Under the pieces are notes generated by a model that saw only the letters and a list, made by a program, of their open reading frames with translations, was not told the DNA's origin and ran no database searches. From Leeuwenhoekiella sp. (GTDB lineage: Bacteria; Bacteroidota; Bacteroidia; Flavobacteriales; Flavobacteriaceae), in assembly GCA_002708845.1 (NCBI GenBank), contig PAPI01000001.1, positions 372,001 through 436,000 on the forward strand: 64,000 nucleotides of DNA, read 5' to 3'. Below, in pieces: positions 1 through 64,000 of this stretch (positions are counted from its first letter, which is position 1; every line of letters begins with the position of its first letter). A program made the translations under genes and the position numbers.

Positions 1-1311
1 TCAGAATTTGTCGCCGAGTTTAGTATTGAAGACACTAAATTCAATCAAAAACAGCGCGAAGCGACTAAGCATAATCAGCAGGAGATTAATAAGGCACTCA
101 ATGAAGCTCTTGTAAACCAGGGGCCGGTTCACATCAATGTGCCATTTTATGAACCGCTGTATAACACCACCACAAAACGACTGGTTGATCCTATTTTAGT
201 AGATAAAGAAGTCAAAATTCAGGAGTTGCAGGCCGAGCAGATCAAGTCATTTACCTCAAAATGGAATGCCGCAAAGCGGAAAATTGTTTTGGTGGGCGTC
301 TTGCAACCCAACACGATTGAGCAGGAGTTTTTATACCGGCTTGGCTCTGATCCCAGTGTCTTAGTTTTTACGGAAACCACTTCAAACCTGGATCATCCTA
401 ACTTTTTTACACGGATTGATAACATCATCGGTTCGCTTGATGCAGACGGATTTAAAGCCTTACAGCCTGATATTTTGGTTACTTTGGGAGGAATGGTCAT
501 TTCTAAAAAGGTAAAAGCCTTTTTGCGTAATTATCAGCCTGAAGAGCACTGGCACGTAGATCCTAAAAAAGCTTATGATACCTATTTTTGTCTGAACAAG
601 CATTTTAAGGTTCCGGTTAATCATTTCTGGGAACAGTTTCTGGCCAATACGCAACAGCAGGAAAGCGAGTACCAGCAATACTGGCTCAAGATTCGTGAGC
701 GGCGCGATTTGATGCATCAGAAGTATATTAATGAAATGCCGTGGTGCGATTTTAAAGCTTTTGATCTTATCTTGTCTCAGTTACGCCCCGGGAGTTTATT
801 GCAATTGGGTAATAGTTCTACGGTTCGTTATGTTCAGCTTTTTGATATTGACAAAACTTTAAAAGTGTATTGCAATCGCGGTACTAGCGGTATAGATGGT
901 AGTACATCTACAGCAGTTGGAGCTGCCGTTGGAAGTGGTCTCCCCACTACACTAATTACCGGCGATCTCAGTTTTTTTTATGACAGCAACGGCTTATGGA
1001 ATCAATACATTCCTAAAGATTTTAAGATCATACTCATAAACAATAGCGGAGGAGGAATTTTTAGAATCTTACCCGGTGATAAAACTTCAAATGCTTTTGA
1101 GACTTATTTTGAAACTACCCATGAGCTCAATGCATCACATCTTTGCGCGATGTTTGGCCTTGATTATTTCCACGCAGATTCAGAAAAAACATTAGTAGCT
1201 GCACAGAAAGCTTTTTATGCTCAGACTGAAAAACCGTGCCTGCTTGAGATTAAAACACCTCGCACTTTAAATGATGAAGTTTTGCTAGGTTACTTTGATT
1301 ACCTCAGATAA
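1..1311 (+). CDS. menD: MenD, menaquinone synthesis thiamine-diphosphate enzyme (5' truncated by the window)
   Basis: 2-succinyl-5-enolpyruvyl-6-hydroxy-3-cyclohexene-1-carboxylate synthase adds 2-oxoglutarate-derived succinic semialdehyde to isochorismate in menaquinone synthesis, using thiamine diphosphate. The frame is open from base 1 and its first 46 codons read through without a start, ending in the MenD-type segment GPVHINVPFYEPLY. A GTG at 139 lies inside that segment and is not the start. About 436 of a usual 550-590 residues are present. The C-terminal third has the cofactor-domain pattern (SGIDGSTSTAVGAA, then ITGDLSFFYDSNGLW, then INNSGGGIFRILPG), typical of MenD. menB lies 1.5 kb downstream on the same strand. 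The missing N-terminus lies upstream of the window. Confidence 0.95.
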   Translation, partial: SEFVAEFSIEDTKFNQKQREATKHNQQEINKALNEALVNQGPVHINVPFYEPLYNTTTKRLVDPILVDKEVKIQELQAEQIKSFTSKWNAAKRKIVLVGVLQPNTIEQEFLYRLGSDPSVLVFTETTSNLDHPNFFTRIDNIIGSLDADGFKALQPDILVTLGGMVISKKVKAFLRNYQPEEHWHVDPKKAYDTYFCLNKHFKVPVNHFWEQFLANTQQQESEYQQYWLKIRERRDLMHQKYINEMPWCDFKAFDLILSQLRPGSLLQLGNSSTVRYVQLFDIDKTLKVYCNRGTSGIDGSTSTAVGAAVGSGLPTTLITGDLSFFYDSNGLWNQYIPKDFKIILINNSGGGIFRILPGDKTSNAFETYFETTHELNASHLCAMFGLDYFHADSEKTLVAAQKAFYAQTEKPCLLEIKTPRTLNDEVLLGYFDYLR

Positions 1312-1385
1312 GTGTTGCATTAGGTTTTTATTTTTCTGTATATTTAAAAACCTTAAACTTAATTAATTAAAAACTTCACATTCTT

Positions 1386-1727
1386 ATGAGCAAAAGAGAT
1401 GAAATGATCGCAAAATATGCGGCTGATTTAAAAGAAAAATTAAATCACAATCCGGATATGGACTTACTTACTAAAGTTACTATAGGCTGTGGTCCTTCAA
1501 TTTATAATAAAGATTCTTCAACCATCTCAGCAAGTAGTGAAACCGAACTTGAGACAGTGAAAAATAACTTCCTAATCAAAAAATTAGGTCTTAAAGATAG
1601 TCCACAACTTATGGAAGGTCTTCATAAAGTGTTGGATGATTACGGCAAATCAAACCGTAATAAGTACCGTGCTGTAGTTTACTATTTGTTAACAAAGCAT
1701 TTCGGTAAAGAAGAAGTTTACAACTAA
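1386..1727 (+). CDS. DUF2853 family protein
   Basis: A 113-residue, highly charged, soluble and mostly helical protein with no signal peptide or membrane segment. The N-terminal MSKRDEMIAKYAADL and the C-terminal NKYRAVVYYLLTKHFGK patterns match DUF2853, a family of small cytoplasmic proteins without an assigned function. It sits alone between menD and a cvfB-like gene, with its own strong terminator at 1750. A -7-like TATATTTA at 1339 with TTG at 1315 could start its transcript, which would make it a monocistronic unit inside the menaquinone region. I infer no function. Confidence 0.85.
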   Translation: MSKRDEMIAKYAADLKEKLNHNPDMDLLTKVTIGCGPSIYNKDSSTISASSETELETVKNNFLIKKLGLKDSPQLMEGLHKVLDDYGKSNRNKYRAVVYYLLTKHFGKEEVYN

Positions 1728-1749
1728 ATCGTATTACATAGAAAACTGA

Positions 1750-1776
1750 GCCGTCCTTATGGACGGCTTTTTTATT
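1750..1776 (+). terminator. Rho-independent terminator after the DUF2853 gene
   Basis: GCCGTCC (1750-1756), loop TTAT, GGACGGC (1761-1767), then a T-rich tail. A perfect 7-bp GC-rich stem, 23 bases after the stop codon. Confidence 0.9.
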
Positions 1777-1825
1777 ATAAATGGTTTTAGAGATAGCCGA
1801 AGCACTTTAATCTTTCGGTTTTTGC

Positions 1826-1833
1826 TAATTTTG
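1826..1833 (+). promoter_or_regulatory. Bacteroidota -7 box (TAATTTTG) before the CvfB-like gene
   Basis: An exact match to the TAnnTTTG -7 consensus of the Bacteroidota primary sigma factor, 19 bases before the ATG. No TTG -33 element is seen at the usual 17-23 base distance, so this is a moderate call. Confidence 0.5.
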
Positions 1834-1852
1834 AATTCTTAAAAAAAGAACT

Positions 1853-2689
1853 ATGCTGGCATTGGGAGAATACCACGATTTAATCATAGACCGTGACGTG
1901 AGTCCGGGATTGTATTTGCGGGATGAAGAGGAAAACGAGGTGTTATTACCCGGTAAATATGCGCCTGATGGTTTTCAGCTTGAGGATCAAATACGGGTTT
2001 TTGTGTATCTGGATAATGAAGAACGCCCGGTGGCAACTACATTATCTCCATATATACACAAACAAGGCTTTGCTTATCTGGAGTGCACTGCAGTTACTAA
2101 GATTGGAGCTTTTGTAGATTGGGGACTTGATAAGGAGTTGTTTGTACCCTTTTCAAATCAAGCAACAGAAATGAAGGAAGGTCAATGGTACATCATCTAC
2201 CTGTACCTTGATGAGCAAACAAACAGACTGGTAGGCTCTTCTAAATTCAAGAATTTTTTAAGCAATGCCGAAGTTACAGTAGAAAAGTTTGACAGGGTAG
2301 ATCTACTCATATCGCATTTCTCAGAATTTGGAGCTCACGTTATTATTAATGAAAAGCACGAAGGGCTTATTCATAAGAGCACCATTTTTGAAGATATTCG
2401 TATTGGAGATCGCTTGCCTGGCTATATCAAACGCGTGCGGGAAGATAACAAGATTGATGTTTTGCTTCAGCCTGAAGGCTACAAAAGTGTAGAACCCAAT
2501 GCGCAGTTTATCTATGAAGAATTAAAGCGTAATGGAGGTAGTCTGCCTGTGCACGACAAGAGTAGCCCCGAAGATATAAATGCCTATTTCGGTATCAGCA
2601 AAAAGCTATTTAAAAAGGCAATAGGAAGTCTCTATAAAGACCGGCAAATTGATATTACCGATACCGGTATTCGTCTCAAAAATCAATAA
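1853..2689 (+). CDS. CvfB/YitL-type S1 RNA-binding protein
   Basis: 278 residues. CvfB proteins have tandem S1-like OB folds followed by a winged helix and bind RNA; the Staphylococcus member affects virulence gene expression. Here an N-terminal OB-like segment (residues 1-65) is followed by a clear S1 segment (FAYLECTAVTKIGAFVDWGL, about 72-91), a second S1-like unit around 145-210 (FDRVDLLISHFSEFGAHVII), and a C-terminal winged-helix segment (SSPEDINAYFGISKKLFKKA) before the stop. Length and order match the family. The start is the ATG at 1853, 19 bases after a TAnnTTTG box. It lies between DUF2853 and menB. A role in RNA metabolism is inferred from the family, not from this locus. Confidence 0.9.
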   Translation: MLALGEYHDLIIDRDVSPGLYLRDEEENEVLLPGKYAPDGFQLEDQIRVFVYLDNEERPVATTLSPYIHKQGFAYLECTAVTKIGAFVDWGLDKELFVPFSNQATEMKEGQWYIIYLYLDEQTNRLVGSSKFKNFLSNAEVTVEKFDRVDLLISHFSEFGAHVIINEKHEGLIHKSTIFEDIRIGDRLPGYIKRVREDNKIDVLLQPEGYKSVEPNAQFIYEELKRNGGSLPVHDKSSPEDINAYFGISKKLFKKAIGSLYKDRQIDITDTGIRLKNQ

Positions 2690-2700
2690 AAGAATTTATT

Positions 2701-2715
2701 TTTCGCTTTGCGAAA
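2701..2715. repeat. Short palindrome TTTCGC-TTT-GCGAAA
   Basis: A perfect 6-bp inverted repeat with a 3-base spacer, 12 bases after the CvfB-like stop codon. Close relatives occur inside coding sequence at 13618, 32540 and 54333. A second small inverted repeat, ACTTCCT (2723-2729) with AGGAAGT (2741-2747), follows but has no T tract, so it is not a convincing terminator. Confidence 0.5.
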
Positions 2716-2789
2716 GGAATAAACTTCCTAATGATGCATCAGGAAGTATTCATAAAATCAAAATTTATTATTTCGTTTCCGGCTTAAGG

Positions 2790-2808
2790 GCTTTAATACC
2801 TTTAAAGC
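2790..2808 (+). other. Hairpin in the menB leader
   Basis: GCTTTAA (2790-2796), loop TACCT, TTAAAGC (2802-2808), 21 bases before the menB ATG. Flanking TTCC and GGAA could extend the stem. There is no T tract. It may be a 5' UTR structure. A TACCTTTA at 2797 also resembles a -7 box, so its role is ambiguous. Confidence 0.35.
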
Positions 2809-2829
2809 GGAATCAATAAAACTTTAATT

Positions 2830-3669
2830 ATGCAGCAACCCGAGTGGAAAACGGTTAAGGAATACAGCGATATTACATTTAAAAAATCGAATGGAGTGGC
2901 GCGAATAGCGTTTAACAGACCCGAAGTGCGCAATGCGTTTAGACCAAAGACTACCTCAGAACTTCTGGACGCCTTCCATATTGCTCAGGAAGATACTTCT
3001 GTAGGAGTAATTTTGCTATCAGCTGAAGGACCTTCCCCAAAAGATGGTGTGTATAGCTTCTGTAGCGGGGGTGATCAAAAAGCACGTGGTGATCAGGGTT
3101 ACGTAGGCGAAGACGGTTACCATCGCTTGAATATTCTTGATGTGCAACGTCTCATTCGCTTTATGCCCAAGGCCGTTATCGCTGTGGTTCCGGGCTGGGC
3201 AGTAGGAGGTGGGCATAGTCTGCACGTGGTGTGTGACTTAACTCTTGCAAGCAAAGAACACGCTATTTTTAAACAAACCGATGCTGATGTGACCAGTTTT
3301 GATGGAGGTTATGGTTCTGCATATTTAGCAAAAATGGTAGGCCAGAAACGGGCACGGGAGATTTTCTTTTTAGGGCGAAATTATTCCGCTCAGGAAGCCT
3401 ATGAGATGGGAATGGTTAACGCGGTGATTCCTCACGACGAATTGGAGGCTACGGCTTATGAGTGGGCTCAGGAGATCCTGGCCAAATCGCCTACTTCTGT
3501 CAAGATGCTCAAGTTTGCAATGAATCTTACCGATGACGGTATGGTAGGCCAGCAGGTATTTGCCGGTGAAGCAACGCGACTGGCCTATATGACTGAAGAA
3601 GCAAAAGAAGGTCGTAACGCATTTCTCGAAAAGCGTAAGCCCAATTTTGATAAAAAATGGATTCCGTAG
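2830..3669 (+). CDS. menB: MenB, 1,4-dihydroxy-2-naphthoyl-CoA synthase
   Basis: 279 residues of the crotonase fold. It closes the second ring of the naphthoquinone from o-succinylbenzoyl-CoA in menaquinone synthesis. Visible landmarks are the oxyanion-hole segment FCSGGDQKARG (about 75-85), GWAVGGGHSLH (about 121-131), and KQTDADVTSFDGGYGSAYLA (about 150-169) with the conserved catalytic-region SFDGGYG. The Asp in QTDADV is the pattern of the bicarbonate-independent MenB type (as in Mycobacterium), where E. coli-type enzymes have Gly and need bicarbonate. The C-terminal KRKPNFDKKWIP ending is typical. Its partner menD is upstream on the same strand. Transcription is probably from its own leader at 2690-2829. 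Confidence 0.95.
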   Translation: MQQPEWKTVKEYSDITFKKSNGVARIAFNRPEVRNAFRPKTTSELLDAFHIAQEDTSVGVILLSAEGPSPKDGVYSFCSGGDQKARGDQGYVGEDGYHRLNILDVQRLIRFMPKAVIAVVPGWAVGGGHSLHVVCDLTLASKEHAIFKQTDADVTSFDGGYGSAYLAKMVGQKRAREIFFLGRNYSAQEAYEMGMVNAVIPHDELEATAYEWAQEILAKSPTSVKMLKFAMNLTDDGMVGQQVFAGEATRLAYMTEEAKEGRNAFLEKRKPNFDKKWIP

Positions 3670-3672
3670 CGA

Positions 3673-3700
3673 GGAAATCGGTTGGTTTCCGGTATTTTTA
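3673..3700 (+). terminator. Possible terminator after menB
   Basis: GGAAATC (3673-3679), loop GGTT, GGTTTCC (3684-3690, one T-G wobble), then GGTATTTTTA. The T tract is short and offset, so this is a weak call. Confidence 0.4.
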
Positions 3701-3724
3701 GAGGGCCATACCAAATTGTAATAT

Positions 3725-4246
3725 ATGAATGCAACCTTTACAAATGCTCCGATAGACCTTGATAGTCTTCCGGATTATCAGGAGATTGTCTATACTAAAG
3801 TCTCGGTTAAACGCCTTTATAAAGTGCTATGCATACAGGGTATTTTGTTTGTATTGTCACTAACAGGACTCTTCCTGCTTCGTGAGGTCACAGACGTGCC
3901 ATATCTTATACCTGGGCTTGGTGCCGCTATTGTACTTCTTTTCCTGCTTTTGATGGCTTACCAGTATAAATTGCAGAGCACCTTAGGGTATGCTTTGCGT
4001 GAGCGCGATATTGCCTACAGGCGCGGATTTATATTCGAGAAAACAACCGTAATTCCTTTCAACCGTATTCAGCATATTTCTACCTCTGCCGGGCTTTTAG
4101 ATCGAATATTTAAAATTTCAAATCTGAATATATTTACTGCAGGTGGTTCAGGTAGTGATATTGATATTCCGGGATTAACCCCTGAGCTGGCTGCAAGGCT
4201 AAAAGATAAGGTTGCCAATCATATTATTGACGAAAACGATGCCTAA
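3725..4246 (+). CDS. PH domain (bPH2, YdbS-like) membrane protein
   Basis: 173 residues. Two hydrophobic segments near residues 37-52 (VLCIQGILFVLSLTGLFLL) and 60-78 (YLIPGLGAAIVLLFLLL) are followed by a bacterial PH-like domain: ALRERDIAYRRGFIFEKTTV, IPFNRIQHISTSAGLLDRIF, then LNIFTAGGSGSDIDIPGL. This is the YdbS arrangement. Family members are usually paired with a larger YdbT-type protein, as here: the next gene starts inside this stop codon. The function of the pair is not established; membrane association is seen directly, the rest is by family. Confidence 0.85.
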   Translation: MNATFTNAPIDLDSLPDYQEIVYTKVSVKRLYKVLCIQGILFVLSLTGLFLLREVTDVPYLIPGLGAAIVLLFLLLMAYQYKLQSTLGYALRERDIAYRRGFIFEKTTVIPFNRIQHISTSAGLLDRIFKISNLNIFTAGGSGSDIDIPGLTPELAARLKDKVANHIIDENDA

Positions 4247-5777
4247 AGCCTTTTCACAGCCGCAAACGCAGTCCAAACTGGGTATTGTTTTTATTTTTCT
4301 GGGCAAGTCTGTGAAGTTTGTACGCATTTTTGGTGCGGCAGCTATCTATTTTTTATTAAAAGGTTTTGAGGCAGATGCCAGACTTGTAACTATTGCTCTT
4401 TGCGTCCTGTTTGGAGTCTTATTGCTTTTGCTGGGGTTTAGTTACTTATCCTTTCAGCGATTTCGGTTTCATATTGATTTTAATAACCGCGAATTTATTT
4501 TGCAAAAAGGTGTTCTAAATACAGAAGTCATCAGCCTTCCTTTTTCTAAAATTCAACAGGTTTATTTTAAGCGTTCGCTTCTGCAACGTCTTATAGGAGT
4601 TTATAGTGTTATTCTTGATACTGCCGGAAGTAGTGCTCAGGAAATTAATATTAAAGCATTATCGGAGTCAGAAGCAAGGGATTTACAGAAAATCCTCATG
4701 GAGGAAGTAGCGGCTGAAAAAAAGGAAGAAACCCCCGATAATGAGGTGGTGGGGGCACAGGATCGAAGTTCTGCTGAAAATGATGTTGCGGTACATAAAC
4801 TTTCTGTATTGTCACTACTCAAGCTCGGGTTAACCAGCAATTACTTTAGAGGAGTATGGCTTATTCTTATCTTTCTAGGTTCCATCTATCAACAGGTTGG
4901 TGAATTTCAACTAATAGAAGAGGCTCAATATACCGAAGGTATTCGCGGTTATTTTGAGGCCTACAGTAAGCCGGTGGAATTATTATTACTCACGGCACTG
5001 GTTTTTATAGGAGTTTTTCTATTGGGGATACTTATCTCAAGCATCGAGATTTTTATCAAGTATTTTGACCTAACCTTAAAACAAACCAAAGATTCACTAG
5101 AGCTGGAAATGGGGCTTAAAACCAATACTAAAATCAGTTTAAAACCCAGAAGGGTACAATTGATGCGTATTGTGACCAATCCCGTGCAAAAACGCCTCAA
5201 TCTCAACGAAGCGCAAATAGCCATTGCGAGCAGTCGCGATGATCTTCAGAAGTCTCAAATCAGTATTCCGGGAATGCAGCGCATGCAGCTTGAACGGGTT
5301 AAAAAATTTCTGTTTACCTATCGTATGCGTCCGGGACGGGTTTTTAAGCCGGCCTATATTCTGTATTTGAGACTGATTATTACTGCAGGAGTCCCGCTTC
5401 TGCTAACCGCAATTGTTGGGTCAATTTTAGTCCCCAATTATATGGTAGAAATTGGACTTTTCTTGCTGGTCATCTATGGCGGATTGGTTTTGCCTTATCA
5501 ATTCTTCTGGTACCGGGCATTGTCACTTGAAATCACACCGGAATTTGTAATAAAGCGTAAAGGGGTATGGACACAAAAAACCGAAATACTGGAACTCTAT
5601 AAATTACAATCGGTGACTGTAAGCCAGCCGTTTTGGTACAAGAGCCGAGGTTTGTATAATTATACATTTCATACTGCCGGAGGAGATGTTTCATTCCCGG
5701 TGACTACATCAAAAATGCAACGCTATATCAATTATGCCCTCTATCGGGTTGAGATAGATGAGAAAGCCTGGATGTAA
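4239..5777 (+). CDS. PH domain (YdbT-like) membrane protein
   Basis: 512 residues from the ATG at 4239, whose ATGCCTAA overlaps the upstream stop codon, implying translational coupling. A TTG at 4212 would extend it by nine residues but is less likely. Three bPH2/DUF304 units are visible: FRFHIDFNNREFILQKGVL (about 76-94) with LPFSKIQQVYFKRSLLQRL, a middle unit with LKPRRVQLMRIVTNPVQKRL, and a C-terminal unit with LEITPEFVIKRKGVWTQKTE. Several paired hydrophobic segments lie between them. The layout (membrane hairpin plus PH, repeated) matches YdbT. The stop is only 7 bases from the convergent stop of the dehydrogenase gene, leaving no room for a separate terminator. Confidence 0.85.
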   Translation: MPKAFSQPQTQSKLGIVFIFLGKSVKFVRIFGAAAIYFLLKGFEADARLVTIALCVLFGVLLLLLGFSYLSFQRFRFHIDFNNREFILQKGVLNTEVISLPFSKIQQVYFKRSLLQRLIGVYSVILDTAGSSAQEINIKALSESEARDLQKILMEEVAAEKKEETPDNEVVGAQDRSSAENDVAVHKLSVLSLLKLGLTSNYFRGVWLILIFLGSIYQQVGEFQLIEEAQYTEGIRGYFEAYSKPVELLLLTALVFIGVFLLGILISSIEIFIKYFDLTLKQTKDSLELEMGLKTNTKISLKPRRVQLMRIVTNPVQKRLNLNEAQIAIASSRDDLQKSQISIPGMQRMQLERVKKFLFTYRMRPGRVFKPAYILYLRLIITAGVPLLLTAIVGSILVPNYMVEIGLFLLVIYGGLVLPYQFFWYRALSLEITPEFVIKRKGVWTQKTEILELYKLQSVTVSQPFWYKSRGLYNYTFHTAGGDVSFPVTTSKMQRYINYALYRVEIDEKAWM

Positions 5778-5784
5778 GCCGCTG

Positions 5785-8196
5785 TTATCGGATTGCAGGG
5801 AATTTTTCGGGATTTACCTCGTGCATTATCCCATAAATTTTTTCGTAAATATCTTCTGCGGAAGGTTTAGAGAAGTAATCCCCATCTGTTCCGTAAGCCG
5901 GTCTGTGAGGTTTAGCGCTCAGCGTTTGAGGTGCACTATCCAGATATCGGAAGGCTTTTTGCTCGTCAAGCAGATTTTGCATTAAATAAGCTGAAGCACC
6001 ACCGGGCATATCTTCATCTACTACCAGAATACGATTAGTCTTGGCGATACTTTTAACGGTGTCGTGATTCAGGTCAAAAGGGAGAAGAGATTGAGCATCT
6101 ATGATTTCAACACTAATACCACTCGCCTGAAGCTCTTTTGCAGCCTGTTCTACCAATCTTAGTGTACTTCCATAAGAAACTACTGTTAGGTCAGAACCTT
6201 CTCTGATAAGTTCTACCTGACCAATGGGTGTTGTGAATTCACCAAGGTTTGATGGTAATTTTTCCTTTAAGCGATACCCGTTAAGACATTCGACAATAAC
6301 AGCCGGCTCATCACTTTGCATAAGTGTATTATAAAAGCCTGCAGCCTTGGTCATATTGCGGGGTGTAAGGATGTAAACCCCTCTTAAAAGCCCCAGTAAA
6401 GCACCCATTTGTGAGCCACTATGCCAGATACCTTCAAGGCGGTGACCTCTTGTACGCACGATAAGAGGAGCAGTTTGCTTGCCGTGTGTGCGGTATCTCA
6501 GCGTTGCCAGATCATCACTAAGTGTGGCGATCGCATATAAAATATAATCCAGATATTGAATTTCAGCAATAGGACGTAGTCCGCGCAATGCCATCCCTAT
6601 TCCCTGACCTACGATTGTAGTTTCGCGAATACCGGCATCTGCTACGCGCAAATTTCCATACTTATTCTGTAATCCTTCAAGCCCTTGATTTACATCGCCA
6701 ATAGTACCGGTGTCTTCACCAAAAACCAGACTTTCCGGGTATTTGGTAAACAAGGCGTCAAAGTTATCCCGTAGAACAATTCTAGCGTCTACGTTAGAGG
6801 CTTCGTTGTCATATTGGGCTTCAACCATTGGTACTTGAGTTGCTTTATGGTCAAACTCGTTGTACAAATGACTGCTGTAATTACTCTGTTCTTTAGAAAT
6901 ATAGCTATTGACCCAATTTTTTAACGCAGTAATGCTTTCGCTTTGCTCTTGTGCCACAAACCGTAAGGCTTTTCGTGCAGCGGTGAGTACATCTGTTTTT
7001 AAAGCGTCTTTTTCTTCTGCAAGACTTTTTTTAATTGGATTTATAAACTGGCCATTAGCACTTTCATTGACAAGGGCTTCCAGTAGTTTTAAAACTTTCT
7101 TTTTTTCTTCTTTTATCGGGTTAAGAAAAGCATCCCAGGCTTTACGTTTGCCTTCGCGTACATTTCGCTTTATTTGCTTTTCCAGTTCCTGGAGTTCATC
7201 ATCAGTAGCGATCTGATTGTTAATCATCCATTCGCGCATTTTTGCATTGCAATCATGCTCACGTTCCCAATTCAAGCGGTCTTTGCTTTTGTAACGTTCG
7301 TGAGATCCAGATGTAGAGTGACCCTGAGGTTGTGTTAACTCGGTAACGTGCAGGAGCACAGGAACATGCTCTTCCCGTGCTATTTTGCCGGCCTGCTCAA
7401 AGGCATCTACCAGTGCGGGATAATCCCAGCCTTTTACGCGTATAATTTCAAATCCGGCTTCGGTTTCGGTACGTTGAAAACCACTCAGGATTTCAGATAT
7501 ATTTTCTTTGGTAGTCTGGTGCTTTGCATGAACGGAAATACCATAATCATCATCCCAAATACTGATTACCATAGGTACCTGTAAAACTCCTGCTGCATTT
7601 ATGGTTTCAAAAAACATGCCTTCAGAAGTACTGGCATTACCTATAGTTCCCCAGGCTACTTCGTTTCCGCTTTGCGATAAGCCTTCCTGATTGATGCCTT
7701 CCACATTTCTAAAAATCTTAGAAGCCTGAGCCAGACCAAGTAGTCTTGGCATTTGACCGGCAGTAGGAGAGATATCTGCGCTGCTATTATACTGCTCTAA
7801 AAGATTTTTGAGCTTTCCGTTTTCGTCTAGACTGTGTGTTCCAAAATGCCCGCCCATTTGCTTGCCGGCACTCATAGGATCACAATTTAAATCTGTATGA
7901 GCGTAAAGACCTGCGAAGAAATTTTCTATGGTAAATTCATCTATCGCCATCATAAAAGTCTGGTCCCGGTAATAACCTGAACGCCAGTCTCCTTTTTTAA
8001 ATGCCTTTGCCATTGCAAGCTGCGGCACTTCCTTACCATCGCCAAATATTCCGAATTTAGCCTTTCCTGTCAATACCTCGCGACGCCCCAGTAAACTACA
8101 TTCTCTGCTGGTTACAGCAATCTTGTAATCGTTGATTACAGTAGCTTTGAAGTCTTCAAAAGAAAGATCTGAAATAGGCTCTGGCGTTGTTTGCAT
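5785..8196 (-). CDS. 2-oxo acid dehydrogenase E1, fused alpha and beta subunits (branched-chain type)
   Basis: 803 residues. It decarboxylates 2-oxo acids (probably branched-chain 2-oxoisovalerate) with thiamine diphosphate and passes the acyl group to E2. The alpha part (about 1-330) has SGYYRDQTFM, then GGHFGTHS, then the cofactor segment IGNASTSEGMFFETINAAG with WDDDYGIS. A charged helical linker (about 330-455) follows, then the beta part (about 460-803) with VFGEDTGTIGDVNQGLEGL, RVADAGIRETTIVGQGIGMA and VVSYGSTLRL. The fusion is usual in Bacteroidota. Relative to human BCKDH, the metal-ligand positions GEG...NN read GNA (186-188) ... DD (215-216). A promoter lies directly upstream; no E2 or E3 gene is in the window. 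Confidence 0.9.
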   Translation of the reverse strand: MQTTPEPISDLSFEDFKATVINDYKIAVTSRECSLLGRREVLTGKAKFGIFGDGKEVPQLAMAKAFKKGDWRSGYYRDQTFMMAIDEFTIENFFAGLYAHTDLNCDPMSAGKQMGGHFGTHSLDENGKLKNLLEQYNSSADISPTAGQMPRLLGLAQASKIFRNVEGINQEGLSQSGNEVAWGTIGNASTSEGMFFETINAAGVLQVPMVISIWDDDYGISVHAKHQTTKENISEILSGFQRTETEAGFEIIRVKGWDYPALVDAFEQAGKIAREEHVPVLLHVTELTQPQGHSTSGSHERYKSKDRLNWEREHDCNAKMREWMINNQIATDDELQELEKQIKRNVREGKRKAWDAFLNPIKEEKKKVLKLLEALVNESANGQFINPIKKSLAEEKDALKTDVLTAARKALRFVAQEQSESITALKNWVNSYISKEQSNYSSHLYNEFDHKATQVPMVEAQYDNEASNVDARIVLRDNFDALFTKYPESLVFGEDTGTIGDVNQGLEGLQNKYGNLRVADAGIRETTIVGQGIGMALRGLRPIAEIQYLDYILYAIATLSDDLATLRYRTHGKQTAPLIVRTRGHRLEGIWHSGSQMGALLGLLRGVYILTPRNMTKAAGFYNTLMQSDEPAVIVECLNGYRLKEKLPSNLGEFTTPIGQVELIREGSDLTVVSYGSTLRLVEQAAKELQASGISVEIIDAQSLLPFDLNHDTVKSIAKTNRILVVDEDMPGGASAYLMQNLLDEQKAFRYLDSAPQTLSAKPHRPAYGTDGDYFSKPSAEDIYEKIYGIMHEVNPEKFPAIR

Positions 8197-8215
8197 ATGG
8201 ATGATGTCGTTTTTG

Positions 8216-8246
8216 TAAAAGTACAGAAAAATCCCACTATATACAA
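8216..8246 (-). promoter_or_regulatory. Promoter for the E1 dehydrogenase gene
   Basis: On the minus strand, TTG (8246-8244), 20 bases, then TACTTTTA (8223-8216), a 7 of 8 match to TAnnTTTG with correct spacing. The implied leader is only about 10-15 bases before the ATG at 8196. Confidence 0.5.
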
Positions 8247-8250
8247 TTCA

Positions 8251-8286
8251 ATAATTTTTTAATAAAATGATAATTTTTTAATAAAA
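8251..8286. repeat. AT-rich tandem direct repeat upstream of the E1 dehydrogenase gene
   Basis: The 17-mer ATAATTTTTTAATAAAA occurs at 8251-8267 and exactly again at 8270-8286, a 19-base period. It lies immediately upstream of the candidate promoter, where an UP-like element or a regulator site could sit. The rest of 8287-8414 is AT-rich with nothing further recognised. Confidence 0.6.
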
Positions 8287-8414
8287 ATCAATAAAAATGA
8301 TTTTTTATCAATGTTGATGGTGAAAGGGAACTTTTTAATGCGATAATGTAAATTCTATAGCAAACCGGGAATGCAGACTGTGGCGATTAATTTTAAGCGC
8401 TTAAAACCTGTGTT

Positions 8415-11258
8415 CTAATACCATTTTCGGGTGAAAAGTTTCAACATTGTACGTAGGTCTAGCGTTACAATAAACCGAATCTTCTGATCGTAGTCAGGTT
8501 GTGCGATTTCCCAACCTTTAGATGAATAAACGGGGAAGAATAATTCGAAGTAATCTTCAACTAATACCGTACGTATACCGCTATCGTATAAGAAACGTGC
8601 AGGATCGCTTTCGTTTTTAACCAAACCAAAGTCAACATAGCCGTGTATAAAGCTCCATAAAGTAGTACTAGCATTAATCGAGGTGAGCCACTGGTTTCCG
8701 AAAGGAGTATCCAATTTTGATTTAAAGCCTCCTTCGGCCATAATAAGCTGCTGACTGTAAATACCGGTATCTTCTGAGCGGCCGTAATAATTGTAACTGA
8801 AAAGATAATCAGTAGGGCGATCCAGTGCAAAACTGAAATAATCTCCCCGCGCACGAGTATCATTGTAAAGAAAAGTTCCTCCAAAAAAGCGAAGATCCAA
8901 TTGCCGGTTATTTAAGAAAACCCTCCTATATTTTGCTGTCACTGAAAATTTGCTGAATTTCTGCGAAAGTTCAAAATCTGCACTATAGGTTAAGGCATTG
9001 ATTACACCCGGACTGCTGTTGGTATATTGTACGTTAAAAACGCTGTAATTAGGAGCATCGTTCTCGATGACATTAGATTCTTCACGGTAAATATTGATAT
9101 TTCTAACAGTGAGGTATTGTCTGCGGTCTGATCTAAAATCGGTTTCCCGAAAGGCAAAAGTCAGGAAGGGACTAAATGTTTTGTATAATGCATCCGGAGC
9201 GTACGAAGAAAGCGATCCTCCTGCGCCAAAACGAATGGCAAACAGATTACCTTCATCCAGATTCTGCGTATAGCTAAAGCCTGCACTACCGGTTAGCTGA
9301 TTGGATTTGAGGCCGTACTGTGGCTCTATTTTGTAACTAAAGGGCTTCTGCAGAATGGTTTTATTGTACATCTTGGCACCCAGCTTGAGTCCGTCATAAA
9401 AATTGTATTCTGCAACAGGCATAAAAAATACCTGATTTTTGGCAGGGTCTTCCAGATCCTGAAAGAGCTTAAATTGAAAAGGTTTATTAACCCCTAAAAA
9501 CGGATTGACTTTCTTATAGTTATTACGGCGGTTGAATTCGGGTATAAAGCCTTCTTTATTTAATACAACACGATCTGCTCCCGGAGCGTAAATCACGGTA
9601 TCTTTTTCTCCAACAAAAGGTTCAACCCAGGTTTTTGATATGAGGCTGTCTTTGTACATCGCGTAAACCGGAACCGGGACTTTAGCCTTTGTTTTATTAC
9701 GCACTTCTATTGCGATGGAGTCACCACGACGTTTTACCTCATTAAATTTGAAATCTATAGTCTTACGGGTGCTTACAAAATCATTAAAAAACCAATCCAA
9801 ATTCTTTGGTGCCTTTTCGCGTAAGATGGCCTCAAAAACTTTTGATGAAGTAAGCTTGAGTTTATTTTGACTGTAAAATTCATCAATGCTTTCCTCCATG
9901 ATCTGGTCAGAAAGGTATTCAGACAAATAATTGAAGCCACTTCCCGCTTTATAGGCGTTGGCAATATTCTTATTAAACTTAATGAGGGAGTCACTGGGTG
10001 TTTTAAGCGGCTGGTCGAGATTCATACGAGCCATATGCAAGTACAACAGATTGAATTGCTCATTAAACTCCATCTCAGAGAGGTGAAACTGCCGTGCTAA
10101 CCAGTACCGGTTCAGCGTACCCACGACTTTAAGATTGGGATAATAATGATCCATATACTGCATCATCGTGTACATTTTGATAGCATCAGCAATCCAGCGG
10201 TCTTTACGCGGATTGATGTAGAGTGTACGGTCTACATAATTATCAATGGTAGTCTTTAAAATTTTTAGTTCGTACTTGAAATCTTCGGGAAACGGACTCA
10301 GGAAATCAGGAAGTTGATTCAAGCCATAAACAGGGTTATCGCGGTAATCAATAACCGAAATAACCAATTTATCAAATGGATAGTTCCCTAATTTTTCGGT
10401 TAAAAAGCCTGTGATCTTGTCGATGATGATGGCTTCTCGCTCTGGGATTACTTTTCGATCTTTAATGTTAGTAACAACTGTGAAGGCATCGGTTTCTGTG
10501 CTATCGAATTCTGATTTTTTCCGTAGGTAAATCGTGGTATTATTGCGGTTGTCTCCTTCGAGATGCACGGTCTTAAATTGCGCATTAGCCGAAAACTCTT
10601 CAGGCTGCATATCTAGCTCATTGATCAATGTAAAATCACTCTGAAACGAGAAATCAATTGAAAAATCGGTAGGAGCCATAAACAGATCGTCCAGATTTTT
10701 ATTGCTGTAATACTGCCAGGTGCCATCGTAAACTGCAGGAGCGATGAACCAGTATTTTAAATTGTAATCTCCATTATTTAATACACCATAACCCGTAAAC
10801 TTGCTGTCAGGTACACGAATGTTATAATTCATCTTAATTTTTTGAGCCTGACCCGGCAATAGCGGCTTATTTAGGTTTACGCGTAGTATATCTTCTGCAT
10901 CAGGCAGTCTTTTAAATTTCAGATTTCTGAAATTCTCATCTATGATGTTGTTGATTTTTGAAGAACCCCGATCTTCTTCGGGTGCTAGATGGAATCTTCG
11001 GTCGTAATTCTCTTCAAAACGTATCCCAAGCCCAGATCGTTTAGACGCAAAGCTATTTGCCCAGTCATTAAAATAAATAACATCAAGGGTATCTGAGGAG
11101 GTATTTAAAAAAGTAACGTCTTGCTGAATGGTTAAGAGGCGATTGTCTTCATCAAGACGCACAGCGATATCCAATTTGTTCTGAGCAATTCCGACAAAGG
11201 GAAGCCCAAGCAACACCAGTAATAACGTCACAGTAAACGCATTAAAGGATTTTTGCAT
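8415..11258 (-). CDS. M1-peptidase-like protein with C-terminal outer membrane beta-barrel; catalytic motif absent
   Basis: 947 residues. A signal peptide (about 1-26, ending FVGIAQ) leads into an M1-aminopeptidase-like N-terminal beta domain (about 27-270), then a helical region (about 270-500) with NPVYGLNQLPDF, RTLYINPRKDRWIADAIKMY and SEYLSDQIMEESIDEFY, which resembles the gluzincin fold. No HExxH is present anywhere, so peptidase activity is unlikely. From about residue 600 the sequence becomes alternating aromatic and polar strands (AEYNFYDGLKLGAKMY onwards) and ends in KWY, typical of an outer membrane barrel. Flavobacterial relatives are often labelled metalloprotease; this copy looks like a surface protein that reuses the fold. 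A two-domain binding or assembly role is inference only. Confidence 0.7.
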   Translation of the reverse strand: MQKSFNAFTVTLLLVLLGLPFVGIAQNKLDIAVRLDEDNRLLTIQQDVTFLNTSSDTLDVIYFNDWANSFASKRSGLGIRFEENYDRRFHLAPEEDRGSSKINNIIDENFRNLKFKRLPDAEDILRVNLNKPLLPGQAQKIKMNYNIRVPDSKFTGYGVLNNGDYNLKYWFIAPAVYDGTWQYYSNKNLDDLFMAPTDFSIDFSFQSDFTLINELDMQPEEFSANAQFKTVHLEGDNRNNTTIYLRKKSEFDSTETDAFTVVTNIKDRKVIPEREAIIIDKITGFLTEKLGNYPFDKLVISVIDYRDNPVYGLNQLPDFLSPFPEDFKYELKILKTTIDNYVDRTLYINPRKDRWIADAIKMYTMMQYMDHYYPNLKVVGTLNRYWLARQFHLSEMEFNEQFNLLYLHMARMNLDQPLKTPSDSLIKFNKNIANAYKAGSGFNYLSEYLSDQIMEESIDEFYSQNKLKLTSSKVFEAILREKAPKNLDWFFNDFVSTRKTIDFKFNEVKRRGDSIAIEVRNKTKAKVPVPVYAMYKDSLISKTWVEPFVGEKDTVIYAPGADRVVLNKEGFIPEFNRRNNYKKVNPFLGVNKPFQFKLFQDLEDPAKNQVFFMPVAEYNFYDGLKLGAKMYNKTILQKPFSYKIEPQYGLKSNQLTGSAGFSYTQNLDEGNLFAIRFGAGGSLSSYAPDALYKTFSPFLTFAFRETDFRSDRRQYLTVRNINIYREESNVIENDAPNYSVFNVQYTNSSPGVINALTYSADFELSQKFSKFSVTAKYRRVFLNNRQLDLRFFGGTFLYNDTRARGDYFSFALDRPTDYLFSYNYYGRSEDTGIYSQQLIMAEGGFKSKLDTPFGNQWLTSINASTTLWSFIHGYVDFGLVKNESDPARFLYDSGIRTVLVEDYFELFFPVYSSKGWEIAQPDYDQKIRFIVTLDLRTMLKLFTRKWY

Positions 11259-11353
11259 AGAACAAAGGTTTGGGATTATCAGAATAATAAATAAGTTTCA
11301 GATTGTGTATCAATTACTATACCTAACGCAAAAGAGAAGACTTTGGTTTTAAA

Positions 11354-12043
11354 TTAAAAGTTTGGACTCAGTTTGTACTCGTTGTAGAAATTATTTAATA
11401 CTTCGAGCACTTCATCTTCGGTGTCTACTAAATACAATAAATCGATGTCGTCAGGACTTATGGTTGCAAAAGAATCACGTAAGGTATTTTTAATCCAGTC
11501 AAAAAGACCCTGCCAGTATTCAGTCCCAACAAGAATAATAGGGAAACGATCTATTTTGTGAGTCTGAATCAATGTGATTGATTCAAAAAGTTCATCAAGG
11601 GTACCAAAACCACCCGGAAGCACTACAAATCCCTGCGAATATTTTACAAACATCACTTTTCGCACGAAAAAGTAATCAAAGTCAATGCTTTTATCGCTGT
11701 CAATATACGGGTTGTCGTGCTGTTCAAAGGGCAGGTCAATATTTAATCCCACCGAAGTTCCCCCGGCCAGGTGAGCTCCTTTGTTACCGGCTTCCATGAT
11801 GCCTGGTCCACCACCGGTGATGACACCATATCCGTTTTCAACGATTTTTTCGGCGATGGCAACAGCAAGCTTATAGTATTTTTGATCGGGTTTGGTACGG
11901 GCACTACCAAAAATAGAAACACAAGGTCCTATGCGGCTTAACTTTTCAAATCCACTTACAAACTCGCCCATAATTTTAAAGATGGCCCACGAGTCGTTTG
12001 TTTTTATTTCATTCCAGCCTTTTGGCTTACTTTCATTTCTCAT
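11354..12043 (-). CDS. LOG family (TIGR00730) protein, nucleoside 5'-monophosphate phosphoribohydrolase-like
   Basis: 229 residues. The family is Rossmann-like and cleaves cytokinin or purine nucleotides to base and ribose phosphate in characterised members. The two signature motifs are present: GGGPGIMEAGNKGA (about 78-91) and VLPGGFGTLDELFE (about 141-154). N-terminal IFGSARTKPDQKYY carries the phosphate-binding start. It is 28 bases downstream of uvrA on the same strand, so probably co-transcribed. The substrate in this organism is unknown. Confidence 0.9.
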   Translation of the reverse strand: MRNESKPKGWNEIKTNDSWAIFKIMGEFVSGFEKLSRIGPCVSIFGSARTKPDQKYYKLAVAIAEKIVENGYGVITGGGPGIMEAGNKGAHLAGGTSVGLNIDLPFEQHDNPYIDSDKSIDFDYFFVRKVMFVKYSQGFVVLPGGFGTLDELFESITLIQTHKIDRFPIILVGTEYWQGLFDWIKNTLRDSFATISPDDIDLLYLVDTEDEVLEVLNNFYNEYKLSPNF

Positions 12044-12071
12044 AATAAGATATTCTCAATTTTTAAGCGGC

Positions 12072-14903
12072 TCAATTTAATTCATTTCGAAGGAATTTTG
12101 CCGTATAGCTCTTCTTATCTTTTGCGACTTCTTCGGGAGTACCACTAGCGACGAGCTGTCCGCCATTTTTTCCACCTTCATAACCAATATCAATAATATG
12201 ATCTGCCATTTTAATGACATCCATATTGTGCTCAATGATCAGCATGGTATTACCTTTATCAGTCAATTTATTTAAGACATCCATCAAGATGCGCACATCT
12301 TCAAAGTGCAATCCGGTCGTGGGCTCGTCAAGAATGTAGAACGTATTCCCGGTATCGCGTTTTGATAACTCGGTCGCCAGTTTGATACGCTGGGCTTCAC
12401 CACCGGAAAGGGTCGTAGATTGCTGCCCAAGAGAAATATAACCCAGTCCTACATCCTGAATGGTTTTTAGTTTTCTAAAGATTTTCGGGATGTGCTCAAA
12501 GAATGGTACTGCTTCATCAATGGTCATTTCGAGTACATCGGCAATGCTTTTTCCTTTGTAGCGAATTTCCAGAGTCTCGCGGTTAAAACGTTTACCCTGG
12601 CAGGTCTCGCACTCCACATAAACATCGGGTAGAAAGTTCATCTCAATCACTCGCAATCCGCCACCTTTACAGGTTTCACAGCGGCCTCCAGCCACATTAA
12701 AACTGAAGCGTCCCGGTTTATAACCCCGTATCAGCGACTCCGGGATTTTAGCAAATAAACTGCGTATTTCGCTGAAAACGCCGGTATAGGTTGCCGGGTT
12801 GGATCGTGGGGTGCGGCCAATGGGTGACTGGTTGATGTCTATCACTTTATCACACTCGTCAAGACCTTTAATGCTTTTATACGGCTCTGGTTTTTTTACG
12901 CCATTAAAATAATGCGCATTCATAATCGGGTAGAGGGTCTCGTTGATAAGCGTAGATTTTCCACTCCCCGAAACACCGGTAACCACAATCATTTTTCCAA
13001 GCGGAAATTCTACATCTACCTTTTTAAGGTTGTTTCCTGTAGCGCCTTTAAGTACAATTTTCTTACCGTTGCCTTTTCTTCGTTTTTCAGGAACAGCGAT
13101 TTCTTTTTCACCGTTAAGGTATTGTGCGGTAAGCGTATGTTTTTTTAAAAGTTGCTTAGGCGTGCCTTCACTTATTATTTCACCGCCGTGTTTGCCTGCA
13201 AAAGGTCCAATGTCAATCACATAGTCGGCGCGCTCAATCATATCTTTATCGTGTTCTACTACGATAATGGAATTGCCAATATCTCGAAGTGAAACCAGAG
13301 AGTTTATCAGCTTTTCATTATCTCGTTGATGTAGACCTATACTCGGCTCATCTAGAATATAGAGCACACCTACGAGTTGTGAACCGATTTGTGTTGCCAG
13401 GCGTATACGTTGTGCTTCCCCGCCAGAAAGCGATTTGGAACTTCGGTTTAGAGAAAGATAGGTGAGGCCCACATCTACTAAAAACTGGATTCGCGTGCTA
13501 ATTTCCTTTAAAATTTCAGTGGCAATTGCAGTTTGTTTTTCGCTCAAATGCTTTGGCAATTCTGCGAACCAGTCTTTAAGTTCGAGAATGTCCATATTAG
13601 CAAGCTCGGCTATATTCTTTTCGCGAACGCGAAAATATAAAGACTCCTTACGCAGGCGTGATCCTTCACATTCAGGACACACGACTTTTTCCATATATTC
13701 TTTCGCCCAGCGCTTTAGGGATGCTGAGTCATTTTTGAGATAGGTGCTTTCTATAAAGTTAGCCACCCCTTCAAAATCAATTTTGTAATTGCGGGTGACA
13801 CCCAAGGTTTTGGATTCTACCGTAAACTTTTCATTACCCCCATACAAAATCATCTCCATCGCTTCTTTGGGGATATCTTTAATGGGATCGGTCAATTTAA
13901 AGTTGAATCGCTGCGCGATAATCTCAAGCTGCTTAAAAATCCAGTTGCTTTTTTGATTTCCGTGAGGGGCCAGTCCGCCTCCTTTGATCGAAAGTTTTGG
14001 GTCCGGAATAATCTTATCTACATTCACTACGCCTAAAGTCCCAATACCATTACATTTAGGGCAGGCGCCTTTGGGTGAGTTGAATGAAAAATTATTTGGT
14101 TCCGGATTGGGATAAGAAATACCGCTTGTGGGACACATCAAACTGCGGCTGAAGTAGCGCGCTTCATTGGAGTCGTGATCGAGAACCATCATGACATCTT
14201 CGCCATGGTACATTGCGGTGTTGATGGTTTCTAAAATGCGTTTATCTATATCCTGATTGTCTTCAATCTTCAATCGATCTATTACAATCTCAATATCATG
14301 GGTTTTGTATCGGTCAATTTTCATTCCCTTTACAATATCACGCACTTCGCCGTCTACACGAACTTTTACAAACCCCTGCTTGGCGATTTGCTCAAAGAGT
14401 TCGCGATAATGTCCTTTACGACTGCGGATAACAGGAGCTAAAACGTTGATGCGTTTTCCCTTGTATTCACTTTTAATAAGATCTTTAATCTGCTCGTCGC
14501 TATAGCTCACCATTTTTTCGCCGGTCTCGTAACTGTACGCGTCACTGGCGCGCGAGTAGAGCAGGCGCAAAAAGTCGTAAATCTCGGTTATGGTACCTAC
14601 CGTAGATCGAGGGCTTTTACTAGTTGTTTTTTGTTCAATTGCGATAACAGGGGAGAGGCCCTGAATTTTATCTACATCAGGACGCTCAAGTCCGCCGAGA
14701 AATTGACGGGCGTAAGCTGAGAAGGTTTCGATGTAGCGTCGCTGGCCTTCTGCATAAATCGTATCAAAAGCCAGTGAGCTTTTACCACTGCCTGAAAGAC
14801 CGGTTATAACCACTAGCTTTTCCCGCGGAATCTGTACATCTATGTTCTTGAGATTGTGCGCGCGGGCGCCATAAACCTCAATATATTCTTGTGTTTCTGC
14901 CAT
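12072..14903 (-). CDS. uvrA: UvrA, excinuclease ABC damage-recognition ATPase
   Basis: 943 residues from the ATG at 14903 ([10 protein letters not shown]). An upstream in-frame TTG at 14915 would add four residues. UvrA dimerises, scans DNA for bulky lesions and loads UvrB. Both ABC modules are seen: Walker [10 protein letters not shown] (35-43) with signature [12 protein letters not shown] in the middle, and [10 protein letters not shown] with [12 protein letters not shown] near the C-terminus. Zinc-binding cysteine sets are present ([26 protein letters not shown] with CETCQG). Length is normal for the family. A perfect palindrome at 13618-13635 falls inside the coding sequence and encodes FRVRE. 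The LOG gene follows. Confidence 0.97.
13618..13635. repeat. Palindrome TTTTCGCG-AA-CGCGAAAA inside uvrA
   Basis: A perfect 8-bp inverted repeat with a 2-base spacer, flanked by AT-rich arms. It belongs to the same short palindrome group as 2701, 32540 and 54333, and stays in frame inside the gene. Confidence 0.5.
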
Positions 14904-15008
14904 TTTCTTTTTCAAGTGTGTAAAGGTACTGTAATTGCGTGAAATTTAGAACTCAACCCCAAACGGACTTAGTAGAAATCTGTGTTAGGAATAGGTTAAG
15001 TAAGAAGC

Positions 15009-16085
15009 TTAGATGGAAACCTCGTAGGTGTTTAGCATATCTGCAATGACCTGTTCGGTTTTGGAAAAATTCTTCCGGTTTCTGAGGGATTTGTCTTTGA
15101 GTTTGTCAAAGGATTGGGTGATGATTCCGTCCTGATAAGCTTCGGGAATTACCGGGTGTACGTAGTAGTCCCGGCACACGCTGCGCGTATTACCTAATCC
15201 TTCTGCTGTGGCATCGTAAGCTGTGATTAGGTTTTTAGCATTTTGTTTTTCATCCTCAACATAACCCAAATCTCTTAAGGATTCAAAGAAGATCTTGGTC
15301 GCAGCCCAGGTTCTGAAGTCTTTTGCTGAAAAGAGATCGCCGCTCAACTCGTGAATGTACTCATTAACCATCCCACTGTCGATATGGTCTTTATTTCCAT
15401 TTTCATCATAAAATTGAAACAATTCCCATCCGGGTATATCCTCACATTGGTTTACCAGATCAATAAGTTTTTCATCAGTAAGGGCTATATCGTGCTCTTT
15501 TCCTTTTTTGCCAACAAATTTAAAGCGTATCCCGCTTTCGGTAGTTTTTACGTGACGTGTGCGCAATGTTGAAAGTCCATAAGTCTCATTATGCTTTGCA
15601 TAATAGGCGTTGCCCACGCGTATATGGGTTTCTTCCAGAAGGCGAATAACGAGGGCTAGAACTTTACGACGGGTCATTTCGGGAGCATCAAGATCCTGAT
15701 CTACTTTTTTGCGAAGTTGAGGAAGTACATTAGCAAACGCCGCGAGTTTTAGAAACTTTGTTTCGTTACGAAGCTTATTCCAATTCTCATGATACAGGTA
15801 AACTTTACGGTCTTTTTCATCCCGACCTACAGCCTGCAGATGACCATTTTCAGGCTCTGAAATAAGAACATCCTGCCAGGCCGGTGGAATCACCAGTTTT
15901 TTTATGCGCTGCAATAATGGTTTTGATTTTATAGTGATATCGTTTTTGCAATAGCGGAAGCCCTTGCCGTGTTTTTTACGGCAAATCGTGAGATGCTCAT
16001 CGGTCACGTAGATCAGATTAGCCAGTTTGGCAGCCTCCTGTGGGCTGTCTAGAATATCGTGAAGGGTATCTTGGGTAATGGTCAT
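15009..16085 (-). CDS. DNA topoisomerase IB (poxvirus type)
   Basis: 358 residues. It relaxes supercoils through a 3'-phosphotyrosyl link, without ATP. The N-terminal domain (about 20-110) has GFRYCKNDITI and IPPAWQDVLI; the catalytic domain begins at RRKVLALVIRLLEETHIRVGN (about 140-160) and carries the conserved Arg/Lys set (KFVGKKGKEHDI, KDFRTWAATK). The nucleophile is probably the second Tyr of RDYYVHP (Tyr308), matching the KSYIHP pattern of bacterial relatives. Length is normal. It is a single gene: 105 bases separate it from uvrA and 197 from the M42 gene, whose terminator lies between. Bacterial type IB enzymes are widespread in Bacteroidota, so this need not be a recent transfer. Confidence 0.93.
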   Translation of the reverse strand: MTITQDTLHDILDSPQEAAKLANLIYVTDEHLTICRKKHGKGFRYCKNDITIKSKPLLQRIKKLVIPPAWQDVLISEPENGHLQAVGRDEKDRKVYLYHENWNKLRNETKFLKLAAFANVLPQLRKKVDQDLDAPEMTRRKVLALVIRLLEETHIRVGNAYYAKHNETYGLSTLRTRHVKTTESGIRFKFVGKKGKEHDIALTDEKLIDLVNQCEDIPGWELFQFYDENGNKDHIDSGMVNEYIHELSGDLFSAKDFRTWAATKIFFESLRDLGYVEDEKQNAKNLITAYDATAEGLGNTRSVCRDYYVHPVIPEAYQDGIITQSFDKLKDKSLRNRKNFSKTEQVIADMLNTYEVSI

Positions 16086-16211
16086 AACCCAAATATAATA
16101 TCAATCCCGAGCTTGTGTTACTAAGGAAATGATAATTAAGCAGGCGCGTCTCCTAAGAATTTGTGAAATAACTTTCAGTAAAATTGAAAGTTTCAGGCTG
16201 GAGATCTGGGC

Positions 16212-16255
16212 TAAAAATGAAAATACCCAAAGCACGATTTGTGTCTTCGGGTATT
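16212..16255 (-). terminator. Terminator after the M42 aminopeptidase gene
   Basis: On the minus strand, AATACCC pairs with GGGTATT (16255-16249 with 16228-16222). AAG/CTT and CAC/GTG extend the stem, and TTCATTTTTAG follows. It lies 28 bases after the M42 stop. Confidence 0.7.
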
Positions 16256-16282
16256 AGCATTGATGGTTAGCGTAAACTAAAT

Positions 16283-17368
16283 TTAGTCAAAATAACTAAA
16301 ACTTTGACCGTCTTTTATTTTAAGTACGCTTTCATAAATCATTTTGATCACATTTTCTACGTCATCGCGATGCACCATTTCAACGGTGGTGTGCATATAA
16401 CGCAATGGTAAACTAATCAAAGCCGACGGTACACCGCCATTACTGTATGCAAAGGCATCGGTATCTGTACCCGTCGCACGGCTACAGGCCGCACGTTGAA
16501 ATGGGATTTTCTTCTCTTCGGCAGTATCAATAATCAAATCACGCAGCTTTTGCTGAATGGCCGGTGCATAAGAAATAACAGGACCGTCGCCAATCGCAGC
16601 GTGGCCGTTAGTTTTCTTTTCGATCATCGGGGTAGTGGTATCGTGGGTAACATCAGTTACGATAGCCAGGTTAGGTTTAATAGTCTGGGTAATCATTTCT
16701 GCACCACGAAGGCCTATTTCTTCCTGTACCGAATTAACAATATAGAGTCCAAAGTCTAGTTTGTTTCCATTTTCTTTAATCATACGAGCAACTTCGGCAA
16801 TCATAAAGCCACCCATACGGTTATCGAGTGCTCGGCATACAAATTTGTTTTTGTTTAGAATGGTAAAGGTATCGGGATAGGTAATCACGCAACCTACGTG
16901 AACGCCTAACTTTTCAACTTCTTCCTTGGTTTTGCAACCAGTATCTATAAAAATATTGTCTTGTTTAGGGGCCTTCTCATCGCTTTTATCACGAGTGTGA
17001 ATTGCCGGCCATCCAAAAACGCCTTTTACGATTCCATTTTTGGTATGAATGTTAACAAGCTTAGAAGGGGCAATCTGGTGGTCACTACCTCCGTTACGTA
17101 TCACGTAGATTAAACCATCATCTGTAATGTAATTTACATACCAGGAGATCTCATCAGCGTGGCCCTCAATCACCACCTTGTATTTTGCATCGGGATTGAT
17201 GACGCCTACCGCAGTACCATAGTTATCTGTGATAAATGAATCTACATAAGGCTTTAAATATTCCATCCATATTTTTTGGCCTTCCCACTCATATCCGGTT
17301 GGAGCGGCATTATTGAGATAGGATTCTAAAAAGTCTAATGACTTGTCGTTTAAAATGCTTTTTGACAT
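16283..17368 (-). CDS. M42 family aminopeptidase
   Basis: 361 residues. M42 enzymes are cytoplasmic, dodecameric, dinuclear metallo-aminopeptidases acting on short peptides. Metal-ligand segments are all present: VVIEGHADEISW (first His), RALDNRMGG (bridging Asp), NSVQEEIGLRGA (catalytic Glu-Glu), VTDVTHD, and the last His in PLRYMHTTVEMVH near residue 330. Length is normal, with no signal peptide. It starts at the ATG at 17368 and is divergent from the DUF4294 gene, sharing a 109-base region. Its own terminator follows at 16212. Confidence 0.93.
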   Translation of the reverse strand: MSKSILNDKSLDFLESYLNNAAPTGYEWEGQKIWMEYLKPYVDSFITDNYGTAVGVINPDAKYKVVIEGHADEISWYVNYITDDGLIYVIRNGGSDHQIAPSKLVNIHTKNGIVKGVFGWPAIHTRDKSDEKAPKQDNIFIDTGCKTKEEVEKLGVHVGCVITYPDTFTILNKNKFVCRALDNRMGGFMIAEVARMIKENGNKLDFGLYIVNSVQEEIGLRGAEMITQTIKPNLAIVTDVTHDTTTPMIEKKTNGHAAIGDGPVISYAPAIQQKLRDLIIDTAEEKKIPFQRAACSRATGTDTDAFAYSNGGVPSALISLPLRYMHTTVEMVHRDDVENVIKMIYESVLKIKDGQSFSYFD

Positions 17369-17434
17369 AATTTCAATTTTGTACGAAAGTAAGAATATTC
17401 ATGTCAAAAGCATAAAGCAATCTGAGCGATTGTG

Positions 17435-17442
17435 TACTTTTG
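17435..17442 (+). promoter_or_regulatory. -7 box (TACTTTTG) for the DUF4294 gene
   Basis: An exact TAnnTTTG match 36 bases before the start codon at 17478. No TTG is found at the expected -33 distance. It lies in the divergent region shared with the M42 gene. Confidence 0.5.
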
Positions 17443-17477
17443 GAATGGTTTTCGATCTAACTATTTAAAAAGAAAAT

Positions 17478-18173
17478 TTGAAGAATTTAGTTTGTATATT
17501 TTTTTTGCTTTTGAGCTTTAATTTAAGTGCTCAGACTACACCTCCGGAGGTTGAAACAGATAGTGTTGAACCTGTTTATTTTTACGTGGAAGGTGATACT
17601 ATTGCCCGCTCGGCGATATTTCTTGATGATGTTGTGGTATTGTCACGTTTAAAATTTAGTGATAATAACGCCAGACGCAGGTATTTAATATTAAGACGTA
17701 AAACCCGGAAAGTCTGGCCCTATGCAAAACTGGCAGGGGAGCGTTTGGTTGAACTTAATGAGCGACTTGATTCTATGCAGTCTAAGCGTGATAAAAAGCG
17801 CTATACCAAGATTATACAACGTTATGTAGAGACCGAATTTAAAGAAGAGCTAAAAAAACTCACCCGTACCGAAGGTCAGATTTTAGTAAAACTGATGTAC
17901 CGTCAAACCGGTCAGACCACTTTTGAACTCATTAAAAATTACCGAAGCGGCTTAAAAGCGTTCCTGCTAAATACAACAGCCAGCTTTTTTGATATTTCGC
18001 TCAAGGAAATTTATGATCCGGTAAATGTAGAAGAGGATTATTTGATTGAAGATATTTTGCAACGCTCTTTTCAGGACAAAATACTTGAGCCACAAGACCC
18101 CGCAATCGAATTAAATTTTCTTGAGCTTACCAATAAATGGTATACGCCAAAGCCGGAAAAAGGTATTAAATAG
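17478..18173 (+). CDS. DUF4294 family secreted protein
   Basis: 231 residues starting with TTG at 17478. An in-frame TAA four codons upstream (17466) and the absence of any nearer ATG leave TTG as the only start that keeps the signal peptide (MKNLVCIFFLLLSFNLSAQ). After cleavage near residue 19 the protein is highly basic and helical (RRYLILRRKTRKVWPYAKLA; KRDKKRYTKIIQRYVETEF), the core of DUF4294, and the rest is predicted periplasmic. Members are flavobacterial and uncharacterised. The weak start may limit expression. A 49-residue membrane ORF begins 3 bases after the stop. Confidence 0.85.
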   Translation: MKNLVCIFFLLLSFNLSAQTTPPEVETDSVEPVYFYVEGDTIARSAIFLDDVVVLSRLKFSDNNARRRYLILRRKTRKVWPYAKLAGERLVELNERLDSMQSKRDKKRYTKIIQRYVETEFKEELKKLTRTEGQILVKLMYRQTGQTTFELIKNYRSGLKAFLLNTTASFFDISLKEIYDPVNVEEDYLIEDILQRSFQDKILEPQDPAIELNFLELTNKWYTPKPEKGIK

Positions 18174-18175
18174 AG

Positions 18176-18325
18176 ATGCGCATTTTAAAAGAGAATTGGC
18201 TGTACATCGTCGCAGCACTCATCACACTTGTTGGACTGATAACCGGAAAATATTTCTTCTTGTTTTTAGTAATTCCATTTGGATTTAATTTTTTTAAAAA
18301 GGATGAAAAAGACGAAGAAACCTAA
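18176..18325 (+). CDS. Small membrane protein, 49 residues
   Basis: ATG at 18176, TAA at 18323, just after the DUF4294 stop codon (2-base gap). The product starts MRILKENWLY, has one long hydrophobic stretch (about residues 8-40, IVAALITLVGLITGKYFFLF onwards) that could form one or two membrane segments, and ends with the charged tail KKDEKDEET. Tight spacing, a sensible membrane topology and a positive-inside N-terminus support a real gene. I do not recognise a family. It could be a partner of the upstream secreted protein. Confidence 0.6.
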   Translation: MRILKENWLYIVAALITLVGLITGKYFFLFLVIPFGFNFFKKDEKDEET

Positions 18326-18401
18326 ATTCATAGCCTAAGTTCATTTATAAGATTCCATTTTTAAACTCGCGTCACCGGTTAAATTTCAATAAAAAAATAA
18401 A

Positions 18402-18409
18402 TACCTTTG
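18402..18409 (+). promoter_or_regulatory. -7 box (TACCTTTG) for the pyrR-pyrB operon
   Basis: An exact TAnnTTTG match 27 bases before the pyrR ATG. The leader is too short for a PyrR-type attenuator, and none is seen. No clear -33 TTG. Confidence 0.55.
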
Positions 18410-18435
18410 CGCATCAAAACACCGTTGACCGTACT

Positions 18436-18975
18436 ATGAGCCAGAAAACGCTGCTTAACGCAAAAGAAATCAATATCATTCTCAATCGTCTGGCCTGTCA
18501 ACTCATTGAAAATCACAAAGACTTTAAACAAACGGTTCTTATAGGGATTCAACCCCGGGGAATTTATGTTGCTGAACGTATCAAGAAACTTCTTGAAGAA
18601 AAGTATAAGATAGAAAGCATCAAGCTGGGTTATCTCGATATTACTTTTTTTAGAGATGACTTTAGAAGAGGTGATAAACCTCTTGAAGCCAATAAAACCC
18701 GTATTGATTTTGTGGTCGAAGATAAGAATGTGGTTTTTATCGATGACGTTTTATACACCGGCCGTAGTATCAATGCGGCGCTAACAGCAGTACAGAGCTT
18801 CGGGAGACCTAAAGACGTCGAGTTACTCACCTTGATTGATCGGCGTTTCAGCAGGCATTTGCCCATTCAGCCTACATATAGAGGCAGACAGGTTGATGCG
18901 ATAAATGAAGAAAAAGTTCTGGTGAAATGGGTGGAAAATGGAGGCGAAGATGCGGTTTATCTGGTTAATAAATAA
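18436..18975 (+). CDS. pyrR: PyrR, bifunctional pyr regulator / uracil phosphoribosyltransferase
   Basis: 179 residues. In Bacillus, PyrR binds pyr mRNA to attenuate transcription and also makes UMP from uracil and PRPP. The PRPP-binding motif VVFIDDVLYTGRSI is at 99-112, with RGDKPLEANKTRIDF (78-92) and VLIGIQPRG (34-42) as in PyrR. Length is normal. pyrB follows after 25 bases, so the pair is an operon. No anti-terminator/terminator hairpin is visible before either gene, so RNA attenuation is not supported here; the enzyme role may dominate. Confidence 0.93.
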   Translation: MSQKTLLNAKEINIILNRLACQLIENHKDFKQTVLIGIQPRGIYVAERIKKLLEEKYKIESIKLGYLDITFFRDDFRRGDKPLEANKTRIDFVVEDKNVVFIDDVLYTGRSINAALTAVQSFGRPKDVELLTLIDRRFSRHLPIQPTYRGRQVDAINEEKVLVKWVENGGEDAVYLVNK

Positions 18976-19000
18976 TTTACGCGAAAAGAACTAATTAAAA

Positions 19001-19933
19001 ATGAGCGAGCTTAGTGTCAATCACTTATTGGGAATAAAGTACATCACAAAAGCAGATATTGATCTCATTTTTGAAACCGCAGATCATTTTAAAGAGGTGA
19101 TTAATCGTCCTATCAAGAAAGTGCCTTCACTTCGGGACATTACCATTGCCAACCTATTTTTTGAAAACAGTACTCGTACTAAGCTTTCTTTTGAATTGGC
19201 TGAAAAGCGTCTCAGTGCAGATGTTATTAACTTCTCAGCAGGAGCTTCATCAGTAAAAAAAGGAGAAACGCTTATAGATACTGTAAACAATATTTTATCT
19301 ATGAAAGTAGATATGGTTGTGATGCGGCATCCCAATCCCGGCGCCGGGGTTTTTCTTTCTAAAAATATCAAAGCCAGTATTGTCAATGCCGGCGATGGGG
19401 CTCATGAGCATCCTACACAAGCCTTGCTTGATGCCTATTCCATAACTAAAAAACTGGGCGAAATTGCCGGTAAGAAAGTCGTAATTGTTGGTGATATCTT
19501 GCACAGTAGGGTGGCCCTTTCCAATATTTTTGCACTTCAGCATTTGGGAGCAGAAGTAAAAGTCTGTGGCCCAAAAACGCTAATGCCAAAATATATTGAA
19601 TCACTTGGTGTAAAGGTAGAATTAAACCTACGCAAAGCATTGGAGTGGTGTGACGTGGCTAATATGCTTCGGGTTCAAAACGAGCGTATGGATATCAGTT
19701 ATTTTCCGTCAACCCGCGAATATACTCAGCAATACGGTCTAGATAAAGAACTGCTTGACTCGCTAAACAAGGAAATTGTGGTGATGCACCCGGGACCCAT
19801 AAACAGAGGTGTTGAGATTACCAGTGATGTAGCAGACAGTAGCCAGTCTATAATACTCAATCAGGTTGAAAATGGAGTAGCGATACGTATGGCCGTAATC
19901 TACCTGTTGGCTTCAAAAATTAAACAGCAATGA
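19001..19933 (+). CDS. pyrB: PyrB, aspartate carbamoyltransferase catalytic chain
   Basis: 310 residues. It condenses carbamoyl phosphate and aspartate, the committed step of pyrimidine synthesis. Carbamoyl-phosphate site STRTKLSF is at 57-64, HPTQALLD at 137-144, and MHPGPINRGVEI near residue 260 is the aspartate-loop segment. Length is normal for a catalytic chain; no pyrI is present nearby, so an unregulated trimer or a different partner is likely. Its stop overlaps the next ORF by 4 bases (ATGA), implying coupling. Confidence 0.96.
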   Translation: MSELSVNHLLGIKYITKADIDLIFETADHFKEVINRPIKKVPSLRDITIANLFFENSTRTKLSFELAEKRLSADVINFSAGASSVKKGETLIDTVNNILSMKVDMVVMRHPNPGAGVFLSKNIKASIVNAGDGAHEHPTQALLDAYSITKKLGEIAGKKVVIVGDILHSRVALSNIFALQHLGAEVKVCGPKTLMPKYIESLGVKVELNLRKALEWCDVANMLRVQNERMDISYFPSTREYTQQYGLDKELLDSLNKEIVVMHPGPINRGVEITSDVADSSQSIILNQVENGVAIRMAVIYLLASKIKQQ

Positions 19934-20265
19934 TTGTAACCGAAAAAGAAACCTATACGATTCTGGGAGATGAGGAAGAAGGAATTAAAAGCTTTGCTTC
20001 CTTCTTAGAATTTATCATTCCTAAAGCCTACGCAGATCAAAATCTGGTAATAGATTTACTGAAGTATGAAAAACTTAGTCTTGAAGAATTGTTGCTATTT
20101 CTTCCTGTTTCTAATAGACAGCGCGCCGACTCTAAATCTTTTGTTATCGTAAATAAGGCGGTTCATATAGATCAGGTGCCCGAAGAGATTATGGTGGTTC
20201 CTACATTGGGTGAAGCTAAAGATGTTATAGAGCTTGAAGAGATACAACGCGATTTAGGATTTTAA
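19930..20265 (+). CDS. Small acidic protein, possibly STAS-like, coupled to pyrB
   Basis: 111 residues, starting inside the pyrB stop (ATGA). It has alternating strand/helix segments (NLVIDLLKYEKLSLEELLLF, KSFVIVNKAVHIDQVP, VVPTLGEAKDVIELEEIQ). The last pattern, a strand then TLxEAxD helix, resembles the end of STAS/anti-sigma-antagonist folds, but there is no conserved phosphorylatable Ser that I can identify with confidence. It sits 76 bases before rnz. Family assignment is weak; the coupling with pyrB is seen directly. Confidence 0.65.
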   Translation: MIVTEKETYTILGDEEEGIKSFASFLEFIIPKAYADQNLVIDLLKYEKLSLEELLLFLPVSNRQRADSKSFVIVNKAVHIDQVPEEIMVVPTLGEAKDVIELEEIQRDLGF

Positions 20266-20341
20266 TCCTGTGGGCTAGAGGTTTTCTTGTTAAACATCCT
20301 GCTTTACCTTAACTTACCTCAAAAACAAGTGCTATTTTTAA

Positions 20342-21256
20342 ATGAAGCTTACCATTTTAGGCTGTTATGCAGCCACTCCACGTACGTTTACTAATCCTAC
20401 TTCGCAGGTTCTGGAAATAATAAATCATTTGTTTCTCATTGACTGCGGAGAGGGAACTCAGGTCGAGCTACGCCGCAACAAGGTTAAGTTTTCTAAAATC
20501 AAGCATATATTTATTTCCCATTTACACGGTGACCATTTTTATGGTCTCGTAGGTTTAATTAGTACATTCAGGTTGCTCAATAGAGAAAAAGAGCTTCACG
20601 TGTATGGTCCTAAGGGTATCAAAGAAGCGATAACCCTTCAGTTAAAACTGGCCAATTCTTGGACTAATTATCCGCTTTATTTCCACGAACTCGATAGTAA
20701 AGAACCCCAACTGCTTTTCGAGGACGAAAAGGTTTCTGTGGAAACCATTCCTCTAAAACACCGAATTTATGCCAATGGTTTTTTGTTCAAGGAAAAACCC
20801 GGCGAGCGAAAGCTCAATATGAGCGCAGTTTTGAAGCGCAAAATAGATGTGGTCTATTATAGAAAGCTTAAAAGGGGGATGGATATGACTCTTGAGGATG
20901 GAACGGTCATACCTAACGAGGAGCTCACTCTGGACCCAAAAACCCCGCGTAGTTATGCCTTTTGCAGTGATACCATTTACAAACCGGATAACTTACCACA
21001 GCTGCAAGGGGTGACTGTTTTGTATCATGAGTCTACATTTCTTGAAGCTCACGCTAAACTGGCTTTGCCTACCGGCCATTCTACAGCTATTGAAGCAGGG
21101 AAAATGGCAAGAGATGCAGGTGCTCAGCATCTCATTTTAGGCCATTACAGCACAAGATATCCGGATTTAACGCTTTTTGCCAATGAGGCGAAAACGGTTT
21201 TCCAGAATGTACTGACCGCAGATGACGGAAAGGTTTTTGACTTCAGCGAAGACTGA
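20342..21256 (+). CDS. rnz: RNase Z, tRNA 3' endonuclease
   Basis: 304 residues, metallo-beta-lactamase fold. It cleaves the 3' trailer of tRNA precursors. The zinc motif is H60-L-H-G-D-H65, with an earlier IDCGEGTQVELRR (33-45) as in RNase Z. Further ligands are in SDTIYKP (Asp about 219), HESTFLEAHA and the C-terminal LILGHYSTRY (about 265-274). Length is normal for the short form. It follows the pyr genes and may share their transcript. Confidence 0.95.
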   Translation: MKLTILGCYAATPRTFTNPTSQVLEIINHLFLIDCGEGTQVELRRNKVKFSKIKHIFISHLHGDHFYGLVGLISTFRLLNREKELHVYGPKGIKEAITLQLKLANSWTNYPLYFHELDSKEPQLLFEDEKVSVETIPLKHRIYANGFLFKEKPGERKLNMSAVLKRKIDVVYYRKLKRGMDMTLEDGTVIPNEELTLDPKTPRSYAFCSDTIYKPDNLPQLQGVTVLYHESTFLEAHAKLALPTGHSTAIEAGKMARDAGAQHLILGHYSTRYPDLTLFANEAKTVFQNVLTADDGKVFDFSED

Positions 21257-21310
21257 AAATCGCAATTTTAAGAAAGAATAATTCTTAATCAAGGAATCCG
21301 TTTTAATTTA

Positions 21311-21343
21311 TTGTAAAAGATACCGTTCTGCTTTATAACTTTA
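21311..21343 (+). promoter_or_regulatory. Promoter for the pdxH-sixA-ppk1-ppx operon
   Basis: TTG (21311-21313), 22 bases, then TAACTTTA (21336-21343), a 7 of 8 match to TAnnTTTG, 33 bases before the pdxH ATG. Confidence 0.5.
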
Positions 21344-21376
21344 GGGCATTAATGTAAATTGCCTGAAAATACAGTT

Positions 21377-22021
21377 ATGGCCGAAGATTTAAGCGACTAC
21401 AGGAAATCCTATGAATTTAGTGAATTAACCCGCGAACAAAGTGCCTCAGATCCGTTTGAGCAGTTTCAAAAATGGTTTGAAGAGGTTGAACAGGCTCAGG
21501 GTTTAGATGAGGTCAATGCAATGACCATTTCTACCATAGGCCTTGATGGTTTCCCAAAAAATAGAGTGGTACTTCTTAAAAGTTATGATTCAAACGGTTT
21601 TGTGTTTTACACCAATTACGATAGTGAAAAGGGTAGGGCACTGGCTGTAAATCCTAATATTTGCTTGTCTTTTTTCTGGCCAAATCTGGAGCGACAGGTG
21701 ATTATAAAGGGGACTGCTTCACGAGTTGATGAAGAGACTTCAACAAAATACTTTCATTCAAGACCTGAAGGAAGTCAATTGGGAGCATGGGTTTCACCTC
21801 AAAGTGCTATTATTCCTAACCGTAAATTTCTTGAAGAGCGTCAGGAAAAATTTGAAGAAGATTTTAAAAATCAGGAAATACCGAAACCTCCACACTGGGG
21901 CGGATACCGTGTAACTCCTAATTCCTTTGAATTCTGGCAGGGCAGACCAAACAGACTCCACGACAGGTTGCTGTATTCAATTTCAGAATCTGGTTGGGAT
22001 TGCAATCGTCTGGCTCCGTAA
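21377..22021 (+). CDS. pdxH: PdxH, pyridoxamine/pyridoxine 5'-phosphate oxidase
   Basis: 214 residues from the ATG at 21377 (MAEDLSDYRKSYEF). An upstream TTG at 21359 would add six residues but is not needed. It oxidises PNP or PMP to pyridoxal phosphate with FMN. FMN-binding and substrate segments seen: NRVVLLKSYDSNGFVFYTNY (about 62-81), RQVIIKGTASRV, and the C-terminal PPHWGGYRVTPNSFEFWQG and RPNRLHDR, which carry the active-site Arg and His. Length is normal. sixA starts 12 bases after the stop, so this is the first gene of a four-gene unit with polyphosphate enzymes. Confidence 0.96.
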   Translation: MAEDLSDYRKSYEFSELTREQSASDPFEQFQKWFEEVEQAQGLDEVNAMTISTIGLDGFPKNRVVLLKSYDSNGFVFYTNYDSEKGRALAVNPNICLSFFWPNLERQVIIKGTASRVDEETSTKYFHSRPEGSQLGAWVSPQSAIIPNRKFLEERQEKFEEDFKNQEIPKPPHWGGYRVTPNSFEFWQGRPNRLHDRLLYSISESGWDCNRLAP

Positions 22022-22032
22022 ATCTAAATAGT

Positions 22033-22518
22033 ATGAAAACAATTTATCTGGTAAGGCACGCCAAGTCTTCCTGGGAATATGATCTTAAAGACCACGATCG
22101 CCCGCTTAATGACCGGGGCTTAGGAGATGCTCCGTTAATGGGAGCTTACATTCGTGAAAGAATCGAGTTGCCTCAGTTGGTGCTTAGCAGCGACGCGGTA
22201 CGGGCAAAAACGACAGCACTTTTATACCTTAAAGAATTGGGTATTCCTGAAGAGCAGTTGCAACTTGATCATCGTTTATATGATTTTGGCGGAACCAAAT
22301 TGGACAAAGTCATTAAATCTTGCGATGACAGCGTAGATCGATTGATGGTTTTTGGCCACAATAATGCCCTAACGTATTGGGTAAACCGATACGGAGATCA
22401 GGAAATTGATAATGTATCAACCGCCGCATTTACGGCAATTCAATTCAAAGTAAAAAGCTGGGCTGACATAAGTAATGGAAAAACCATTCTCTATGTGAAA
22501 CCAAAGCAACTTAAATAA
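22033..22518 (+). CDS. sixA: SixA-like phosphohistidine phosphatase
   Basis: 161 residues from the ATG at 22033; a longer TTG start at 21994 would overlap pdxH. It belongs to the histidine phosphatase (RHG) family: LVRHAKSSW at 6-14 has the Arg-His pair, and VFGHNNALTYWVNR (about 107-120) has the second His. It is short, as in SixA, which removes phosphate from histidine of signalling proteins. Its stop overlaps the ppk1 start by one base, so it is coupled to polyphosphate kinase. The protein substrate here is unknown. Confidence 0.9.
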   Translation: MKTIYLVRHAKSSWEYDLKDHDRPLNDRGLGDAPLMGAYIRERIELPQLVLSSDAVRAKTTALLYLKELGIPEEQLQLDHRLYDFGGTKLDKVIKSCDDSVDRLMVFGHNNALTYWVNRYGDQEIDNVSTAAFTAIQFKVKSWADISNGKTILYVKPKQLK

Positions 22519-24602
22519 TGGATAACCGAATCAGTATGTCAACCCTCCAAGCAGATGAATCCCGATATATTAACCGTGAAATAAGTTGGCTGCAGTTTAA
22601 TGCCCGCGTTTTGCAGGAAGCGGCAGACGAGACCGTGCCACTCATTGAGCGCCTGCGATTTGTAGGGATTTTTTCTAATAATCTGGATGAATTTTTTAAA
22701 GTACGGTATGCTACAGTAAAACGTATTGTTGAAGCAGGAAAAAAGGGCCGAAGGGCTCTTGGAGTTTATGCGGCAGATGAGTTGCTTGAAAAGATTACAA
22801 AAATTGTAATCAAACAACAGGAAGAAAGCCTAAATATACTTGATGATATTCACCAGCGATTGAAAGAAGAAGGAATTTATGTCATCAAAGAAAACGAAGT
22901 TCATTTCCCCGAACACTCTGAATACATCAAAACCTTTTTTACCGAGAAGGTAAGTCCGGCGCTGGTAACCATCGTACTTCGCGATGATCTTGAATTGCCC
23001 CGAATACAGGACCTAGAGGCTTATTTAACTATTAAAATGCGCAAAAAGGGTGTAAAAAAGCCCATTTATGCGTTGGTTGAAATTCCCAGTGAATTAGATC
23101 GGTTTGTTGTACTTCCTCAGGTAGATGGTACAGATTATATCATGTTGCTTGACGATTTGATTCGGTATAACCTGGATTCGGTATTCAGCATATTTGAGTA
23201 TGAAGATATTTCGGCACATATGATTAAAATCACACGGGATGCCGAGCTTGATTTAGAATCTGATCTGGGTAAGAGTTTCATTGAAAAGTTATCTAAAAGT
23301 GTAAAGGGCAGAGAAGACGCTGAGCCCGTACGATTTGTATACGATCAGACTATTGATGATGCTACCCTTCAATTTTTATTGACTAAGCTGGGGATTGAGC
23401 AGTCCGATAGTATCATACCCGGCGGTCGCTATCACAACCGGAAGGATTATATGGATTTCCCCAGTTTAGGGAGAACGGATTTGCTTTATACCAAACAAAA
23501 ACCCTTACTTATAAACGGCATAAGTCTTAACGATAGCATGTTTAAGCGTGTTGCTGAAAAAGACTTTTTACAGTATACGCCCTATCATACGTTTGCTTAT
23601 GTAATAAAATTTTTGCGTGAGGCTGCGTTAGATCCTAAAGTAAAAACCATAAAAATTACTATTTATCGTTTGGCTAAGTTGAGCCACGTGGCCAGTGCAC
23701 TCATCAATGCAGCTAAAAATGGCAAAGAGGTCACCGTGCAAATTGAATTGCGGGCGCGTTTTGATGAAGAATCTAATATGCGTTACGCAAAACAAATGCA
23801 GGACGAGGGTGTAAAGCTCATCTTTGGAGTTCCAGGCCTTAAAGTACACAGTAAAGTTTGTGTGATTGAGCGTCAGGAAGGCACGCGTCTCAAGCGTTAT
23901 GGTTTTATAAGTACCGGAAACTTTAACGGTATGACTGCCCGCATTTATACCGATTATACGCTATTTACCGCAAACAAACAGATTTTAAAAGATTTAGCGA
24001 AGCTTTTCAATTTCTTCGAAACAAACTATATCGTAAACACCTATCAACACCTTATTATTTCACCACATTATGCGCGTAACAGCTTTTATAAGTTGATTGA
24101 AAATGAAATTAAGAAGGTTACCAACGGAGGTAAAGGGTATATAAGGCTAAAGTTAAACAGCATGTCCAACTACGCTATTATAGATCGTTTGTACGCTGCC
24201 AGTCAGGCTGGTGTTAAAATAGACCTTATCATTCGTGGTGTTTGTTGCCTGATCCCAGGAGTGAAGGGGATGAGCGAAAACATCGAATTAATCAGTGTGG
24301 TTGATAAGTTTTTAGAACACCCTAGAGTAATGATTTTTGGGGAAGAAGGTGAGGAGAAAGTATTTATTTCATCTTCAGACTGGATGACGCGTAACCTGGA
24401 TAACCGGGTTGAGGTAACCTGCCCTATTTATGATGAGGATATCAAGAAAGAAATCATTGAGACGTATACCATTTGCTGGAATGATAATGTAAAAGCACGC
24501 CAGATTACCGCGGCGCAGGATAATGCATACCGCAAAAACGACAAGGTTCCGTTACGATCACAGTTTGCTACTTATGATTATTACCTTAATAAACTCAATT
24601 AA
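22518..24602 (+). CDS. ppk1: Ppk1, polyphosphate kinase
   Basis: 694 residues. It makes polyphosphate from ATP via an autophosphorylated His. It begins with YINREISWLQFNARVLQEA (17-35), the usual N-domain start. The catalytic His is in PGLKVHSKVCVIER (E. coli His435 context), and the second conserved His in VVDKFLEHPRVMIF (His592 context). YGFISTGNFNGMTARIYTDY follows the first. Length is normal. The start overlaps the sixA stop by 1 base (TAATG), and ppx follows after 2 bases, giving sixA-ppk1-ppx as a translationally coupled unit. Confidence 0.96.
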   Translation: MDNRISMSTLQADESRYINREISWLQFNARVLQEAADETVPLIERLRFVGIFSNNLDEFFKVRYATVKRIVEAGKKGRRALGVYAADELLEKITKIVIKQQEESLNILDDIHQRLKEEGIYVIKENEVHFPEHSEYIKTFFTEKVSPALVTIVLRDDLELPRIQDLEAYLTIKMRKKGVKKPIYALVEIPSELDRFVVLPQVDGTDYIMLLDDLIRYNLDSVFSIFEYEDISAHMIKITRDAELDLESDLGKSFIEKLSKSVKGREDAEPVRFVYDQTIDDATLQFLLTKLGIEQSDSIIPGGRYHNRKDYMDFPSLGRTDLLYTKQKPLLINGISLNDSMFKRVAEKDFLQYTPYHTFAYVIKFLREAALDPKVKTIKITIYRLAKLSHVASALINAAKNGKEVTVQIELRARFDEESNMRYAKQMQDEGVKLIFGVPGLKVHSKVCVIERQEGTRLKRYGFISTGNFNGMTARIYTDYTLFTANKQILKDLAKLFNFFETNYIVNTYQHLIISPHYARNSFYKLIENEIKKVTNGGKGYIRLKLNSMSNYAIIDRLYAASQAGVKIDLIIRGVCCLIPGVKGMSENIELISVVDKFLEHPRVMIFGEEGEEKVFISSSDWMTRNLDNRVEVTCPIYDEDIKKEIIETYTICWNDNVKARQITAAQDNAYRKNDKVPLRSQFATYDYYLNKLN

Positions 24603-24604
24603 TT

Positions 24605-25504
24605 ATGCTTCAACTGAAAAAATATGGTGCTATTGATATCGGTTCTAATGCCATTCGTCTTTTGGTGGCGAATGTAATAGAGTCTGAAGGTAACGATCCT
24701 GTTTTTCGAAAAAACTCTCTGGTACGGGTTCCCATTCGTCTGGGGGCTGATGTTTTTAAAGAGAAGCGTATTTCCGAAGAAAACATCACACGTATGGTTG
24801 ACACAATGGAAGCCTTTAAATTACTGATGCGTTCTCACCGCGTTATTGAGTATCGCGCCTGTGCGACCAGTGCAATGCGTGAAGCTGAAAATGGAGATGA
24901 AGTTGTCAAAATTATTAAAAAGAAAACCGGGGTTAACATAAACATCATTAACGGTAATGATGAAGCTGCGATTATTGCAAATACCGATTTACAATCTCTT
25001 ATAACTTCTGACCGATCATATTTATATGTAGACGTAGGTGGTGGTAGTACCGAATTTACCCTATATAGTGGAGGAGAGGTTGTCGCCTCCAAATCTTTTA
25101 AACTGGGAACTGTACGTATTTTGGAAGGTCTGGTAGGGCATACCATTTGGGAAGAGGTTGAAACCTGGATTAAAGAAGTGACTAAGGGGCACACAAGAAT
25201 CGATCTAATAGGATCAGGGGGTAACATTAATAAGATATTTAAACTGAGCGGAAAAAAGGATGGTAAGCCTTTAACCTATTTTTATATGGTAAGTTTTTAC
25301 GAATTCCTACAATCGTATACTTACGAGGAACGGGTTATTGAGTTGGGTCTTAATCTTGATAGAGCTGATGTAATCATACCAGCTACAAGGATTTACCTTT
25401 CTGCAATGAAGTGGAGCCGGGCTAAAAATATTCACGTCCCAAAGATTGGGCTGTCAGACGGCATCATAAAATCGCTCTACAACGATAAAAGACAGGTTGT
25501 TTAG
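24605..25504 (+). CDS. ppx: Ppx/GppA family exopolyphosphatase
   Basis: 299 residues, actin/hexokinase-like ATPase fold. It starts KYGAIDIGSNAIRLLVANV (6-24), the phosphate-1 loop, and has YVDVGGGSTEFTLYSGG (phosphate-2, about 141-157) and LIGSGGNINKIFKL. It corresponds to the two N-terminal domains only; the C-terminal HD-like extension of E. coli Ppx is absent, giving the short form common in Bacteroidota. It lies 2 bases after ppk1, so synthesis and breakdown of polyphosphate (or pppGpp hydrolysis) are co-expressed. Confidence 0.92.
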   Translation: MLQLKKYGAIDIGSNAIRLLVANVIESEGNDPVFRKNSLVRVPIRLGADVFKEKRISEENITRMVDTMEAFKLLMRSHRVIEYRACATSAMREAENGDEVVKIIKKKTGVNINIINGNDEAAIIANTDLQSLITSDRSYLYVDVGGGSTEFTLYSGGEVVASKSFKLGTVRILEGLVGHTIWEEVETWIKEVTKGHTRIDLIGSGGNINKIFKLSGKKDGKPLTYFYMVSFYEFLQSYTYEERVIELGLNLDRADVIIPATRIYLSAMKWSRAKNIHVPKIGLSDGIIKSLYNDKRQVV

Positions 25505-25576
25505 TACGAAACTAAAATTTATATTAATATTGTTTCGCCCAACTTATTGACTTTCAATAAACTTAAAACTTTAATT

Positions 25577-26119
25577 ATGAAAAGACTTTTACTTGGAATT
25601 TTATTCCTTTTTGCGATGGGTACCTACGCCCAAAACATAAGATACGGAGTAAAGACGGGCATTAATTTTTCAACACTTCAGGGGGATGATTTTGATAATG
25701 CATCGGGACGCTATGGTTTTGCAGCAGGATTTTTTGCGCAAATTCCATTAGGAGAAACGCTTAAATTTCAACCTGAGATTTTATACTCAGGTCAGGGAAT
25801 AAAACCAAATTCATTGCCTGGCAGTGTTTATGCTGAGCGCGCTGAATTAGATTACTTACAACTTCCTTTATTATTAAGCTTTAATGTAGGAAAAGTATAT
25901 TTTCAATTGGGGCCTCAGGTGGGTTTAGGTATTTGGAATTCTTATAATGCTTACACCTATAAAAATTACGATATTTCAGGATTAGCGGGTATTGGATATC
26001 AAATTCTAGACGGTTTGTCACTGGAAGCGCGTTACAGTATGGGCTTTCTTGATGTGGTTAACGGTCCGGCTGAAGGTAAAAACAGTTATTTTGCTGTAAT
26101 GGCGGCTTATCGCCTGTAA
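25577..26119 (+). CDS. Outer membrane beta-barrel protein (porin family)
   Basis: 180 residues from the ATG at 25577. An upstream in-frame start at 25547 would bury the signal peptide. Signal peptide MKRLLLGILFLFAMGTYAQ, then amphipathic strands (IRYGVKTGINFSTLQG, RYGFAAGFFAQIPL, LQLPLLLSFNVGKVYFQLG, LSLEARYSMGFLDV) ending AVMAAYRL. This is the eight-stranded OmpA/OmpX-like PorT-type pattern common in flavobacteria. It has its own bidirectional terminator and is not obviously part of the ppx operon (72-base gap). Confidence 0.88.
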   Translation: MKRLLLGILFLFAMGTYAQNIRYGVKTGINFSTLQGDDFDNASGRYGFAAGFFAQIPLGETLKFQPEILYSGQGIKPNSLPGSVYAERAELDYLQLPLLLSFNVGKVYFQLGPQVGLGIWNSYNAYTYKNYDISGLAGIGYQILDGLSLEARYSMGFLDVVNGPAEGKNSYFAVMAAYRL

Positions 26120-26140
26120 TTCATACTTTATAGAATATTA

Positions 26141-26169
26141 AAAAAGGAGCTTAAATAAGCTCCTTTTTT
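26141..26169. terminator. Bidirectional terminator between the barrel gene and miaE
   Basis: AAAAAGGAGCTT (26141-26152), AAAT, AAGCTCCTTTTTT (26157-26169). A 7-bp GC-containing stem with A and T tracts on both sides serves both convergent genes. Confidence 0.92.
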
Positions 26170-26188
26170 AATTTATCATTTCTTTTCC

Positions 26189-26770
26189 TTAACCATGAAC
26201 AGTCTGGTCTTTGCCAAGATCTTTCATGATTTCAGCTTCATAGGTAAGCAGATCATCCCATTTTTTGTTGACCTCCTGTTCATCACCATATTTACGGGCA
26301 AACTTTAGAAACATCGTATAGTGATTGGCTTCACTAACCATTAGGTTGTGATAAAATGTGCGCAGTTCCGGGTCCTCCAATTCTTTAGATAAAAGCCTGA
26401 ACCTTTCACAGCTTCGGGCCTCAATGAGCGCAGCATATAGTAGTCTGTGTACTAACTGTGTGGTCCTGCTTCCGCCTTTAGGGAAAAACTTGAGCAGCTT
26501 ATTTACATACAGGTCCTTACGGTCTTGTCCTAAAGTATTGCCCCGCGCAATGATCTTGTCATGCACTAGTTTAAAATGGCTTATTTCTTCTTTGACCAAA
26601 GCAATCATTTCCTGTACGAGCTCTGTGTATTCGGGAAATGAGACAATCAGGGAGATAGCTGTAGAGGCCGCTTTTTGTTCACAAAAAGCGTGGTCTGAAA
26701 GAATATCGTCTATATTCATCTCTACTATATTGACCCATCTGGGGTCTGTGGGTAATTTAAGTCCTAACAT
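26189..26770 (-). CDS. miaE: MiaE-like tRNA-(ms2io6A) hydroxylase
   Basis: 193 residues, ferritin-like four-helix diiron protein. It hydroxylates the isopentenyl group of ms2i6A at tRNA position 37 in Salmonella. Diiron ligand pattern: ILSDHAFCEQKAASTAISLI (first Glu), ALVKEEISHFKLVHD (E-x-x-H), LIEARSCERFRLLSKEL (second Glu) and LMVSEANHYTMFLKFARK (E-x-x-H). Length is normal. Its ATG overlaps the dnaX stop by one base (TAATG), so it is coupled to the tau-frame end of dnaX. Confidence 0.92.
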   Translation of the reverse strand: MLGLKLPTDPRWVNIVEMNIDDILSDHAFCEQKAASTAISLIVSFPEYTELVQEMIALVKEEISHFKLVHDKIIARGNTLGQDRKDLYVNKLLKFFPKGGSRTTQLVHRLLYAALIEARSCERFRLLSKELEDPELRTFYHNLMVSEANHYTMFLKFARKYGDEQEVNKKWDDLLTYEAEIMKDLGKDQTVHG

Positions 26771-28514
26771 TAGATATCGAGATCAAAAGTTTTACGCAAT
26801 AGTTCAAGATCAGGGTTCTTATCCTTCAATTTTTCATACTTCTCGCGGGTGGTGTACGCATATTTTCGCTCTGCCGCCTCATTTACAGTGATTGCAATGG
26901 TAATATCGTAATTACGTAATTTCCGTTTTAAAAATTCAAGAAGCCCACCCTGTGCACGCTCCAGTTCAATTTTCATTGTTTCATTCGGAAATTCCAGATG
27001 AATGGTTGTGCCCTGTAGGGTAGGAGTATCGGTTTCGAGATTAGAAGCCAGTATTTTTTCACCTTTCTTTTGTAGCCGGGATACATACTCTTTCCAGGCG
27101 GCCTGCATTGCAACCTCCGTAAACGATTCTCGCGGTAGTTTACTTGCATCAACCTCTTCAAGAGTTTGTTTTTCAAGAATTTCTTTTTTCCGCTTTAAAC
27201 CTTTAAGAGAAAGACCTGAAACGGGTTTCTTTGCGGTAATTGGGGCAGCTGGCAGCTCAGTTGACTTAGTTTGCTGAGCAGTCGTATTATTAGCTTCCGG
27301 TTGAATTACTGCGGTGGTATCAGTTGACTCTGAGGTTTGTTTTTGTTGTTCCGGTTGAGTTTTTGAGTTTTGGGAATGAGCCGGACGCACCGGAACAGCA
27401 TTTTTAAAATAACTTGCCGGAATTATGAAATCAGAGGCTTTTTTTTTTCTCCATCAAAAGTGATAGAGGCAAGCTGCATCAGGCAAAGTTCAACCAGTAG
27501 TCTGGGATTGCGGCTGGTGCGGTATTTCAAATCGCATTCATTGGCTTTGTCAAGCGCTTGCATCAAAAAAGAAAGACTTGTCTTTTCAGCCTGATCCTTG
27601 TATTTTTTCTGTGTGCCTTCACCCACTTCAAGTAATGGGATTGTAGCGGTATTTTTACAAACCATTAGATCCCTGAAATGGGATGCAAGGCCGGCAATAA
27701 AATGATGCCCGTCAAACCCTCGGGATAGAATCTCATTAAAATGCAAAAGTAGCTGAGGAATATTATTCTCAAGCAATAAATCAGTAATCTCAAAATAGGT
27801 ATCGTAATCGAGTACATTTAGATTCTCGGTCACGGCTGCTCGCGTAAGATTATCTCCGCAAAAACTGACTACCCGGTCAAACGTTGAAAGAGCATCGCGC
27901 AGTGCACCATCGGCTTTTTGAGCAATGATATGCAAGGCTTCTTCTTCGGCAGTAATGCCTTCCTGTTTAGCGATATCTACCAGATGTTCCCGAATATCTT
28001 TAACCGTAATTCGTTTGAAATCGAAAATTTGACAGCGGGATAGAATGGTTGGGATTATCTTATGCTTTTCGGTAGTTGCCAGAATAAAAATGGCATGTTT
28101 AGGCGGTTCTTCCAGTGTTTTCAGAAATGCGTTGAAAGCAGCTGAAGAAAGCATATGTACCTCATCAATGATGTAAACCTTGTATTTGCCTACCTGAGGT
28201 GCAATACGTACCTGATCTATAAGATTACGTATATCATCTACCGAATTATTTGAGGCAGCATCCAGCTCAAAGATATTAAAAGCGTAATCCTCATTTTCAT
28301 CCACCTGTTCATCAGCCTCCTGGTTGATTTTTTTTGCTAAAATACGGGCACAGGTGGTTTTACCCACACCGCGAGGTCCTGTAAAAAGCAAGGCCTGAGC
28401 CAGGTGATTGTTTTTTATAGCATTTTCAAGCGTATTTGTAATAGCCTGTTGGCCTACCACGTCTTTAAACGTTGCAGGTCTGTATTTTCGGGCTGATACG
28501 ATAAACTGTTCCAC
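26770..28514 (-). CDS. dnaX: DnaX, DNA polymerase III clamp-loader subunit tau/gamma, in two frames joined at an A10 run
   Basis: The clamp-loader ATPase. The likely start is GTG at 28514 (MEQFIVSARKYRPATF), 46 bases after a TATATTTG box; the longer ATG at 28562 would overlap that box. Zero frame: Walker A GPRGVGKT (46-53), Walker B YIIDEVH (114-120), sensor DAASNNSVDDIR (85-96), then TAA at 27423 giving 363 residues. The usual zinc-module cysteines between Walker A and DAASN are absent, replaced by an acidic stretch. The -1 frame continues from the A10 run (27448-27439) without a stop, reading KASDFIIPASYFKNAVPVR, a low-complexity linker, then a folded C-terminal domain to 26770. A slip gives 581 residues (tau-like). 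Polarity is the reverse of E. coli, where the shift makes gamma. A sequencing error of one base cannot be excluded. Confidence 0.9.
27439..27448 (-). other. A10 slippery run in dnaX (candidate -1 frameshift or transcriptional slippage site)
   Basis: Ten consecutive A on the minus strand, read zero-frame as GAA AAA AAA AAG then CCT CTG ATT TCA TAA. Slipping back one base gives AAA GCC TCT GAT and opens 223 more codons. One extra A in the transcript has the same effect; one fewer A leads to a stop after two codons. GGAG lies immediately 5' of the run, too close to act like the E. coli upstream Shine-Dalgarno stimulator. Only weak downstream pairing (CCGG repeats) is visible. Confidence 0.75.
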
Positions 28515-28559
28515 AAATGCTTTTTTGAAAGATAGCCCTAATAGAAAATAGGTCTCTGG

Positions 28560-28567
28560 CAAATATA
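28560..28567 (-). promoter_or_regulatory. -7 box (TATATTTG) for dnaX
   Basis: An exact TAnnTTTG match on the minus strand, about 45 bases before the GTG start at 28514. It argues against the ATG at 28562 as the start. No TTG is at the ideal -33 distance (one is 13 bases away). Confidence 0.5.
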
Positions 28568-28658
28568 ATTATACCCCTGTCAATATGCATAAGTAATGCG
28601 GATTTTTCCCAACGTCTTATCAACAATCTAAGCGAAAACCAGTAGTTTATTTAATGTC

Positions 28659-28685
28659 TTGATTCTTAAATAAGCTGTACTTTTG
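28659..28685 (+). promoter_or_regulatory. Promoter of the RNase P RNA gene
   Basis: TACTTTTG (28678-28685), an exact -7 match, with TTG at 28659-28661 (16-base spacer, slightly short). The RNA 5' arm begins about 5 bases downstream, as expected for a stable RNA. Confidence 0.7.
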
Positions 28686-28690
28686 CCGTA

Positions 28691-29001
28691 AGCAGACCGC
28701 CTTATCGCTTTAGACCATTTAGGCTCTAAGGAGGAAAGTCCGGACACCAGAGGGAGGCATAGCGGCTAACGGCCGTCTGGCTTAGTTTAAGTCAAGGACC
28801 AGTGCAACAGAAAGGATGTACAGGTAATGCTGTAGTGAAATCAGGTAAACTCTATGCGGTGCAATGTCATGTAAACCGGCAATTAAGTGTTTCCCGCGCG
28901 ATGCCGGAGGGTAGACAGATAGAGCTTTTGAGTAATCAAAAGTCCAGATAAATGATAAGGTATTACTTAGGTAAGAACAGAATCCGGCTTACAGGTCTGC
29001 T
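28691..29001 (+). ncRNA. rnpB: RNase P RNA, bacterial type A
   Basis: The catalytic RNA of RNase P that matures the 5' end of tRNA. Conserved segments are present in order: P1 5' arm AGCAGACCGCC near 28691, AGGAGGAAAGTCCGGACACC (CR-I region, about 28729), ACAGAAAGGATGTACAGG, and the 3' ACAGAATCCGGCTTACAGG (CR-V region, about 28977) followed by the P1 3' arm GGTCTGC ending at 29000. A T7 run follows, so the P1 stem end doubles as a terminator-like structure. About 311 bases, normal for the family. The convergent gene's stop codon (29006) falls in the T tract. Confidence 0.95.
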
Positions 29002-29005
29002 TTTT

Positions 29006-29389
29006 TTATTGTGCTTCAACAAACGTGTTGGCCCAGTCAATAGCTTCTTTTAAAGTCCCAAAGATTTTGGTTCTCTTTGTCATGAAATTCTTTTCGAAAT
29101 TTGCCGTTTGCATTTTAGAGGCCGTTTCAGTCACTATTGCAACTCCTATCATGTTGGAAATTCCAATGCAGTTAAGATAATCAACAGGATTTACATTAAA
29201 ATCGTATTTCCGATTTGATATATATATGTAAGGTTTTGCTGTACCGTAATATTCTTCTAAAATGACTAGTACTTCATCAAATAAATCGCGCGTAAGATAA
29301 CAACCTTCCTTTACCTCAGAAATCACATAATTTTGAGAGCAGGTAAGTCTTGTGAAGCTTAATGCGTATTCTTTTATTTCTACAGGCAT
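29006..29389 (-). CDS. Small protein, SpoIIAA/STAS-like (uncharacterised)
   Basis: 127 residues, no signal peptide. Strand/helix alternation (YIYISNRKYDFNVNPVDYL, GVAIVTETASKMQTANFEKN) and the final FGTLKEAIDWANTF resemble SpoIIAA-like (STAS/SEC14) proteins common in Bacteroidota, which end in a similar helix. No catalytic residues are evident. It lies 33 bases downstream of rsmD and its stop sits in the rnpB terminator tract, so both transcripts meet there. Family assignment is tentative. Confidence 0.7.
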   Translation of the reverse strand: MPVEIKEYALSFTRLTCSQNYVISEVKEGCYLTRDLFDEVLVILEEYYGTAKPYIYISNRKYDFNVNPVDYLNCIGISNMIGVAIVTETASKMQTANFEKNFMTKRTKIFGTLKEAIDWANTFVEAQ

Positions 29390-29422
29390 AAGGCAAGCAC
29401 TGAAAATTATAAATCTTTACTG

Positions 29423-29962
29423 TTATGAGTTCTTAAAAAAACTAAAGGCACTACCGCCATATTTGCGAAGTTCATTAAAGTTACGAATATTCTGTAAGTC
29501 AGTGTGTTTGCTATGCTCTAAAATTAATGAGCCTTCGGGTTTTAGCAGATTATTATCAAAAACAAGATCTATAATGGCAATAAACTGGCTGTCTTCAAAA
29601 TCGTAAGGGGGATCTGCAACTATAATATCATAGGCATTGTTTTCACGGCTCAAAAAAGTATACACATCAGACTTAAATGTTTCTATAGGCATTTCGAGCT
29701 CTGTAGCTGTCTTAGTGATGTATTGTACACAACCGGAATGGGCATCAATAGCTGTTATTTGCGGTACACCTCTGGATGCAAATTCATAACTGAGATTACC
29801 GGTGCCAGAGAACAGGTCTAATACGCGCAACGTGCTGAATTGGTATCGGTTTCTGAGAATATTGAAAAGGGATTCTTTAGCCATGTCAGTTGTTGGTCTG
29901 ACGGGCAGTTTTTTTGGCGCGATAAGACGCCTCCCTTTATGAATTCCGCTAATGATTCTCAT
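29423..29962 (-). CDS. rsmD: RsmD, 16S rRNA (guanine-966 N2) methyltransferase
   Basis: 179 residues. It methylates G966 of 16S rRNA during 30S assembly. N-terminal MRIISGIHKGRRLIAPKKL and VRPTTDMAKESLFNIL are typical. SAM motif LRVLDLFSGTGNLSYEFASRG is near residues 45-65, and the catalytic DPPY motif is in IIVADPPYDF. Length is normal. It is 3 bases downstream of the DUF3822 gene, likely in one transcript. Confidence 0.95.
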   Translation of the reverse strand: MRIISGIHKGRRLIAPKKLPVRPTTDMAKESLFNILRNRYQFSTLRVLDLFSGTGNLSYEFASRGVPQITAIDAHSGCVQYITKTATELEMPIETFKSDVYTFLSRENNAYDIIVADPPYDFEDSQFIAIIDLVFDNNLLKPEGSLILEHSKHTDLQNIRNFNELRKYGGSAFSFFKNS

Positions 29963-29965
29963 AGT

Positions 29966-30763
29966 TTAAAGGTATTGCAGGTAGGTGTTCTTTAATAGAT
30001 TAGACTCCGTCGCTTTCTGTGTTATACTTACGCTTCTGATGTAGTCGTAAATGAGTCTATAAGTTTCATCATTTTCATCAATTGCTCCTTTGAGAATAAT
30101 TGGATTTATTTCCGGATCAAGCTGTAGTTGCTCGTAGCAATAGAGAATATAATAAACGCAATCTGCTGCGTTCTCATAGTTAAAGCGATTATTCAACAAC
30201 AATTGTTTATTTTTCCTTGCAATGATTGAAATTGAAGTTTTTGATACGTGAACACAAACTTCTTTTAAATCTTCAGAAGGATGTTGATCAGTTAAAACAG
30301 ACTTAAGGAAAACGCTTTGACTGTGATAAAAGGTAAAAGTTCCAAAATGATCAAAGAAAAAGTTATTGATATTCGAAAATGGAATGTAGACATTAATAAG
30401 GTCAAGTTCTTCCAATTCATCATAAACTGTAAAGTCCGTTTTTAAAATTTTAGTATTGAACTTCAGGTAATCAGCAAGATTGTTTTGGTCAAAAAGATTT
30501 TCGGGAACCACTGTGAAAAGTTCGTTGTCGTAGATAACCACCACCTCGTGAAAGGTATTGTTAAGTTGAGGAAGAGTACTAAAAACCTCTTTAATTTTAA
30601 CCAGAGCCTGTTCAGGAGAATGGACGTACTCAAAAGGAAAACGATCTGAATCAATCAATCGGTCATCTGAAATATTTTTGATACAAAAAGAAAATCCATC
30701 CAAGCTAACTTGGATGGATAGTTTATGATTTTCAGGATCTTGAAGATTTTTATTCATCAGCAT
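29966..30763 (-). CDS. DUF3822 family protein
   Basis: 265 residues (257-265 depending on ATG at 30763 or 30757, both overlapping the upstream stop by 8-14 bases). Soluble, no signal peptide. It begins LSIQVSLDGFSFCIKNISDD and has EVVVIYDNELFTVVPENLF, typical of DUF3822, a Bacteroidota family with a predicted actin-like fold. The adjacent rsmD is a common neighbour. Function is unknown; the overlap with the upstream membrane-anchored protein suggests a shared operon. Confidence 0.85.
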   Translation of the reverse strand: MLMNKNLQDPENHKLSIQVSLDGFSFCIKNISDDRLIDSDRFPFEYVHSPEQALVKIKEVFSTLPQLNNTFHEVVVIYDNELFTVVPENLFDQNNLADYLKFNTKILKTDFTVYDELEELDLINVYIPFSNINNFFFDHFGTFTFYHSQSVFLKSVLTDQHPSEDLKEVCVHVSKTSISIIARKNKQLLLNNRFNYENAADCVYYILYCYEQLQLDPEINPIILKGAIDENDETYRLIYDYIRSVSITQKATESNLLKNTYLQYL

Positions 30764-31403
30764 CCCCGTAACTCTTAGGCCAGTTACCGGCTGTTTTAAC
30801 TTCGGTCATAGAACCTACTGTAAGATATGCTCCATTAACACCTTCAACAGAAAGAACCTGCTTTTCTTTGGCTACATAATCTTTAGGCTGATCTGCAAGA
30901 AGAACATCTTTTGAAACTTTGGCTTCAAAAACAGGAATTGGCACATCGCTCTTTAGAATTGTACCGGCATCCATTTCAAATTTAGCATCCTTTACAGGAC
31001 CCGGAACATTCATCATAGTTTTATAACGATCAGTTCCTTGAAAAAGAGAATCTTTTACAGAACGGAAACCTAAAGTATCAATAATGGTTATCTCTTTATT
31101 GGTATCTACACGGTATCTTCTCGTTAGTTCTTCATCCAATACAAGTGTATCGCGACGTTCAGTTAGTGTGAATTCTGCAGTATCAATAAATTCGATCAAC
31201 TGGTTGAAATCTTTAGCAAACTTACCGGTAAGCTGTCTGTATGCCAACTGAGATTTCTGGATGTCTTTAAGTTTATCTACCGCTTTTTGATAGCGAACAA
31301 CTTTAAGATCATTAAACTTGACTTCGCCATAAACAGAGTCAAAAAGTAAATATCCCAATACTCCGATCACTACCCAAAGTACTAACTGAATTACTATTTT
31401 CAT
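30750..31403 (-). CDS. Membrane-anchored protein of unknown function
   Basis: 217 residues from the ATG at 31403 (MKIVIQLVLWVVIGVLGYLL); a longer start at 31442 is unlikely. One N-terminal membrane segment (about 4-22), then a periplasmic-looking region beginning YGEVKFNDLKVVRYQKAVDK with a coiled helix (KLKDIQKSQLAYRQL), then beta-rich sequence. The helix-plus-beta pattern resembles a pilin-like fold but no family is certain. It precedes DUF3822 and rsmD. A related arrangement in flavobacteria is uncharacterised to my knowledge. Confidence 0.75.
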   Translation of the reverse strand: MKIVIQLVLWVVIGVLGYLLFDSVYGEVKFNDLKVVRYQKAVDKLKDIQKSQLAYRQLTGKFAKDFNQLIEFIDTAEFTLTERRDTLVLDEELTRRYRVDTNKEITIIDTLGFRSVKDSLFQGTDRYKTMMNVPGPVKDAKFEMDAGTILKSDVPIPVFEAKVSKDVLLADQPKDYVAKEKQVLSVEGVNGAYLTVGSMTEVKTAGNWPKSYGDADE

Positions 31404-31519
31404 TCGATGTGTGGTTTTAAATTTAATTAAGGTTATAAGCAAATCTACAATTTTTTTTTAATCGTTAAAGGATATCAGCCTAAATTTCCTTAGTATCTTT
31501 ACAATCAAGATAACCATAC

Positions 31520-32953
31520 ATGAAGCTAGACGAGCACGCATTTTATAAGCTTTTACTTCAGGACTTTCCCTTTCAACCTACCGAAAAACAGAACTTGCTG
31601 CTGATGCAGTTAAGCAACTTTTTGTTTGATGATAAAAAGGATAATTTATTTGTTCTGAAGGGGTATGCTGGTACAGGGAAGACAACTCTTATTGGTACAG
31701 TGGTCAAAAATTTGTGGCGCATACGCATGTCTTTTGTACAAATGGCCCCAACGGGGAGAGCAGCAAAGGTTATTTCCAGTTACAGTGATAAACCGGCTCA
31801 AACCATACATCGAAAAATTTACTATCCAAAAAAGGAACGGGGAGGAGGTGTGTCATTCACCCTACAACGCAATAAGCATCGCAATACACTATTTATTATA
31901 GATGAGGCCTCGATGATTTCTGATAATGCATCAGAGTCTAAACTGTTTGAAAACGGATCGCTGCTTGATGATTTGATGCTTTACATATATAGTGGTCACA
32001 ACTGTAAGCTACTCTTAATAGGCGATGAAGCTCAATTACCTCCGGTAAAAATGGAGCTTAGTCCTGCTCTGGATACAAAGAACTTGGAACTACAGTTTAA
32101 TAAAACCGTAAAAAGCATAGAACTCGACGAGGTTATGCGGCAGGCAGAAACAAGTGGGATTTTAAAAAATGCCACGCGTATACGTGAGTTTATGAATGAT
32201 GGTCTTTATGAAGATTTTAGGTTTGATCTAAGCGGTCAGAATGATGTAGTTCGTCTTATTGACGGTCACGAAATTATGGATGCTCTTGGAGACTCCTATC
32301 GAGAATTTGGAAATGAAGGCACAGCAATAATCGTAAGGTCTAATAAGCGTGCGAATCTCTACAACCAGCAGATACGCTCGCGCATTTTGTTTAAGGAAGA
32401 AGAGGTAAGTGCAGGGGATTACTTTATGGTCGTTAAAAACAATTATTTTTGGCTTGATGCAAAAAGCGATGCCGGTTTTATTGCTAATGGAGATATCGTA
32501 GAGATTCTTGAAATATTCAGTATAAAAGAGCTCTATGGTTTCCGCTTTGCGGAAGTAAAGGTCAAAATGACTGATTACCCCAGTTTAGATCCGTTTGAAA
32601 CGGTTCTTTTGCTGGACACCCTAACTTCTGAAACTCCCTCGCTACCCTATGAAGATTCAAACAGGCTTTATCAGGAAGTAATGAAAGATTATGAGGATGA
32701 AACTTCTAAATATAAGAAGTTTATGAAAGTTAAAAACAACAAATATTTTAATGCACTTCAGGTCAAATTCTCTTATGCCATTACCTGTCACAAGTCTCAG
32801 GGTGGTCAATGGGATACGATTATGGTGGAACAGCCTTATTTGCGTGATGGCATGAATAAAGATTATTTACGCTGGCTGTACACGGCTGTAACTCGTGCTC
32901 AGAAAAAACTGTATCTTATAGGTTTTAAAGATGATATGTTTGTAGACGCTTAA
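31520..32953 (+). CDS. RecD-like superfamily I DNA helicase (AAA_30 / UvrD C2)
   Basis: 477 residues. Walker A GYAGTGKTT (48-56), motif II FIIDEAS, LLIGDEAQLPPV (motif III), and the C-terminal YAITCHKSQGGQWDTIMVEQ and WLYTAVTRAQKKLYLIG (UvrD C2) mark a RecD2-like 5'-3' helicase without the long N-terminal extension. It is shorter than RecD2 (about 730), so it is the compact form seen across Bacteroidota. It starts a plus-strand run with DUF4126 3 bases downstream. A role in DNA repair is inferred from family only. Confidence 0.9.
   Translation: MKLDEHAFYKLLLQDFPFQPTEKQNLLLMQLSNFLFDDKKDNLFVLKGYAGTGKTTLIGTVVKNLWRIRMSFVQMAPTGRAAKVISSYSDKPAQTIHRKIYYPKKERGGGVSFTLQRNKHRNTLFIIDEASMISDNASESKLFENGSLLDDLMLYIYSGHNCKLLLIGDEAQLPPVKMELSPALDTKNLELQFNKTVKSIELDEVMRQAETSGILKNATRIREFMNDGLYEDFRFDLSGQNDVVRLIDGHEIMDALGDSYREFGNEGTAIIVRSNKRANLYNQQIRSRILFKEEEVSAGDYFMVVKNNYFWLDAKSDAGFIANGDIVEILEIFSIKELYGFRFAEVKVKMTDYPSLDPFETVLLLDTLTSETPSLPYEDSNRLYQEVMKDYEDETSKYKKFMKVKNNKYFNALQVKFSYAITCHKSQGGQWDTIMVEQPYLRDGMNKDYLRWLYTAVTRAQKKLYLIGFKDDMFVDA
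32540..32554. repeat. Palindrome TTCCGC-TTT-GCGGAA inside the helicase gene
   Basis: TTCCGC (32540-32545), TTT, GCGGAA (32549-32554). Same architecture as the palindrome at 2701 with one compensated base pair, and it stays in frame. Confidence 0.45.
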
Positions 32954-32956
32954 GTT

Positions 32957-33526
32957 ATGGAGATCATTCTTAGTATATGTCTTGGGGTAGGTCTGGCCGC
33001 CGCTGCCGGTTTTAGAATCTTTTTGCCCTTACTCGCTTTGAGCACCGCTTCCTATTTTGATTGGGTTGATCTCAATGAAAACTGGCTATGGTTAGGTTCG
33101 TGGCAAACCCTTGTTCTTTTGGGTATTGCCACGGTGCTCGAATTACTTGCTTATTACATTCCCTGGTTTGATAATGCACTTGACACCATTGCTGTACCTC
33201 TGGCTACTGTTGCGGGTACAATTCTATTTTTTGTGACGCTGGGCGATTTTGATCCCTGGGTTTCCTGGGCTTTGGCAATCATTGGAGGAGGAGGAACCGC
33301 TGGTCTCATTGCCGGAACTACTGCAACAGCACGGGCAGCCTCAACAACTACAACCATGGGTTTTGCAAACCCGGTGTTTTCAACCCTAGAGGCTGTTTTT
33401 TCTACACTATTGTCAATTCTTGCCCTTATATTTCCTATTCTTGCGCTCATTTTGGTAATCTATATTATATACCGATTGCTACGCTTTTTTAAAAGGAGAA
33501 AGCAAAAATCAGCCACAAAGCTTTAA
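32957..33526 (+). CDS. DUF4126 family membrane protein
   Basis: 189 residues with at least four hydrophobic segments: start to about 25 (EIILSICLGVGLAAAAGFRI), about 48-66, about 76-95 and about 140-175. AAAAGFRIFLPLLALSTASY and the small-residue turn TATARAASTTTTMGFANPV match DUF4126. It lies 3 bases after the helicase stop and 6 bases before kdsB, so it is probably co-transcribed. The family's function is unknown. The C-terminal KRRKQKSATKL is a basic cytoplasmic tail. Confidence 0.85.
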   Translation: MEIILSICLGVGLAAAAGFRIFLPLLALSTASYFDWVDLNENWLWLGSWQTLVLLGIATVLELLAYYIPWFDNALDTIAVPLATVAGTILFFVTLGDFDPWVSWALAIIGGGGTAGLIAGTTATARAASTTTTMGFANPVFSTLEAVFSTLLSILALIFPILALILVIYIIYRLLRFFKRRKQKSATKL

Positions 33527-33532
33527 ATTTTA

Positions 33533-34288
33533 ATGAATACAAAACTCAGAACTATTGCAATGATTCCTGCCCGCTATGAAGCCAGCAGATTTCCCGGTAA
33601 GCTTATGCAGGACCTTGAAGGTAAACCGGTAATTATACGTACCTACGAGGCAGCTAAGGCGACCAAACTTTTTGACGAGGTTTATGTTGTTACAGATAGT
33701 GAAGAGATCAAAAAAGCTGTTGAACAGGCATCCGGTAAGGTAATCATGAGTAGAGTAGAACATAGCTGTGGAAGTGATCGTATTGCCGAAGCTGTACAAG
33801 AACTGGACATAGATATTGTTGTAAATGTACAGGGAGACGAGCCATTTACAAATGCAGAAGATATGCGCAATGTGCTTCAGGTTTTTTATGAAGAGGGAGC
33901 AGAGTACATTGACCTTGCCTCGCTTATGACACCAATGCGACTGCAAACCGAAATTGAAAACCCCAATAACGTAAAGGTTATTGTTGATCAAAATAATTTT
34001 GCCTTGTATTTTTCACGTGCGCCTATTCCATACCCCAGAGATCGGGATATTGATGTTACGTATTATAAGCATAAGGGTATCTATGCTTTTAGGAAAGAGG
34101 CTGTGCTTGATTTCGCGAGATTGCCTATGCGCGAACTCGAAGCCTCTGAAAAAATTGAAGCCATACGCTATCTCGAGTACGGCAAACGCATTAAAATGGT
34201 ATATTCAGACACGCCGGCTATAGGCATTGATACGCCTCAAGACCTGGAAGAAGCTCGTAATATTCTCAGGACAAAAAAGCATAAATGA
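33533..34288 (+). CDS. kdsB: KdsB, CMP-Kdo synthetase
   Basis: 251 residues. It activates Kdo with CTP for lipid A core synthesis. N-terminal nucleotide-binding segment [17 protein letters not shown] (about 9-25), [10 protein letters not shown] (about 95-104), and C-terminal [13 protein letters not shown] with [11 protein letters not shown] are characteristic. Length is normal. The stop overlaps the acyltransferase start by 4 bases (ATGA), so LPS and phospholipid-type enzymes are coupled. Confidence 0.96.
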
Positions 34289-34821
34289 AACTTATAGCAA
34301 AAACCATTTACCAGCTTTTGGGATGGAAAATAAAAGGCCATTTCCCGAAAGAAGTTAAAAAAATGGTTGTAATTGCTGCGCCCCATACTAGCTGGCACGA
34401 TTTCTATATGGCGCTTTTATTTAGAAGTATCATTGGTGTAGAAATTAATTTTTTAGGTAAAAAAGAACTTTTTAAATGGCCTTTTGGCTGGTATTTTAGA
34501 AAGGTAGGTGGTACTGCGCTTGATCGTACTCCGGGTCAAAATAAGGTCACCTATATCGCTTCACTATTTAAGGAACGGGAAACGTTTCGGCTGGCACTTT
34601 CTCCTGAGGGTACCCGTAAAAAAGTAGAAAACTGGAAAACGGGTTTTTACTACATAGCTCTGGAAGCTCACGTGCCAATCTTAACCATAACGATGGATTT
34701 TCAAAATAAGCAGCATAAAATTGGCTCATTATTCTATCCAACTGGTGATGGTAATCGTGACTTAAAAGAACTTCGATTGTTCTTCAAAAACGTCAAAGGT
34801 AAAATACCTGAAAACAGCTAG
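34285..34821 (+). CDS. Lysophospholipid acyltransferase-like protein
   Basis: 178 residues, PlsC-type fold. Motif I HTSWHD (H34, D39) in [15 protein letters not shown], motif II near [12 protein letters not shown], motif [12 protein letters not shown]. Short, with no membrane anchor longer than the N-terminal amphipathic stretch. It likely acylates lysophosphatidic acid or a related lipid, and overlaps kdsB, so it may act on the envelope. A weak hairpin terminator follows. Confidence 0.88.
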
Positions 34822-34870
34822 TATATAGCGGTTTATGATTTTTTTCAAAGCTGAGATTGCTAATCTTAAG

Positions 34871-34891
34871 TTAAAAAACCTCCTTTTTTAA
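34871..34891 (+). terminator. AT-only inverted repeat after the acyltransferase
   Basis: TTAAAAAA (34871-34878), CCTCC, TTTTTTAA (34884-34891). A perfect 8-bp inverted repeat but without a GC core, so terminator function is uncertain. Confidence 0.35.
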
Positions 34892-34996
34892 ATTTTAAAC
34901 AACTGTAAATCAGGTAATTATATTTAAGCCTGTTTTTGCTCTGAAAAAATGCAAAACCATAGGACATGACAGGTCGTATGTATTCGTAAATCAACA

Positions 34997-36040
34997 ATGT
35001 TTAACAAAAAACAAAAAATTATGAATACTGGAAAACTTTTAATCCTGGGTGTATTTGGAGCATTTACTTTCGCTTCTTGTAGTGATGACGATAATAATGA
35101 CGATATGCCAATGAACGAGGCGTCTGCAAATTTATATGCAACTTCACACGCCGATGGTAATGTAACGCATTACGACCTTACAAACAGTACGACGACGACG
35201 ATCACAACTTCAGCGAGTGATTCTGAAGGAATATATGTTTCTCCTGAAGATGATAGTTTTACAATAGCTGCAAGAGGAGCTACTCAAACTTCTGTTCAGG
35301 CTTATGTAGGAATTAGTGATATAATTATGAGCACTGTAAATCTTACAGCAGCTTTCTCTGGTCCATCTATTTTACAAAACCCTAGAGACATAGCAGTTAA
35401 CGGTAATTTTTACGTGGTTGCAGATAGTCAAAATGCCAATGCGGGTCGTTTTTTCGTATTTGAAAAATCAAACGGATCATTTACTCTAAGTAGAACCATT
35501 ACAACTGATTTTTCAGTTTGGGGAATTGAGTTCGTAGGTAACGACCTATATGCTGTTGTAGATATGTCAAATGAACTGGCTGTATTTACTAACTTTTTAG
35601 CGAGTAATCCTGCAGACGCTACCGTAAGTGCATCTAAGCGTGTTGCTATCGAAGGTATTGTTAGAACACACGGTATCGCTTTCGATGGTGGAACGATGAT
35701 AATGAGTGATATTGCTGCTGCCTCTGGTGATAATGCTGCAACAGATGGTGGTTTCCACGTTATCACAAACTTTATGTCGAAGTTTAATGCTGTTGCCGAT
35801 GGCGGAACTCTTGCAGTAGGTCAACAAATACGTTATGCAGGTGCAGCTACTTTAATGGGTAACCCTGTGAATGTAGAATATGATGCTGATTCAGATACTG
35901 TCTATGTTGCCGAACTAGCAAATGGTGGAGGTCGTGTTCTTGCTTTTACTAATGTTTCAACTGGAGGTGGTGGTAACGCTACTCCGGCTGTAAATAATAG
36001 TTTAGCAGGAGTTTCTTCTCTGTATTTTTACAAAGGATAA
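34997..36040 (+). CDS. Lipoprotein with beta-propeller-like repeats
   Basis: 347 residues (339 if the ATG at 35021 is used; its A-rich leader is also plausible). Lipobox FASC with acidic SDDDNNDD after it, so probably surface-exposed or periplasmic; the acidic run after Cys resembles the lipoprotein export signal known in Bacteroidota. The body repeats strand pairs such as ANLYATSHADGNVTHYDL, DIAVNGNFYVVADSQNA, GIEFVGNDLYAVVDMSN and NVEYDADSDTVYVAELANGG, which look like blades of a beta-propeller. I do not recognise a specific family. It ends in a strong terminator and is monocistronic. Confidence 0.75.
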   Translation: MFNKKQKIMNTGKLLILGVFGAFTFASCSDDDNNDDMPMNEASANLYATSHADGNVTHYDLTNSTTTTITTSASDSEGIYVSPEDDSFTIAARGATQTSVQAYVGISDIIMSTVNLTAAFSGPSILQNPRDIAVNGNFYVVADSQNANAGRFFVFEKSNGSFTLSRTITTDFSVWGIEFVGNDLYAVVDMSNELAVFTNFLASNPADATVSASKRVAIEGIVRTHGIAFDGGTMIMSDIAAASGDNAATDGGFHVITNFMSKFNAVADGGTLAVGQQIRYAGAATLMGNPVNVEYDADSDTVYVAELANGGGRVLAFTNVSTGGGGNATPAVNNSLAGVSSLYFYKG

Positions 36041-36060
36041 TCTCTCAAATAAGTTAAATT

Positions 36061-36087
36061 AAAGCGGTCTTTTGGCCGCTTTTTTTT
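36061..36087 (+). terminator. Terminator after the lipoprotein gene
   Basis: AAAGCGG (36061-36067), loop TCTTTTGG, CCGCTTT (36076-36082), T tract to 36087. The TAA of the convergent methyltransferase (36088-36086) lies in the T tract. Confidence 0.85.
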
Positions 36088-36712
36088 ATGCGCTAAAGCG
36101 AAAATATTCTTGATATATCTTAAGCTCTTTAAATTTGAAGTGTGTTTTAATAAATTCTAACGAAGCTTTTGTGTAGAAAAAAGTATGTGTCAAGTCATTT
36201 TTGTACCACCAGTTTTTGAAATCAATTTCTGATGTCAGCAAATTTGTTTTGCAATATAGATTCCCACCGGGAACGAGAAGCTTGCGTAAACGATCAAATT
36301 CTTCTCTGGGATTATGAAAATGCTCGATCACCTCACAACATACGATATAGTCATAGTTTTGCTTTAAAGCTTCTAAATTTTGGCTGAAAAATAAATCGTA
36401 AGGCTTAACGTCGTATCCTTGATTCTGAAGCATTTTGGTTAAGACGGGATTTGGGCCCGAACCATAATCCAATCCTTTCTCCTGCTGAATTTGATTTGTT
36501 GAAACAGCATCAATCAAAGGTTTGAGAAATTGGAGATATCCAGAATCTGTTTCACTGTTTCGATGATGCTCATAACGCTTTTGCTCTGCAGAGGTAGAAG
36601 GTAAATTTTCAGCATCTAAAAAAACCGATGCACAATGGGTGCACCGGTTGTAGTTTCTATTTTGGAAATTCCCAAAAAAATACGCGGGATGTTTACACAA
36701 GGTGCAAACCAT
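36086..36712 (-). CDS. SAM-dependent methyltransferase with N-terminal zinc ribbon
   Basis: 208 residues. The N-terminus has a CxxC pair and a second CxxC (CTLCKHPAYFF, then CTHCASVFLDAE) forming a probable zinc ribbon. The SAM site is GLDYGSGPNPVLTKMLQ (about 79-95). DYIVCCEVIEHFHNPREEF is motif II of a class I methyltransferase. It ends RFSA. It lies 12 bases downstream of the DUF349 gene, probably co-transcribed. The substrate is unknown. Confidence 0.85.
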   Translation of the reverse strand: MVCTLCKHPAYFFGNFQNRNYNRCTHCASVFLDAENLPSTSAEQKRYEHHRNSETDSGYLQFLKPLIDAVSTNQIQQEKGLDYGSGPNPVLTKMLQNQGYDVKPYDLFFSQNLEALKQNYDYIVCCEVIEHFHNPREEFDRLRKLLVPGGNLYCKTNLLTSEIDFKNWWYKNDLTHTFFYTKASLEFIKTHFKFKELKIYQEYFRFSA

Positions 36713-36724
36713 AAGCTGGAACTA

Positions 36725-38920
36725 TTAATAAAGTGTTTTTAGCTTTTTAAGTTTGGCCTTCCAGATTTCAAGGGTTTTCTTATGCTCAGCAATATTCTTA
36801 TGTACTTCCTTAACCATAGGGTTGTCATCAGGAACGTGTTGAAAGAAGCCCAGGTTGTTCTCTAACTGGTTGATTTCAGCTTTTACTTCATCAATTTTCT
36901 TGGTGATAAAATACCGCTCTTTATTCAACGCCTGATTTCCATCTTCATCTGCAATGGCAGCAACCCGATTGTCATACTTGATTAACTCTGATTCTTTTCG
37001 GCTTAAATCGAGTTTTTTGAATAAGCCATCAAGTACTTTATTGAATTCCTGCTCGATATTCTTTTTAGAATGCGGAACCCGACCGGTATCTTTCCACTCC
37101 TTAATTACAGATTTTATAGTTTTAAGGTCGTCTTCAGGTTTACCACTTAGTTTGAGCTTTTTAACCTTTTCCAGCAAAGCACTTTTATCCTCAAGATTTG
37201 TTTTCTCTTCCTCAAGAATTTCCTTTTTCTCAGCGTGCAGTTTATCAAAAAAGTGGTTACAGGCTTTTTTAAAGCGCTTCCAGATCTTATCGCTGTCCCT
37301 GCGTGGCACATGTCCTATTTTCTTCCAATCTGCCTGAATTTTTTTCATCAGGTCTATGGTCGCTTTTATGTCTTCATTGTCCTTGTTTTCTTCTGCAATT
37401 TTAACAAGTTCCATCTTTTTCTCAAGATTGGCGTATTGCTCTTTTTTCTGGTCTTTATAAAAGCCGTTTTTTGCACGGTTGAACTCCCGGGTAGCTTTTT
37501 TAAAGGCTTTCCAGGTAGGTTCATTTTCTTTGCGGGGTACCTTTCCTATTTTGAAGAAATCTTCACGAAGCTCATTTACCGTTTTCATTTGCTTTTGCCA
37601 CTCTTTGTGATTTGAAGCAGGATTTTCAACGACTTTTTCTATTTCAGCGATAACCTCCTGTTTTTTCTCCAGATTTTGCTCGTGAATCTTGTCAATATTT
37701 TTGAAATAATCCTGGCGGGCATCGTGAATTTTTCGGGTGGCAGCACTAAATTTTTCCCAGATTTCTTCGCGGTATTCCCGGGAAACCGGACCTACCTCTT
37801 CCTTCCAGATTTTATGAAGCATCTGCAGCTCTTTAAACGCGCGGTTCACATCGGGTTCCTGAGCAAGTTCTTCTGCCTGTTCAATCAACTTGAGCTTTTT
37901 ATCCAGATTTTCTTTAAAATCCTTATCTCTAAATTCCCGGTTTAAATGTAGAAAATCGTAAAAGTTCTCAATATGATGATGGTAATTATTCCATACGAGA
38001 TTATAACGATCTCTGGGAATATTACCGGCATTACGCCAACGCTCCTGAATGTCTTTGAACTTTTCAAAAGTGGTGTTAATACTGTCTTCACCGCCTAATT
38101 CATTTTTGAGCTCTTTGAGTTCTTCAATCAGCGCGTTACGGGTTTCCAGATTGGCATTTAAGTCTTTGCGTAAATTTTGATAATACTGGTTGCGCTTGTC
38201 GCGGTACTCAAAGTACAGGGAGTTGAATTCCTTCTTAAGGGGACTATAATACCTAAAGTCAATAATATTACCGCCGTCTTCCAGAAAACGCTCTTTAGCT
38301 TCTTCCTGCTCATCTTCAAACTTAGAAATAAAAGCTGCTCGTAATTCTGATACGTGCTCTTTTATAGCCTGTATTTTATGGTTGTTGAGAAGGTATTTAA
38401 ATTCTTTGATGAGTTCTTCTTTACTCATCTTTTCATATTCTTTCTTAGGAATGCTATGGCGTTCTGCTGCAGACTCGTCCTCGGTATCTTCATTTAAAGC
38501 ATCTTCAAGATCATCTGAGTTTTCGTCCTCGTCAGTATCATCTTCAGCTATAAAATCATCATCTTCTTCACTAGTATCATCATCTTTTTTAGCCTCTTTT
38601 ACGGCATCTATAGATTCTGTAACGAGTTCATCCTCCTTATCTTTAATTGATTCCGAAGTTTCAGCTTGAGTTGTCGTTTCCGGCTCAAGTGATTGAGCTT
38701 CCTCAATACTCGTATTGTCAGTATATTCTTTAACCTCTTCAGGTTCATCCACATCTTTGGCATCTTGAATTACCTCTATTGATTCGGTAACCAACTCCTC
38801 TTCAGAACCCTCCGTATTTTGATCCTTGGCTTCTGATTTTACAGGCTGATTTTCCTGTTTTTTATCGAGTTCAGAGTTATTTTCGTCGTTTTCTTTAAGG
38901 CTATTTTTTTCTTCAGACAT
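36725..38920 (-). CDS. DUF349 repeat protein with acidic N-terminus
   Basis: 731 residues from the ATG at 38920 (a TTG at 38929 is not needed). The first about 165 residues are a highly acidic, low-complexity region rich in E, D, S and T. Then come about five repeats of the DUF349 pattern of a W, a K-x-x-G-x-V-P-R segment and a second W: RWRNAGNIPRDRYNLVW, IWKEEVGPVSREYREEIW, DFFKIGKVPRKENEPTW, DWKKIGHVPRRDSDKIW, EWKDTGRVPHSKKNIEQEF. The protein is mostly coiled helix, cytoplasmic. Function unknown; bacterial DUF349 proteins are common in Bacteroidota. The methyltransferase gene follows at 12 bases. Confidence 0.85.
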   Translation of the reverse strand: MSEEKNSLKENDENNSELDKKQENQPVKSEAKDQNTEGSEEELVTESIEVIQDAKDVDEPEEVKEYTDNTSIEEAQSLEPETTTQAETSESIKDKEDELVTESIDAVKEAKKDDDTSEEDDDFIAEDDTDEDENSDDLEDALNEDTEDESAAERHSIPKKEYEKMSKEELIKEFKYLLNNHKIQAIKEHVSELRAAFISKFEDEQEEAKERFLEDGGNIIDFRYYSPLKKEFNSLYFEYRDKRNQYYQNLRKDLNANLETRNALIEELKELKNELGGEDSINTTFEKFKDIQERWRNAGNIPRDRYNLVWNNYHHHIENFYDFLHLNREFRDKDFKENLDKKLKLIEQAEELAQEPDVNRAFKELQMLHKIWKEEVGPVSREYREEIWEKFSAATRKIHDARQDYFKNIDKIHEQNLEKKQEVIAEIEKVVENPASNHKEWQKQMKTVNELREDFFKIGKVPRKENEPTWKAFKKATREFNRAKNGFYKDQKKEQYANLEKKMELVKIAEENKDNEDIKATIDLMKKIQADWKKIGHVPRRDSDKIWKRFKKACNHFFDKLHAEKKEILEEEKTNLEDKSALLEKVKKLKLSGKPEDDLKTIKSVIKEWKDTGRVPHSKKNIEQEFNKVLDGLFKKLDLSRKESELIKYDNRVAAIADEDGNQALNKERYFITKKIDEVKAEINQLENNLGFFQHVPDDNPMVKEVHKNIAEHKKTLEIWKAKLKKLKTLY

Positions 38921-38999
38921 CTGTTTCAATGTTAAGGTTCTTCATGATTTAATTAAGCTAAATTGATTACTCGAGCATCAATTCTCAGTTCAGGTGCAT

Positions 39000-39030
39000 T
39001 TATTTTTTGCTGGCAAAAGCTAAAAAATAA
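39000..39030. other. AT-rich hairpin between aroE and the DUF349 gene
   Basis: TTATTTTTTGCT pairs with AGC-T-AAAAAATAA (one bulged T), loop GGCAAA: a 12-bp stem in the 265-base gap 38921-39185. Neither strand has a T tract after the stem, so it is not a canonical terminator. The rest of the gap shows nothing recognisable. Confidence 0.4.
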
Positions 39031-39185
39031 ACCCTGTGTTGGGATGCTAAAGATACCATTAACTAAGCAAACAACAAGTAATTCCAGTTTCTAATCCCGG
39101 CCAAAGAAGCCTTAGGATTTAGCAAAGCGATTACTGGTGTTTGTAATTTAACGTGTAAAAGTGCAGTATGTTTTGAAGGGAAAAA

Positions 39186-39920
39186 TTATTTCCAAATTCT
39201 CCAGGCAGCTTCAGCCTGTTGTTTTAACATGCTATAGCCGTTTGTTATCATTGCACCCTGTGCTTTTCCATTTTTAAGGAATTGAGTCTCTTCGGGGTTG
39301 TAAACCAGATCGTAAAGCAGGTGTTTTGAGTTTAACTGTCTGTAGGATAGTTTAGGGCAATCGGTAACATTTGGAAAGGTCCCTAACGGGGTGGTGTTTA
39401 TAATGAGTGTATATTTATTTAATACAGCAGGTGTCAAATCTTCATAGGCGAATTGCCCTTTCTTTGGATTACGAGAGACGTATTTAAATGAAATATCTTC
39501 CAGCTCTAAAGTGTATGCAACTGCTTTTGAAGCACCGCCCGTTCCCAAGATTAACGCACATTTATGATTTTGCTGCGATAAAAATGGTTTTAACGATTTT
39601 CTAAAACCAATATAATCTGTATTGTATCCCTTAAGTCTACCATTGTTAAGTCTTTTTATCACATTAACAGCTCCTATTGCGCTGGCATGTTTATTCATCT
39701 CGTCGAGATGTGGTATTATGGCCTGCTTGTAGGGAATAGTAACGTTAAAGCCCAGACACTCATCATCACGATCCTGAAGAACCTCCCTAACTTCTGCAAT
39801 ATTCTGGCAATCAAAATTTACATAAGAGGCATTAATGTCGTTCTTCTCAAATTTTTCTGTGAAATATTTCCTGGAAAAAGAATACTCAATGTTTTTACCA
39901 ATGAGGCCAAATTTTAACAT
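39186..39920 (-). CDS. aroE: AroE, shikimate dehydrogenase
   Basis: 244 residues from the ATG at 39920 (MLKFGLIGKNIEYSF). It reduces 3-dehydroshikimate with NADPH. Substrate loop IPYKQAIIPHLDEM (with catalytic Lys), NTDYIGF, and the glycine-rich LILGTGGASKAVAYTL are clear. Length is slightly short but complete, ending QQAEAAWRIWK. It is 73 bases downstream of the DUF368 pair's region start and not tightly linked; the gap to DUF349 on the other side has no gene. Confidence 0.93.
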   Translation of the reverse strand: MLKFGLIGKNIEYSFSRKYFTEKFEKNDINASYVNFDCQNIAEVREVLQDRDDECLGFNVTIPYKQAIIPHLDEMNKHASAIGAVNVIKRLNNGRLKGYNTDYIGFRKSLKPFLSQQNHKCALILGTGGASKAVAYTLELEDISFKYVSRNPKKGQFAYEDLTPAVLNKYTLIINTTPLGTFPNVTDCPKLSYRQLNSKHLLYDLVYNPEETQFLKNGKAQGAMITNGYSMLKQQAEAAWRIWK

Positions 39921-39993
39921 AAGGGTTTGGGGTTCTTGTAAGTGCATGCGAAAATATTAAAATATTTGGGTAAAAATCGATAATCTTTAGAAA

Positions 39994-41010
39994 TCATACA
40001 CGGGTGTTTTCCCCGTATTTGCTTAAGGCAATAACACTTATTATTCCCAAAAATATAAATATTGCAGCAGTAATATTGTGAGTTGAAAATTCGTGAGGGA
40101 TATAGCGGTCGTAATTTTGTAAGATAGGATCACCTACACGGTCATATTGAATCGTGCCTAAGGAATCGCGTTCAAAAATGGGAGTCTTCCAGGGCCATAC
40201 CACACCAAGTGAACCTGCGATGAAACCTATAATTCCGGCATTTGTTTCATTTTTAAAATGTTTAAGCAGATAGCCTAAAAAGTTAGAAAGAGTAACTAAT
40301 CCTGTAACCGATCCTAAAGTAAACATTGCCAAAACTTTTAGCAAACGCACTCGGTAGGGGTCATCAATGAATGAAAAGTCAGCCTGAACCAGATCTGATA
40401 ATGTGTCGTAAAGTGCATTTACCGAATCGACGAGCAATAGCACATAGTTGCCCAGCAAAATAAGAATAAAGGAACCTGATAATCCCGGCAAAGTCATCCC
40501 CGAAACCCCAATAATTCCACAGAAAAATACAAAAATGAGGTTGTCATTTTGTGTTGCTGGTTCCAGGAGGCTAATGGCTATACCTGTAATAACACCAAGT
40601 GATAAGATTAAAATGTTGCGGTTAGACCAATCATCAAAATCTTTGGCGATGTAGTAAATACTGCCTATAATCATTCCAAAGAAGGCACTCCATACCTGTA
40701 AGGGAAAATGATCTATAGCCAGATCAAGTACTTTAGAAACGCTAAAATAACTAATTACCATTCCCAGAATAAGCAAGCTGAGAAACCGTCCGTTTATATA
40801 GCGTACAAAACTGCGAAAGCGACCACCAATAAGAAGTTTAAACGCATTTTTATTAATGCGCTGCAGGGAATAAATAAATTCCTCATAAAAACCCGCGACA
40901 TATGCAACCACACCTCCTGAAACACCGGGCACCTTGTTAGCCGCACCCATAGCGAGACCTTTGAGCACCAACCAGATTTTATCAGAAAGGGAGCGGTGTT
41001 TAAATTCCAT
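39994..41010 (-). CDS. DUF368 membrane protein, second paralogue (predicted undecaprenyl-phosphate flippase)
   Basis: 338 residues from the ATG at 41010. Polytopic with at least eight hydrophobic segments. The family signature is GAANKVPGVSGGVVAYVAGFYEE (shown in two parts: GAANKVPGVSGG, then AYVAGFYEE) and a second inverted copy MTLPGLSGSFILILLGNY. DUF368 proteins (PopT) were reported to recycle undecaprenyl phosphate across the membrane in other bacteria. It overlaps the upstream paralogue by 11 bases, so they are a coupled tandem pair. Confidence 0.85.
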   Translation of the reverse strand: MEFKHRSLSDKIWLVLKGLAMGAANKVPGVSGGVVAYVAGFYEEFIYSLQRINKNAFKLLIGGRFRSFVRYINGRFLSLLILGMVISYFSVSKVLDLAIDHFPLQVWSAFFGMIIGSIYYIAKDFDDWSNRNILILSLGVITGIAISLLEPATQNDNLIFVFFCGIIGVSGMTLPGLSGSFILILLGNYVLLLVDSVNALYDTLSDLVQADFSFIDDPYRVRLLKVLAMFTLGSVTGLVTLSNFLGYLLKHFKNETNAGIIGFIAGSLGVVWPWKTPIFERDSLGTIQYDRVGDPILQNYDRYIPHEFSTHNITAAIFIFLGIISVIALSKYGENTRV

Positions 41011-41980
41011 GCTCGTTTTTCGCTTTTGCAAATCGTTCAAGCAGAAAAATAGTCAAAAACCCGATAATCATAAGTGCTACAACCAGTATAATCTGAGGAT
41101 TACCGTCAAAATTTTGAGGTAAAATGCTCCTTTCAATAAGAGGAACCTCGTGTCCTTCAGAATTTAAACGGTAAGAAAGCACTTCTTTCCAGGGCCAAAC
41201 CTTATTCAGAGCACCAATCATAAAACCGGTAAGCAGAGCTAAGGTCAGATTTTGAAAATTTTGAAATAGATAGGTAAGCACCCGTGAAAATGCTTTTAAA
41301 CCAACAATACAGCCTAATATGAATAAAAGCAATTTAAGCGCAGCGTCCTTAAGAACTTCAAAATCAAAGTGCAAAATAGCATCTACAAAATTGCGTACAG
41401 TACCCAAAACGATAGAGTACGAGCCTAATAAAAGTAATATGAAGGAGCCGGAAATACCCGGCAAAATCATTGCAATAATTGCGATAAAACCTGATAAAAA
41501 GATAAACCAGTAACTGGCCTGCGTACTTAAGGGTTCTGCTATGGTTATGTAGTAGGAAACCACGATACCTATAATTCCGGAAATAAAGACACCAATTGTA
41601 TACGAGCTTATTTGCTTGCCTATGTAAACAATGCTTGCTACGATTAAACCGAAAAAGAATCCCCAAAGTAAGAGAGGATGATGATCAAGCAGGAATGTTA
41701 TAAGTTTTGCTAAGGAAAGAATACTTATTAAAATCCCAAGGAAAAGAGCTCCCAAGAACTTTAAATTGTAGGTTTCAACCACTTTTGAGAAGCCTTGCTG
41801 TCTCCAGACCTTGAATATGCCTAAATCAAGATTGTCAATGGTTTTAATGAGCTCTTCGTAAATACCTGCGATAAAGGCTATCGTTCCTCCTGAAACACCG
41901 GGTACTACATCTGCAGCTCCCATTACCAGGCCTTTAAGAGTAATAACTGCATAATTAAGCAGTGATCTGTTTTGAGACAT
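41000..41980 (-). CDS. DUF368 membrane protein, first paralogue (predicted undecaprenyl-phosphate flippase)
   Basis: 326 residues from the ATG at 41980 (MSQNRSLLNYAV). Same architecture as its downstream neighbour: GAADVVPGVSGGTIAF near the N-terminus and MILPGISGSFILLLLGSY in the middle, with eight or more membrane segments. The two share motif placement but differ widely elsewhere, so the duplication is old. Family knowledge (PopT) points to C55-phosphate transport for cell-wall and LPS precursor recycling. It ends LLERFAKAKNEHGI, overlapping the second copy. Confidence 0.85.
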   Translation of the reverse strand: MSQNRSLLNYAVITLKGLVMGAADVVPGVSGGTIAFIAGIYEELIKTIDNLDLGIFKVWRQQGFSKVVETYNLKFLGALFLGILISILSLAKLITFLLDHHPLLLWGFFFGLIVASIVYIGKQISSYTIGVFISGIIGIVVSYYITIAEPLSTQASYWFIFLSGFIAIIAMILPGISGSFILLLLGSYSIVLGTVRNFVDAILHFDFEVLKDAALKLLLFILGCIVGLKAFSRVLTYLFQNFQNLTLALLTGFMIGALNKVWPWKEVLSYRLNSEGHEVPLIERSILPQNFDGNPQIILVVALMIIGFLTIFLLERFAKAKNEHGI

Positions 41981-42075
41981 GAATTCTTGGTTAGGTCTCA
42001 AATGTACTAAAGAAATATATAATGGAAGATTATAGCGATGTTAAGTGCAGGCTAAAAATCAACCGCACCGATTCT

Positions 42076-43485
42076 TTACTTGCCTGCTGAGTTGTTTCTG
42101 GCACGTTTTATTTTTTCTACAACAGATTTTTTAGCGTAGACATACGGAAACAGTTCTTCTAAAATGATATCATAGTCAGACTCCAGGCGTAATGCATTTT
42201 CTAAATGAAAATGGCCTTTATTCTCATCGTTCGTTGAAAAATATAGCCCAGCAAGACGAAATTCAATCTGTGCAGAATCAGGATAAAATTCTACGGCTTC
42301 CAATAAATTAGCGATTGCCGCTTCATTTTCGCCAAGATTGATCAGAATATCACAACGAGTAAGCCAGGTCTCTAGCTCATAGTTTCCCAGTTCAAGACTT
42401 TTTCGATATCCTCGCTCTGCTTCTTCATAAAACTTAAGACGGTTATTTATTTTCGCGTACCGCTTCCAATACAACACATTTTCACCATCAATATTGATCG
42501 CTTTATTGATGTAATAGAGCGCATTTTGATAGTCCATCTTACGTGTGTAGAAATCGGTTATAGCAATCCAACCTTTATCCAATAAGGGGTCTTCTTTAAC
42601 GGTTTTAAGAAAATACTTAATTGCCAGATCATCACAGGCCAGTTTTTGATAGCATTTTCCCATTCGCAAATAGGCGAAAGAAGTAGGATCATCAAGCGTC
42701 AAGGTAATCTGATAATTTTCAATTGCCTCGTTGAAACGGCCCAATTTTTCAAGCACTTTTCCCTTTTCAAAATAAGCGCCAATAAAAGTGTCATCACTTA
42801 TAATGGCAAATTCATAGGCGGCCAGAGCTTTTTCATATTCTTTTAAATCGAAATATTGCTTACCTACCTGATGCCAGGCTACCTCGCAATATGGATTTTT
42901 ATCTAAAAACATATTGAGGTAGTCAATCGCTTCCTCATGTTGCTCCAGAAAATCAAAGCAATAAATAACATTATAAAGAGCAGAATAGTCTTCTTCATCA
43001 ACTTCAAGACACTTCATAAAGTTGATTTTCGCATTTTGAAAATCGTCCAGAAACAGATATTCCATTCCAATTAAAGAATAGATATCTGCATCATCTTCAG
43101 TGATTTCGAGCGCCATTTCAAGCAATTCGATTGCCTTTTGATGATCGTCGCGTTTGGAGTAGATATTTGCTTTCTGAATAAAAACCTCTTCATTCTGCGG
43201 TTCAAGCTCATAGAGCGCTGCAAGCATGCGGTCTGCCTCATCGAGTTTATTTTCGAAAATGAGGATTTCAATTCTAAATAGCTTAAGATTAGAAGATGAG
43301 GGGTGCTGGTCGAGTCCCAGCTTTACAGCTTTCTTAGCCAAAGCAATCTTACCATTCTCGAGATAATGGTTCACAATATTCTCAAATTCATCCGAATCGA
43401 AAAAAAGAACATGATTGGTCTTTAACATAGATTCAAAACGGGTGAGCGGGAAATTGTCTTCTTCGTGTTCTTGATTGAATTTCAT
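42076..43485 (-). CDS. TPR repeat protein
   Basis: 469 residues, no signal peptide. It contains about ten tetratricopeptide units, for example KIALAKKAVKLGLDQHPSS, KAIELLEMALEITEDDADIY, EEAIDYLNMFLDKNPYCEVA, KALAAYEFAIISDDTFIGAY and NEAIENYQITLTLDDPTSFA, over the whole length. It ends AKKSVVEKIKRARNNSAGK, a basic tail. Cytoplasmic and probably a protein-interaction scaffold. It is 116 bases downstream of the aminotransferase gene. No partner can be read from sequence alone. Confidence 0.88.
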   Translation of the reverse strand: MKFNQEHEEDNFPLTRFESMLKTNHVLFFDSDEFENIVNHYLENGKIALAKKAVKLGLDQHPSSSNLKLFRIEILIFENKLDEADRMLAALYELEPQNEEVFIQKANIYSKRDDHQKAIELLEMALEITEDDADIYSLIGMEYLFLDDFQNAKINFMKCLEVDEEDYSALYNVIYCFDFLEQHEEAIDYLNMFLDKNPYCEVAWHQVGKQYFDLKEYEKALAAYEFAIISDDTFIGAYFEKGKVLEKLGRFNEAIENYQITLTLDDPTSFAYLRMGKCYQKLACDDLAIKYFLKTVKEDPLLDKGWIAITDFYTRKMDYQNALYYINKAINIDGENVLYWKRYAKINNRLKFYEEAERGYRKSLELGNYELETWLTRCDILINLGENEAAIANLLEAVEFYPDSAQIEFRLAGLYFSTNDENKGHFHLENALRLESDYDIILEELFPYVYAKKSVVEKIKRARNNSAGK

Positions 43486-43601
43486 ACACGTTGCTTTTAA
43501 AATTTCTGCCTTTATAAATTTAACAAGGATAGCAGGCGTACCTTGGTGACCTGGATATTGTTGTTAACAAATTAATCAACAACCGGGCCTAAACCCTATA
43601 T

Positions 43602-44792
43602 TCAGGTTAAGTTAGACGTGATTTTGTCTAAAACCTTAATTAATGTACGACATCCCTTTTCAATTTCTTCATTAGAAATTGTTAATGGTGGTGTTATGCG
43701 AATAGCACGGGCTTCAAATAATAGCCAGAATAGAATGAGGCCTTCATCCTGAGCTTTAAGTATGGCTTGTGAGGTGATATCAGCAGAAGGCGTAAGGGCG
43801 GCAAGCATCAACCCCTTGCCACGTATTTCTTCAATTAAAGGGTGAATTAACAGGCTTCTGATTAGCTTTTCCTTTTCTAAAGCCTGTTGCATCAGATTTT
43901 CTTGTAAAATAGTTTTTATAGTGGCCAACGCAGCTGCCGCAATGACAGGATGACCGCCAAATGTGGTAATGTGGCCAAGCTTGGGATTGTTTGACAACAA
44001 TTGCATATGCTCTGTTGAAGCGGTAAATGCACCTACAGGCATACCACCACCCATCCCTTTTCCCATAACCACGATGTCTGGTACCACATTGTAGTTTTCA
44101 AAACCGAAAAAAGTTCCCGTTCTGCCAAAACCCGGTTGTATTTCGTCAAGTATGAGCAGAGCTCCTACTTCTTCACAGCGTTTTTTTATTGCAGAAAGCC
44201 AACCTTCAGCAGGCTCTATAAATCCGGCTCCTCCCTGAATCGTTTCGAGCACGACGCCGGCTGTTTCAGACGTGATGGCTTTTAGTGCATCAAATGAATT
44301 ATAATCTATATGCTTTATTCCTCCTACGAGTGGCCTGAAGGGAGCTATACGTTCTTCAAAATTCATCAGGCTTAAAGCACCGTAAGTATTACCGTGATAG
44401 GCCTGGTTTGCCGAAATAATCTCTCGTCTGCCGGTTACACGTCTTGCAAGTTTCATCGCACCGTCTATGGCTTCGGTGCCGCTATTTACAAGATACGTTT
44501 GTTCAAGTGGATCAGGAAGCAATTCTGAGAGTAGTCTGGTCAATTGAACAGCGGGGCTTTGAGCATATTCCCCATAAACCATCACGTGCAGATACTTTTC
44601 GCTTTGCTCACGTATGGCATTAAGCACATTGGGATGCCCGTGGCCAACACTGGTAGCAGAGACCCCGGCAACAAAATCAAGATAGGCTTTACCATTCGTG
44701 TCGTATACATAAGAGCCTTTAGCGTGCGAAACTTCCATGGCTAAAGGGTGCGGCGTGGTTTGCGCCTGATATTTTAGAAAATCAGCTTTCAT
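43602..44792 (-). CDS. Class III PLP-dependent aminotransferase
   Basis: 396 residues, acetylornithine/ornithine-type fold I enzyme. PLP contacts are NSGTEAIDGAMKLARR (about 104-119), YHGNTYGALSL, ILDEIQPGFGRTG, and the Schiff-base Lys in VMGKGMGGGMPVGAF. The final segments ARAIRITPPLTISNEEI are the usual C-terminus. The substrate is unclear; relatives are labelled aspartate aminotransferase family. Its start overlaps the OstA-like gene by 11 bases, so the two are coupled. Confidence 0.85.
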   Translation of the reverse strand: MKADFLKYQAQTTPHPLAMEVSHAKGSYVYDTNGKAYLDFVAGVSATSVGHGHPNVLNAIREQSEKYLHVMVYGEYAQSPAVQLTRLLSELLPDPLEQTYLVNSGTEAIDGAMKLARRVTGRREIISANQAYHGNTYGALSLMNFEERIAPFRPLVGGIKHIDYNSFDALKAITSETAGVVLETIQGGAGFIEPAEGWLSAIKKRCEEVGALLILDEIQPGFGRTGTFFGFENYNVVPDIVVMGKGMGGGMPVGAFTASTEHMQLLSNNPKLGHITTFGGHPVIAAAALATIKTILQENLMQQALEKEKLIRSLLIHPLIEEIRGKGLMLAALTPSADITSQAILKAQDEGLILFWLLFEARAIRITPPLTISNEEIEKGCRTLIKVLDKITSNLT

Positions 44793-46614
44793 TATCGCTG
44801 TTTACAGAGTCTTTTACTTTATCCTGAGGTAATTCCCGCAGTTGAGGCACGGGGGTACTTTCTTCCTCGTCAGTAGCACCCGGTTGTAAAGTGGCTTTTT
44901 CATTTACAGGTACTCCTATGCCGGGCGCATCTTCCTCCCGGTTTTTAAAGTCAGAAGGTTTGAGTCGCGAAGCACCCGGTATATCGAGTTCTTCTTCCGG
45001 AATACTGTTGTCAAAGAAATCTTCTTCAATTTCAGGGAGTGGTATTCCCTGAATCTTAGTTAATGTAAAAGGCGCTTCACCCTTAAAAATATCTTCTTTA
45101 GTAAGTAGCCGTTCATCACCACGCCAATTGAGTCCCGGAAACTCCCGTTGATCTTTCGCGAATTTCGTTAGTGGAAACACTTCGCCATCTACCTGACGCC
45201 ATTTGGTAACTTCAGTAAGTGCATTCTCTTCAAGGATTGCAGTTATTGACGCCGATTTACTTTTATCAACGCCCTGAAGCATACCATCTTCACCTCGCAT
45301 AAAATTGATGCTTTCAGCATTTTTTACAATGTCAATCTGATGGAGGGCATTGTCTTGAAAAGTGCCAAAAAGCGTAACTCCCTTTACCTGATTATACCCT
45401 AATTTATCCGGCTGATCATATAGAGGGATGGTGTCTTGCTGTGCCAGGAATGCGTTCTCAAATACCCGAAGCGAATCGAGTTGCTCTGTTTTCGTATTGC
45501 TTTTTAAATGAATACTGTCACCGGTCATCTGGCTAAGACCACTCCATAAAATGGGTTTGCCAATCATTTGGGTAAGACCTGTTTCCTGATTGATGTGAAT
45601 CGAATCGCACTTACCGCTAAGGTCGCTTTTAAACAGGCGGACGTTGTAGTAACCACGCACGATTCGTTTGTCGGGGACTCCTGTGACGACAAGACGATCG
45701 CCGTGCACATAAACCGAATCCTGTTCCTGAACGGTAATAGCCACTGCTCTTTTAGTAATAAAAACGGAATCTTTCGCCTTATATACTTCGGCATAATGCC
45801 CTTTAATAATGCTGCTGTTGGCGGTGTCAATTACCCGGATATTGTTTGTTGCCGAAGCAAAATTGGTAGGCCGGTCAAAATACAAACTGTCTCCAAAAAC
45901 TATACGGTTGTCATAATCTATACGGGAATTTTTTACAAAATATCCATTATCATTACGGGTATCATAATAGCCCCGCTCGCAGTAAACCGTGCTGGTTTCA
46001 CTGGTGATTGTTGAAGGTCCATATAGGTAAGCAACTCCGCTTTCTGAATAAAAATCAAGTTGCTCACTATCTATCACATACTCCGGATTGGTAACGACCA
46101 CATCCTGAATAAACGAATATTTATCCTGATCCAGAAAGTAGCGGCCAATTTTACTTGTAATGACACTAGCGGTGTCTCTTAAAGTTCCACCACTGCGATA
46201 ATAGGCCTGTTGTTTAAGGCGATCAAAATAGAGTGTGTCTGTATCCAGGGTAGCTGTAGGCGTTTGCAAATTTACCTTACCTGAAGCCCAGGCAAATTGC
46301 GTATCACCATTGTACTCGGCATAATTGCTTCGCATACTTATGGTATCACCCTGATTCATGCGCACATTACCTATGGCGCGTACAAAATTTTCATTTTTAT
46401 AATGAAAGGCTAGATCGCACCACATTTCAATTCCTTTGTGTACAATATATACCTGATTGGTATTTTTGTACATCACTAAAGCCCCGGGATATTTTTCTTC
46501 ATCGATTTGCGAAATGTCTGAAGTAATATCCAGTTCTTCTCCTTCCTGGCCTAAAGCCGAAAGAGAAACGAGTAAGCTTAAGATAATTATTGATTTCTGT
46601 AAAAAACCGGGCAT
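44782..46614 (-). CDS. OstA-like protein (LptA/LptD N-terminal domain repeats)
   Basis: 610 residues from the ATG at 46614 (MPGFLQKSIIILSLLV), giving a signal peptide that ends ALGQ. A longer start at 46674 would bury it. The body is beta-rich with repeated strands (RAIGNVRMNQGDTISMRSNY, QFAWASGKVNLQTPTATLD, VYVHGDRLVVTGVPDKRIV) of the OstA/LptA jelly-roll type that bridges LPS to the outer membrane. The C-terminal about 100 residues are acidic and low-complexity. In flavobacteria it is linked to LPS export by family only. The aminotransferase gene is coupled downstream. Confidence 0.85.
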   Translation of the reverse strand: MPGFLQKSIIILSLLVSLSALGQEGEELDITSDISQIDEEKYPGALVMYKNTNQVYIVHKGIEMWCDLAFHYKNENFVRAIGNVRMNQGDTISMRSNYAEYNGDTQFAWASGKVNLQTPTATLDTDTLYFDRLKQQAYYRSGGTLRDTASVITSKIGRYFLDQDKYSFIQDVVVTNPEYVIDSEQLDFYSESGVAYLYGPSTITSETSTVYCERGYYDTRNDNGYFVKNSRIDYDNRIVFGDSLYFDRPTNFASATNNIRVIDTANSSIIKGHYAEVYKAKDSVFITKRAVAITVQEQDSVYVHGDRLVVTGVPDKRIVRGYYNVRLFKSDLSGKCDSIHINQETGLTQMIGKPILWSGLSQMTGDSIHLKSNTKTEQLDSLRVFENAFLAQQDTIPLYDQPDKLGYNQVKGVTLFGTFQDNALHQIDIVKNAESINFMRGEDGMLQGVDKSKSASITAILEENALTEVTKWRQVDGEVFPLTKFAKDQREFPGLNWRGDERLLTKEDIFKGEAPFTLTKIQGIPLPEIEEDFFDNSIPEEELDIPGASRLKPSDFKNREEDAPGIGVPVNEKATLQPGATDEEESTPVPQLRELPQDKVKDSVNSDNES

Positions 46615-46700
46615 AGCATATTTTGATGCAAAGATAACGGAAAAACCTCCGCCTAAAGTATAGCTTGGGTTCAAAATTGAACCGGGTGTTTCATATGAAA

Positions 46701-47276
46701 TCAGGCCTTTTTAGCCTTTGCTTCTTTGATCATTTCAATATAGAAGTCTTCGGTAAGCTGATCTTTGGAAATTTGAAGTTCTACCAGAAGCTTGTAAAGT
46801 ACCTCAAAAAGCCCGTCTGTATTTGGTTTTTGAGTGGTTTGTGTTTCGATCTCAATAAAAGAATCTTCTAATTCATCAAAACGAACCATTGCGATTTCAA
46901 CAGCTATTTCCTGATAGTGAAGGTTGAAAATTTCACAATGTTTGGCATAATGCGCGGTTTTTGCATAGCCCAGCTTAAAAAGGATTTGTTCGGAATTGCT
47001 GTGATCAATAACCAGCGTTTCGTATTCCGGTTTTGAACGGGTAAGTTTGTCGAAGGCCGCATCTTTAAAGGTTAGATAATGCCTGGCCTCGCCAGTATCA
47101 AGATTGGTTTTGGTACGCAGTCTGAACTCCTGATCTGCGGCGGTTAGTTGGTTATTTTTATCATAATACCGGTCGTCATAGTCTAATCTCATCTGAGAAT
47201 CAATCTTCAGATTGAGGATTTGATTTCGAGTTTCATTATAATTTCTGAGGCGGGCGGTAAGTTCTACTTCGTACAT
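46701..47276 (-). CDS. CYTH domain protein (class IV adenylate cyclase / thiamine triphosphatase-like)
   Basis: 191 residues. It starts MYEVELTARL, giving the E-x-E-x-[KR] metal-triphosphate motif, and has LRTKTNLDTGEARHYLTFKD (the R-x-R/K strand) and VEIAMVRFDELEDSFIEIET, typical of CYTH tunnel-fold enzymes that act on triphosphates. Cytoplasmic. The exact substrate (ATP, ThTP or PPPi) cannot be read. It is 51 bases downstream of the zinc-ribbon peptidase gene and may share its transcript. Confidence 0.85.
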   Translation of the reverse strand: MYEVELTARLRNYNETRNQILNLKIDSQMRLDYDDRYYDKNNQLTAADQEFRLRTKTNLDTGEARHYLTFKDAAFDKLTRSKPEYETLVIDHSNSEQILFKLGYAKTAHYAKHCEIFNLHYQEIAVEIAMVRFDELEDSFIEIETQTTQKPNTDGLFEVLYKLLVELQISKDQLTEDFYIEMIKEAKAKKA

Positions 47277-47327
47277 AAACGCGCTTTGGTTGTATAAAGT
47301 TAAGGCTTTCGCCGTAAGGCTAAAAAC

Positions 47328-48377
47328 TTATAATTGTACCACTTTATGAATAAATGCAAGCTTTTGTATTACCGGTTCAGAAATTACAAACGGATATAAA
47401 TCTGCTACTCCCATACTGCGACTTAGTGAGTTGACCACATAGGTAAGCGGTAAATAATGTTTAATGATTTTACGCATTGAGACCTCCTCGTAGGGATCGA
47501 AGTCACAACTGACATCCAGATTGGTATTCTTCTTTAAATCGGGGTCAATTTCAAGCCCGAAATGATAGGCGGTTTCAAGCATATCCATAATATGCAAATA
47601 ATGCGACCAGGTTTCTGCCCAGTCTTCCCAGGGATGCATGGTGGCATACGAACTGATGTAACGTTCACGCCAGTTTGAAGGCGGGCCATTCTGATAATGT
47701 TTTTGTAAAGCCTGGCCGTAGTCTAGTGTGTCATTGCCAAAAAGTCTTCTAAATTCCTGAAGTACTTTTGGATTCGGTTTTATAAGCGCATCCCAATAAA
47801 AATGGCCAACCTCGTGCCTGAAATGCCCTAAAAGCGTACGGTATCTTTCTGAAAGCTGTTCTTTGATATACTCTCTATGTACGGAATCTGCTTCGTTGAT
47901 GTTTAAGGTTATTCTACCATTGGCGTGCCCCGTTTTTACAGCATTTGGTTTATTCGGGTCTGAAGCCAAAAAATCAAAGCTTAGTTCCAACTTCTCATTG
48001 TTTAGAATAAATACGTAGGGTAAATTGAGTTTATGAAGGCTGTAGAATAATCTTCTTTTTGCCGCTTCGATCTTTTGCCAGTCTAATTTGTTTTCAGGGA
48101 AGCTAAGATCAGGTATCATATGATTGGTTTCACAAGCCTCGCAAAAGGATTCTTCATCAGTATTTGAAACCAGCCAGTTACAGGCATCTAAACTGTGATT
48201 GGCACAATAGGTGAGTGTATTTTGAGTATCAGGATGAGCTACTGTAGTTTCTTTCGAAGGAAAGGAAAGCATCTCTTCGGCATCAAATAAATACCCCAGA
48301 CTATTCCCGCATTTTTCACAAAAGGTATTTTCAAAATAGATTGGATTCTTACAATTGCTGCACTGAAAAATTTTCAT
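47328..48377 (-). CDS. Putative zinc-binding peptidase with N-terminal zinc ribbons
   Basis: 349 residues. The N-terminus has two zinc-ribbon halves, CSNCKNPIYFENTFCEKCG (4 Cys) and a second cysteine set (CANHSLDACNW with CEACETNH). A peptidase domain follows with HEVGHFYWD (HExxH) and a later WEDWAETWSHYLHIMD that may supply the third ligand. This is the Peptidase_Mx-like family, common in Bacteroidota and other bacteria, with no signal peptide. It ends VIQKLAFIHKVVQL. It is 51 bases upstream of the CYTH gene. A regulatory or housekeeping protease role is inferred only. Confidence 0.85.
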   Translation of the reverse strand: MKIFQCSNCKNPIYFENTFCEKCGNSLGYLFDAEEMLSFPSKETTVAHPDTQNTLTYCANHSLDACNWLVSNTDEESFCEACETNHMIPDLSFPENKLDWQKIEAAKRRLFYSLHKLNLPYVFILNNEKLELSFDFLASDPNKPNAVKTGHANGRITLNINEADSVHREYIKEQLSERYRTLLGHFRHEVGHFYWDALIKPNPKVLQEFRRLFGNDTLDYGQALQKHYQNGPPSNWRERYISSYATMHPWEDWAETWSHYLHIMDMLETAYHFGLEIDPDLKKNTNLDVSCDFDPYEEVSMRKIIKHYLPLTYVVNSLSRSMGVADLYPFVISEPVIQKLAFIHKVVQL

Positions 48378-48454
48378 AGTTGGTTGGTTAAAGGCTTTGT
48401 AAATGTAGTAGTTAGATTGTTAGCCTTCTGCCAATTTCGTCTAAAAGTAGCGCC

Positions 48455-48485
48455 AAAAAAAAGCCTGAATATTTAATTCAGGCTT
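48455..48485 (-). terminator. Terminator after purA
   Basis: On the minus strand AAGCCTGAA, loop TTAAATA, TTCAGGCTT, followed by a T run (complement of 48454-48462). 9-bp perfect stem. Confidence 0.9.
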
Positions 48486-48508
48486 TAATGATTTAAAATA
48501 TTTATTCC

Positions 48509-49780
48509 TTACCTGTGGATCGTCTGGGTACGATCTGGTCCTACTGAAACGATTTTAATAGGAACACGGAGTTCTTTCTCCAGAAAATCAATGTAATCAT
48601 TGAGTTCTTTAGGTAATTGTTCATCTTCCTGCATTTTGGTAAGATCTTCTGCCCAGCCTTTCATTTCTGTATAAACCGGCTCTACATTTTCAGGCTCGAT
48701 ATTGTAAGGAAGGTGGTCTATAACTTCACCTTTGTATTTGTACTGAGTACAAATCTTAAGCGTATCAAAGCCACTCAAAACATCTCCCTTCATCATCATC
48801 AATTGGGTAACACCATTTACGCGTACAGCATATTTTAGCGCAACCAGGTCTAACCATCCGCAACGACGGGGTCTTCCGGTTGTAGCGCCAAACTCATTAC
48901 CCACACGACCCATAGTCGCACCTACCTCGTCAAAAAGTTCAGTAGGGAAGGGGCCTGAACCCACGCGTGTAGTATAAGCCTTGAAAATTCCGAAAACTTC
49001 AGCTATTTGTCCCGGCGCAACGCCTAAACCTGTGCAGGCTCCTGCAGCAGTGGTATTTGATGAAGTCACATAAGGATATGTCCCGAAGTCTATATCAAGT
49101 AAGGATCCCTGAGCACCTTCCGCCAAAATTGATTTTCCGGACTGTTGTGCCTGATACAGATATTCTTCAGAATCGATAAAAGTTAGCGATTTTAATACTT
49201 CAACGGCTTTGAAGAATTCGGTTTCCAGTTCGTCAAGATTATACTCAATCTTAGCGTCGTAGAAATCGATCATATCGATATGCTTGTCACGCAAAGCTGT
49301 GTATCGATCTTTCCAGTCTTCAAGTTCCAAATCACCTACGCGAATACCATTACGACCGGTTTTATCCATGTAAGTAGGTCCAATTCCTTTAAGGGTCGAG
49401 CCTATTTTGGCTTTACCTTTTGAAGCTTCGGAAGCCGCATCCAGTAAGCGGTGTGTGGGTAAAATAAGATGTGCTTTACGCGAAATAAGAAGCTTCTCTT
49501 TAATATTAAGCTTAAACTTAGATAGATTGTCAAGTTCTTTTCTGAAAATCACCGGGTCTATAACTACGCCGTTTCCTACCAGATTGATCGCGTTTTCGTG
49601 AAAAATCCCTGAAGGAATGGTGTGTAATACGTGTTTAATACCATCAAACTCTAAGGTGTGTCCTGCGTTTGGACCGCCCTGAAAACGGGCTATGATATCG
49701 TAATTTTTAGTAAGTACGTCAACTATTTTGCCTTTTCCTTCATCTCCCCACTGGAGACCAAGTAGTAAATCTACTGCCAT
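48509..49780 (-). CDS. purA: PurA, adenylosuccinate synthetase
   Basis: 423 residues. It joins IMP and aspartate using GTP, the first step to AMP. It starts VDLLLGLQWGDEGKGKIVDV with the P-loop-like GDEGKGK (12-18), and has GNGVVIDP, IGSTLKGIGPTYMDKTGRNG, and STNTTAAGACTG-like SSNTTAAGACTGLG. Length is normal. It starts immediately after the Fur stop codon (zero spacing), which follows relA/spoT, so (p)ppGpp metabolism, a metal regulator and a known (p)ppGpp target sit in one unit. Confidence 0.97.
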   Translation of the reverse strand: MAVDLLLGLQWGDEGKGKIVDVLTKNYDIIARFQGGPNAGHTLEFDGIKHVLHTIPSGIFHENAINLVGNGVVIDPVIFRKELDNLSKFKLNIKEKLLISRKAHLILPTHRLLDAASEASKGKAKIGSTLKGIGPTYMDKTGRNGIRVGDLELEDWKDRYTALRDKHIDMIDFYDAKIEYNLDELETEFFKAVEVLKSLTFIDSEEYLYQAQQSGKSILAEGAQGSLLDIDFGTYPYVTSSNTTAAGACTGLGVAPGQIAEVFGIFKAYTTRVGSGPFPTELFDEVGATMGRVGNEFGATTGRPRRCGWLDLVALKYAVRVNGVTQLMMMKGDVLSGFDTLKICTQYKYKGEVIDHLPYNIEPENVEPVYTEMKGWAEDLTKMQEDEQLPKELNDYIDFLEKELRVPIKIVSVGPDRTQTIHR

Positions 49781-50269
49781 CTATGAATTGTTGTCTTCGG
49801 TTGTATTTTTTGTTGAATCTTCGGGTTTACGGTTACCGTAAAAATAAAGGGAGTGCTTGTTGATTTCGATATTAAAAACCTCTTCGATCGTTTTCTTGAT
49901 CGACTGAATACGCGGATCACAGAATTCAATCACCTCTCCGGTATCGGTTAAAATAACGTGATCATGCTGTTTGTCAAAATAGGATTTCTCGTATTGTGAC
50001 TGATTTTGGCCAAACTGATGTTTACGCACCAAGCCGCATGAAAGCAAAAGTTCTATGGTGTTGTACAGCGTAGCGCGACTAACCCGATATTTTTTATTTT
50101 TCATGCTGATGTACAGCGTCTCGATATCAAAATGATCGTTGTAATTGTAAATTTCTTGTAGAATGGCATAACGCTCTGGGGTTTTGCGATGCCCGTTTTC
50201 TTCAAGAAACTTGGTAAAGACGTTTTTAACGACTTCCTGATCTTTATTTATTGTTGCTTTAGGTACCAT
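49781..50269 (-). CDS. Fur family transcriptional regulator
   Basis: 162 residues from the ATG at 50269. A TTG at 50293 is in frame but unlikely. The DNA-binding helix is in [14 protein letters not shown] and [19 protein letters not shown], and the dimer-domain metal site [15 protein letters not shown] is present. The two CxxC structural-zinc pairs of Fur/PerR are missing: the first is ILTDTGE and the C-terminal one is absent. Short and acidic at the C-terminus. It lies between relA/spoT and purA with gaps of 24 and 0 bases. Which metal or oxidant it senses is not determinable. Confidence 0.9.
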
Positions 50270-50293
50270 AATAGAGGGTGCAAATTTACGCAA

Positions 50294-52510
50294 TTACAAG
50301 CGCATGACTTTATCGATACCGTTTATTTTTTTCAAGTTTTCCATCAGCCTTCGTAAATGCTCTTTGTTTTTAACAATAACCGTGATTTTTCCACTAAAGA
50401 CACCGTCGTTTGTCGTAAAATTGAGATTGCGCATATTTACGTGCATGTGCTCTGAAATCTCTCGCGTCACGTGATTTACCAATCCCAGAGTATCAATACC
50501 GGTAAGTTCAAGCTCTGCCTGAAAGTCCTGAGCAGACGAGTCTATCCATTTTGCTGGAATAATGCGATATGCATAATTGCTTTGCAAGGATAAAGCATTT
50601 GGGCAGTTTTGCTTGTGTACGCGTATTCCTTCAGAAACAGTAGTAAAACCAAATACCTTATCGCCAGGAATGGGATTGCAACACGGGGCAAGCGTATAAT
50701 CAAGCTTTTGCTCGTCTTTACCAAAAACAAGCATATCAAACTTATCAGTGATCTCGTCTTTATCAACGTGCTCTGCAACCGGCGGCTTCCTGATTTTATT
50801 TTTAAAGAAACTTACAAACGCATTGCTGCGGGAAGCGGCATATTCTTTAATCATCTTATTATCTATCGTGCCAATTCCTACACGATAAAACAAATCGAGA
50901 CTGGTTTTAAGCTTAAAATAAATCACCATTTCGTTAATGACACCCTCATCTAATGTGATCTTCTGAGAGCGTAATTTACGGGTGAGAATAACTTTACCAT
51001 CCTCGGCAATAGTTTTCTTTTCGTCTTTAAGTGAAGATTTTATTTTTGCGCGGGCACGTGCTGTAGTGGCATAGTCCAGCCAGTTATTGTTGGGCCTTGC
51101 GTGCTCACTTGTAATGATTTCTACCTGATCACCACTCTTAAGTTCGTGACTTAAAGGAACCAGTTTGCCATTTACCCGGGCACCGCGGGTGTGCATACCT
51201 ATTTCGGTATGTATACTGAATGCAAAATCAAGCGGTGTGGCTGCTTTAGGCAGGGATTTCAAATCACCCTGAGGTGTAAATACAAAAATTTCTTTGTTGT
51301 ACAGATTCAGCTTGAATTGTTCAACAAACTCAATGGCATTAGTCTCATTTCCTTCTAGAGCTTCCTGAAGACGGTTTAACCACTGGTCGAGGGTACGGTC
51401 TTCTTCGGTTTGGTCTGTACTACCTTGCTTATATTTATAATGAGCCGCATAGCCTTTTTCGGCTATCTCATTCATTCGGTCTGAGCGAATTTGTACTTCC
51501 ACCCATCTGCCTTTCAGACCCATAACAGTGATGTGCAAGGCTTCGTAACCGGTTGATTTGGGAGACGAAATCCAGTCACGCAGACGGGTAGGGTTTGGCC
51601 TAAAGTGATCGGTAATTATAGAATAAATCTTCCACGCGAGGAATTTCTCGTTCTCAGGGGTTGATTTATAAATTATTCGAATGGCAAACTTGTCGTAAAC
51701 CTGATCAAAAGGAATGTTTTGCTTCAGCATTTTACGCCGAATGCTGTAAATAGATTTAGGCCGCCCTTTTATCTCATAATCTAAAACTTCTTTGTCAAGC
51801 GATTGTTTTACGGCATTGGTAAACTCTTCAATATACTGATCCTGTTGCTCTTTGGTCTCCTTCATCTTACGCGAAATGTCTTTAAACACTTCGGGTTCGG
51901 TGTATTTGAGGCCCAGATCTTCCAGTTCGGTCTTTATGTTGTACAGACCGATTCTATGAGCCAGAGGAGCGTAGATATAGAGGGTTTCGCTGGCAATTTT
52001 AACCTGCTTATCAGGCCGCATCGAGTCCATCGTTTGCATATTGTGCAAGCGGTCTGCAATCTTGATGATGATTACCCTAACGTCATCGTTTATGGTAAGC
52101 AGCATTTTCCTGAAATTCTCTGCCTGCAATGAAACGTCACGGTGCTTTTTCAGGTTTGAGATTTTTGTAAGTCCGTCGACAATGCGGGCAACGGTCTCAC
52201 CAAACAACTCCTCAAGATCATCAAGGGTATAGGACGTATCCTCAACCACATCATGTAATAAAGCTGCTGCAATAGAAGTAGCGTCCATCCCAATTTCGCT
52301 GGCAACAATACGTGCCACGGCAAGTGGATGGAAAACATAAGCCTCACCCGACTTACGGCGCTGATCTTTGTGCGCATCAACAGCCACCTCAAATGCCTTT
52401 CTGATCATTTTTTTATCATCATCAGAAAGGGTGCGATAACTTATACGCAGCAGCTCTTTATATTGCCTGGTGAGCTCTTTATTTTCTTCTTCTAATTCAA
52501 CAGCTGTCAT
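50294..52510 (-). CDS. RelA/SpoT bifunctional (p)ppGpp synthetase/hydrolase
   Basis: 738 residues. The HD hydrolase domain (about 45-195) keeps the metal ligands: HPLAVARIVA, AALLHDVVEDT and VIIIKIADRLHNMQ. The synthetase domain (about 240-360) has RIIYKSTPENEKF, SPKSTGYEALHITV and WVEVQIRSDRMNEIAEKG. Then a TGS domain (VFTPQGDLKSLPKAATPLDF) and a C-terminal ACT domain (about 660-738). Both activities are intact by motif. It heads an operon with fur and purA. In Bacteroidota a second Rel is often elsewhere; this copy has the full architecture. Confidence 0.95.
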   Translation of the reverse strand: MTAVELEEENKELTRQYKELLRISYRTLSDDDKKMIRKAFEVAVDAHKDQRRKSGEAYVFHPLAVARIVASEIGMDATSIAAALLHDVVEDTSYTLDDLEELFGETVARIVDGLTKISNLKKHRDVSLQAENFRKMLLTINDDVRVIIIKIADRLHNMQTMDSMRPDKQVKIASETLYIYAPLAHRIGLYNIKTELEDLGLKYTEPEVFKDISRKMKETKEQQDQYIEEFTNAVKQSLDKEVLDYEIKGRPKSIYSIRRKMLKQNIPFDQVYDKFAIRIIYKSTPENEKFLAWKIYSIITDHFRPNPTRLRDWISSPKSTGYEALHITVMGLKGRWVEVQIRSDRMNEIAEKGYAAHYKYKQGSTDQTEEDRTLDQWLNRLQEALEGNETNAIEFVEQFKLNLYNKEIFVFTPQGDLKSLPKAATPLDFAFSIHTEIGMHTRGARVNGKLVPLSHELKSGDQVEIITSEHARPNNNWLDYATTARARAKIKSSLKDEKKTIAEDGKVILTRKLRSQKITLDEGVINEMVIYFKLKTSLDLFYRVGIGTIDNKMIKEYAASRSNAFVSFFKNKIRKPPVAEHVDKDEITDKFDMLVFGKDEQKLDYTLAPCCNPIPGDKVFGFTTVSEGIRVHKQNCPNALSLQSNYAYRIIPAKWIDSSAQDFQAELELTGIDTLGLVNHVTREISEHMHVNMRNLNFTTNDGVFSGKITVIVKNKEHLRRLMENLKKINGIDKVMRL

Positions 52511-52591
52511 AATTTAAAAGTACAACTATATCCCAAAAAAGCAAATGGAATTAGGTCTTCTCTTAACCGAAGGATAAGCCAGTTTTTAAAA

Positions 52592-53824
52592 CTAGGATTT
52601 TAGATTTCGATACCTTTGAAGCAGGGTAGGATGTGAGTAGTGTAATTTTACATACAATGGATGTGGCGTAAGATTGCTAAGGCTGTTGCGTGATAATTTT
52701 TTTAAAGAAGTAATAAGAGGTTGTGCCGCATAGGTTTCTTTAGCAAAATTATCTGCCTGATATTCAAATTTACGGGATAAGACACTCATTAAAAAACCGG
52801 TAATTCCCGAAATAGGTGCGTATAAAATTCCGAAGGCAACAAGACCCGCGTGAAAACTGGGCTTTTCAACACCAATGGCAAGCGAAAATACCTCCTGACT
52901 CACAAAAAGGCCCAGAAGCCAAAGCGTAAAACCGGTAAGAAGTAAGGACATAAACAGATTTATGATGATGTGGTTTTTGCGGTAATGTCCCACTTCGTGC
53001 GCCAGCACAGCGACAATTTCTTCTTCTTCCAAATCATTAATCAGCGTGTCGTAAAGAGTAATTCGCTTTTCGGAGCCAAATCCTGAAAAATAGGCGTTGG
53101 CTTTAGTGCTGCGTTTTGAGCCATCAATTACAAAAATGTTCTTTAGTTTAAAACCTACAGAGGTTGCATAGCTTTCAATTTTGTTTCGCAAACCGCCATC
53201 TCTCAACGGCGTCTGTTTGTTGAAGAGCGGCACAATGAGCCGGGCATAAAACATATTGGTCACTATGGCAAATACCGCAAATAGAATCCAGGCGTAGAGC
53301 CAAAAAAGACTACCGCTAATCTGGTAAAACCAAATAACCAACGCCAGTAAACCACCACCTACAATAATGGTCATAAGCAGGCCTTTTAATTTATCCATAA
53401 AAAAAAGGGCAGGAGTTGATTTATTAAAACCGAAACGTTCTTCAATTACAAAAGTTTTGTAGTAACTAAATGGAGTGGTCAAAATATCTGTTCCTAACAT
53501 AATAATCCCAAAGAAAATAAGACCTACCACGATCTCATTATCACTTACTGATCGCGCCAATTGATCTACAAAACCAAAACCATCAGCAAAAAAGAATAGT
53601 AGCGTTACTACCAGCATAAAACTTGAGGTCAAAGCAGAAAAACGCGCGTTTGCTTTTTTATAGTCCTGAGACTTGCGATAGCTTTCTTTATCATAGACAT
53701 CACTTAATTCCTGAGGTATGGGATCATCAAAATGTTTAGCATTTAGCCAATCTAGAAACTGATCTACCACAAAACTAATTGTGACAAAAGCGATAATTAT
53801 GTAAAAAACGAGTTGTGGGGTCAT
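52592..53824 (-). CDS. M48 family metallopeptidase (Ste24/CAAX prenyl protease 1-like)
   Basis: 410 residues. Membrane segments near 4-22, 66-80, 98-112, 150-166, 172-192 and two more around 285-345. Zinc motif HEVGH (276-280) between membrane segments, third ligand Glu in KFEYQADNFAKE. This is the Ste24p arrangement, seen in many bacteria as an inner-membrane protease with broad quality-control roles. It ends in HPTLLQRYRNLK. Located 12 bases downstream of the TrmH-type gene on the same strand; a CPBP protease lies beyond that. Confidence 0.93.
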   Translation of the reverse strand: MTPQLVFYIIIAFVTISFVVDQFLDWLNAKHFDDPIPQELSDVYDKESYRKSQDYKKANARFSALTSSFMLVVTLLFFFADGFGFVDQLARSVSDNEIVVGLIFFGIIMLGTDILTTPFSYYKTFVIEERFGFNKSTPALFFMDKLKGLLMTIIVGGGLLALVIWFYQISGSLFWLYAWILFAVFAIVTNMFYARLIVPLFNKQTPLRDGGLRNKIESYATSVGFKLKNIFVIDGSKRSTKANAYFSGFGSEKRITLYDTLINDLEEEEIVAVLAHEVGHYRKNHIIINLFMSLLLTGFTLWLLGLFVSQEVFSLAIGVEKPSFHAGLVAFGILYAPISGITGFLMSVLSRKFEYQADNFAKETYAAQPLITSLKKLSRNSLSNLTPHPLYVKLHYSHPTLLQRYRNLKS

Positions 53825-53836
53825 AGGGATGTAAAA

Positions 53837-54643
53837 TTAGAATGAAAAGCCGCGCTGTCTGCGGGCTTCAAAAATAAGTATCGCTGCGGCTACCGAAACG
53901 TTCATAGAGTCAAGACGGCCCTGCATCGGGATGATGATATTTTGCTTTGATTCGGCGCGCCAGGTCTCAGAAAGTCCGTCTGCTTCAGTGCCCACTACAA
54001 TTGCGCAAGCCTGATTGAAGTCTTGTTTCTCATAGGAAATAGCTTCCTGCAAAATAGCTGCAAAAATGGCAATATTCATTTCTTTGAGAAAGTCAATTAT
54101 TTCTGAAGTGCTTCCGGTAGCAACGGGAACGGTAAAGACACCACCCACACTAGAGCGTATGATATTGGGATTGTACAGGTCTGTACGCGGATTCGCTAAA
54201 ATAAAGGCATCAACTCCCGCGGCATCGGCCGTACGTAACAAGGCACCAATATTTCCAGGCTTTTCAGGGGCTTCAGCAATTAAAATTAGAGGGTTTTGAG
54301 GTAAACCTAAATCGCTCAATTGATTGGTTTTCGCTTTCGCGGAAGCAATAATTCCTTCGGTTGCTGAGCGGTAAGCAATTTTGCTATAGACGTCTTCGCT
54401 TAATTCAATTATTTCGGTTTTGTCATCAAGGGTCTCAAGCAAAGGCTTCAATAGCAGCTCTTCGGCTATGGTTTTACAAAAAAAGAACTGATGAAAGTCG
54501 TAACCCGCCTGTAGAGCAAGATTTATTTCCCGAACTCCTTCAATTAAAAATAAACCACTTTTGCGACGCTCGCGTGACTTTTCCTGCAAGCTTAAAAGCT
54601 TTTTTAGGGTTGGGTTTTGACTGCTGCTGATACTTTTGTACAT
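53837..54643 (-). CDS. TrmH/SpoU family RNA methyltransferase
   Basis: 268 residues. N-terminal substrate-binding L7Ae-like part (SSQNPTLKKLLSLQEKSRE), then a SPOUT knot domain with NIGALLRTADAAGVDAFIL, IVVGTEADGLSE and IPMQGRLDSMNVSVAAAILI. Length matches RlmB/TrmH relatives. It probably 2'-O-methylates rRNA or tRNA; the target is not readable. It is 12 bases upstream of the M48 gene. A short palindrome falls in its coding sequence at 54333. Confidence 0.92.
   Translation of the reverse strand: MYKSISSSQNPTLKKLLSLQEKSRERRKSGLFLIEGVREINLALQAGYDFHQFFFCKTIAEELLLKPLLETLDDKTEIIELSEDVYSKIAYRSATEGIIASAKAKTNQLSDLGLPQNPLILIAEAPEKPGNIGALLRTADAAGVDAFILANPRTDLYNPNIIRSSVGGVFTVPVATGSTSEIIDFLKEMNIAIFAAILQEAISYEKQDFNQACAIVVGTEADGLSETWRAESKQNIIIPMQGRLDSMNVSVAAAILIFEARRQRGFSF
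54333..54346. repeat. Palindrome GCTTTCGCGGAAGC inside the TrmH-family gene
   Basis: A 14-base near-perfect inverted repeat (one T-G mismatch), preceded by TTTTC. Same group as 2701, 13618 and 32540. Confidence 0.45.
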
Positions 54644-54677
54644 AGGTGCAAAGATAGGAAACTAGAAATCAGACCGG

Positions 54678-55586
54678 CTAGTCAGTCTTGGAAGCTTTGC
54701 GAAGGGTGTAATGCTCTTCCAAAACTTCAAGCAAGGCTTCACGAGGATAGCCCTCATCGGTCTTACTGTAAAGCTTTAAATCAAGCCGATCATTATCGCG
54801 TACTTTGAGTGAATCTTTAGGATAAAAATGATCAACCAGATTTTGAAGTTCATAGTTTTGAGCTTCCAGACATAGCAAATTTCCGTTGGATGCGCTGTCG
54901 TAAACCATTCGGGATTCACGCGCTACTTCAAAAGCGATGCCGGTGGTCTCTATGGAAACCTGCTCATCATCAACCAGTGGTCTTTCCACATTGTGAAAAG
55001 CCAGAAAGGAAAGCATAATCAGACTAAAATTATGCAGAAAATGACCTAAAAGTGCCCATACAAATCCCAGTTTTAGTCTCAAAAAGCTAAAAATTAAACC
55101 TGCTACAATCTGCGGACCTGTAATGATTGGAGCTAAAACAAAAAAGATCCAATCTACATTTTCGTAATTACTCAGGTGCACCAACCCAAATACACTCGAA
55201 AAGAGATAAACAATGATCCTGAGATGTCTCTTCCAAAAGCCGGAAAAATCAGTTTTAAAAAGATAGGCGAGTCCGCGAAGAATATAATTCCGTTTGTACT
55301 TGAGCGGGAATCTAAAAATGGTTTCTTCGATTAATGGAGGTAGAACGGTCATCACTACAATCGCTTTCCAAAAAGGATACAAATCCTGATTAAGCAAATT
55401 TTCATAATCTGAAGTAAGTGGCTCGAGAAAGCTGAGTAGAATAACAAAGCCTATAGCCAGAATTAAATCGTAGAGAATGCCGCTGATGAGAAACTTTAGT
55501 CTTTCCCAGAAAGAAACCGGAAGAACAACATCATCTGGCTTGCTGATAAAACGGTTAATGATGCCTACTCTTGAAGCAAAACTCAT
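54678..55586 (-). CDS. CPBP family intramembrane protease (Rce1/CAAX protease 2-like)
   Basis: 302 residues. Multiple membrane segments, with the family motifs EETIFR (E87, E88, R92), FGLVHLSN (H137) and HFLHNF (H182, H185, N186), the expected glutamic intramembrane-protease layout. The C-terminal about 95 residues are soluble and charged. Possibly processes or regulates membrane proteins; the substrate is unknown. It is 13 bases downstream of the DUF6048 gene and 34 bases upstream of the TrmH-type gene. Confidence 0.88.
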   Translation of the reverse strand: MSFASRVGIINRFISKPDDVVLPVSFWERLKFLISGILYDLILAIGFVILLSFLEPLTSDYENLLNQDLYPFWKAIVVMTVLPPLIEETIFRFPLKYKRNYILRGLAYLFKTDFSGFWKRHLRIIVYLFSSVFGLVHLSNYENVDWIFFVLAPIITGPQIVAGLIFSFLRLKLGFVWALLGHFLHNFSLIMLSFLAFHNVERPLVDDEQVSIETTGIAFEVARESRMVYDSASNGNLLCLEAQNYELQNLVDHFYPKDSLKVRDNDRLDLKLYSKTDEGYPREALLEVLEEHYTLRKASKTD

Positions 55587-55598
55587 AGGCCTTGATTT

Positions 55599-56342
55599 CT
55601 ATTTCTTAAAGATGGGAAGTAAATAACTTATGGAATAACCATAACCCGCACCATAGACATTATCAAAGGTTATTTTATTGAATCCCGGAGCGTAAATATT
55701 GGTGAAATCGTCTGGTGCCTTTTGAGAAAGCATACGTTTCAGCTGTACATTCATCCCTAAATAAAGATTGTTAAGCACTTCTACCTGAATACCCATCTGG
55801 AGCTCTCCCCAAATTGCGTTAAGTCCGGAATACTCTCTGGAAACCGTGCGCACATCGGGTTCAAAGAAATTATTGGGATTGTAAATGGTGTACTGGTTTA
55901 AATCGGTTTTAAAGGAAGAGACACCTATATGGAATCCTACATAAATAAGGTTAGACATCCCGGCCCAGTTGTTATAGGCGTTATAATTGATTCCACCTTT
56001 AAGATATGTGCCTTGAGTTTTGGCATCAAATATAGCTTCGTCAAAGCTTTTGGTTTCGCGGCCTATTTCCGCAGCGATATAATAACGGTCTTTAATTCTG
56101 AAATCACCAAGGATAGCCGCCCCCTCATAATTATCTTCTAAAAATGAGCGCAGTATTTTGCTTAAATCGATACCGGCGCGCAGTCCATACTTTTCAGTTG
56201 GGTTTTGATCTACCAGAGTATCTGAGGTTCTTGTCTCGAGCGGTTCTTCGACAACAACCCCCTGATTTTCCTGAGCAAAAGCACTACCCAGGCCAATCAA
56301 GCAAAGATTAATGACTAATATATACCTGTGTAGTATCTTCAT
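55599..56342 (-). CDS. DUF6048 family outer membrane protein
   Basis: 247 residues. Signal peptide MKILHRYILVINLCLIGLGSAFAQ, then strands of a beta-barrel (YGLRAGIDLSKILRSFLEDN, DRYYIAAEIGRETKSF, GTYLKGGINYNAYNNW, LIYVGFHIGVSSFKTDLNQY). It ends GYSISYLLPIFKK. The neighbour pattern (after rlmD and DUF6452) is consistent with DUF6048. It starts inside the DUF6452 reading frame (35-base overlap). The transported substrate, if any, is unknown. Confidence 0.75.
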   Translation of the reverse strand: MKILHRYILVINLCLIGLGSAFAQENQGVVVEEPLETRTSDTLVDQNPTEKYGLRAGIDLSKILRSFLEDNYEGAAILGDFRIKDRYYIAAEIGRETKSFDEAIFDAKTQGTYLKGGINYNAYNNWAGMSNLIYVGFHIGVSSFKTDLNQYTIYNPNNFFEPDVRTVSREYSGLNAIWGELQMGIQVEVLNNLYLGMNVQLKRMLSQKAPDDFTNIYAPGFNKITFDNVYGAGYGYSISYLLPIFKK

Positions 56343-56802
56343 TTTCTACGGTTCTCAAGTTAATATTAATGTCATCAATCCAGCGCGAAGCACCCGGATT
56401 GTTACGGATTTCAAGATTTGTAAAAATTACTCTATACCCACAAGCTCTGCTGATAAAAACTTCCTGCGGGGTATAGGTGAACGTTAGCTCGTCTACATCT
56501 TCGGGATCTTCTGCAGCGTTGGGGTTGCCAGGATTCTTTTCAAAAAGAAGCACGGTTGCCGTGGTATCTGTACGCAGGGGAATATTTATGGTTGAAGCAT
56601 TGTTAAAGGCGATGGCCTTTGTACTGTCTTTATTGTATACAGTAATGTTGAGCGGTTTGCTTTCCAGAGCATTGTCATTACTCCTAAAACCAATGGTTAG
56701 CGTCGGAGTAGTGGGAGTACTTTTTGCGCAAATATCATCTCGCTCACAAGAGTAGGCGATAAGTGCAATAAGCAAAATCAAAACGATACCGTTTCTAAGC
56801 AT
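56308..56802 (-). CDS. DUF6452 family lipoprotein
   Basis: 164 residues. Lipobox in IALIAYSCERDDIC (Cys about 19), then a soluble beta-rich domain with the pattern TPTLTIGFRSNDNALESKPL and YTPQEVFISRACGYRVIFTN. It overlaps the downstream DUF6048 gene by 35 bases and its start overlaps the rlmD stop by one base (TAATG), giving a three-gene coupled unit. Function unknown. Confidence 0.75.
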   Translation of the reverse strand: MLRNGIVLILLIALIAYSCERDDICAKSTPTTPTLTIGFRSNDNALESKPLNITVYNKDSTKAIAFNNASTINIPLRTDTTATVLLFEKNPGNPNAAEDPEDVDELTFTYTPQEVFISRACGYRVIFTNLEIRNNPGASRWIDDININLRTVENEDTTQVYISH

Positions 56803-58214
56803 TATTTAAGTTCTAATAAAACAACATTTTCTACGTGATGCGTCTGCGGAAACATATCAACCGGCTGCACCTTTATAATCGAATAGTACGGATCTAAAAG
56901 AGCCAAGTCGCGAGCCTGAGTTGCGCTGTTGCAGCTTACATAAACTATGCGCTGGGCTTTAATTTTAATCAGCTGCTCTACTACATCTTTATGCATTCCA
57001 TCCCTGGGAGGATCGGTTATTATCACATCTGGTTTGCCGTGTTGCGCCACAAAAGCTTCATTAAAGATATTCTTCATATCCCCTACATAGAACTCAACGT
57101 TTTCTATACTATTTAATTGCGCATTTTCACGCGCGGCGATAATGGCGTCAGGCACGGCTTCAACGCCTATAACCTTTCCGGCTTTCTTCGCCACAAATTG
57201 GGCAATGGTACCGGTACCTGTATAGAGGTCAAAAACAGTTTCATTACCGGTAAGACCTGCAAAATCGCGAGCGATTTTATAGAGTTGATACGCTTGTTCA
57301 GAGTTGGTCTGGTAGAAAGATTTGGCATTGATTTTAAATTTCAAACCTTCCATTTCCTCAAAAATATGATCTCTTCCTGCGTAGCAGATTACTTCCTGAT
57401 CATAAATGGTATCGTTTCCTTTCTCGTTAATCACATAAAGTAACGATGTGATTTGCGGAAAGCTTTCTTTTAAGAAATCAAGCACCAATTCCCGGGATTC
57501 TTTATCATCAGCGAAAAACTGAATCAAAACCATAAGTTCGTCAGTACTGGTTGTGCGAATCATTAAGGTTCTGAGAAGTCCTTCCTGATTACGGGTGTTG
57601 AAAAACGGAATATTATGCCTGGTAGCAAATTCCTTTACGCCGTTGCGTATGGCATTACTGGGATCACGTTGCAGCCAGCACTTATCAATGTCCAGAATTT
57701 TATCCCACATTCCCGGAATATGAAAGCCCAGAGCGTTTCGATCTTCAATGACTTCATCGCTTTTTATTTGCTTTAGGGTAAGCCATTTGCTATCGCTAAA
57801 GCTAAACTCCATTTTGTTGCGGTAAAAGTAAATATCTTCGCTGCCAGCAATAGGAGTTACCGGAGGGAGCTCCAGCTTACCCAGTCTTTTGAGGTTGTTT
57901 TCTACCTCGCGTTGCTTGTATTCAAGCTGGGCTTCATACTGCATATTTTGCCATTTGCAGCCTCCGCAAGTACCGAAATGTTTACAAACCGGCTCTGTGC
58001 GCTTAGGAGATTCTTTATGAATGGCAATCGCAGAACCTTCATAATACGCTTTGCGCTGCTTGGTAGTTTGTACATCAATGACGTCACCGGGCACTGCGTT
58101 GTTAATAAATATAACGCGGCCGTCGGGAGCTTTTGCAATTGCTTTTCCTTTAGCACCGGCATCGGTCACCGTCACATTAGAAAAGACTTTTCTGGATTTT
58201 TTTCTTCTTGACAC
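56802..58214 (-). CDS. rlmD: RlmD, 23S rRNA (uracil-1939 C5) methyltransferase
   Basis: 470 residues. N-terminal TRAM domain (about 8-62), then an iron-sulfur cysteine set CKHFGTCGGCKWQNM, then a class I methyltransferase domain with VFDLYTGTGTIAQFVA, TDPPRDGMHKDVVEQL and the catalytic-Cys segment IVYVSCNSATQARDLALL. Length is normal. It is first in the unit with DUF6452 and DUF6048. Divergent from rocD with 220 bases between. Confidence 0.94.
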   Translation of the reverse strand: MSRRKKSRKVFSNVTVTDAGAKGKAIAKAPDGRVIFINNAVPGDVIDVQTTKQRKAYYEGSAIAIHKESPKRTEPVCKHFGTCGGCKWQNMQYEAQLEYKQREVENNLKRLGKLELPPVTPIAGSEDIYFYRNKMEFSFSDSKWLTLKQIKSDEVIEDRNALGFHIPGMWDKILDIDKCWLQRDPSNAIRNGVKEFATRHNIPFFNTRNQEGLLRTLMIRTTSTDELMVLIQFFADDKESRELVLDFLKESFPQITSLLYVINEKGNDTIYDQEVICYAGRDHIFEEMEGLKFKINAKSFYQTNSEQAYQLYKIARDFAGLTGNETVFDLYTGTGTIAQFVAKKAGKVIGVEAVPDAIIAARENAQLNSIENVEFYVGDMKNIFNEAFVAQHGKPDVIITDPPRDGMHKDVVEQLIKIKAQRIVYVSCNSATQARDLALLDPYYSIIKVQPVDMFPQTHHVENVVLLELK

Positions 58215-58434
58215 GCCGCAAAAATAGTATAATTATGATGATCTGCAGACTTCGACTCAAGTTTATGCAAAACCCGATTTTAAGCGTATAAGACTTCAAA
58301 TTAGTCGTAAAAGCTCTTCATTTTTTAGTAAATTGCCGTTCTTAAACAGGATGATTTCTCTCCTTTTAAGGATGTTATAATCTTCAAACATCACAAGTAG
58401 GAATCGTAAAAAGATTACTATAAAAAATTATTTC

Positions 58435-59715
58435 ATGACTACTTTAGATCAGGTAACTTCTCAGGAAGCTATTGCTCTTGAAGACAAGCACGGTGCGCAC
58501 AACTACCATCCACTTCCTGTTGTATTAAAGCGCGGTGAAGGCGTTTATGTTTGGGACGTAGAAGATAAAAAATACTACGATTTTCTTTCGGCCTATTCAG
58601 CAGTAAACCAGGGGCACTGCCATCCGGCTATTGTAAATGCAATGAATAAGCAAGCTGAAACGCTTACGCTTACCTCACGAGCATTTCACAATAACGTTCT
58701 TGGGCAGTATGAAGCTTATGCAACCGAATATTTTAAGTTTGATAAGCTGCTTCCTATGAATACCGGGGCAGAAGCTGTTGAAACTGCAATCAAAATTGCA
58801 CGTAAATGGGCCTATGAGAAGAAAGGCGTTAAAGAACAGGACGCCCAAATCATTGTTTGTGAAAATAACTTCCACGGAAGAACAACAACTATCATTTCTT
58901 TTTCAAACGATGAGGGTGCCCGTAAAAACTTTGGCCCCTATACTCCCGGATTTATAAAAATACCTTATGACGATCCTAAAGCACTGGAGCGTGCCCTAAT
59001 TGAAAATCATAACATTGCTGGGTTTTTAGTTGAGCCTATTCAAGGTGAGGCAGGTGTTTACACCCCTTCTGATGATTTTATGAAGCAAGCCAAGGCCTTA
59101 TGTAATGAACATAACGTGTTGTTTATTGCAGACGAAATCCAGACTGGAATTGCCCGTACGGGAGCTTTACTTGCCGTTTGTGGAAATTGCACCTGTGAAG
59201 GACATTGTGAGCGTCAGGAAACCTATAGCAGACCAGATATTTTGATTCTGGGTAAAGCGCTTTCAGGAGGTGCTTATCCGGTTTCGGCAGTTTTGGCTGA
59301 TGATGAAGTGATGCACGTAATTAAACCCGGGCAACACGGGTCTACCTTTGGTGGTAATCCGGTTGCGGGAGCTGTGGCGATGGCGGCCTTAGACGTGGTG
59401 AAAGATGAAAAACTGGCTCAAAATGCTCGTAAACTTGGAGAATTATTCAGAGCAGAACTTAATAAGTTTATAGAAGGAAGCAGTATCGTAAAACTGGTAC
59501 GTGGCCGTGGGTTGCTAAATGCGATTGTTATCAACGACAGCGAAGACAGCAGTACCGCCTGGGATATTTGTGTAGCTTTAAAAGAAAATGGTCTTTTAGC
59601 TAAACCTACTCACGGTAATATCATTCGTTTTGCGCCACCTCTTGTTATGAACGAAGAGCAACTTTTAGATTGCGTATCTATAATTACTAAAACGCTAAGG
59701 GATTTCGAAAAATAG
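58435..59715 (+). CDS. rocD: RocD, ornithine-oxo-acid aminotransferase
   Basis: 426 residues, PLP fold I. It converts ornithine to glutamate semialdehyde. PLP contacts: [20 protein letters not shown] (about 104-123), [24 protein letters not shown], and the Schiff-base Lys in [16 protein letters not shown]. An unusual cysteine-rich insert, [15 protein letters not shown], lies between the Asp-Glu segment and the Lys loop and looks able to bind metal. I recall it in other flavobacterial RocD. Monocistronic with its own terminator. Its 220-base leader shows no clear promoter. Confidence 0.93.
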
Positions 59716-59743
59716 AAGAAGTACTGTATTCCTTTTAGAATTT

Positions 59744-59771
59744 AAAAAGCGCCTTTTAGGCGCTTTTTTTA
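59744..59771. terminator. Bidirectional terminator between rocD and the FKBP gene
   Basis: AAAAAGCGCC (59744-59753), TTTTA, GGCGCTTTTTTT (59759-59770). A GC-rich stem with A and T tracts serves both convergent genes. Confidence 0.92.
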
Positions 59772-59796
59772 ATCTGTATTCGCAAATTCTATAGAC

Positions 59797-60273
59797 TTAA
59801 TTGATGATTTCGAGAAGCTCTACATCAAAAACTAAAGCGGTGTTGGGTGGAATTGTTGCATTCCCAAATGCCCCGTAGCCTAATTTTGCAGGTAGAAATA
59901 ACGTTGCTTTTCCGCCAATTTTCATCAATCTGATCCCTTCTCTAAAACCCGTAATAACGTCACTTAAATTAAACTCTGTAGTAGTTGTCGGATTAAATAC
60001 CGAATTATTCAAAAAATAGCCTCTGTAATTCACCTTCACGGTTGAGGTAGCTGTAGGAGATTCTCCTGTACCTTCCTCATTAATGATATAGTGCAGACCG
60101 CTGGAAGTCATTTGAGCCGTAATATCATTTGCTTCAAGATAAGCTTCTATTTCTTGTTGATTCCGCGCAAATGCTTCAGCTTCGGTTTCGGTAGGTTGTA
60201 TAGGTCCCGAATCGTCACTTAATGAGCAGGAGACAAATAAACTGATAAAGAGTAATCCTAAAAATGGTTTCAT
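59797..60273 (-). CDS. FKBP-type peptidyl-prolyl isomerase, lipoprotein
   Basis: 158 residues. Signal peptide with lipobox FVSC (Cys about 16), then an acidic linker, then an FKBP domain (about 55-158) with GLHYIINEEGTGESP, VKVNYRGYFLNNSVF and the proline-binding edge KIGGKATLFLPAKLGYGAFG and IPPNTALVFDVELLEI. It would accelerate proline isomerisation in periplasmic proteins. Single gene, terminator downstream. Confidence 0.93.
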   Translation of the reverse strand: MKPFLGLLFISLFVSCSLSDDSGPIQPTETEAEAFARNQQEIEAYLEANDITAQMTSSGLHYIINEEGTGESPTATSTVKVNYRGYFLNNSVFNPTTTTEFNLSDVITGFREGIRLMKIGGKATLFLPAKLGYGAFGNATIPPNTALVFDVELLEIIN

Positions 60274-60380
60274 AAATACATTTAGTTTTTAAATTAGAAT
60301 AGTATTCCTTTGAAATCAAAATACTTTACTTCTAGATACTACACGTTTAAAAAGGTTGCTTTATTTTTTTTTGAAATATT

Positions 60381-60959
60381 TTAAAAGCGATACCCAACTT
60401 GTATTCCTCCTCTAAAGTAGAAATCAATGGAATCGTAATAGGCACCATCATCTTGAGTATTACCGATTATATTACGCCCCACACCAACAGAAGGCTCAAT
60501 GACAAAACCATTGTTACTCGCCCACTTATAGCCAAGAGCAAACCCGGCTCCAAAAGCTGTCTTGTCGTGTTCAACGAAACGCTCGTCAACAATAAAACCG
60601 GTATCGGTATCGTAAGTATACTGGTAATAATCATTTTCAAAACTTCCCAGATTTAAATGTCCTTCGGCAAAAAGTCCCTGAGCTCGTTTTTCCTGTCGAT
60701 TGAAGAAATACTGTCTGTAAAACGGGGTTATTGCCCAATTTAAAAAGTCATCACTGCTATTTCCACCGTCGAATGTAATAGAAATTCCGGCTCCGGAATA
60801 CTTACTGATGAGGTATTCATAGGTAATTTCAATATTGGCCACGACAATGAGTTCTATCGCATCAACCTTGATTTCATGTTTTTTGTCTAAAGAGTTGTTT
60901 GATTCTTCCTGAGCAAAGATTGTTGTTGACAGAAAAAGCGCGAGCAATGCTGTCTTCAT
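60381..60959 (-). CDS. Outer membrane beta-barrel protein (DUF3575-like)
   Basis: 192 residues from the ATG at 60959 (MKTALLALFLSTTIFAQEE), which leaves a clean signal peptide; the longer start at 60971 is less likely. Strands ELIVVANIEITYEYLIS, AGISITFDGGNSSDD, GLFAEGHLNLGSFE and FGAGFALGYKWASNNGFVIE match an eight-stranded barrel, ending in GIQVGYRF. Monocistronic. Function not assigned. Confidence 0.8.
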   Translation of the reverse strand: MKTALLALFLSTTIFAQEESNNSLDKKHEIKVDAIELIVVANIEITYEYLISKYSGAGISITFDGGNSSDDFLNWAITPFYRQYFFNRQEKRAQGLFAEGHLNLGSFENDYYQYTYDTDTGFIVDERFVEHDKTAFGAGFALGYKWASNNGFVIEPSVGVGRNIIGNTQDDGAYYDSIDFYFRGGIQVGYRF

Positions 60960-61117
60960 TTTTAGTTGCATATATTTTAATTGATTAATTAATATGCTGT
61001 AAAGATGCTTAAGTAATAAATAGGTTGCTTACTATTTCCTAAATAAAATGATAAGGATTTGGAATAATCATCGAACAACTTGAAAGTTGATGATATTTTA
61101 ACTTATACTTTTTTGAT

Positions 61118-62365
61118 TTAGGAGTGATTCTTAGTTTTTAATGAAAGCTGAGCTATTTTAATAATGACCTCTGTTGCTTTAATCATACTTTCAACCGGTA
61201 CATATTCAAACCTACCGTGAAAATTATGACCACCGGCAAAAATATTGGGGCAGGGCAATCCCATAAATGAAAGTTGGGAGCCGTCTGTACCACCGCGTAT
61301 AGGTTTGATAATGGGCTCGACGCCTACCGCTTTCATAGCCTCTTCAGCTAAATCTACAATATGCATAACCGGTTCAATTTTTTCGCGCATATTAAAATAC
61401 TGGTCTTTAATACTAAGCGTTATGAGTTCCAGACCATATTGGCTGTTGATTTCTGCGCCAAGATTACTTAAGACCTCTTTTCGGGCTTCAAAATGTTCGC
61501 GATCATGGTCTCTTATGATGTATTCAAGAACGGTTTCTTCCACATCACCTTTAATTCCGTTCAAGTGAAAAAAACCTTCCCGGTCGGAGGTGTGCTCCGG
61601 CGTTTCAAGCCGGGGTAATGAGTTGATGAAATCCTGAGCGATGTAAATACTGTTAATCATTTTGCCTTTGGCATAGCCCGGGTGTACACTTTTCCCTCTT
61701 ATAAATACCTTTACCCCGGCTGCATTAAAGTTTTCATACTCCAGCTCACCGATCTGGCTTCCGTCCATCGTATAGGCCCAGTCTGCACCAAATTTTTTCA
61801 CATCAAACTTATGCGCACCTCGACCTATTTCTTCATCAGGAGTAAAGCCCACTCGTATGGTTCCGTGTTCAATTTCAGGATGGTTTTTCAGGTATTTTAC
61901 CGCTTCCATAATTTCGGTAATACCGGCTTTGTCATCTGCCCCAAGAAGTGTCGTGCCGTCTGTAGTAATCAGGGTTTGTCCTGTATACTGCTCAAGGTCT
62001 TCAAAATCATCTGGCGATAAGATAATGTTTTGATCCTGATTGAGGATGATATCTTTCCCGTCGTATTTTTCAATGATCTGGGGTTTGACATTAGTACCGG
62101 TAAAATCGGGAGTGGTATCGTAGTGCGATATAAATCCAATCACCGGAGATTTCTTGGTACTGTTTGAAGGCAGGGTAGCCATTATATAGCCGTTGTCATC
62201 GATGCTAACATCGGTAAGTCCTAAATCAATTAATTCCTGATGCAGTTTTTTAGCCAGCACCCATTGTTTTTCAGTGCTAGGTGTAGTGTTACTGTTCTCA
62301 TCACTCTGCGTGTCAATAGTGACATAGCTAAGGAATCGATCTATAAGTGGTTGTTTGTTTATCAT
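61118..62365 (-). CDS. pepT: PepT, tripeptide aminopeptidase
   Basis: 415 residues, M20 family, cytoplasmic di-zinc enzyme that removes the N-terminal residue of tripeptides. Metal ligands: [12 protein letters not shown] (His), [16 protein letters not shown] (bridging Asp), [16 protein letters not shown] (Glu-Glu), [16 protein letters not shown] (Asp), and a C-terminal His in [12 protein letters not shown]. Lid/dimer domain between about 200 and 320. Normal length. Divergent from the TonB receptor gene. Confidence 0.96.
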
Positions 62366-62438
62366 GAGTGTTTTTATGGCAATTTTTATGTGAAATGTGT
62401 ATAAATTAAATATCGTTTTCGTTAAAAAATTGAATTTT

Positions 62439-62471
62439 TTGTGATTTCATTAAGAATATGCTCTAACTTTC
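62439..62471 (+). promoter_or_regulatory. Possible promoter of the TonB-dependent receptor gene
   Basis: TTG (62439-62441), 22 bases, then TAACTTTC (62464-62471), 7 of 8 match to TAnnTTTG, 34 bases before the ATG. Moderate match. Confidence 0.35.
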
Positions 62472-62505
62472 ATGGACATATAAAAACAAACACAAAATTA
62501 AAACT

Positions 62506-64000
62506 ATGCTTAGAAACTACGTTATTACTATGCTTTTTTCTTGTTTTCTTTTGATTACAGGATATGCACAGCAAATTGAAGTATCGGGAACTGTGACAGA
62601 TGATCAATCTACGCCACTTCCCGGAGTATCGGTACAGGTAAGTGGTACTGATAAAGGAACTATTACAGATTTTGATGGTAAATATACCATTGAAGTAACA
62701 ACCGGATCTAATCTGGTATTTTCTTATGTAGGGTTTGAGACTCAAACATTACTTGCTACAGGACCCATACTTGATGTTACGATGACCCCGGGTGTCGCGC
62801 TTGATCAGGTGGTACTCATAGGTACTCGTAATCCCAGCCGCACAGCGGTTAATTCTGCGGTACCGGTTGATGTATTGAGTGTTTCAGAAATTGCAGAAAG
62901 CTCTCCACAAATTACAGTAACGGAGATTTTGAATTACGCAGCGCCTTCTTTCTCATCTAACCCACAGACTATTTCAGATGGAACCGATCACATAGCACCC
63001 GCTTCACTTAGAGGATTGGGGCCCGATCAGGTTTTAGTTTTAATTAATGGAAAGAGACGTCACAAAACGGCACTGGTAAATACAAACGGAACCTTTGGAC
63101 GGGGTTCTGTAGGAACTGATTTATCTGCGATACCTACAAATGCAATTGAACGTATTGAAATTCTGCGTGATGGTGCGGCAGCTCAATACGGCTCTGATGC
63201 GATTGCAGGTGTGATTAATATCGTACTTAAAAAAGCGACCAATAAACTTGCTATTGACCTGACCACCGGAGCAAACTTTACCAGCGAAAACTACGATGAC
63301 AGTGTCGACGGTGAAAAAATTAATATCGGTGCTAATTATGGTCTGCCTATCGGCGAAAACGGAGGCTTTGTAAATTTTACAGGTAACTTCAATTTTAGAG
63401 GAGCAACTAATAGAATGCGATCCTTTGAAGGACAAATATTTACGGGTTATAACTCGATTGAGCGTGTAGCAAATAATGCGGGTTTTGACCTTTTAGATTT
63501 ACAGACTGATGTGGACGCGATTAAAGGTTTTGCTCAAAATGCAGGTTTGCCTTCTGATGTATTGGCTCAGGTAAATGCAGCTACAGGCATCTCAGATTTA
63601 CAATCTGCCTTAAATTATGACAATACAGATCCCGAACTTGGATTTAGAGGCTTGGATCGTAGCGATTTTAATATGCGAGTTGGGAATTCTCAATTACGCG
63701 GTGGACAATTTTTTGGAAACCTGGAACTTCCGTTAGGGGGAGAAGGAGAATTTAAATTATACTCTTTTGGTGGAATAGGATTTAAAAATGGTAATGCCGC
63801 CGGTTTTTACCGTTTACCCTTTCAATCCCGTAATGTGACTTCGGTATATTTAAATGGATTCTTACCGGAAATAAATTCAAATATTAAAGACAAAGCTATC
63901 GCTGTTGGCATTCGCGGAAAAGTTGGTGAGTGGAATGTAGACCTTAGCAACAATACGGGTATCAACGAGTTTACCTACCGAATCAGTAATTCCTTGAATG
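62506..64000 (+). CDS. TonB-dependent receptor (3' truncated by the window)
   Basis: 498 residues visible from the ATG at 62506 and open to the window end. Signal peptide MLRNYVITMLFSCFLLITGYAQ. Then a CarboxypepD_reg-like domain (about 24-100: VSGTVTDDQSTPLPGVSVQV, TDKGTITDFDGKYTIEV, FSYVGFETQT), then the plug domain (about 115-230) with LRGLGPDQVLVLINGKRRH and ERIEILRDGAAAQYGSDAIA and GVINIVLKK, then the start of the barrel. It imports an unknown ligand with TonB energy. No SusD-type partner is visible because the downstream side is cut. Usual length is over 800 residues, so about 300 or more are missing. Confidence 0.93.
   Translation, partial: MLRNYVITMLFSCFLLITGYAQQIEVSGTVTDDQSTPLPGVSVQVSGTDKGTITDFDGKYTIEVTTGSNLVFSYVGFETQTLLATGPILDVTMTPGVALDQVVLIGTRNPSRTAVNSAVPVDVLSVSEIAESSPQITVTEILNYAAPSFSSNPQTISDGTDHIAPASLRGLGPDQVLVLINGKRRHKTALVNTNGTFGRGSVGTDLSAIPTNAIERIEILRDGAAAQYGSDAIAGVINIVLKKATNKLAIDLTTGANFTSENYDDSVDGEKINIGANYGLPIGENGGFVNFTGNFNFRGATNRMRSFEGQIFTGYNSIERVANNAGFDLLDLQTDVDAIKGFAQNAGLPSDVLAQVNAATGISDLQSALNYDNTDPELGFRGLDRSDFNMRVGNSQLRGGQFFGNLELPLGGEGEFKLYSFGGIGFKNGNAAGFYRLPFQSRNVTSVYLNGFLPEINSNIKDKAIAVGIRGKVGEWNVDLSNNTGINEFTYRISNSLN

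Follow-up and report, generated by a model that had tools for sequence, protein, structure and literature searches.

Is a dnaX gene that changes reading frame at a run of ten A's a broken gene, or is it one gene from which two clamp-loader subunits are made? The question is raised by a 64 kb stretch of DNA from Leeuwenhoekiella sp., a marine member of the Flavobacteriaceae (the whole of which we call the window), where dnaX lies on the minus strand and reads ...GAT GGA GAA AAA AAA AAG CCT CTG ATT TCA TAA... at the junction between its two frames.

Two dnaX reading frames meet at a run of ten A's

Frame 0 encodes a 363 aa protein corresponding to gamma (27423..28514, minus strand), which runs from a GTG start at 28514 to a TAA at 27425-27423 and comprises the AAA+ ATPase, lid and domain III (Pfam DNA_pol3_delta2, DNAX_ATPase_lid and DNA_pol3_gamma3). 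The N part matches TIGR02397 dnaX_nterm (E 6.9e-120). Among the 80 top matches retained from at least 577 candidates, the closest that carries a name is Leeuwenhoekiella palythoae DSM 19859, which is 91% identical in the N part and shares the dnaX architecture of the window. The proposed slippage site (27439..27448, minus strand) consists of exactly ten A's in the codons GAA AAA AAA AAG, and includes an in-frame A_AAA_AAG heptamer. The gamma-ending TAA (27423..27425) lies 13 nt downstream of this A10 tract, and the +1 frame meets a stop 5 nt past it. The -1 frame stays open from immediately upstream of A10 through to a TAA at 26772-26770, and encodes a tail corresponding to that of tau (26770..27438, minus strand; 222 aa plus stop) with a FIIPASYF junction, a variable linker and a conserved C-terminal domain. 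Adding these 222 residues to the 359 that precede the tail, up to the last Lys, gives a tau of 581 aa.

An earlier note on this DNA had described this split at A10, with the AAA+ region ending at the TAA at 27423, a tau-like C-terminal region in the -1 frame whose stop is shared with the miaE start at 26770, products of 363 and 581 aa, and a one-base backward slip that joins the frames; the reading frames and lengths bear out this description throughout, the -1 frame being free of stops across A10. Whether the frames are joined by a one-base backward slip or by one added A in the mRNA, the junction reads E-K-K-K-A-S-D-F-I-I-P, so the protein cannot discriminate a transcriptional from a ribosomal mechanism; the tau junction peptide predicted for the window's own strain is KKKASDFIIPASYFK. 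The last base of the tau TAA is also the first base of the miaE ATG (26189..26770, minus strand; MiaE Pfam PF06175, E 3.5e-43), and we infer from this layout that miaE may be translationally coupled to the tau reading of dnaX.

The A-run is conserved across the genus and beyond

We compared 13 Leeuwenhoekiella genomes from 13 different species, one of which (G011) is a single contig. The combination of A10 with a tail in the -1 frame is present in 10/13 of these genomes, window included (9/12 of the other species). In the remaining three (G006, G007 and G012) the run is likewise exactly ten A's, and the tail continues in frame 0 to give a single continuous frame. The earlier note had proposed programmed recoding with reversed polarity, and this comparison across relatives supports it. 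It had also named single-frame relatives lacking the A run as an observation that would speak against the idea; continuous-frame relatives do exist, but all three keep A10, and a single-frame dnaX without an A run was found in 0/13 Leeuwenhoekiella genomes.

To place these genomes in a wider setting, we assembled 204 dnaX loci from 58 near genomes, 79 named records and 67 loci across the phylum. The near set consisted of 60 genomes including the window's own, 58 of which had a full dnaX match (G039 and G059 gave weak matches and were left out). For the named set, the top 80 were retained from at least 577 candidates and 79 of them used, as L063 duplicates L012, and the phylum set combined 27 loci returned by a search of 148 genomes (two repeats omitted) with 40 picked by hand. 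The surveyed loci are related, so that counts among them are not independent.

In 191/204 of the loci a run of at least nine A's is found no more than 26 codons past domain III, with lengths of 9 in 19, 10 in 157, 11 in 14 and 13 in one, the last at a contig end. Such a run is present in 128/128 loci with N-domain identity of at least 75%, and in 117 of them it is exactly ten. One locus (G047, L058) has A7 at the usual site and A12 45 codons further down, with tau in frame 0, and its A12 is perhaps a moved slippage site. Only 12/204 loci are without any such run, one of them from the same family (G032, L046) and the rest at 66% identity or below, or of unmeasured identity (two). In G032, whose tail is encoded in -1, the junction reads GTG GAA AAG TAA (around codons 345-360) and has no A run, for which a decayed site, an assembly error and another recoding signal are candidate readings. 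Overall, the arrangement of dnaX around a probably slippery run proves to be old and widespread.

Ten A's are not by themselves beyond chance for the composition of the window, which holds one A10 against 4.26 expected from shuffles; it is the position of the tract, together with its conservation in all 128 of the closer loci, that makes it more than a chance run. Genome-wide we count 29 overlapping A10 matches in 4.35 Mb, equal to 19 distinct runs, compared with roughly 290 when the shuffle expectation is extrapolated, a rough figure as one window stands for all. A10 runs thus seem to be avoided in this genome, as would be expected if such runs slip.

Besides dnaX, 3/19 A10 runs are interior, by more than 100 nt, to an ORF of at least 100 codons (L205, L213 and L227). 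The run at L227 (C37:2916-2925 of the same genome) is interior to a sulfotransferase ORF (PF03567, E 4.5e-8), and that at L205 (C3:9159-9168) to a long ORF with no Pfam match; these two are possible further slippage sites.

The encoded frame varies while the tract length stays

For frame assignments we excluded L022, L051, L115 and L126, which end before a stop in every frame, and among the 188 readable loci tau is encoded in frame 0 in 116, in -1 in 69 and in +1 in 3 (115/69/3 of 187 if L058 is set aside), proportions that should not be read as frequencies for the distant loci, which were partly chosen for short open frames. Two of the +1 loci have A10 (L040 and L180); the third, L123 from Flavobacterium sp. 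YO12, has A9 as against A10 in the other Flavobacterium loci, and its +1 tail may be an assembly error. Parsimony on a tree of 188 N-domains gives at least 23 changes between split and unsplit states, or 25 with three states; on this single tree, built quickly and with no mixture model, 23 is a minimum. One of these split-state changes falls inside Leeuwenhoekiella. Independent pairs of frame-0 and -1 loci number 11 on well-supported branches and 22 on all branches, and both states occur within Leeuwenhoekiella, Aquimarina, Flagellimonas and the distant groups g77 and g82.

The sequence following the run indicates how these changes arise. In loci with N identity of at least 75% and A10, the distance from the run end to an ATAATTC-like block is 13 nt in 54/77 tau-0 loci and 12 nt in 33/38 tau -1 loci, the remainder comprising 21 loci without the block and 7 with another spacing (one tau-0 locus at 12 nt and one tau -1 locus at 13 nt among them). 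The two spacings imply that the frame usually changes through a base lost or gained adjoining the run, with the ten A's retained. That in Flavobacteriaceae the frame usually differs beside A10, with run length kept, is the strongest comparative result to come from these sequences.

In 174/188 loci, both non-tau frames have met a stop within 23 nt after the run. At random positions in the same genes, the same is true of 24% in the tail and 23% in the N part (3760 draws each). With both non-tau frames closing this fast, most slips would give either tau or, soon after, a gamma. One reading of these data is that dnaX is frame-agnostic in Bacteroidota and allied lineages, with A10 as the unit that selection acts on, mixing the frames to the point where the encoded tau frame drifts nearly neutrally. 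We consider this as likely to be right as wrong; its basis would be 11 independent contrasts between frames 0 and -1 on well-supported branches, together with the three +1 cases. If true, RNA-polymerase slippage on about ten A's, and not the encoded frame, would set the tau:gamma ratio.

Transcriptional slippage as the probable mechanism

Taken together, the architecture, the conservation, the fixed tract with an unfixed frame, the near stops, the selection on the tail (see below) and the lack of excess RNA structure lead us to consider transcriptional slippage on A10 the probable main mechanism by which one dnaX gene yields two clamp-loader subunits. RNA polymerase would slip on A10 and give a mixed population of dnaX mRNAs, with ten-A transcripts producing a gamma that terminates 13 nt past the run, and transcripts with one added A, or otherwise in the -1 frame, producing tau. 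From these features we infer slippage by the polymerase, not by the ribosome, and synthesis of both proteins. The earlier note had offered slippage and -1 frameshifting side by side, and the first of the two fits the comparison better; its further suggestion was that the cell may tune the tau:gamma ratio through A10.

A ribosomal heptamer needs no more than six or seven A's. A conserved run of at least nine A's exceeds this need and counts for slippage by RNA polymerase, in a background where A occupies the third position of 77% of Lys codons and 74% of Glu codons outside the tract in the N part (only these background values were used, as the same test is circular inside a tract whose rows were chosen for at least nine A's). 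In the excerpts of Antonov et al. (PMC3711429), differing shift direction among orthologues is given as a sign of transcriptional realignment, and by this criterion the varying shift direction among our dnaX orthologues also points to transcriptional slippage. The 69:3 excess of -1 over +1 splits is compatible both with insertion-biased slippage and with -1 shifting.

Some features of the sequence favour a contribution from the ribosome. An in-frame A_AAA_AAG, as seen in the window, occurs in 50/69 tau -1 loci compared with 31/116 tau-0 loci, and a G directly follows the run in 60/69 versus 39/116. This pattern favours some -1 ribosomal shifting at A_AAA_AAG, which may therefore be at work, and in one alternative both processes act, slippage accounting for the bulk of the frame mixing, with -1 ribosomal shifting added where AAG follows the run. 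The long run, along with the commoner in-frame AAG in tau -1 loci, would fit such a combination; however, of the 11 independent pairs, 4.6 show G together with the -1 state and 0.3 show the opposite (median p 0.125, not significant), leaving the association suggestive only once relatedness is allowed for. Additionally, T follows the run in 49/116 tau-0 loci and can form a -1 stop there, which by itself lowers G in these loci and explains part of the association. We find this combination possible although doubtful; it overlaps with slippage as the main mechanism, and the probabilities we attach to the readings do not sum to one.

A second alternative is that -1 programmed ribosomal frameshifting at A_AAA_AAG acts alone, on a faithful mRNA and with tau as the shifted product. 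Beyond the heptamer and G counts, it draws on a tRNA-Lys repertoire that, in a scan of 30/33 tRNA loci, showed only UUU, the same as E. coli, and on a GGAG immediately 5' of the run. That GGAG, however, abuts the run and by eye sits 4 nt from the heptamer, as against 10 nt in E. coli, the run holds at least nine A's although six would do, and the in-frame heptamer is absent from 19/69 tau -1 and 3/3 tau +1 loci. Bacteroidia ribosomes moreover occlude the anti-SD according to excerpts of PMC8710568, but the same excerpts report a prfB frameshift in 523/726 Bacteroidia genomes, so that SD-assisted recoding is possible in this class and the occlusion argument weighs little.

Downstream RNA structure also stands against ribosomal shifting alone, as it is not in excess among the 188 loci, the mean z at 40 nt being -0.3 for the 69 split loci. 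Over the same 40 nt the window locus (L005) folds at -3.1 kcal/mol (z -0.15), compared with -19.1 kcal/mol (z -2.5) for the E. coli control. The z-score is weak at 60-80 nt, where even the E. coli control reaches only -0.45 and -0.52, and the contrast with E. coli consequently rests on the 40 nt values and the energies. An Rfam search contained no frameshift or recoding element among its 4 matches up to E 10. Weighing these points, we regard ribosomal frameshifting alone as unlikely, and retain transcriptional slippage on A10 as the preferred reading.

The tail is most likely read as part of tau

The predicted tail has as its top profile match PRK14971 (gamma/tau), over C-terminal positions 406-613 of 614 (E 2.1e-23); no Pfam model covers the 222-residue region in a Pfam search. 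Across the ten split species, the median dN/dS of the tail in the -1 frame is about 0.11 versus 0.024 for the N part, both ratios being rough as dS is near 1.8, and differences by codon position number 2552, 1657 and 5054. These comparisons indicate purifying selection on the tail as read in -1. Residues I5, I6, P7 and F11 are conserved in 90% or more of the 31 tails compared (those of loci read on the plus strand), both architectures included, and beyond the FIIPASYF junction the linker is variable. In the tail frame no ATG, GTG or TTG occurs before a GTG at 27390, corresponding to tail residue 17; residues 4-11 (FIIPASYF) precede it and are conserved nonetheless, which makes it most likely that the tail is read through from the A10 tract. 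This conservation bears on a further alternative, gene fission, in which the tail would be a separate protein with its own start at GTG 27390. A 206-aa ORF from that GTG is present, yet FIIPASYF lies upstream of it and relatives have the same tail fused within one frame, and we judge fission highly improbable.

Finally, many of the compared genomes are drafts and assemblies commonly go wrong by one base at homopolymers, but a sequencing error or a frameshift mutation in a dying gene, which the earlier note had kept as its alternative, is refuted by the same A10 split in 10/13 genomes of the genus (the single-contig G011 among them), by a frame difference that lies in a base adjoining the run with A-run length unaffected, and by a tail that at dN/dS 0.11 is not neutral, so that for practical purposes these comparisons exclude it and we leave it the smallest probability of all.

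Comparisons with solved structures gave only weak matches for the tail, with DUF721 (DciA) at E 0.23 by sequence, and with DnaA domain I and DciA in a fold comparison whose best E was 0.047, none reaching 0.001 or below (model pLDDT 76, pTM 0.49). These matches hint at a replisome-type domain and do not by themselves prove identity with tau domain V.

Neighbouring features and implications

Divergent from dnaX lies a full-length class A RNase P RNA (28689-29007, plus strand; Rfam RF00010, 210.8 bits), whose end is overlapped by 2 nt by a minus-strand ORF at 29006-29389. Elsewhere in the window (22518-25504, plus strand), 2 nt separate a polyphosphate kinase from a Ppx/GppA phosphatase downstream of it, the two forming a make-and-break polyphosphate pair.

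As excerpts of PMC3711429 state that RefSeq annotated no programmed frameshift in any of its 17 dnaX genes, an essential replication gene may pass for broken in many such genomes. The same A10 with different encoded frames within one genus also constitutes a natural experiment: if the tau:gamma ratio were equal in split and unsplit species, the tract would be what sets it, and such species would further reveal the frequency with which slippage buffering lets a coding frame flip without loss.

Comparison with known systems

Our literature search (preprints outside its scope, few subscription papers covered) turned up nothing on dnaX of Leeuwenhoekiella, and none of the titles or abstract openings concerned a frame that switches while tract length stays fixed. 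The window's dnaX is of a kind already known. In 2013, Antonov et al. (PMC3711429) described two-ORF dnaX in 17 genes, nine of them with ten A's, and proposed transcriptional realignment; as in the window, frame 0 gives gamma there and a -1 transition gives tau. The excerpted text places the species behind the nine A10 tracts in its supplement (Supplementary Figure S3). Atkins et al. 2016 (PMC5009743) restates these genes and, in the part seen, remarks that at efficiencies near 50% the products can swap roles through a single base change. The frame-agnostic idea is thus partly in print, with breadth and fixed tract length new relative to that account. Compared with the PMC3711429 set, our sequences add the genus Leeuwenhoekiella, breadth, repeated frame switching inside genera, and a near-fixed run length over 204 loci.

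Escherichia coli dnaX (excerpts of PMC3711429 and PMC5009743) shares with the window A_AAA_AAG and the same two expected products. It carries A6 together with a stem-loop and a spaced SD-like sequence, and none of the three is seen at the window's dnaX, where of the E. coli-type features the in-frame heptamer is present and a 3' stem-loop and an SD-like stimulator about 10 nt upstream are absent. The polarity is also opposite, as the window's encoded frame gives gamma. Three sequence features of slippage-type dnaX genes, in comparison, are found here: a conserved run of at least nine A's at the end of domain III, near stops in both non-tau frames and, as in the two-ORF subtype, a selected -1 tail; membership of this type would further imply mRNAs that vary in their number of A's and two proteins near 1:1. 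A parallel in this respect is Thermus thermophilus dnaX, which undergoes transcriptional slippage on A9 (excerpts of PMC1088944 and PMC5009743) and likewise combines an A-run with close stops in both other frames; in Thermus the encoded frame is tau and slippage leads to gamma, whereas in the window this relation is reversed, on a run of ten.
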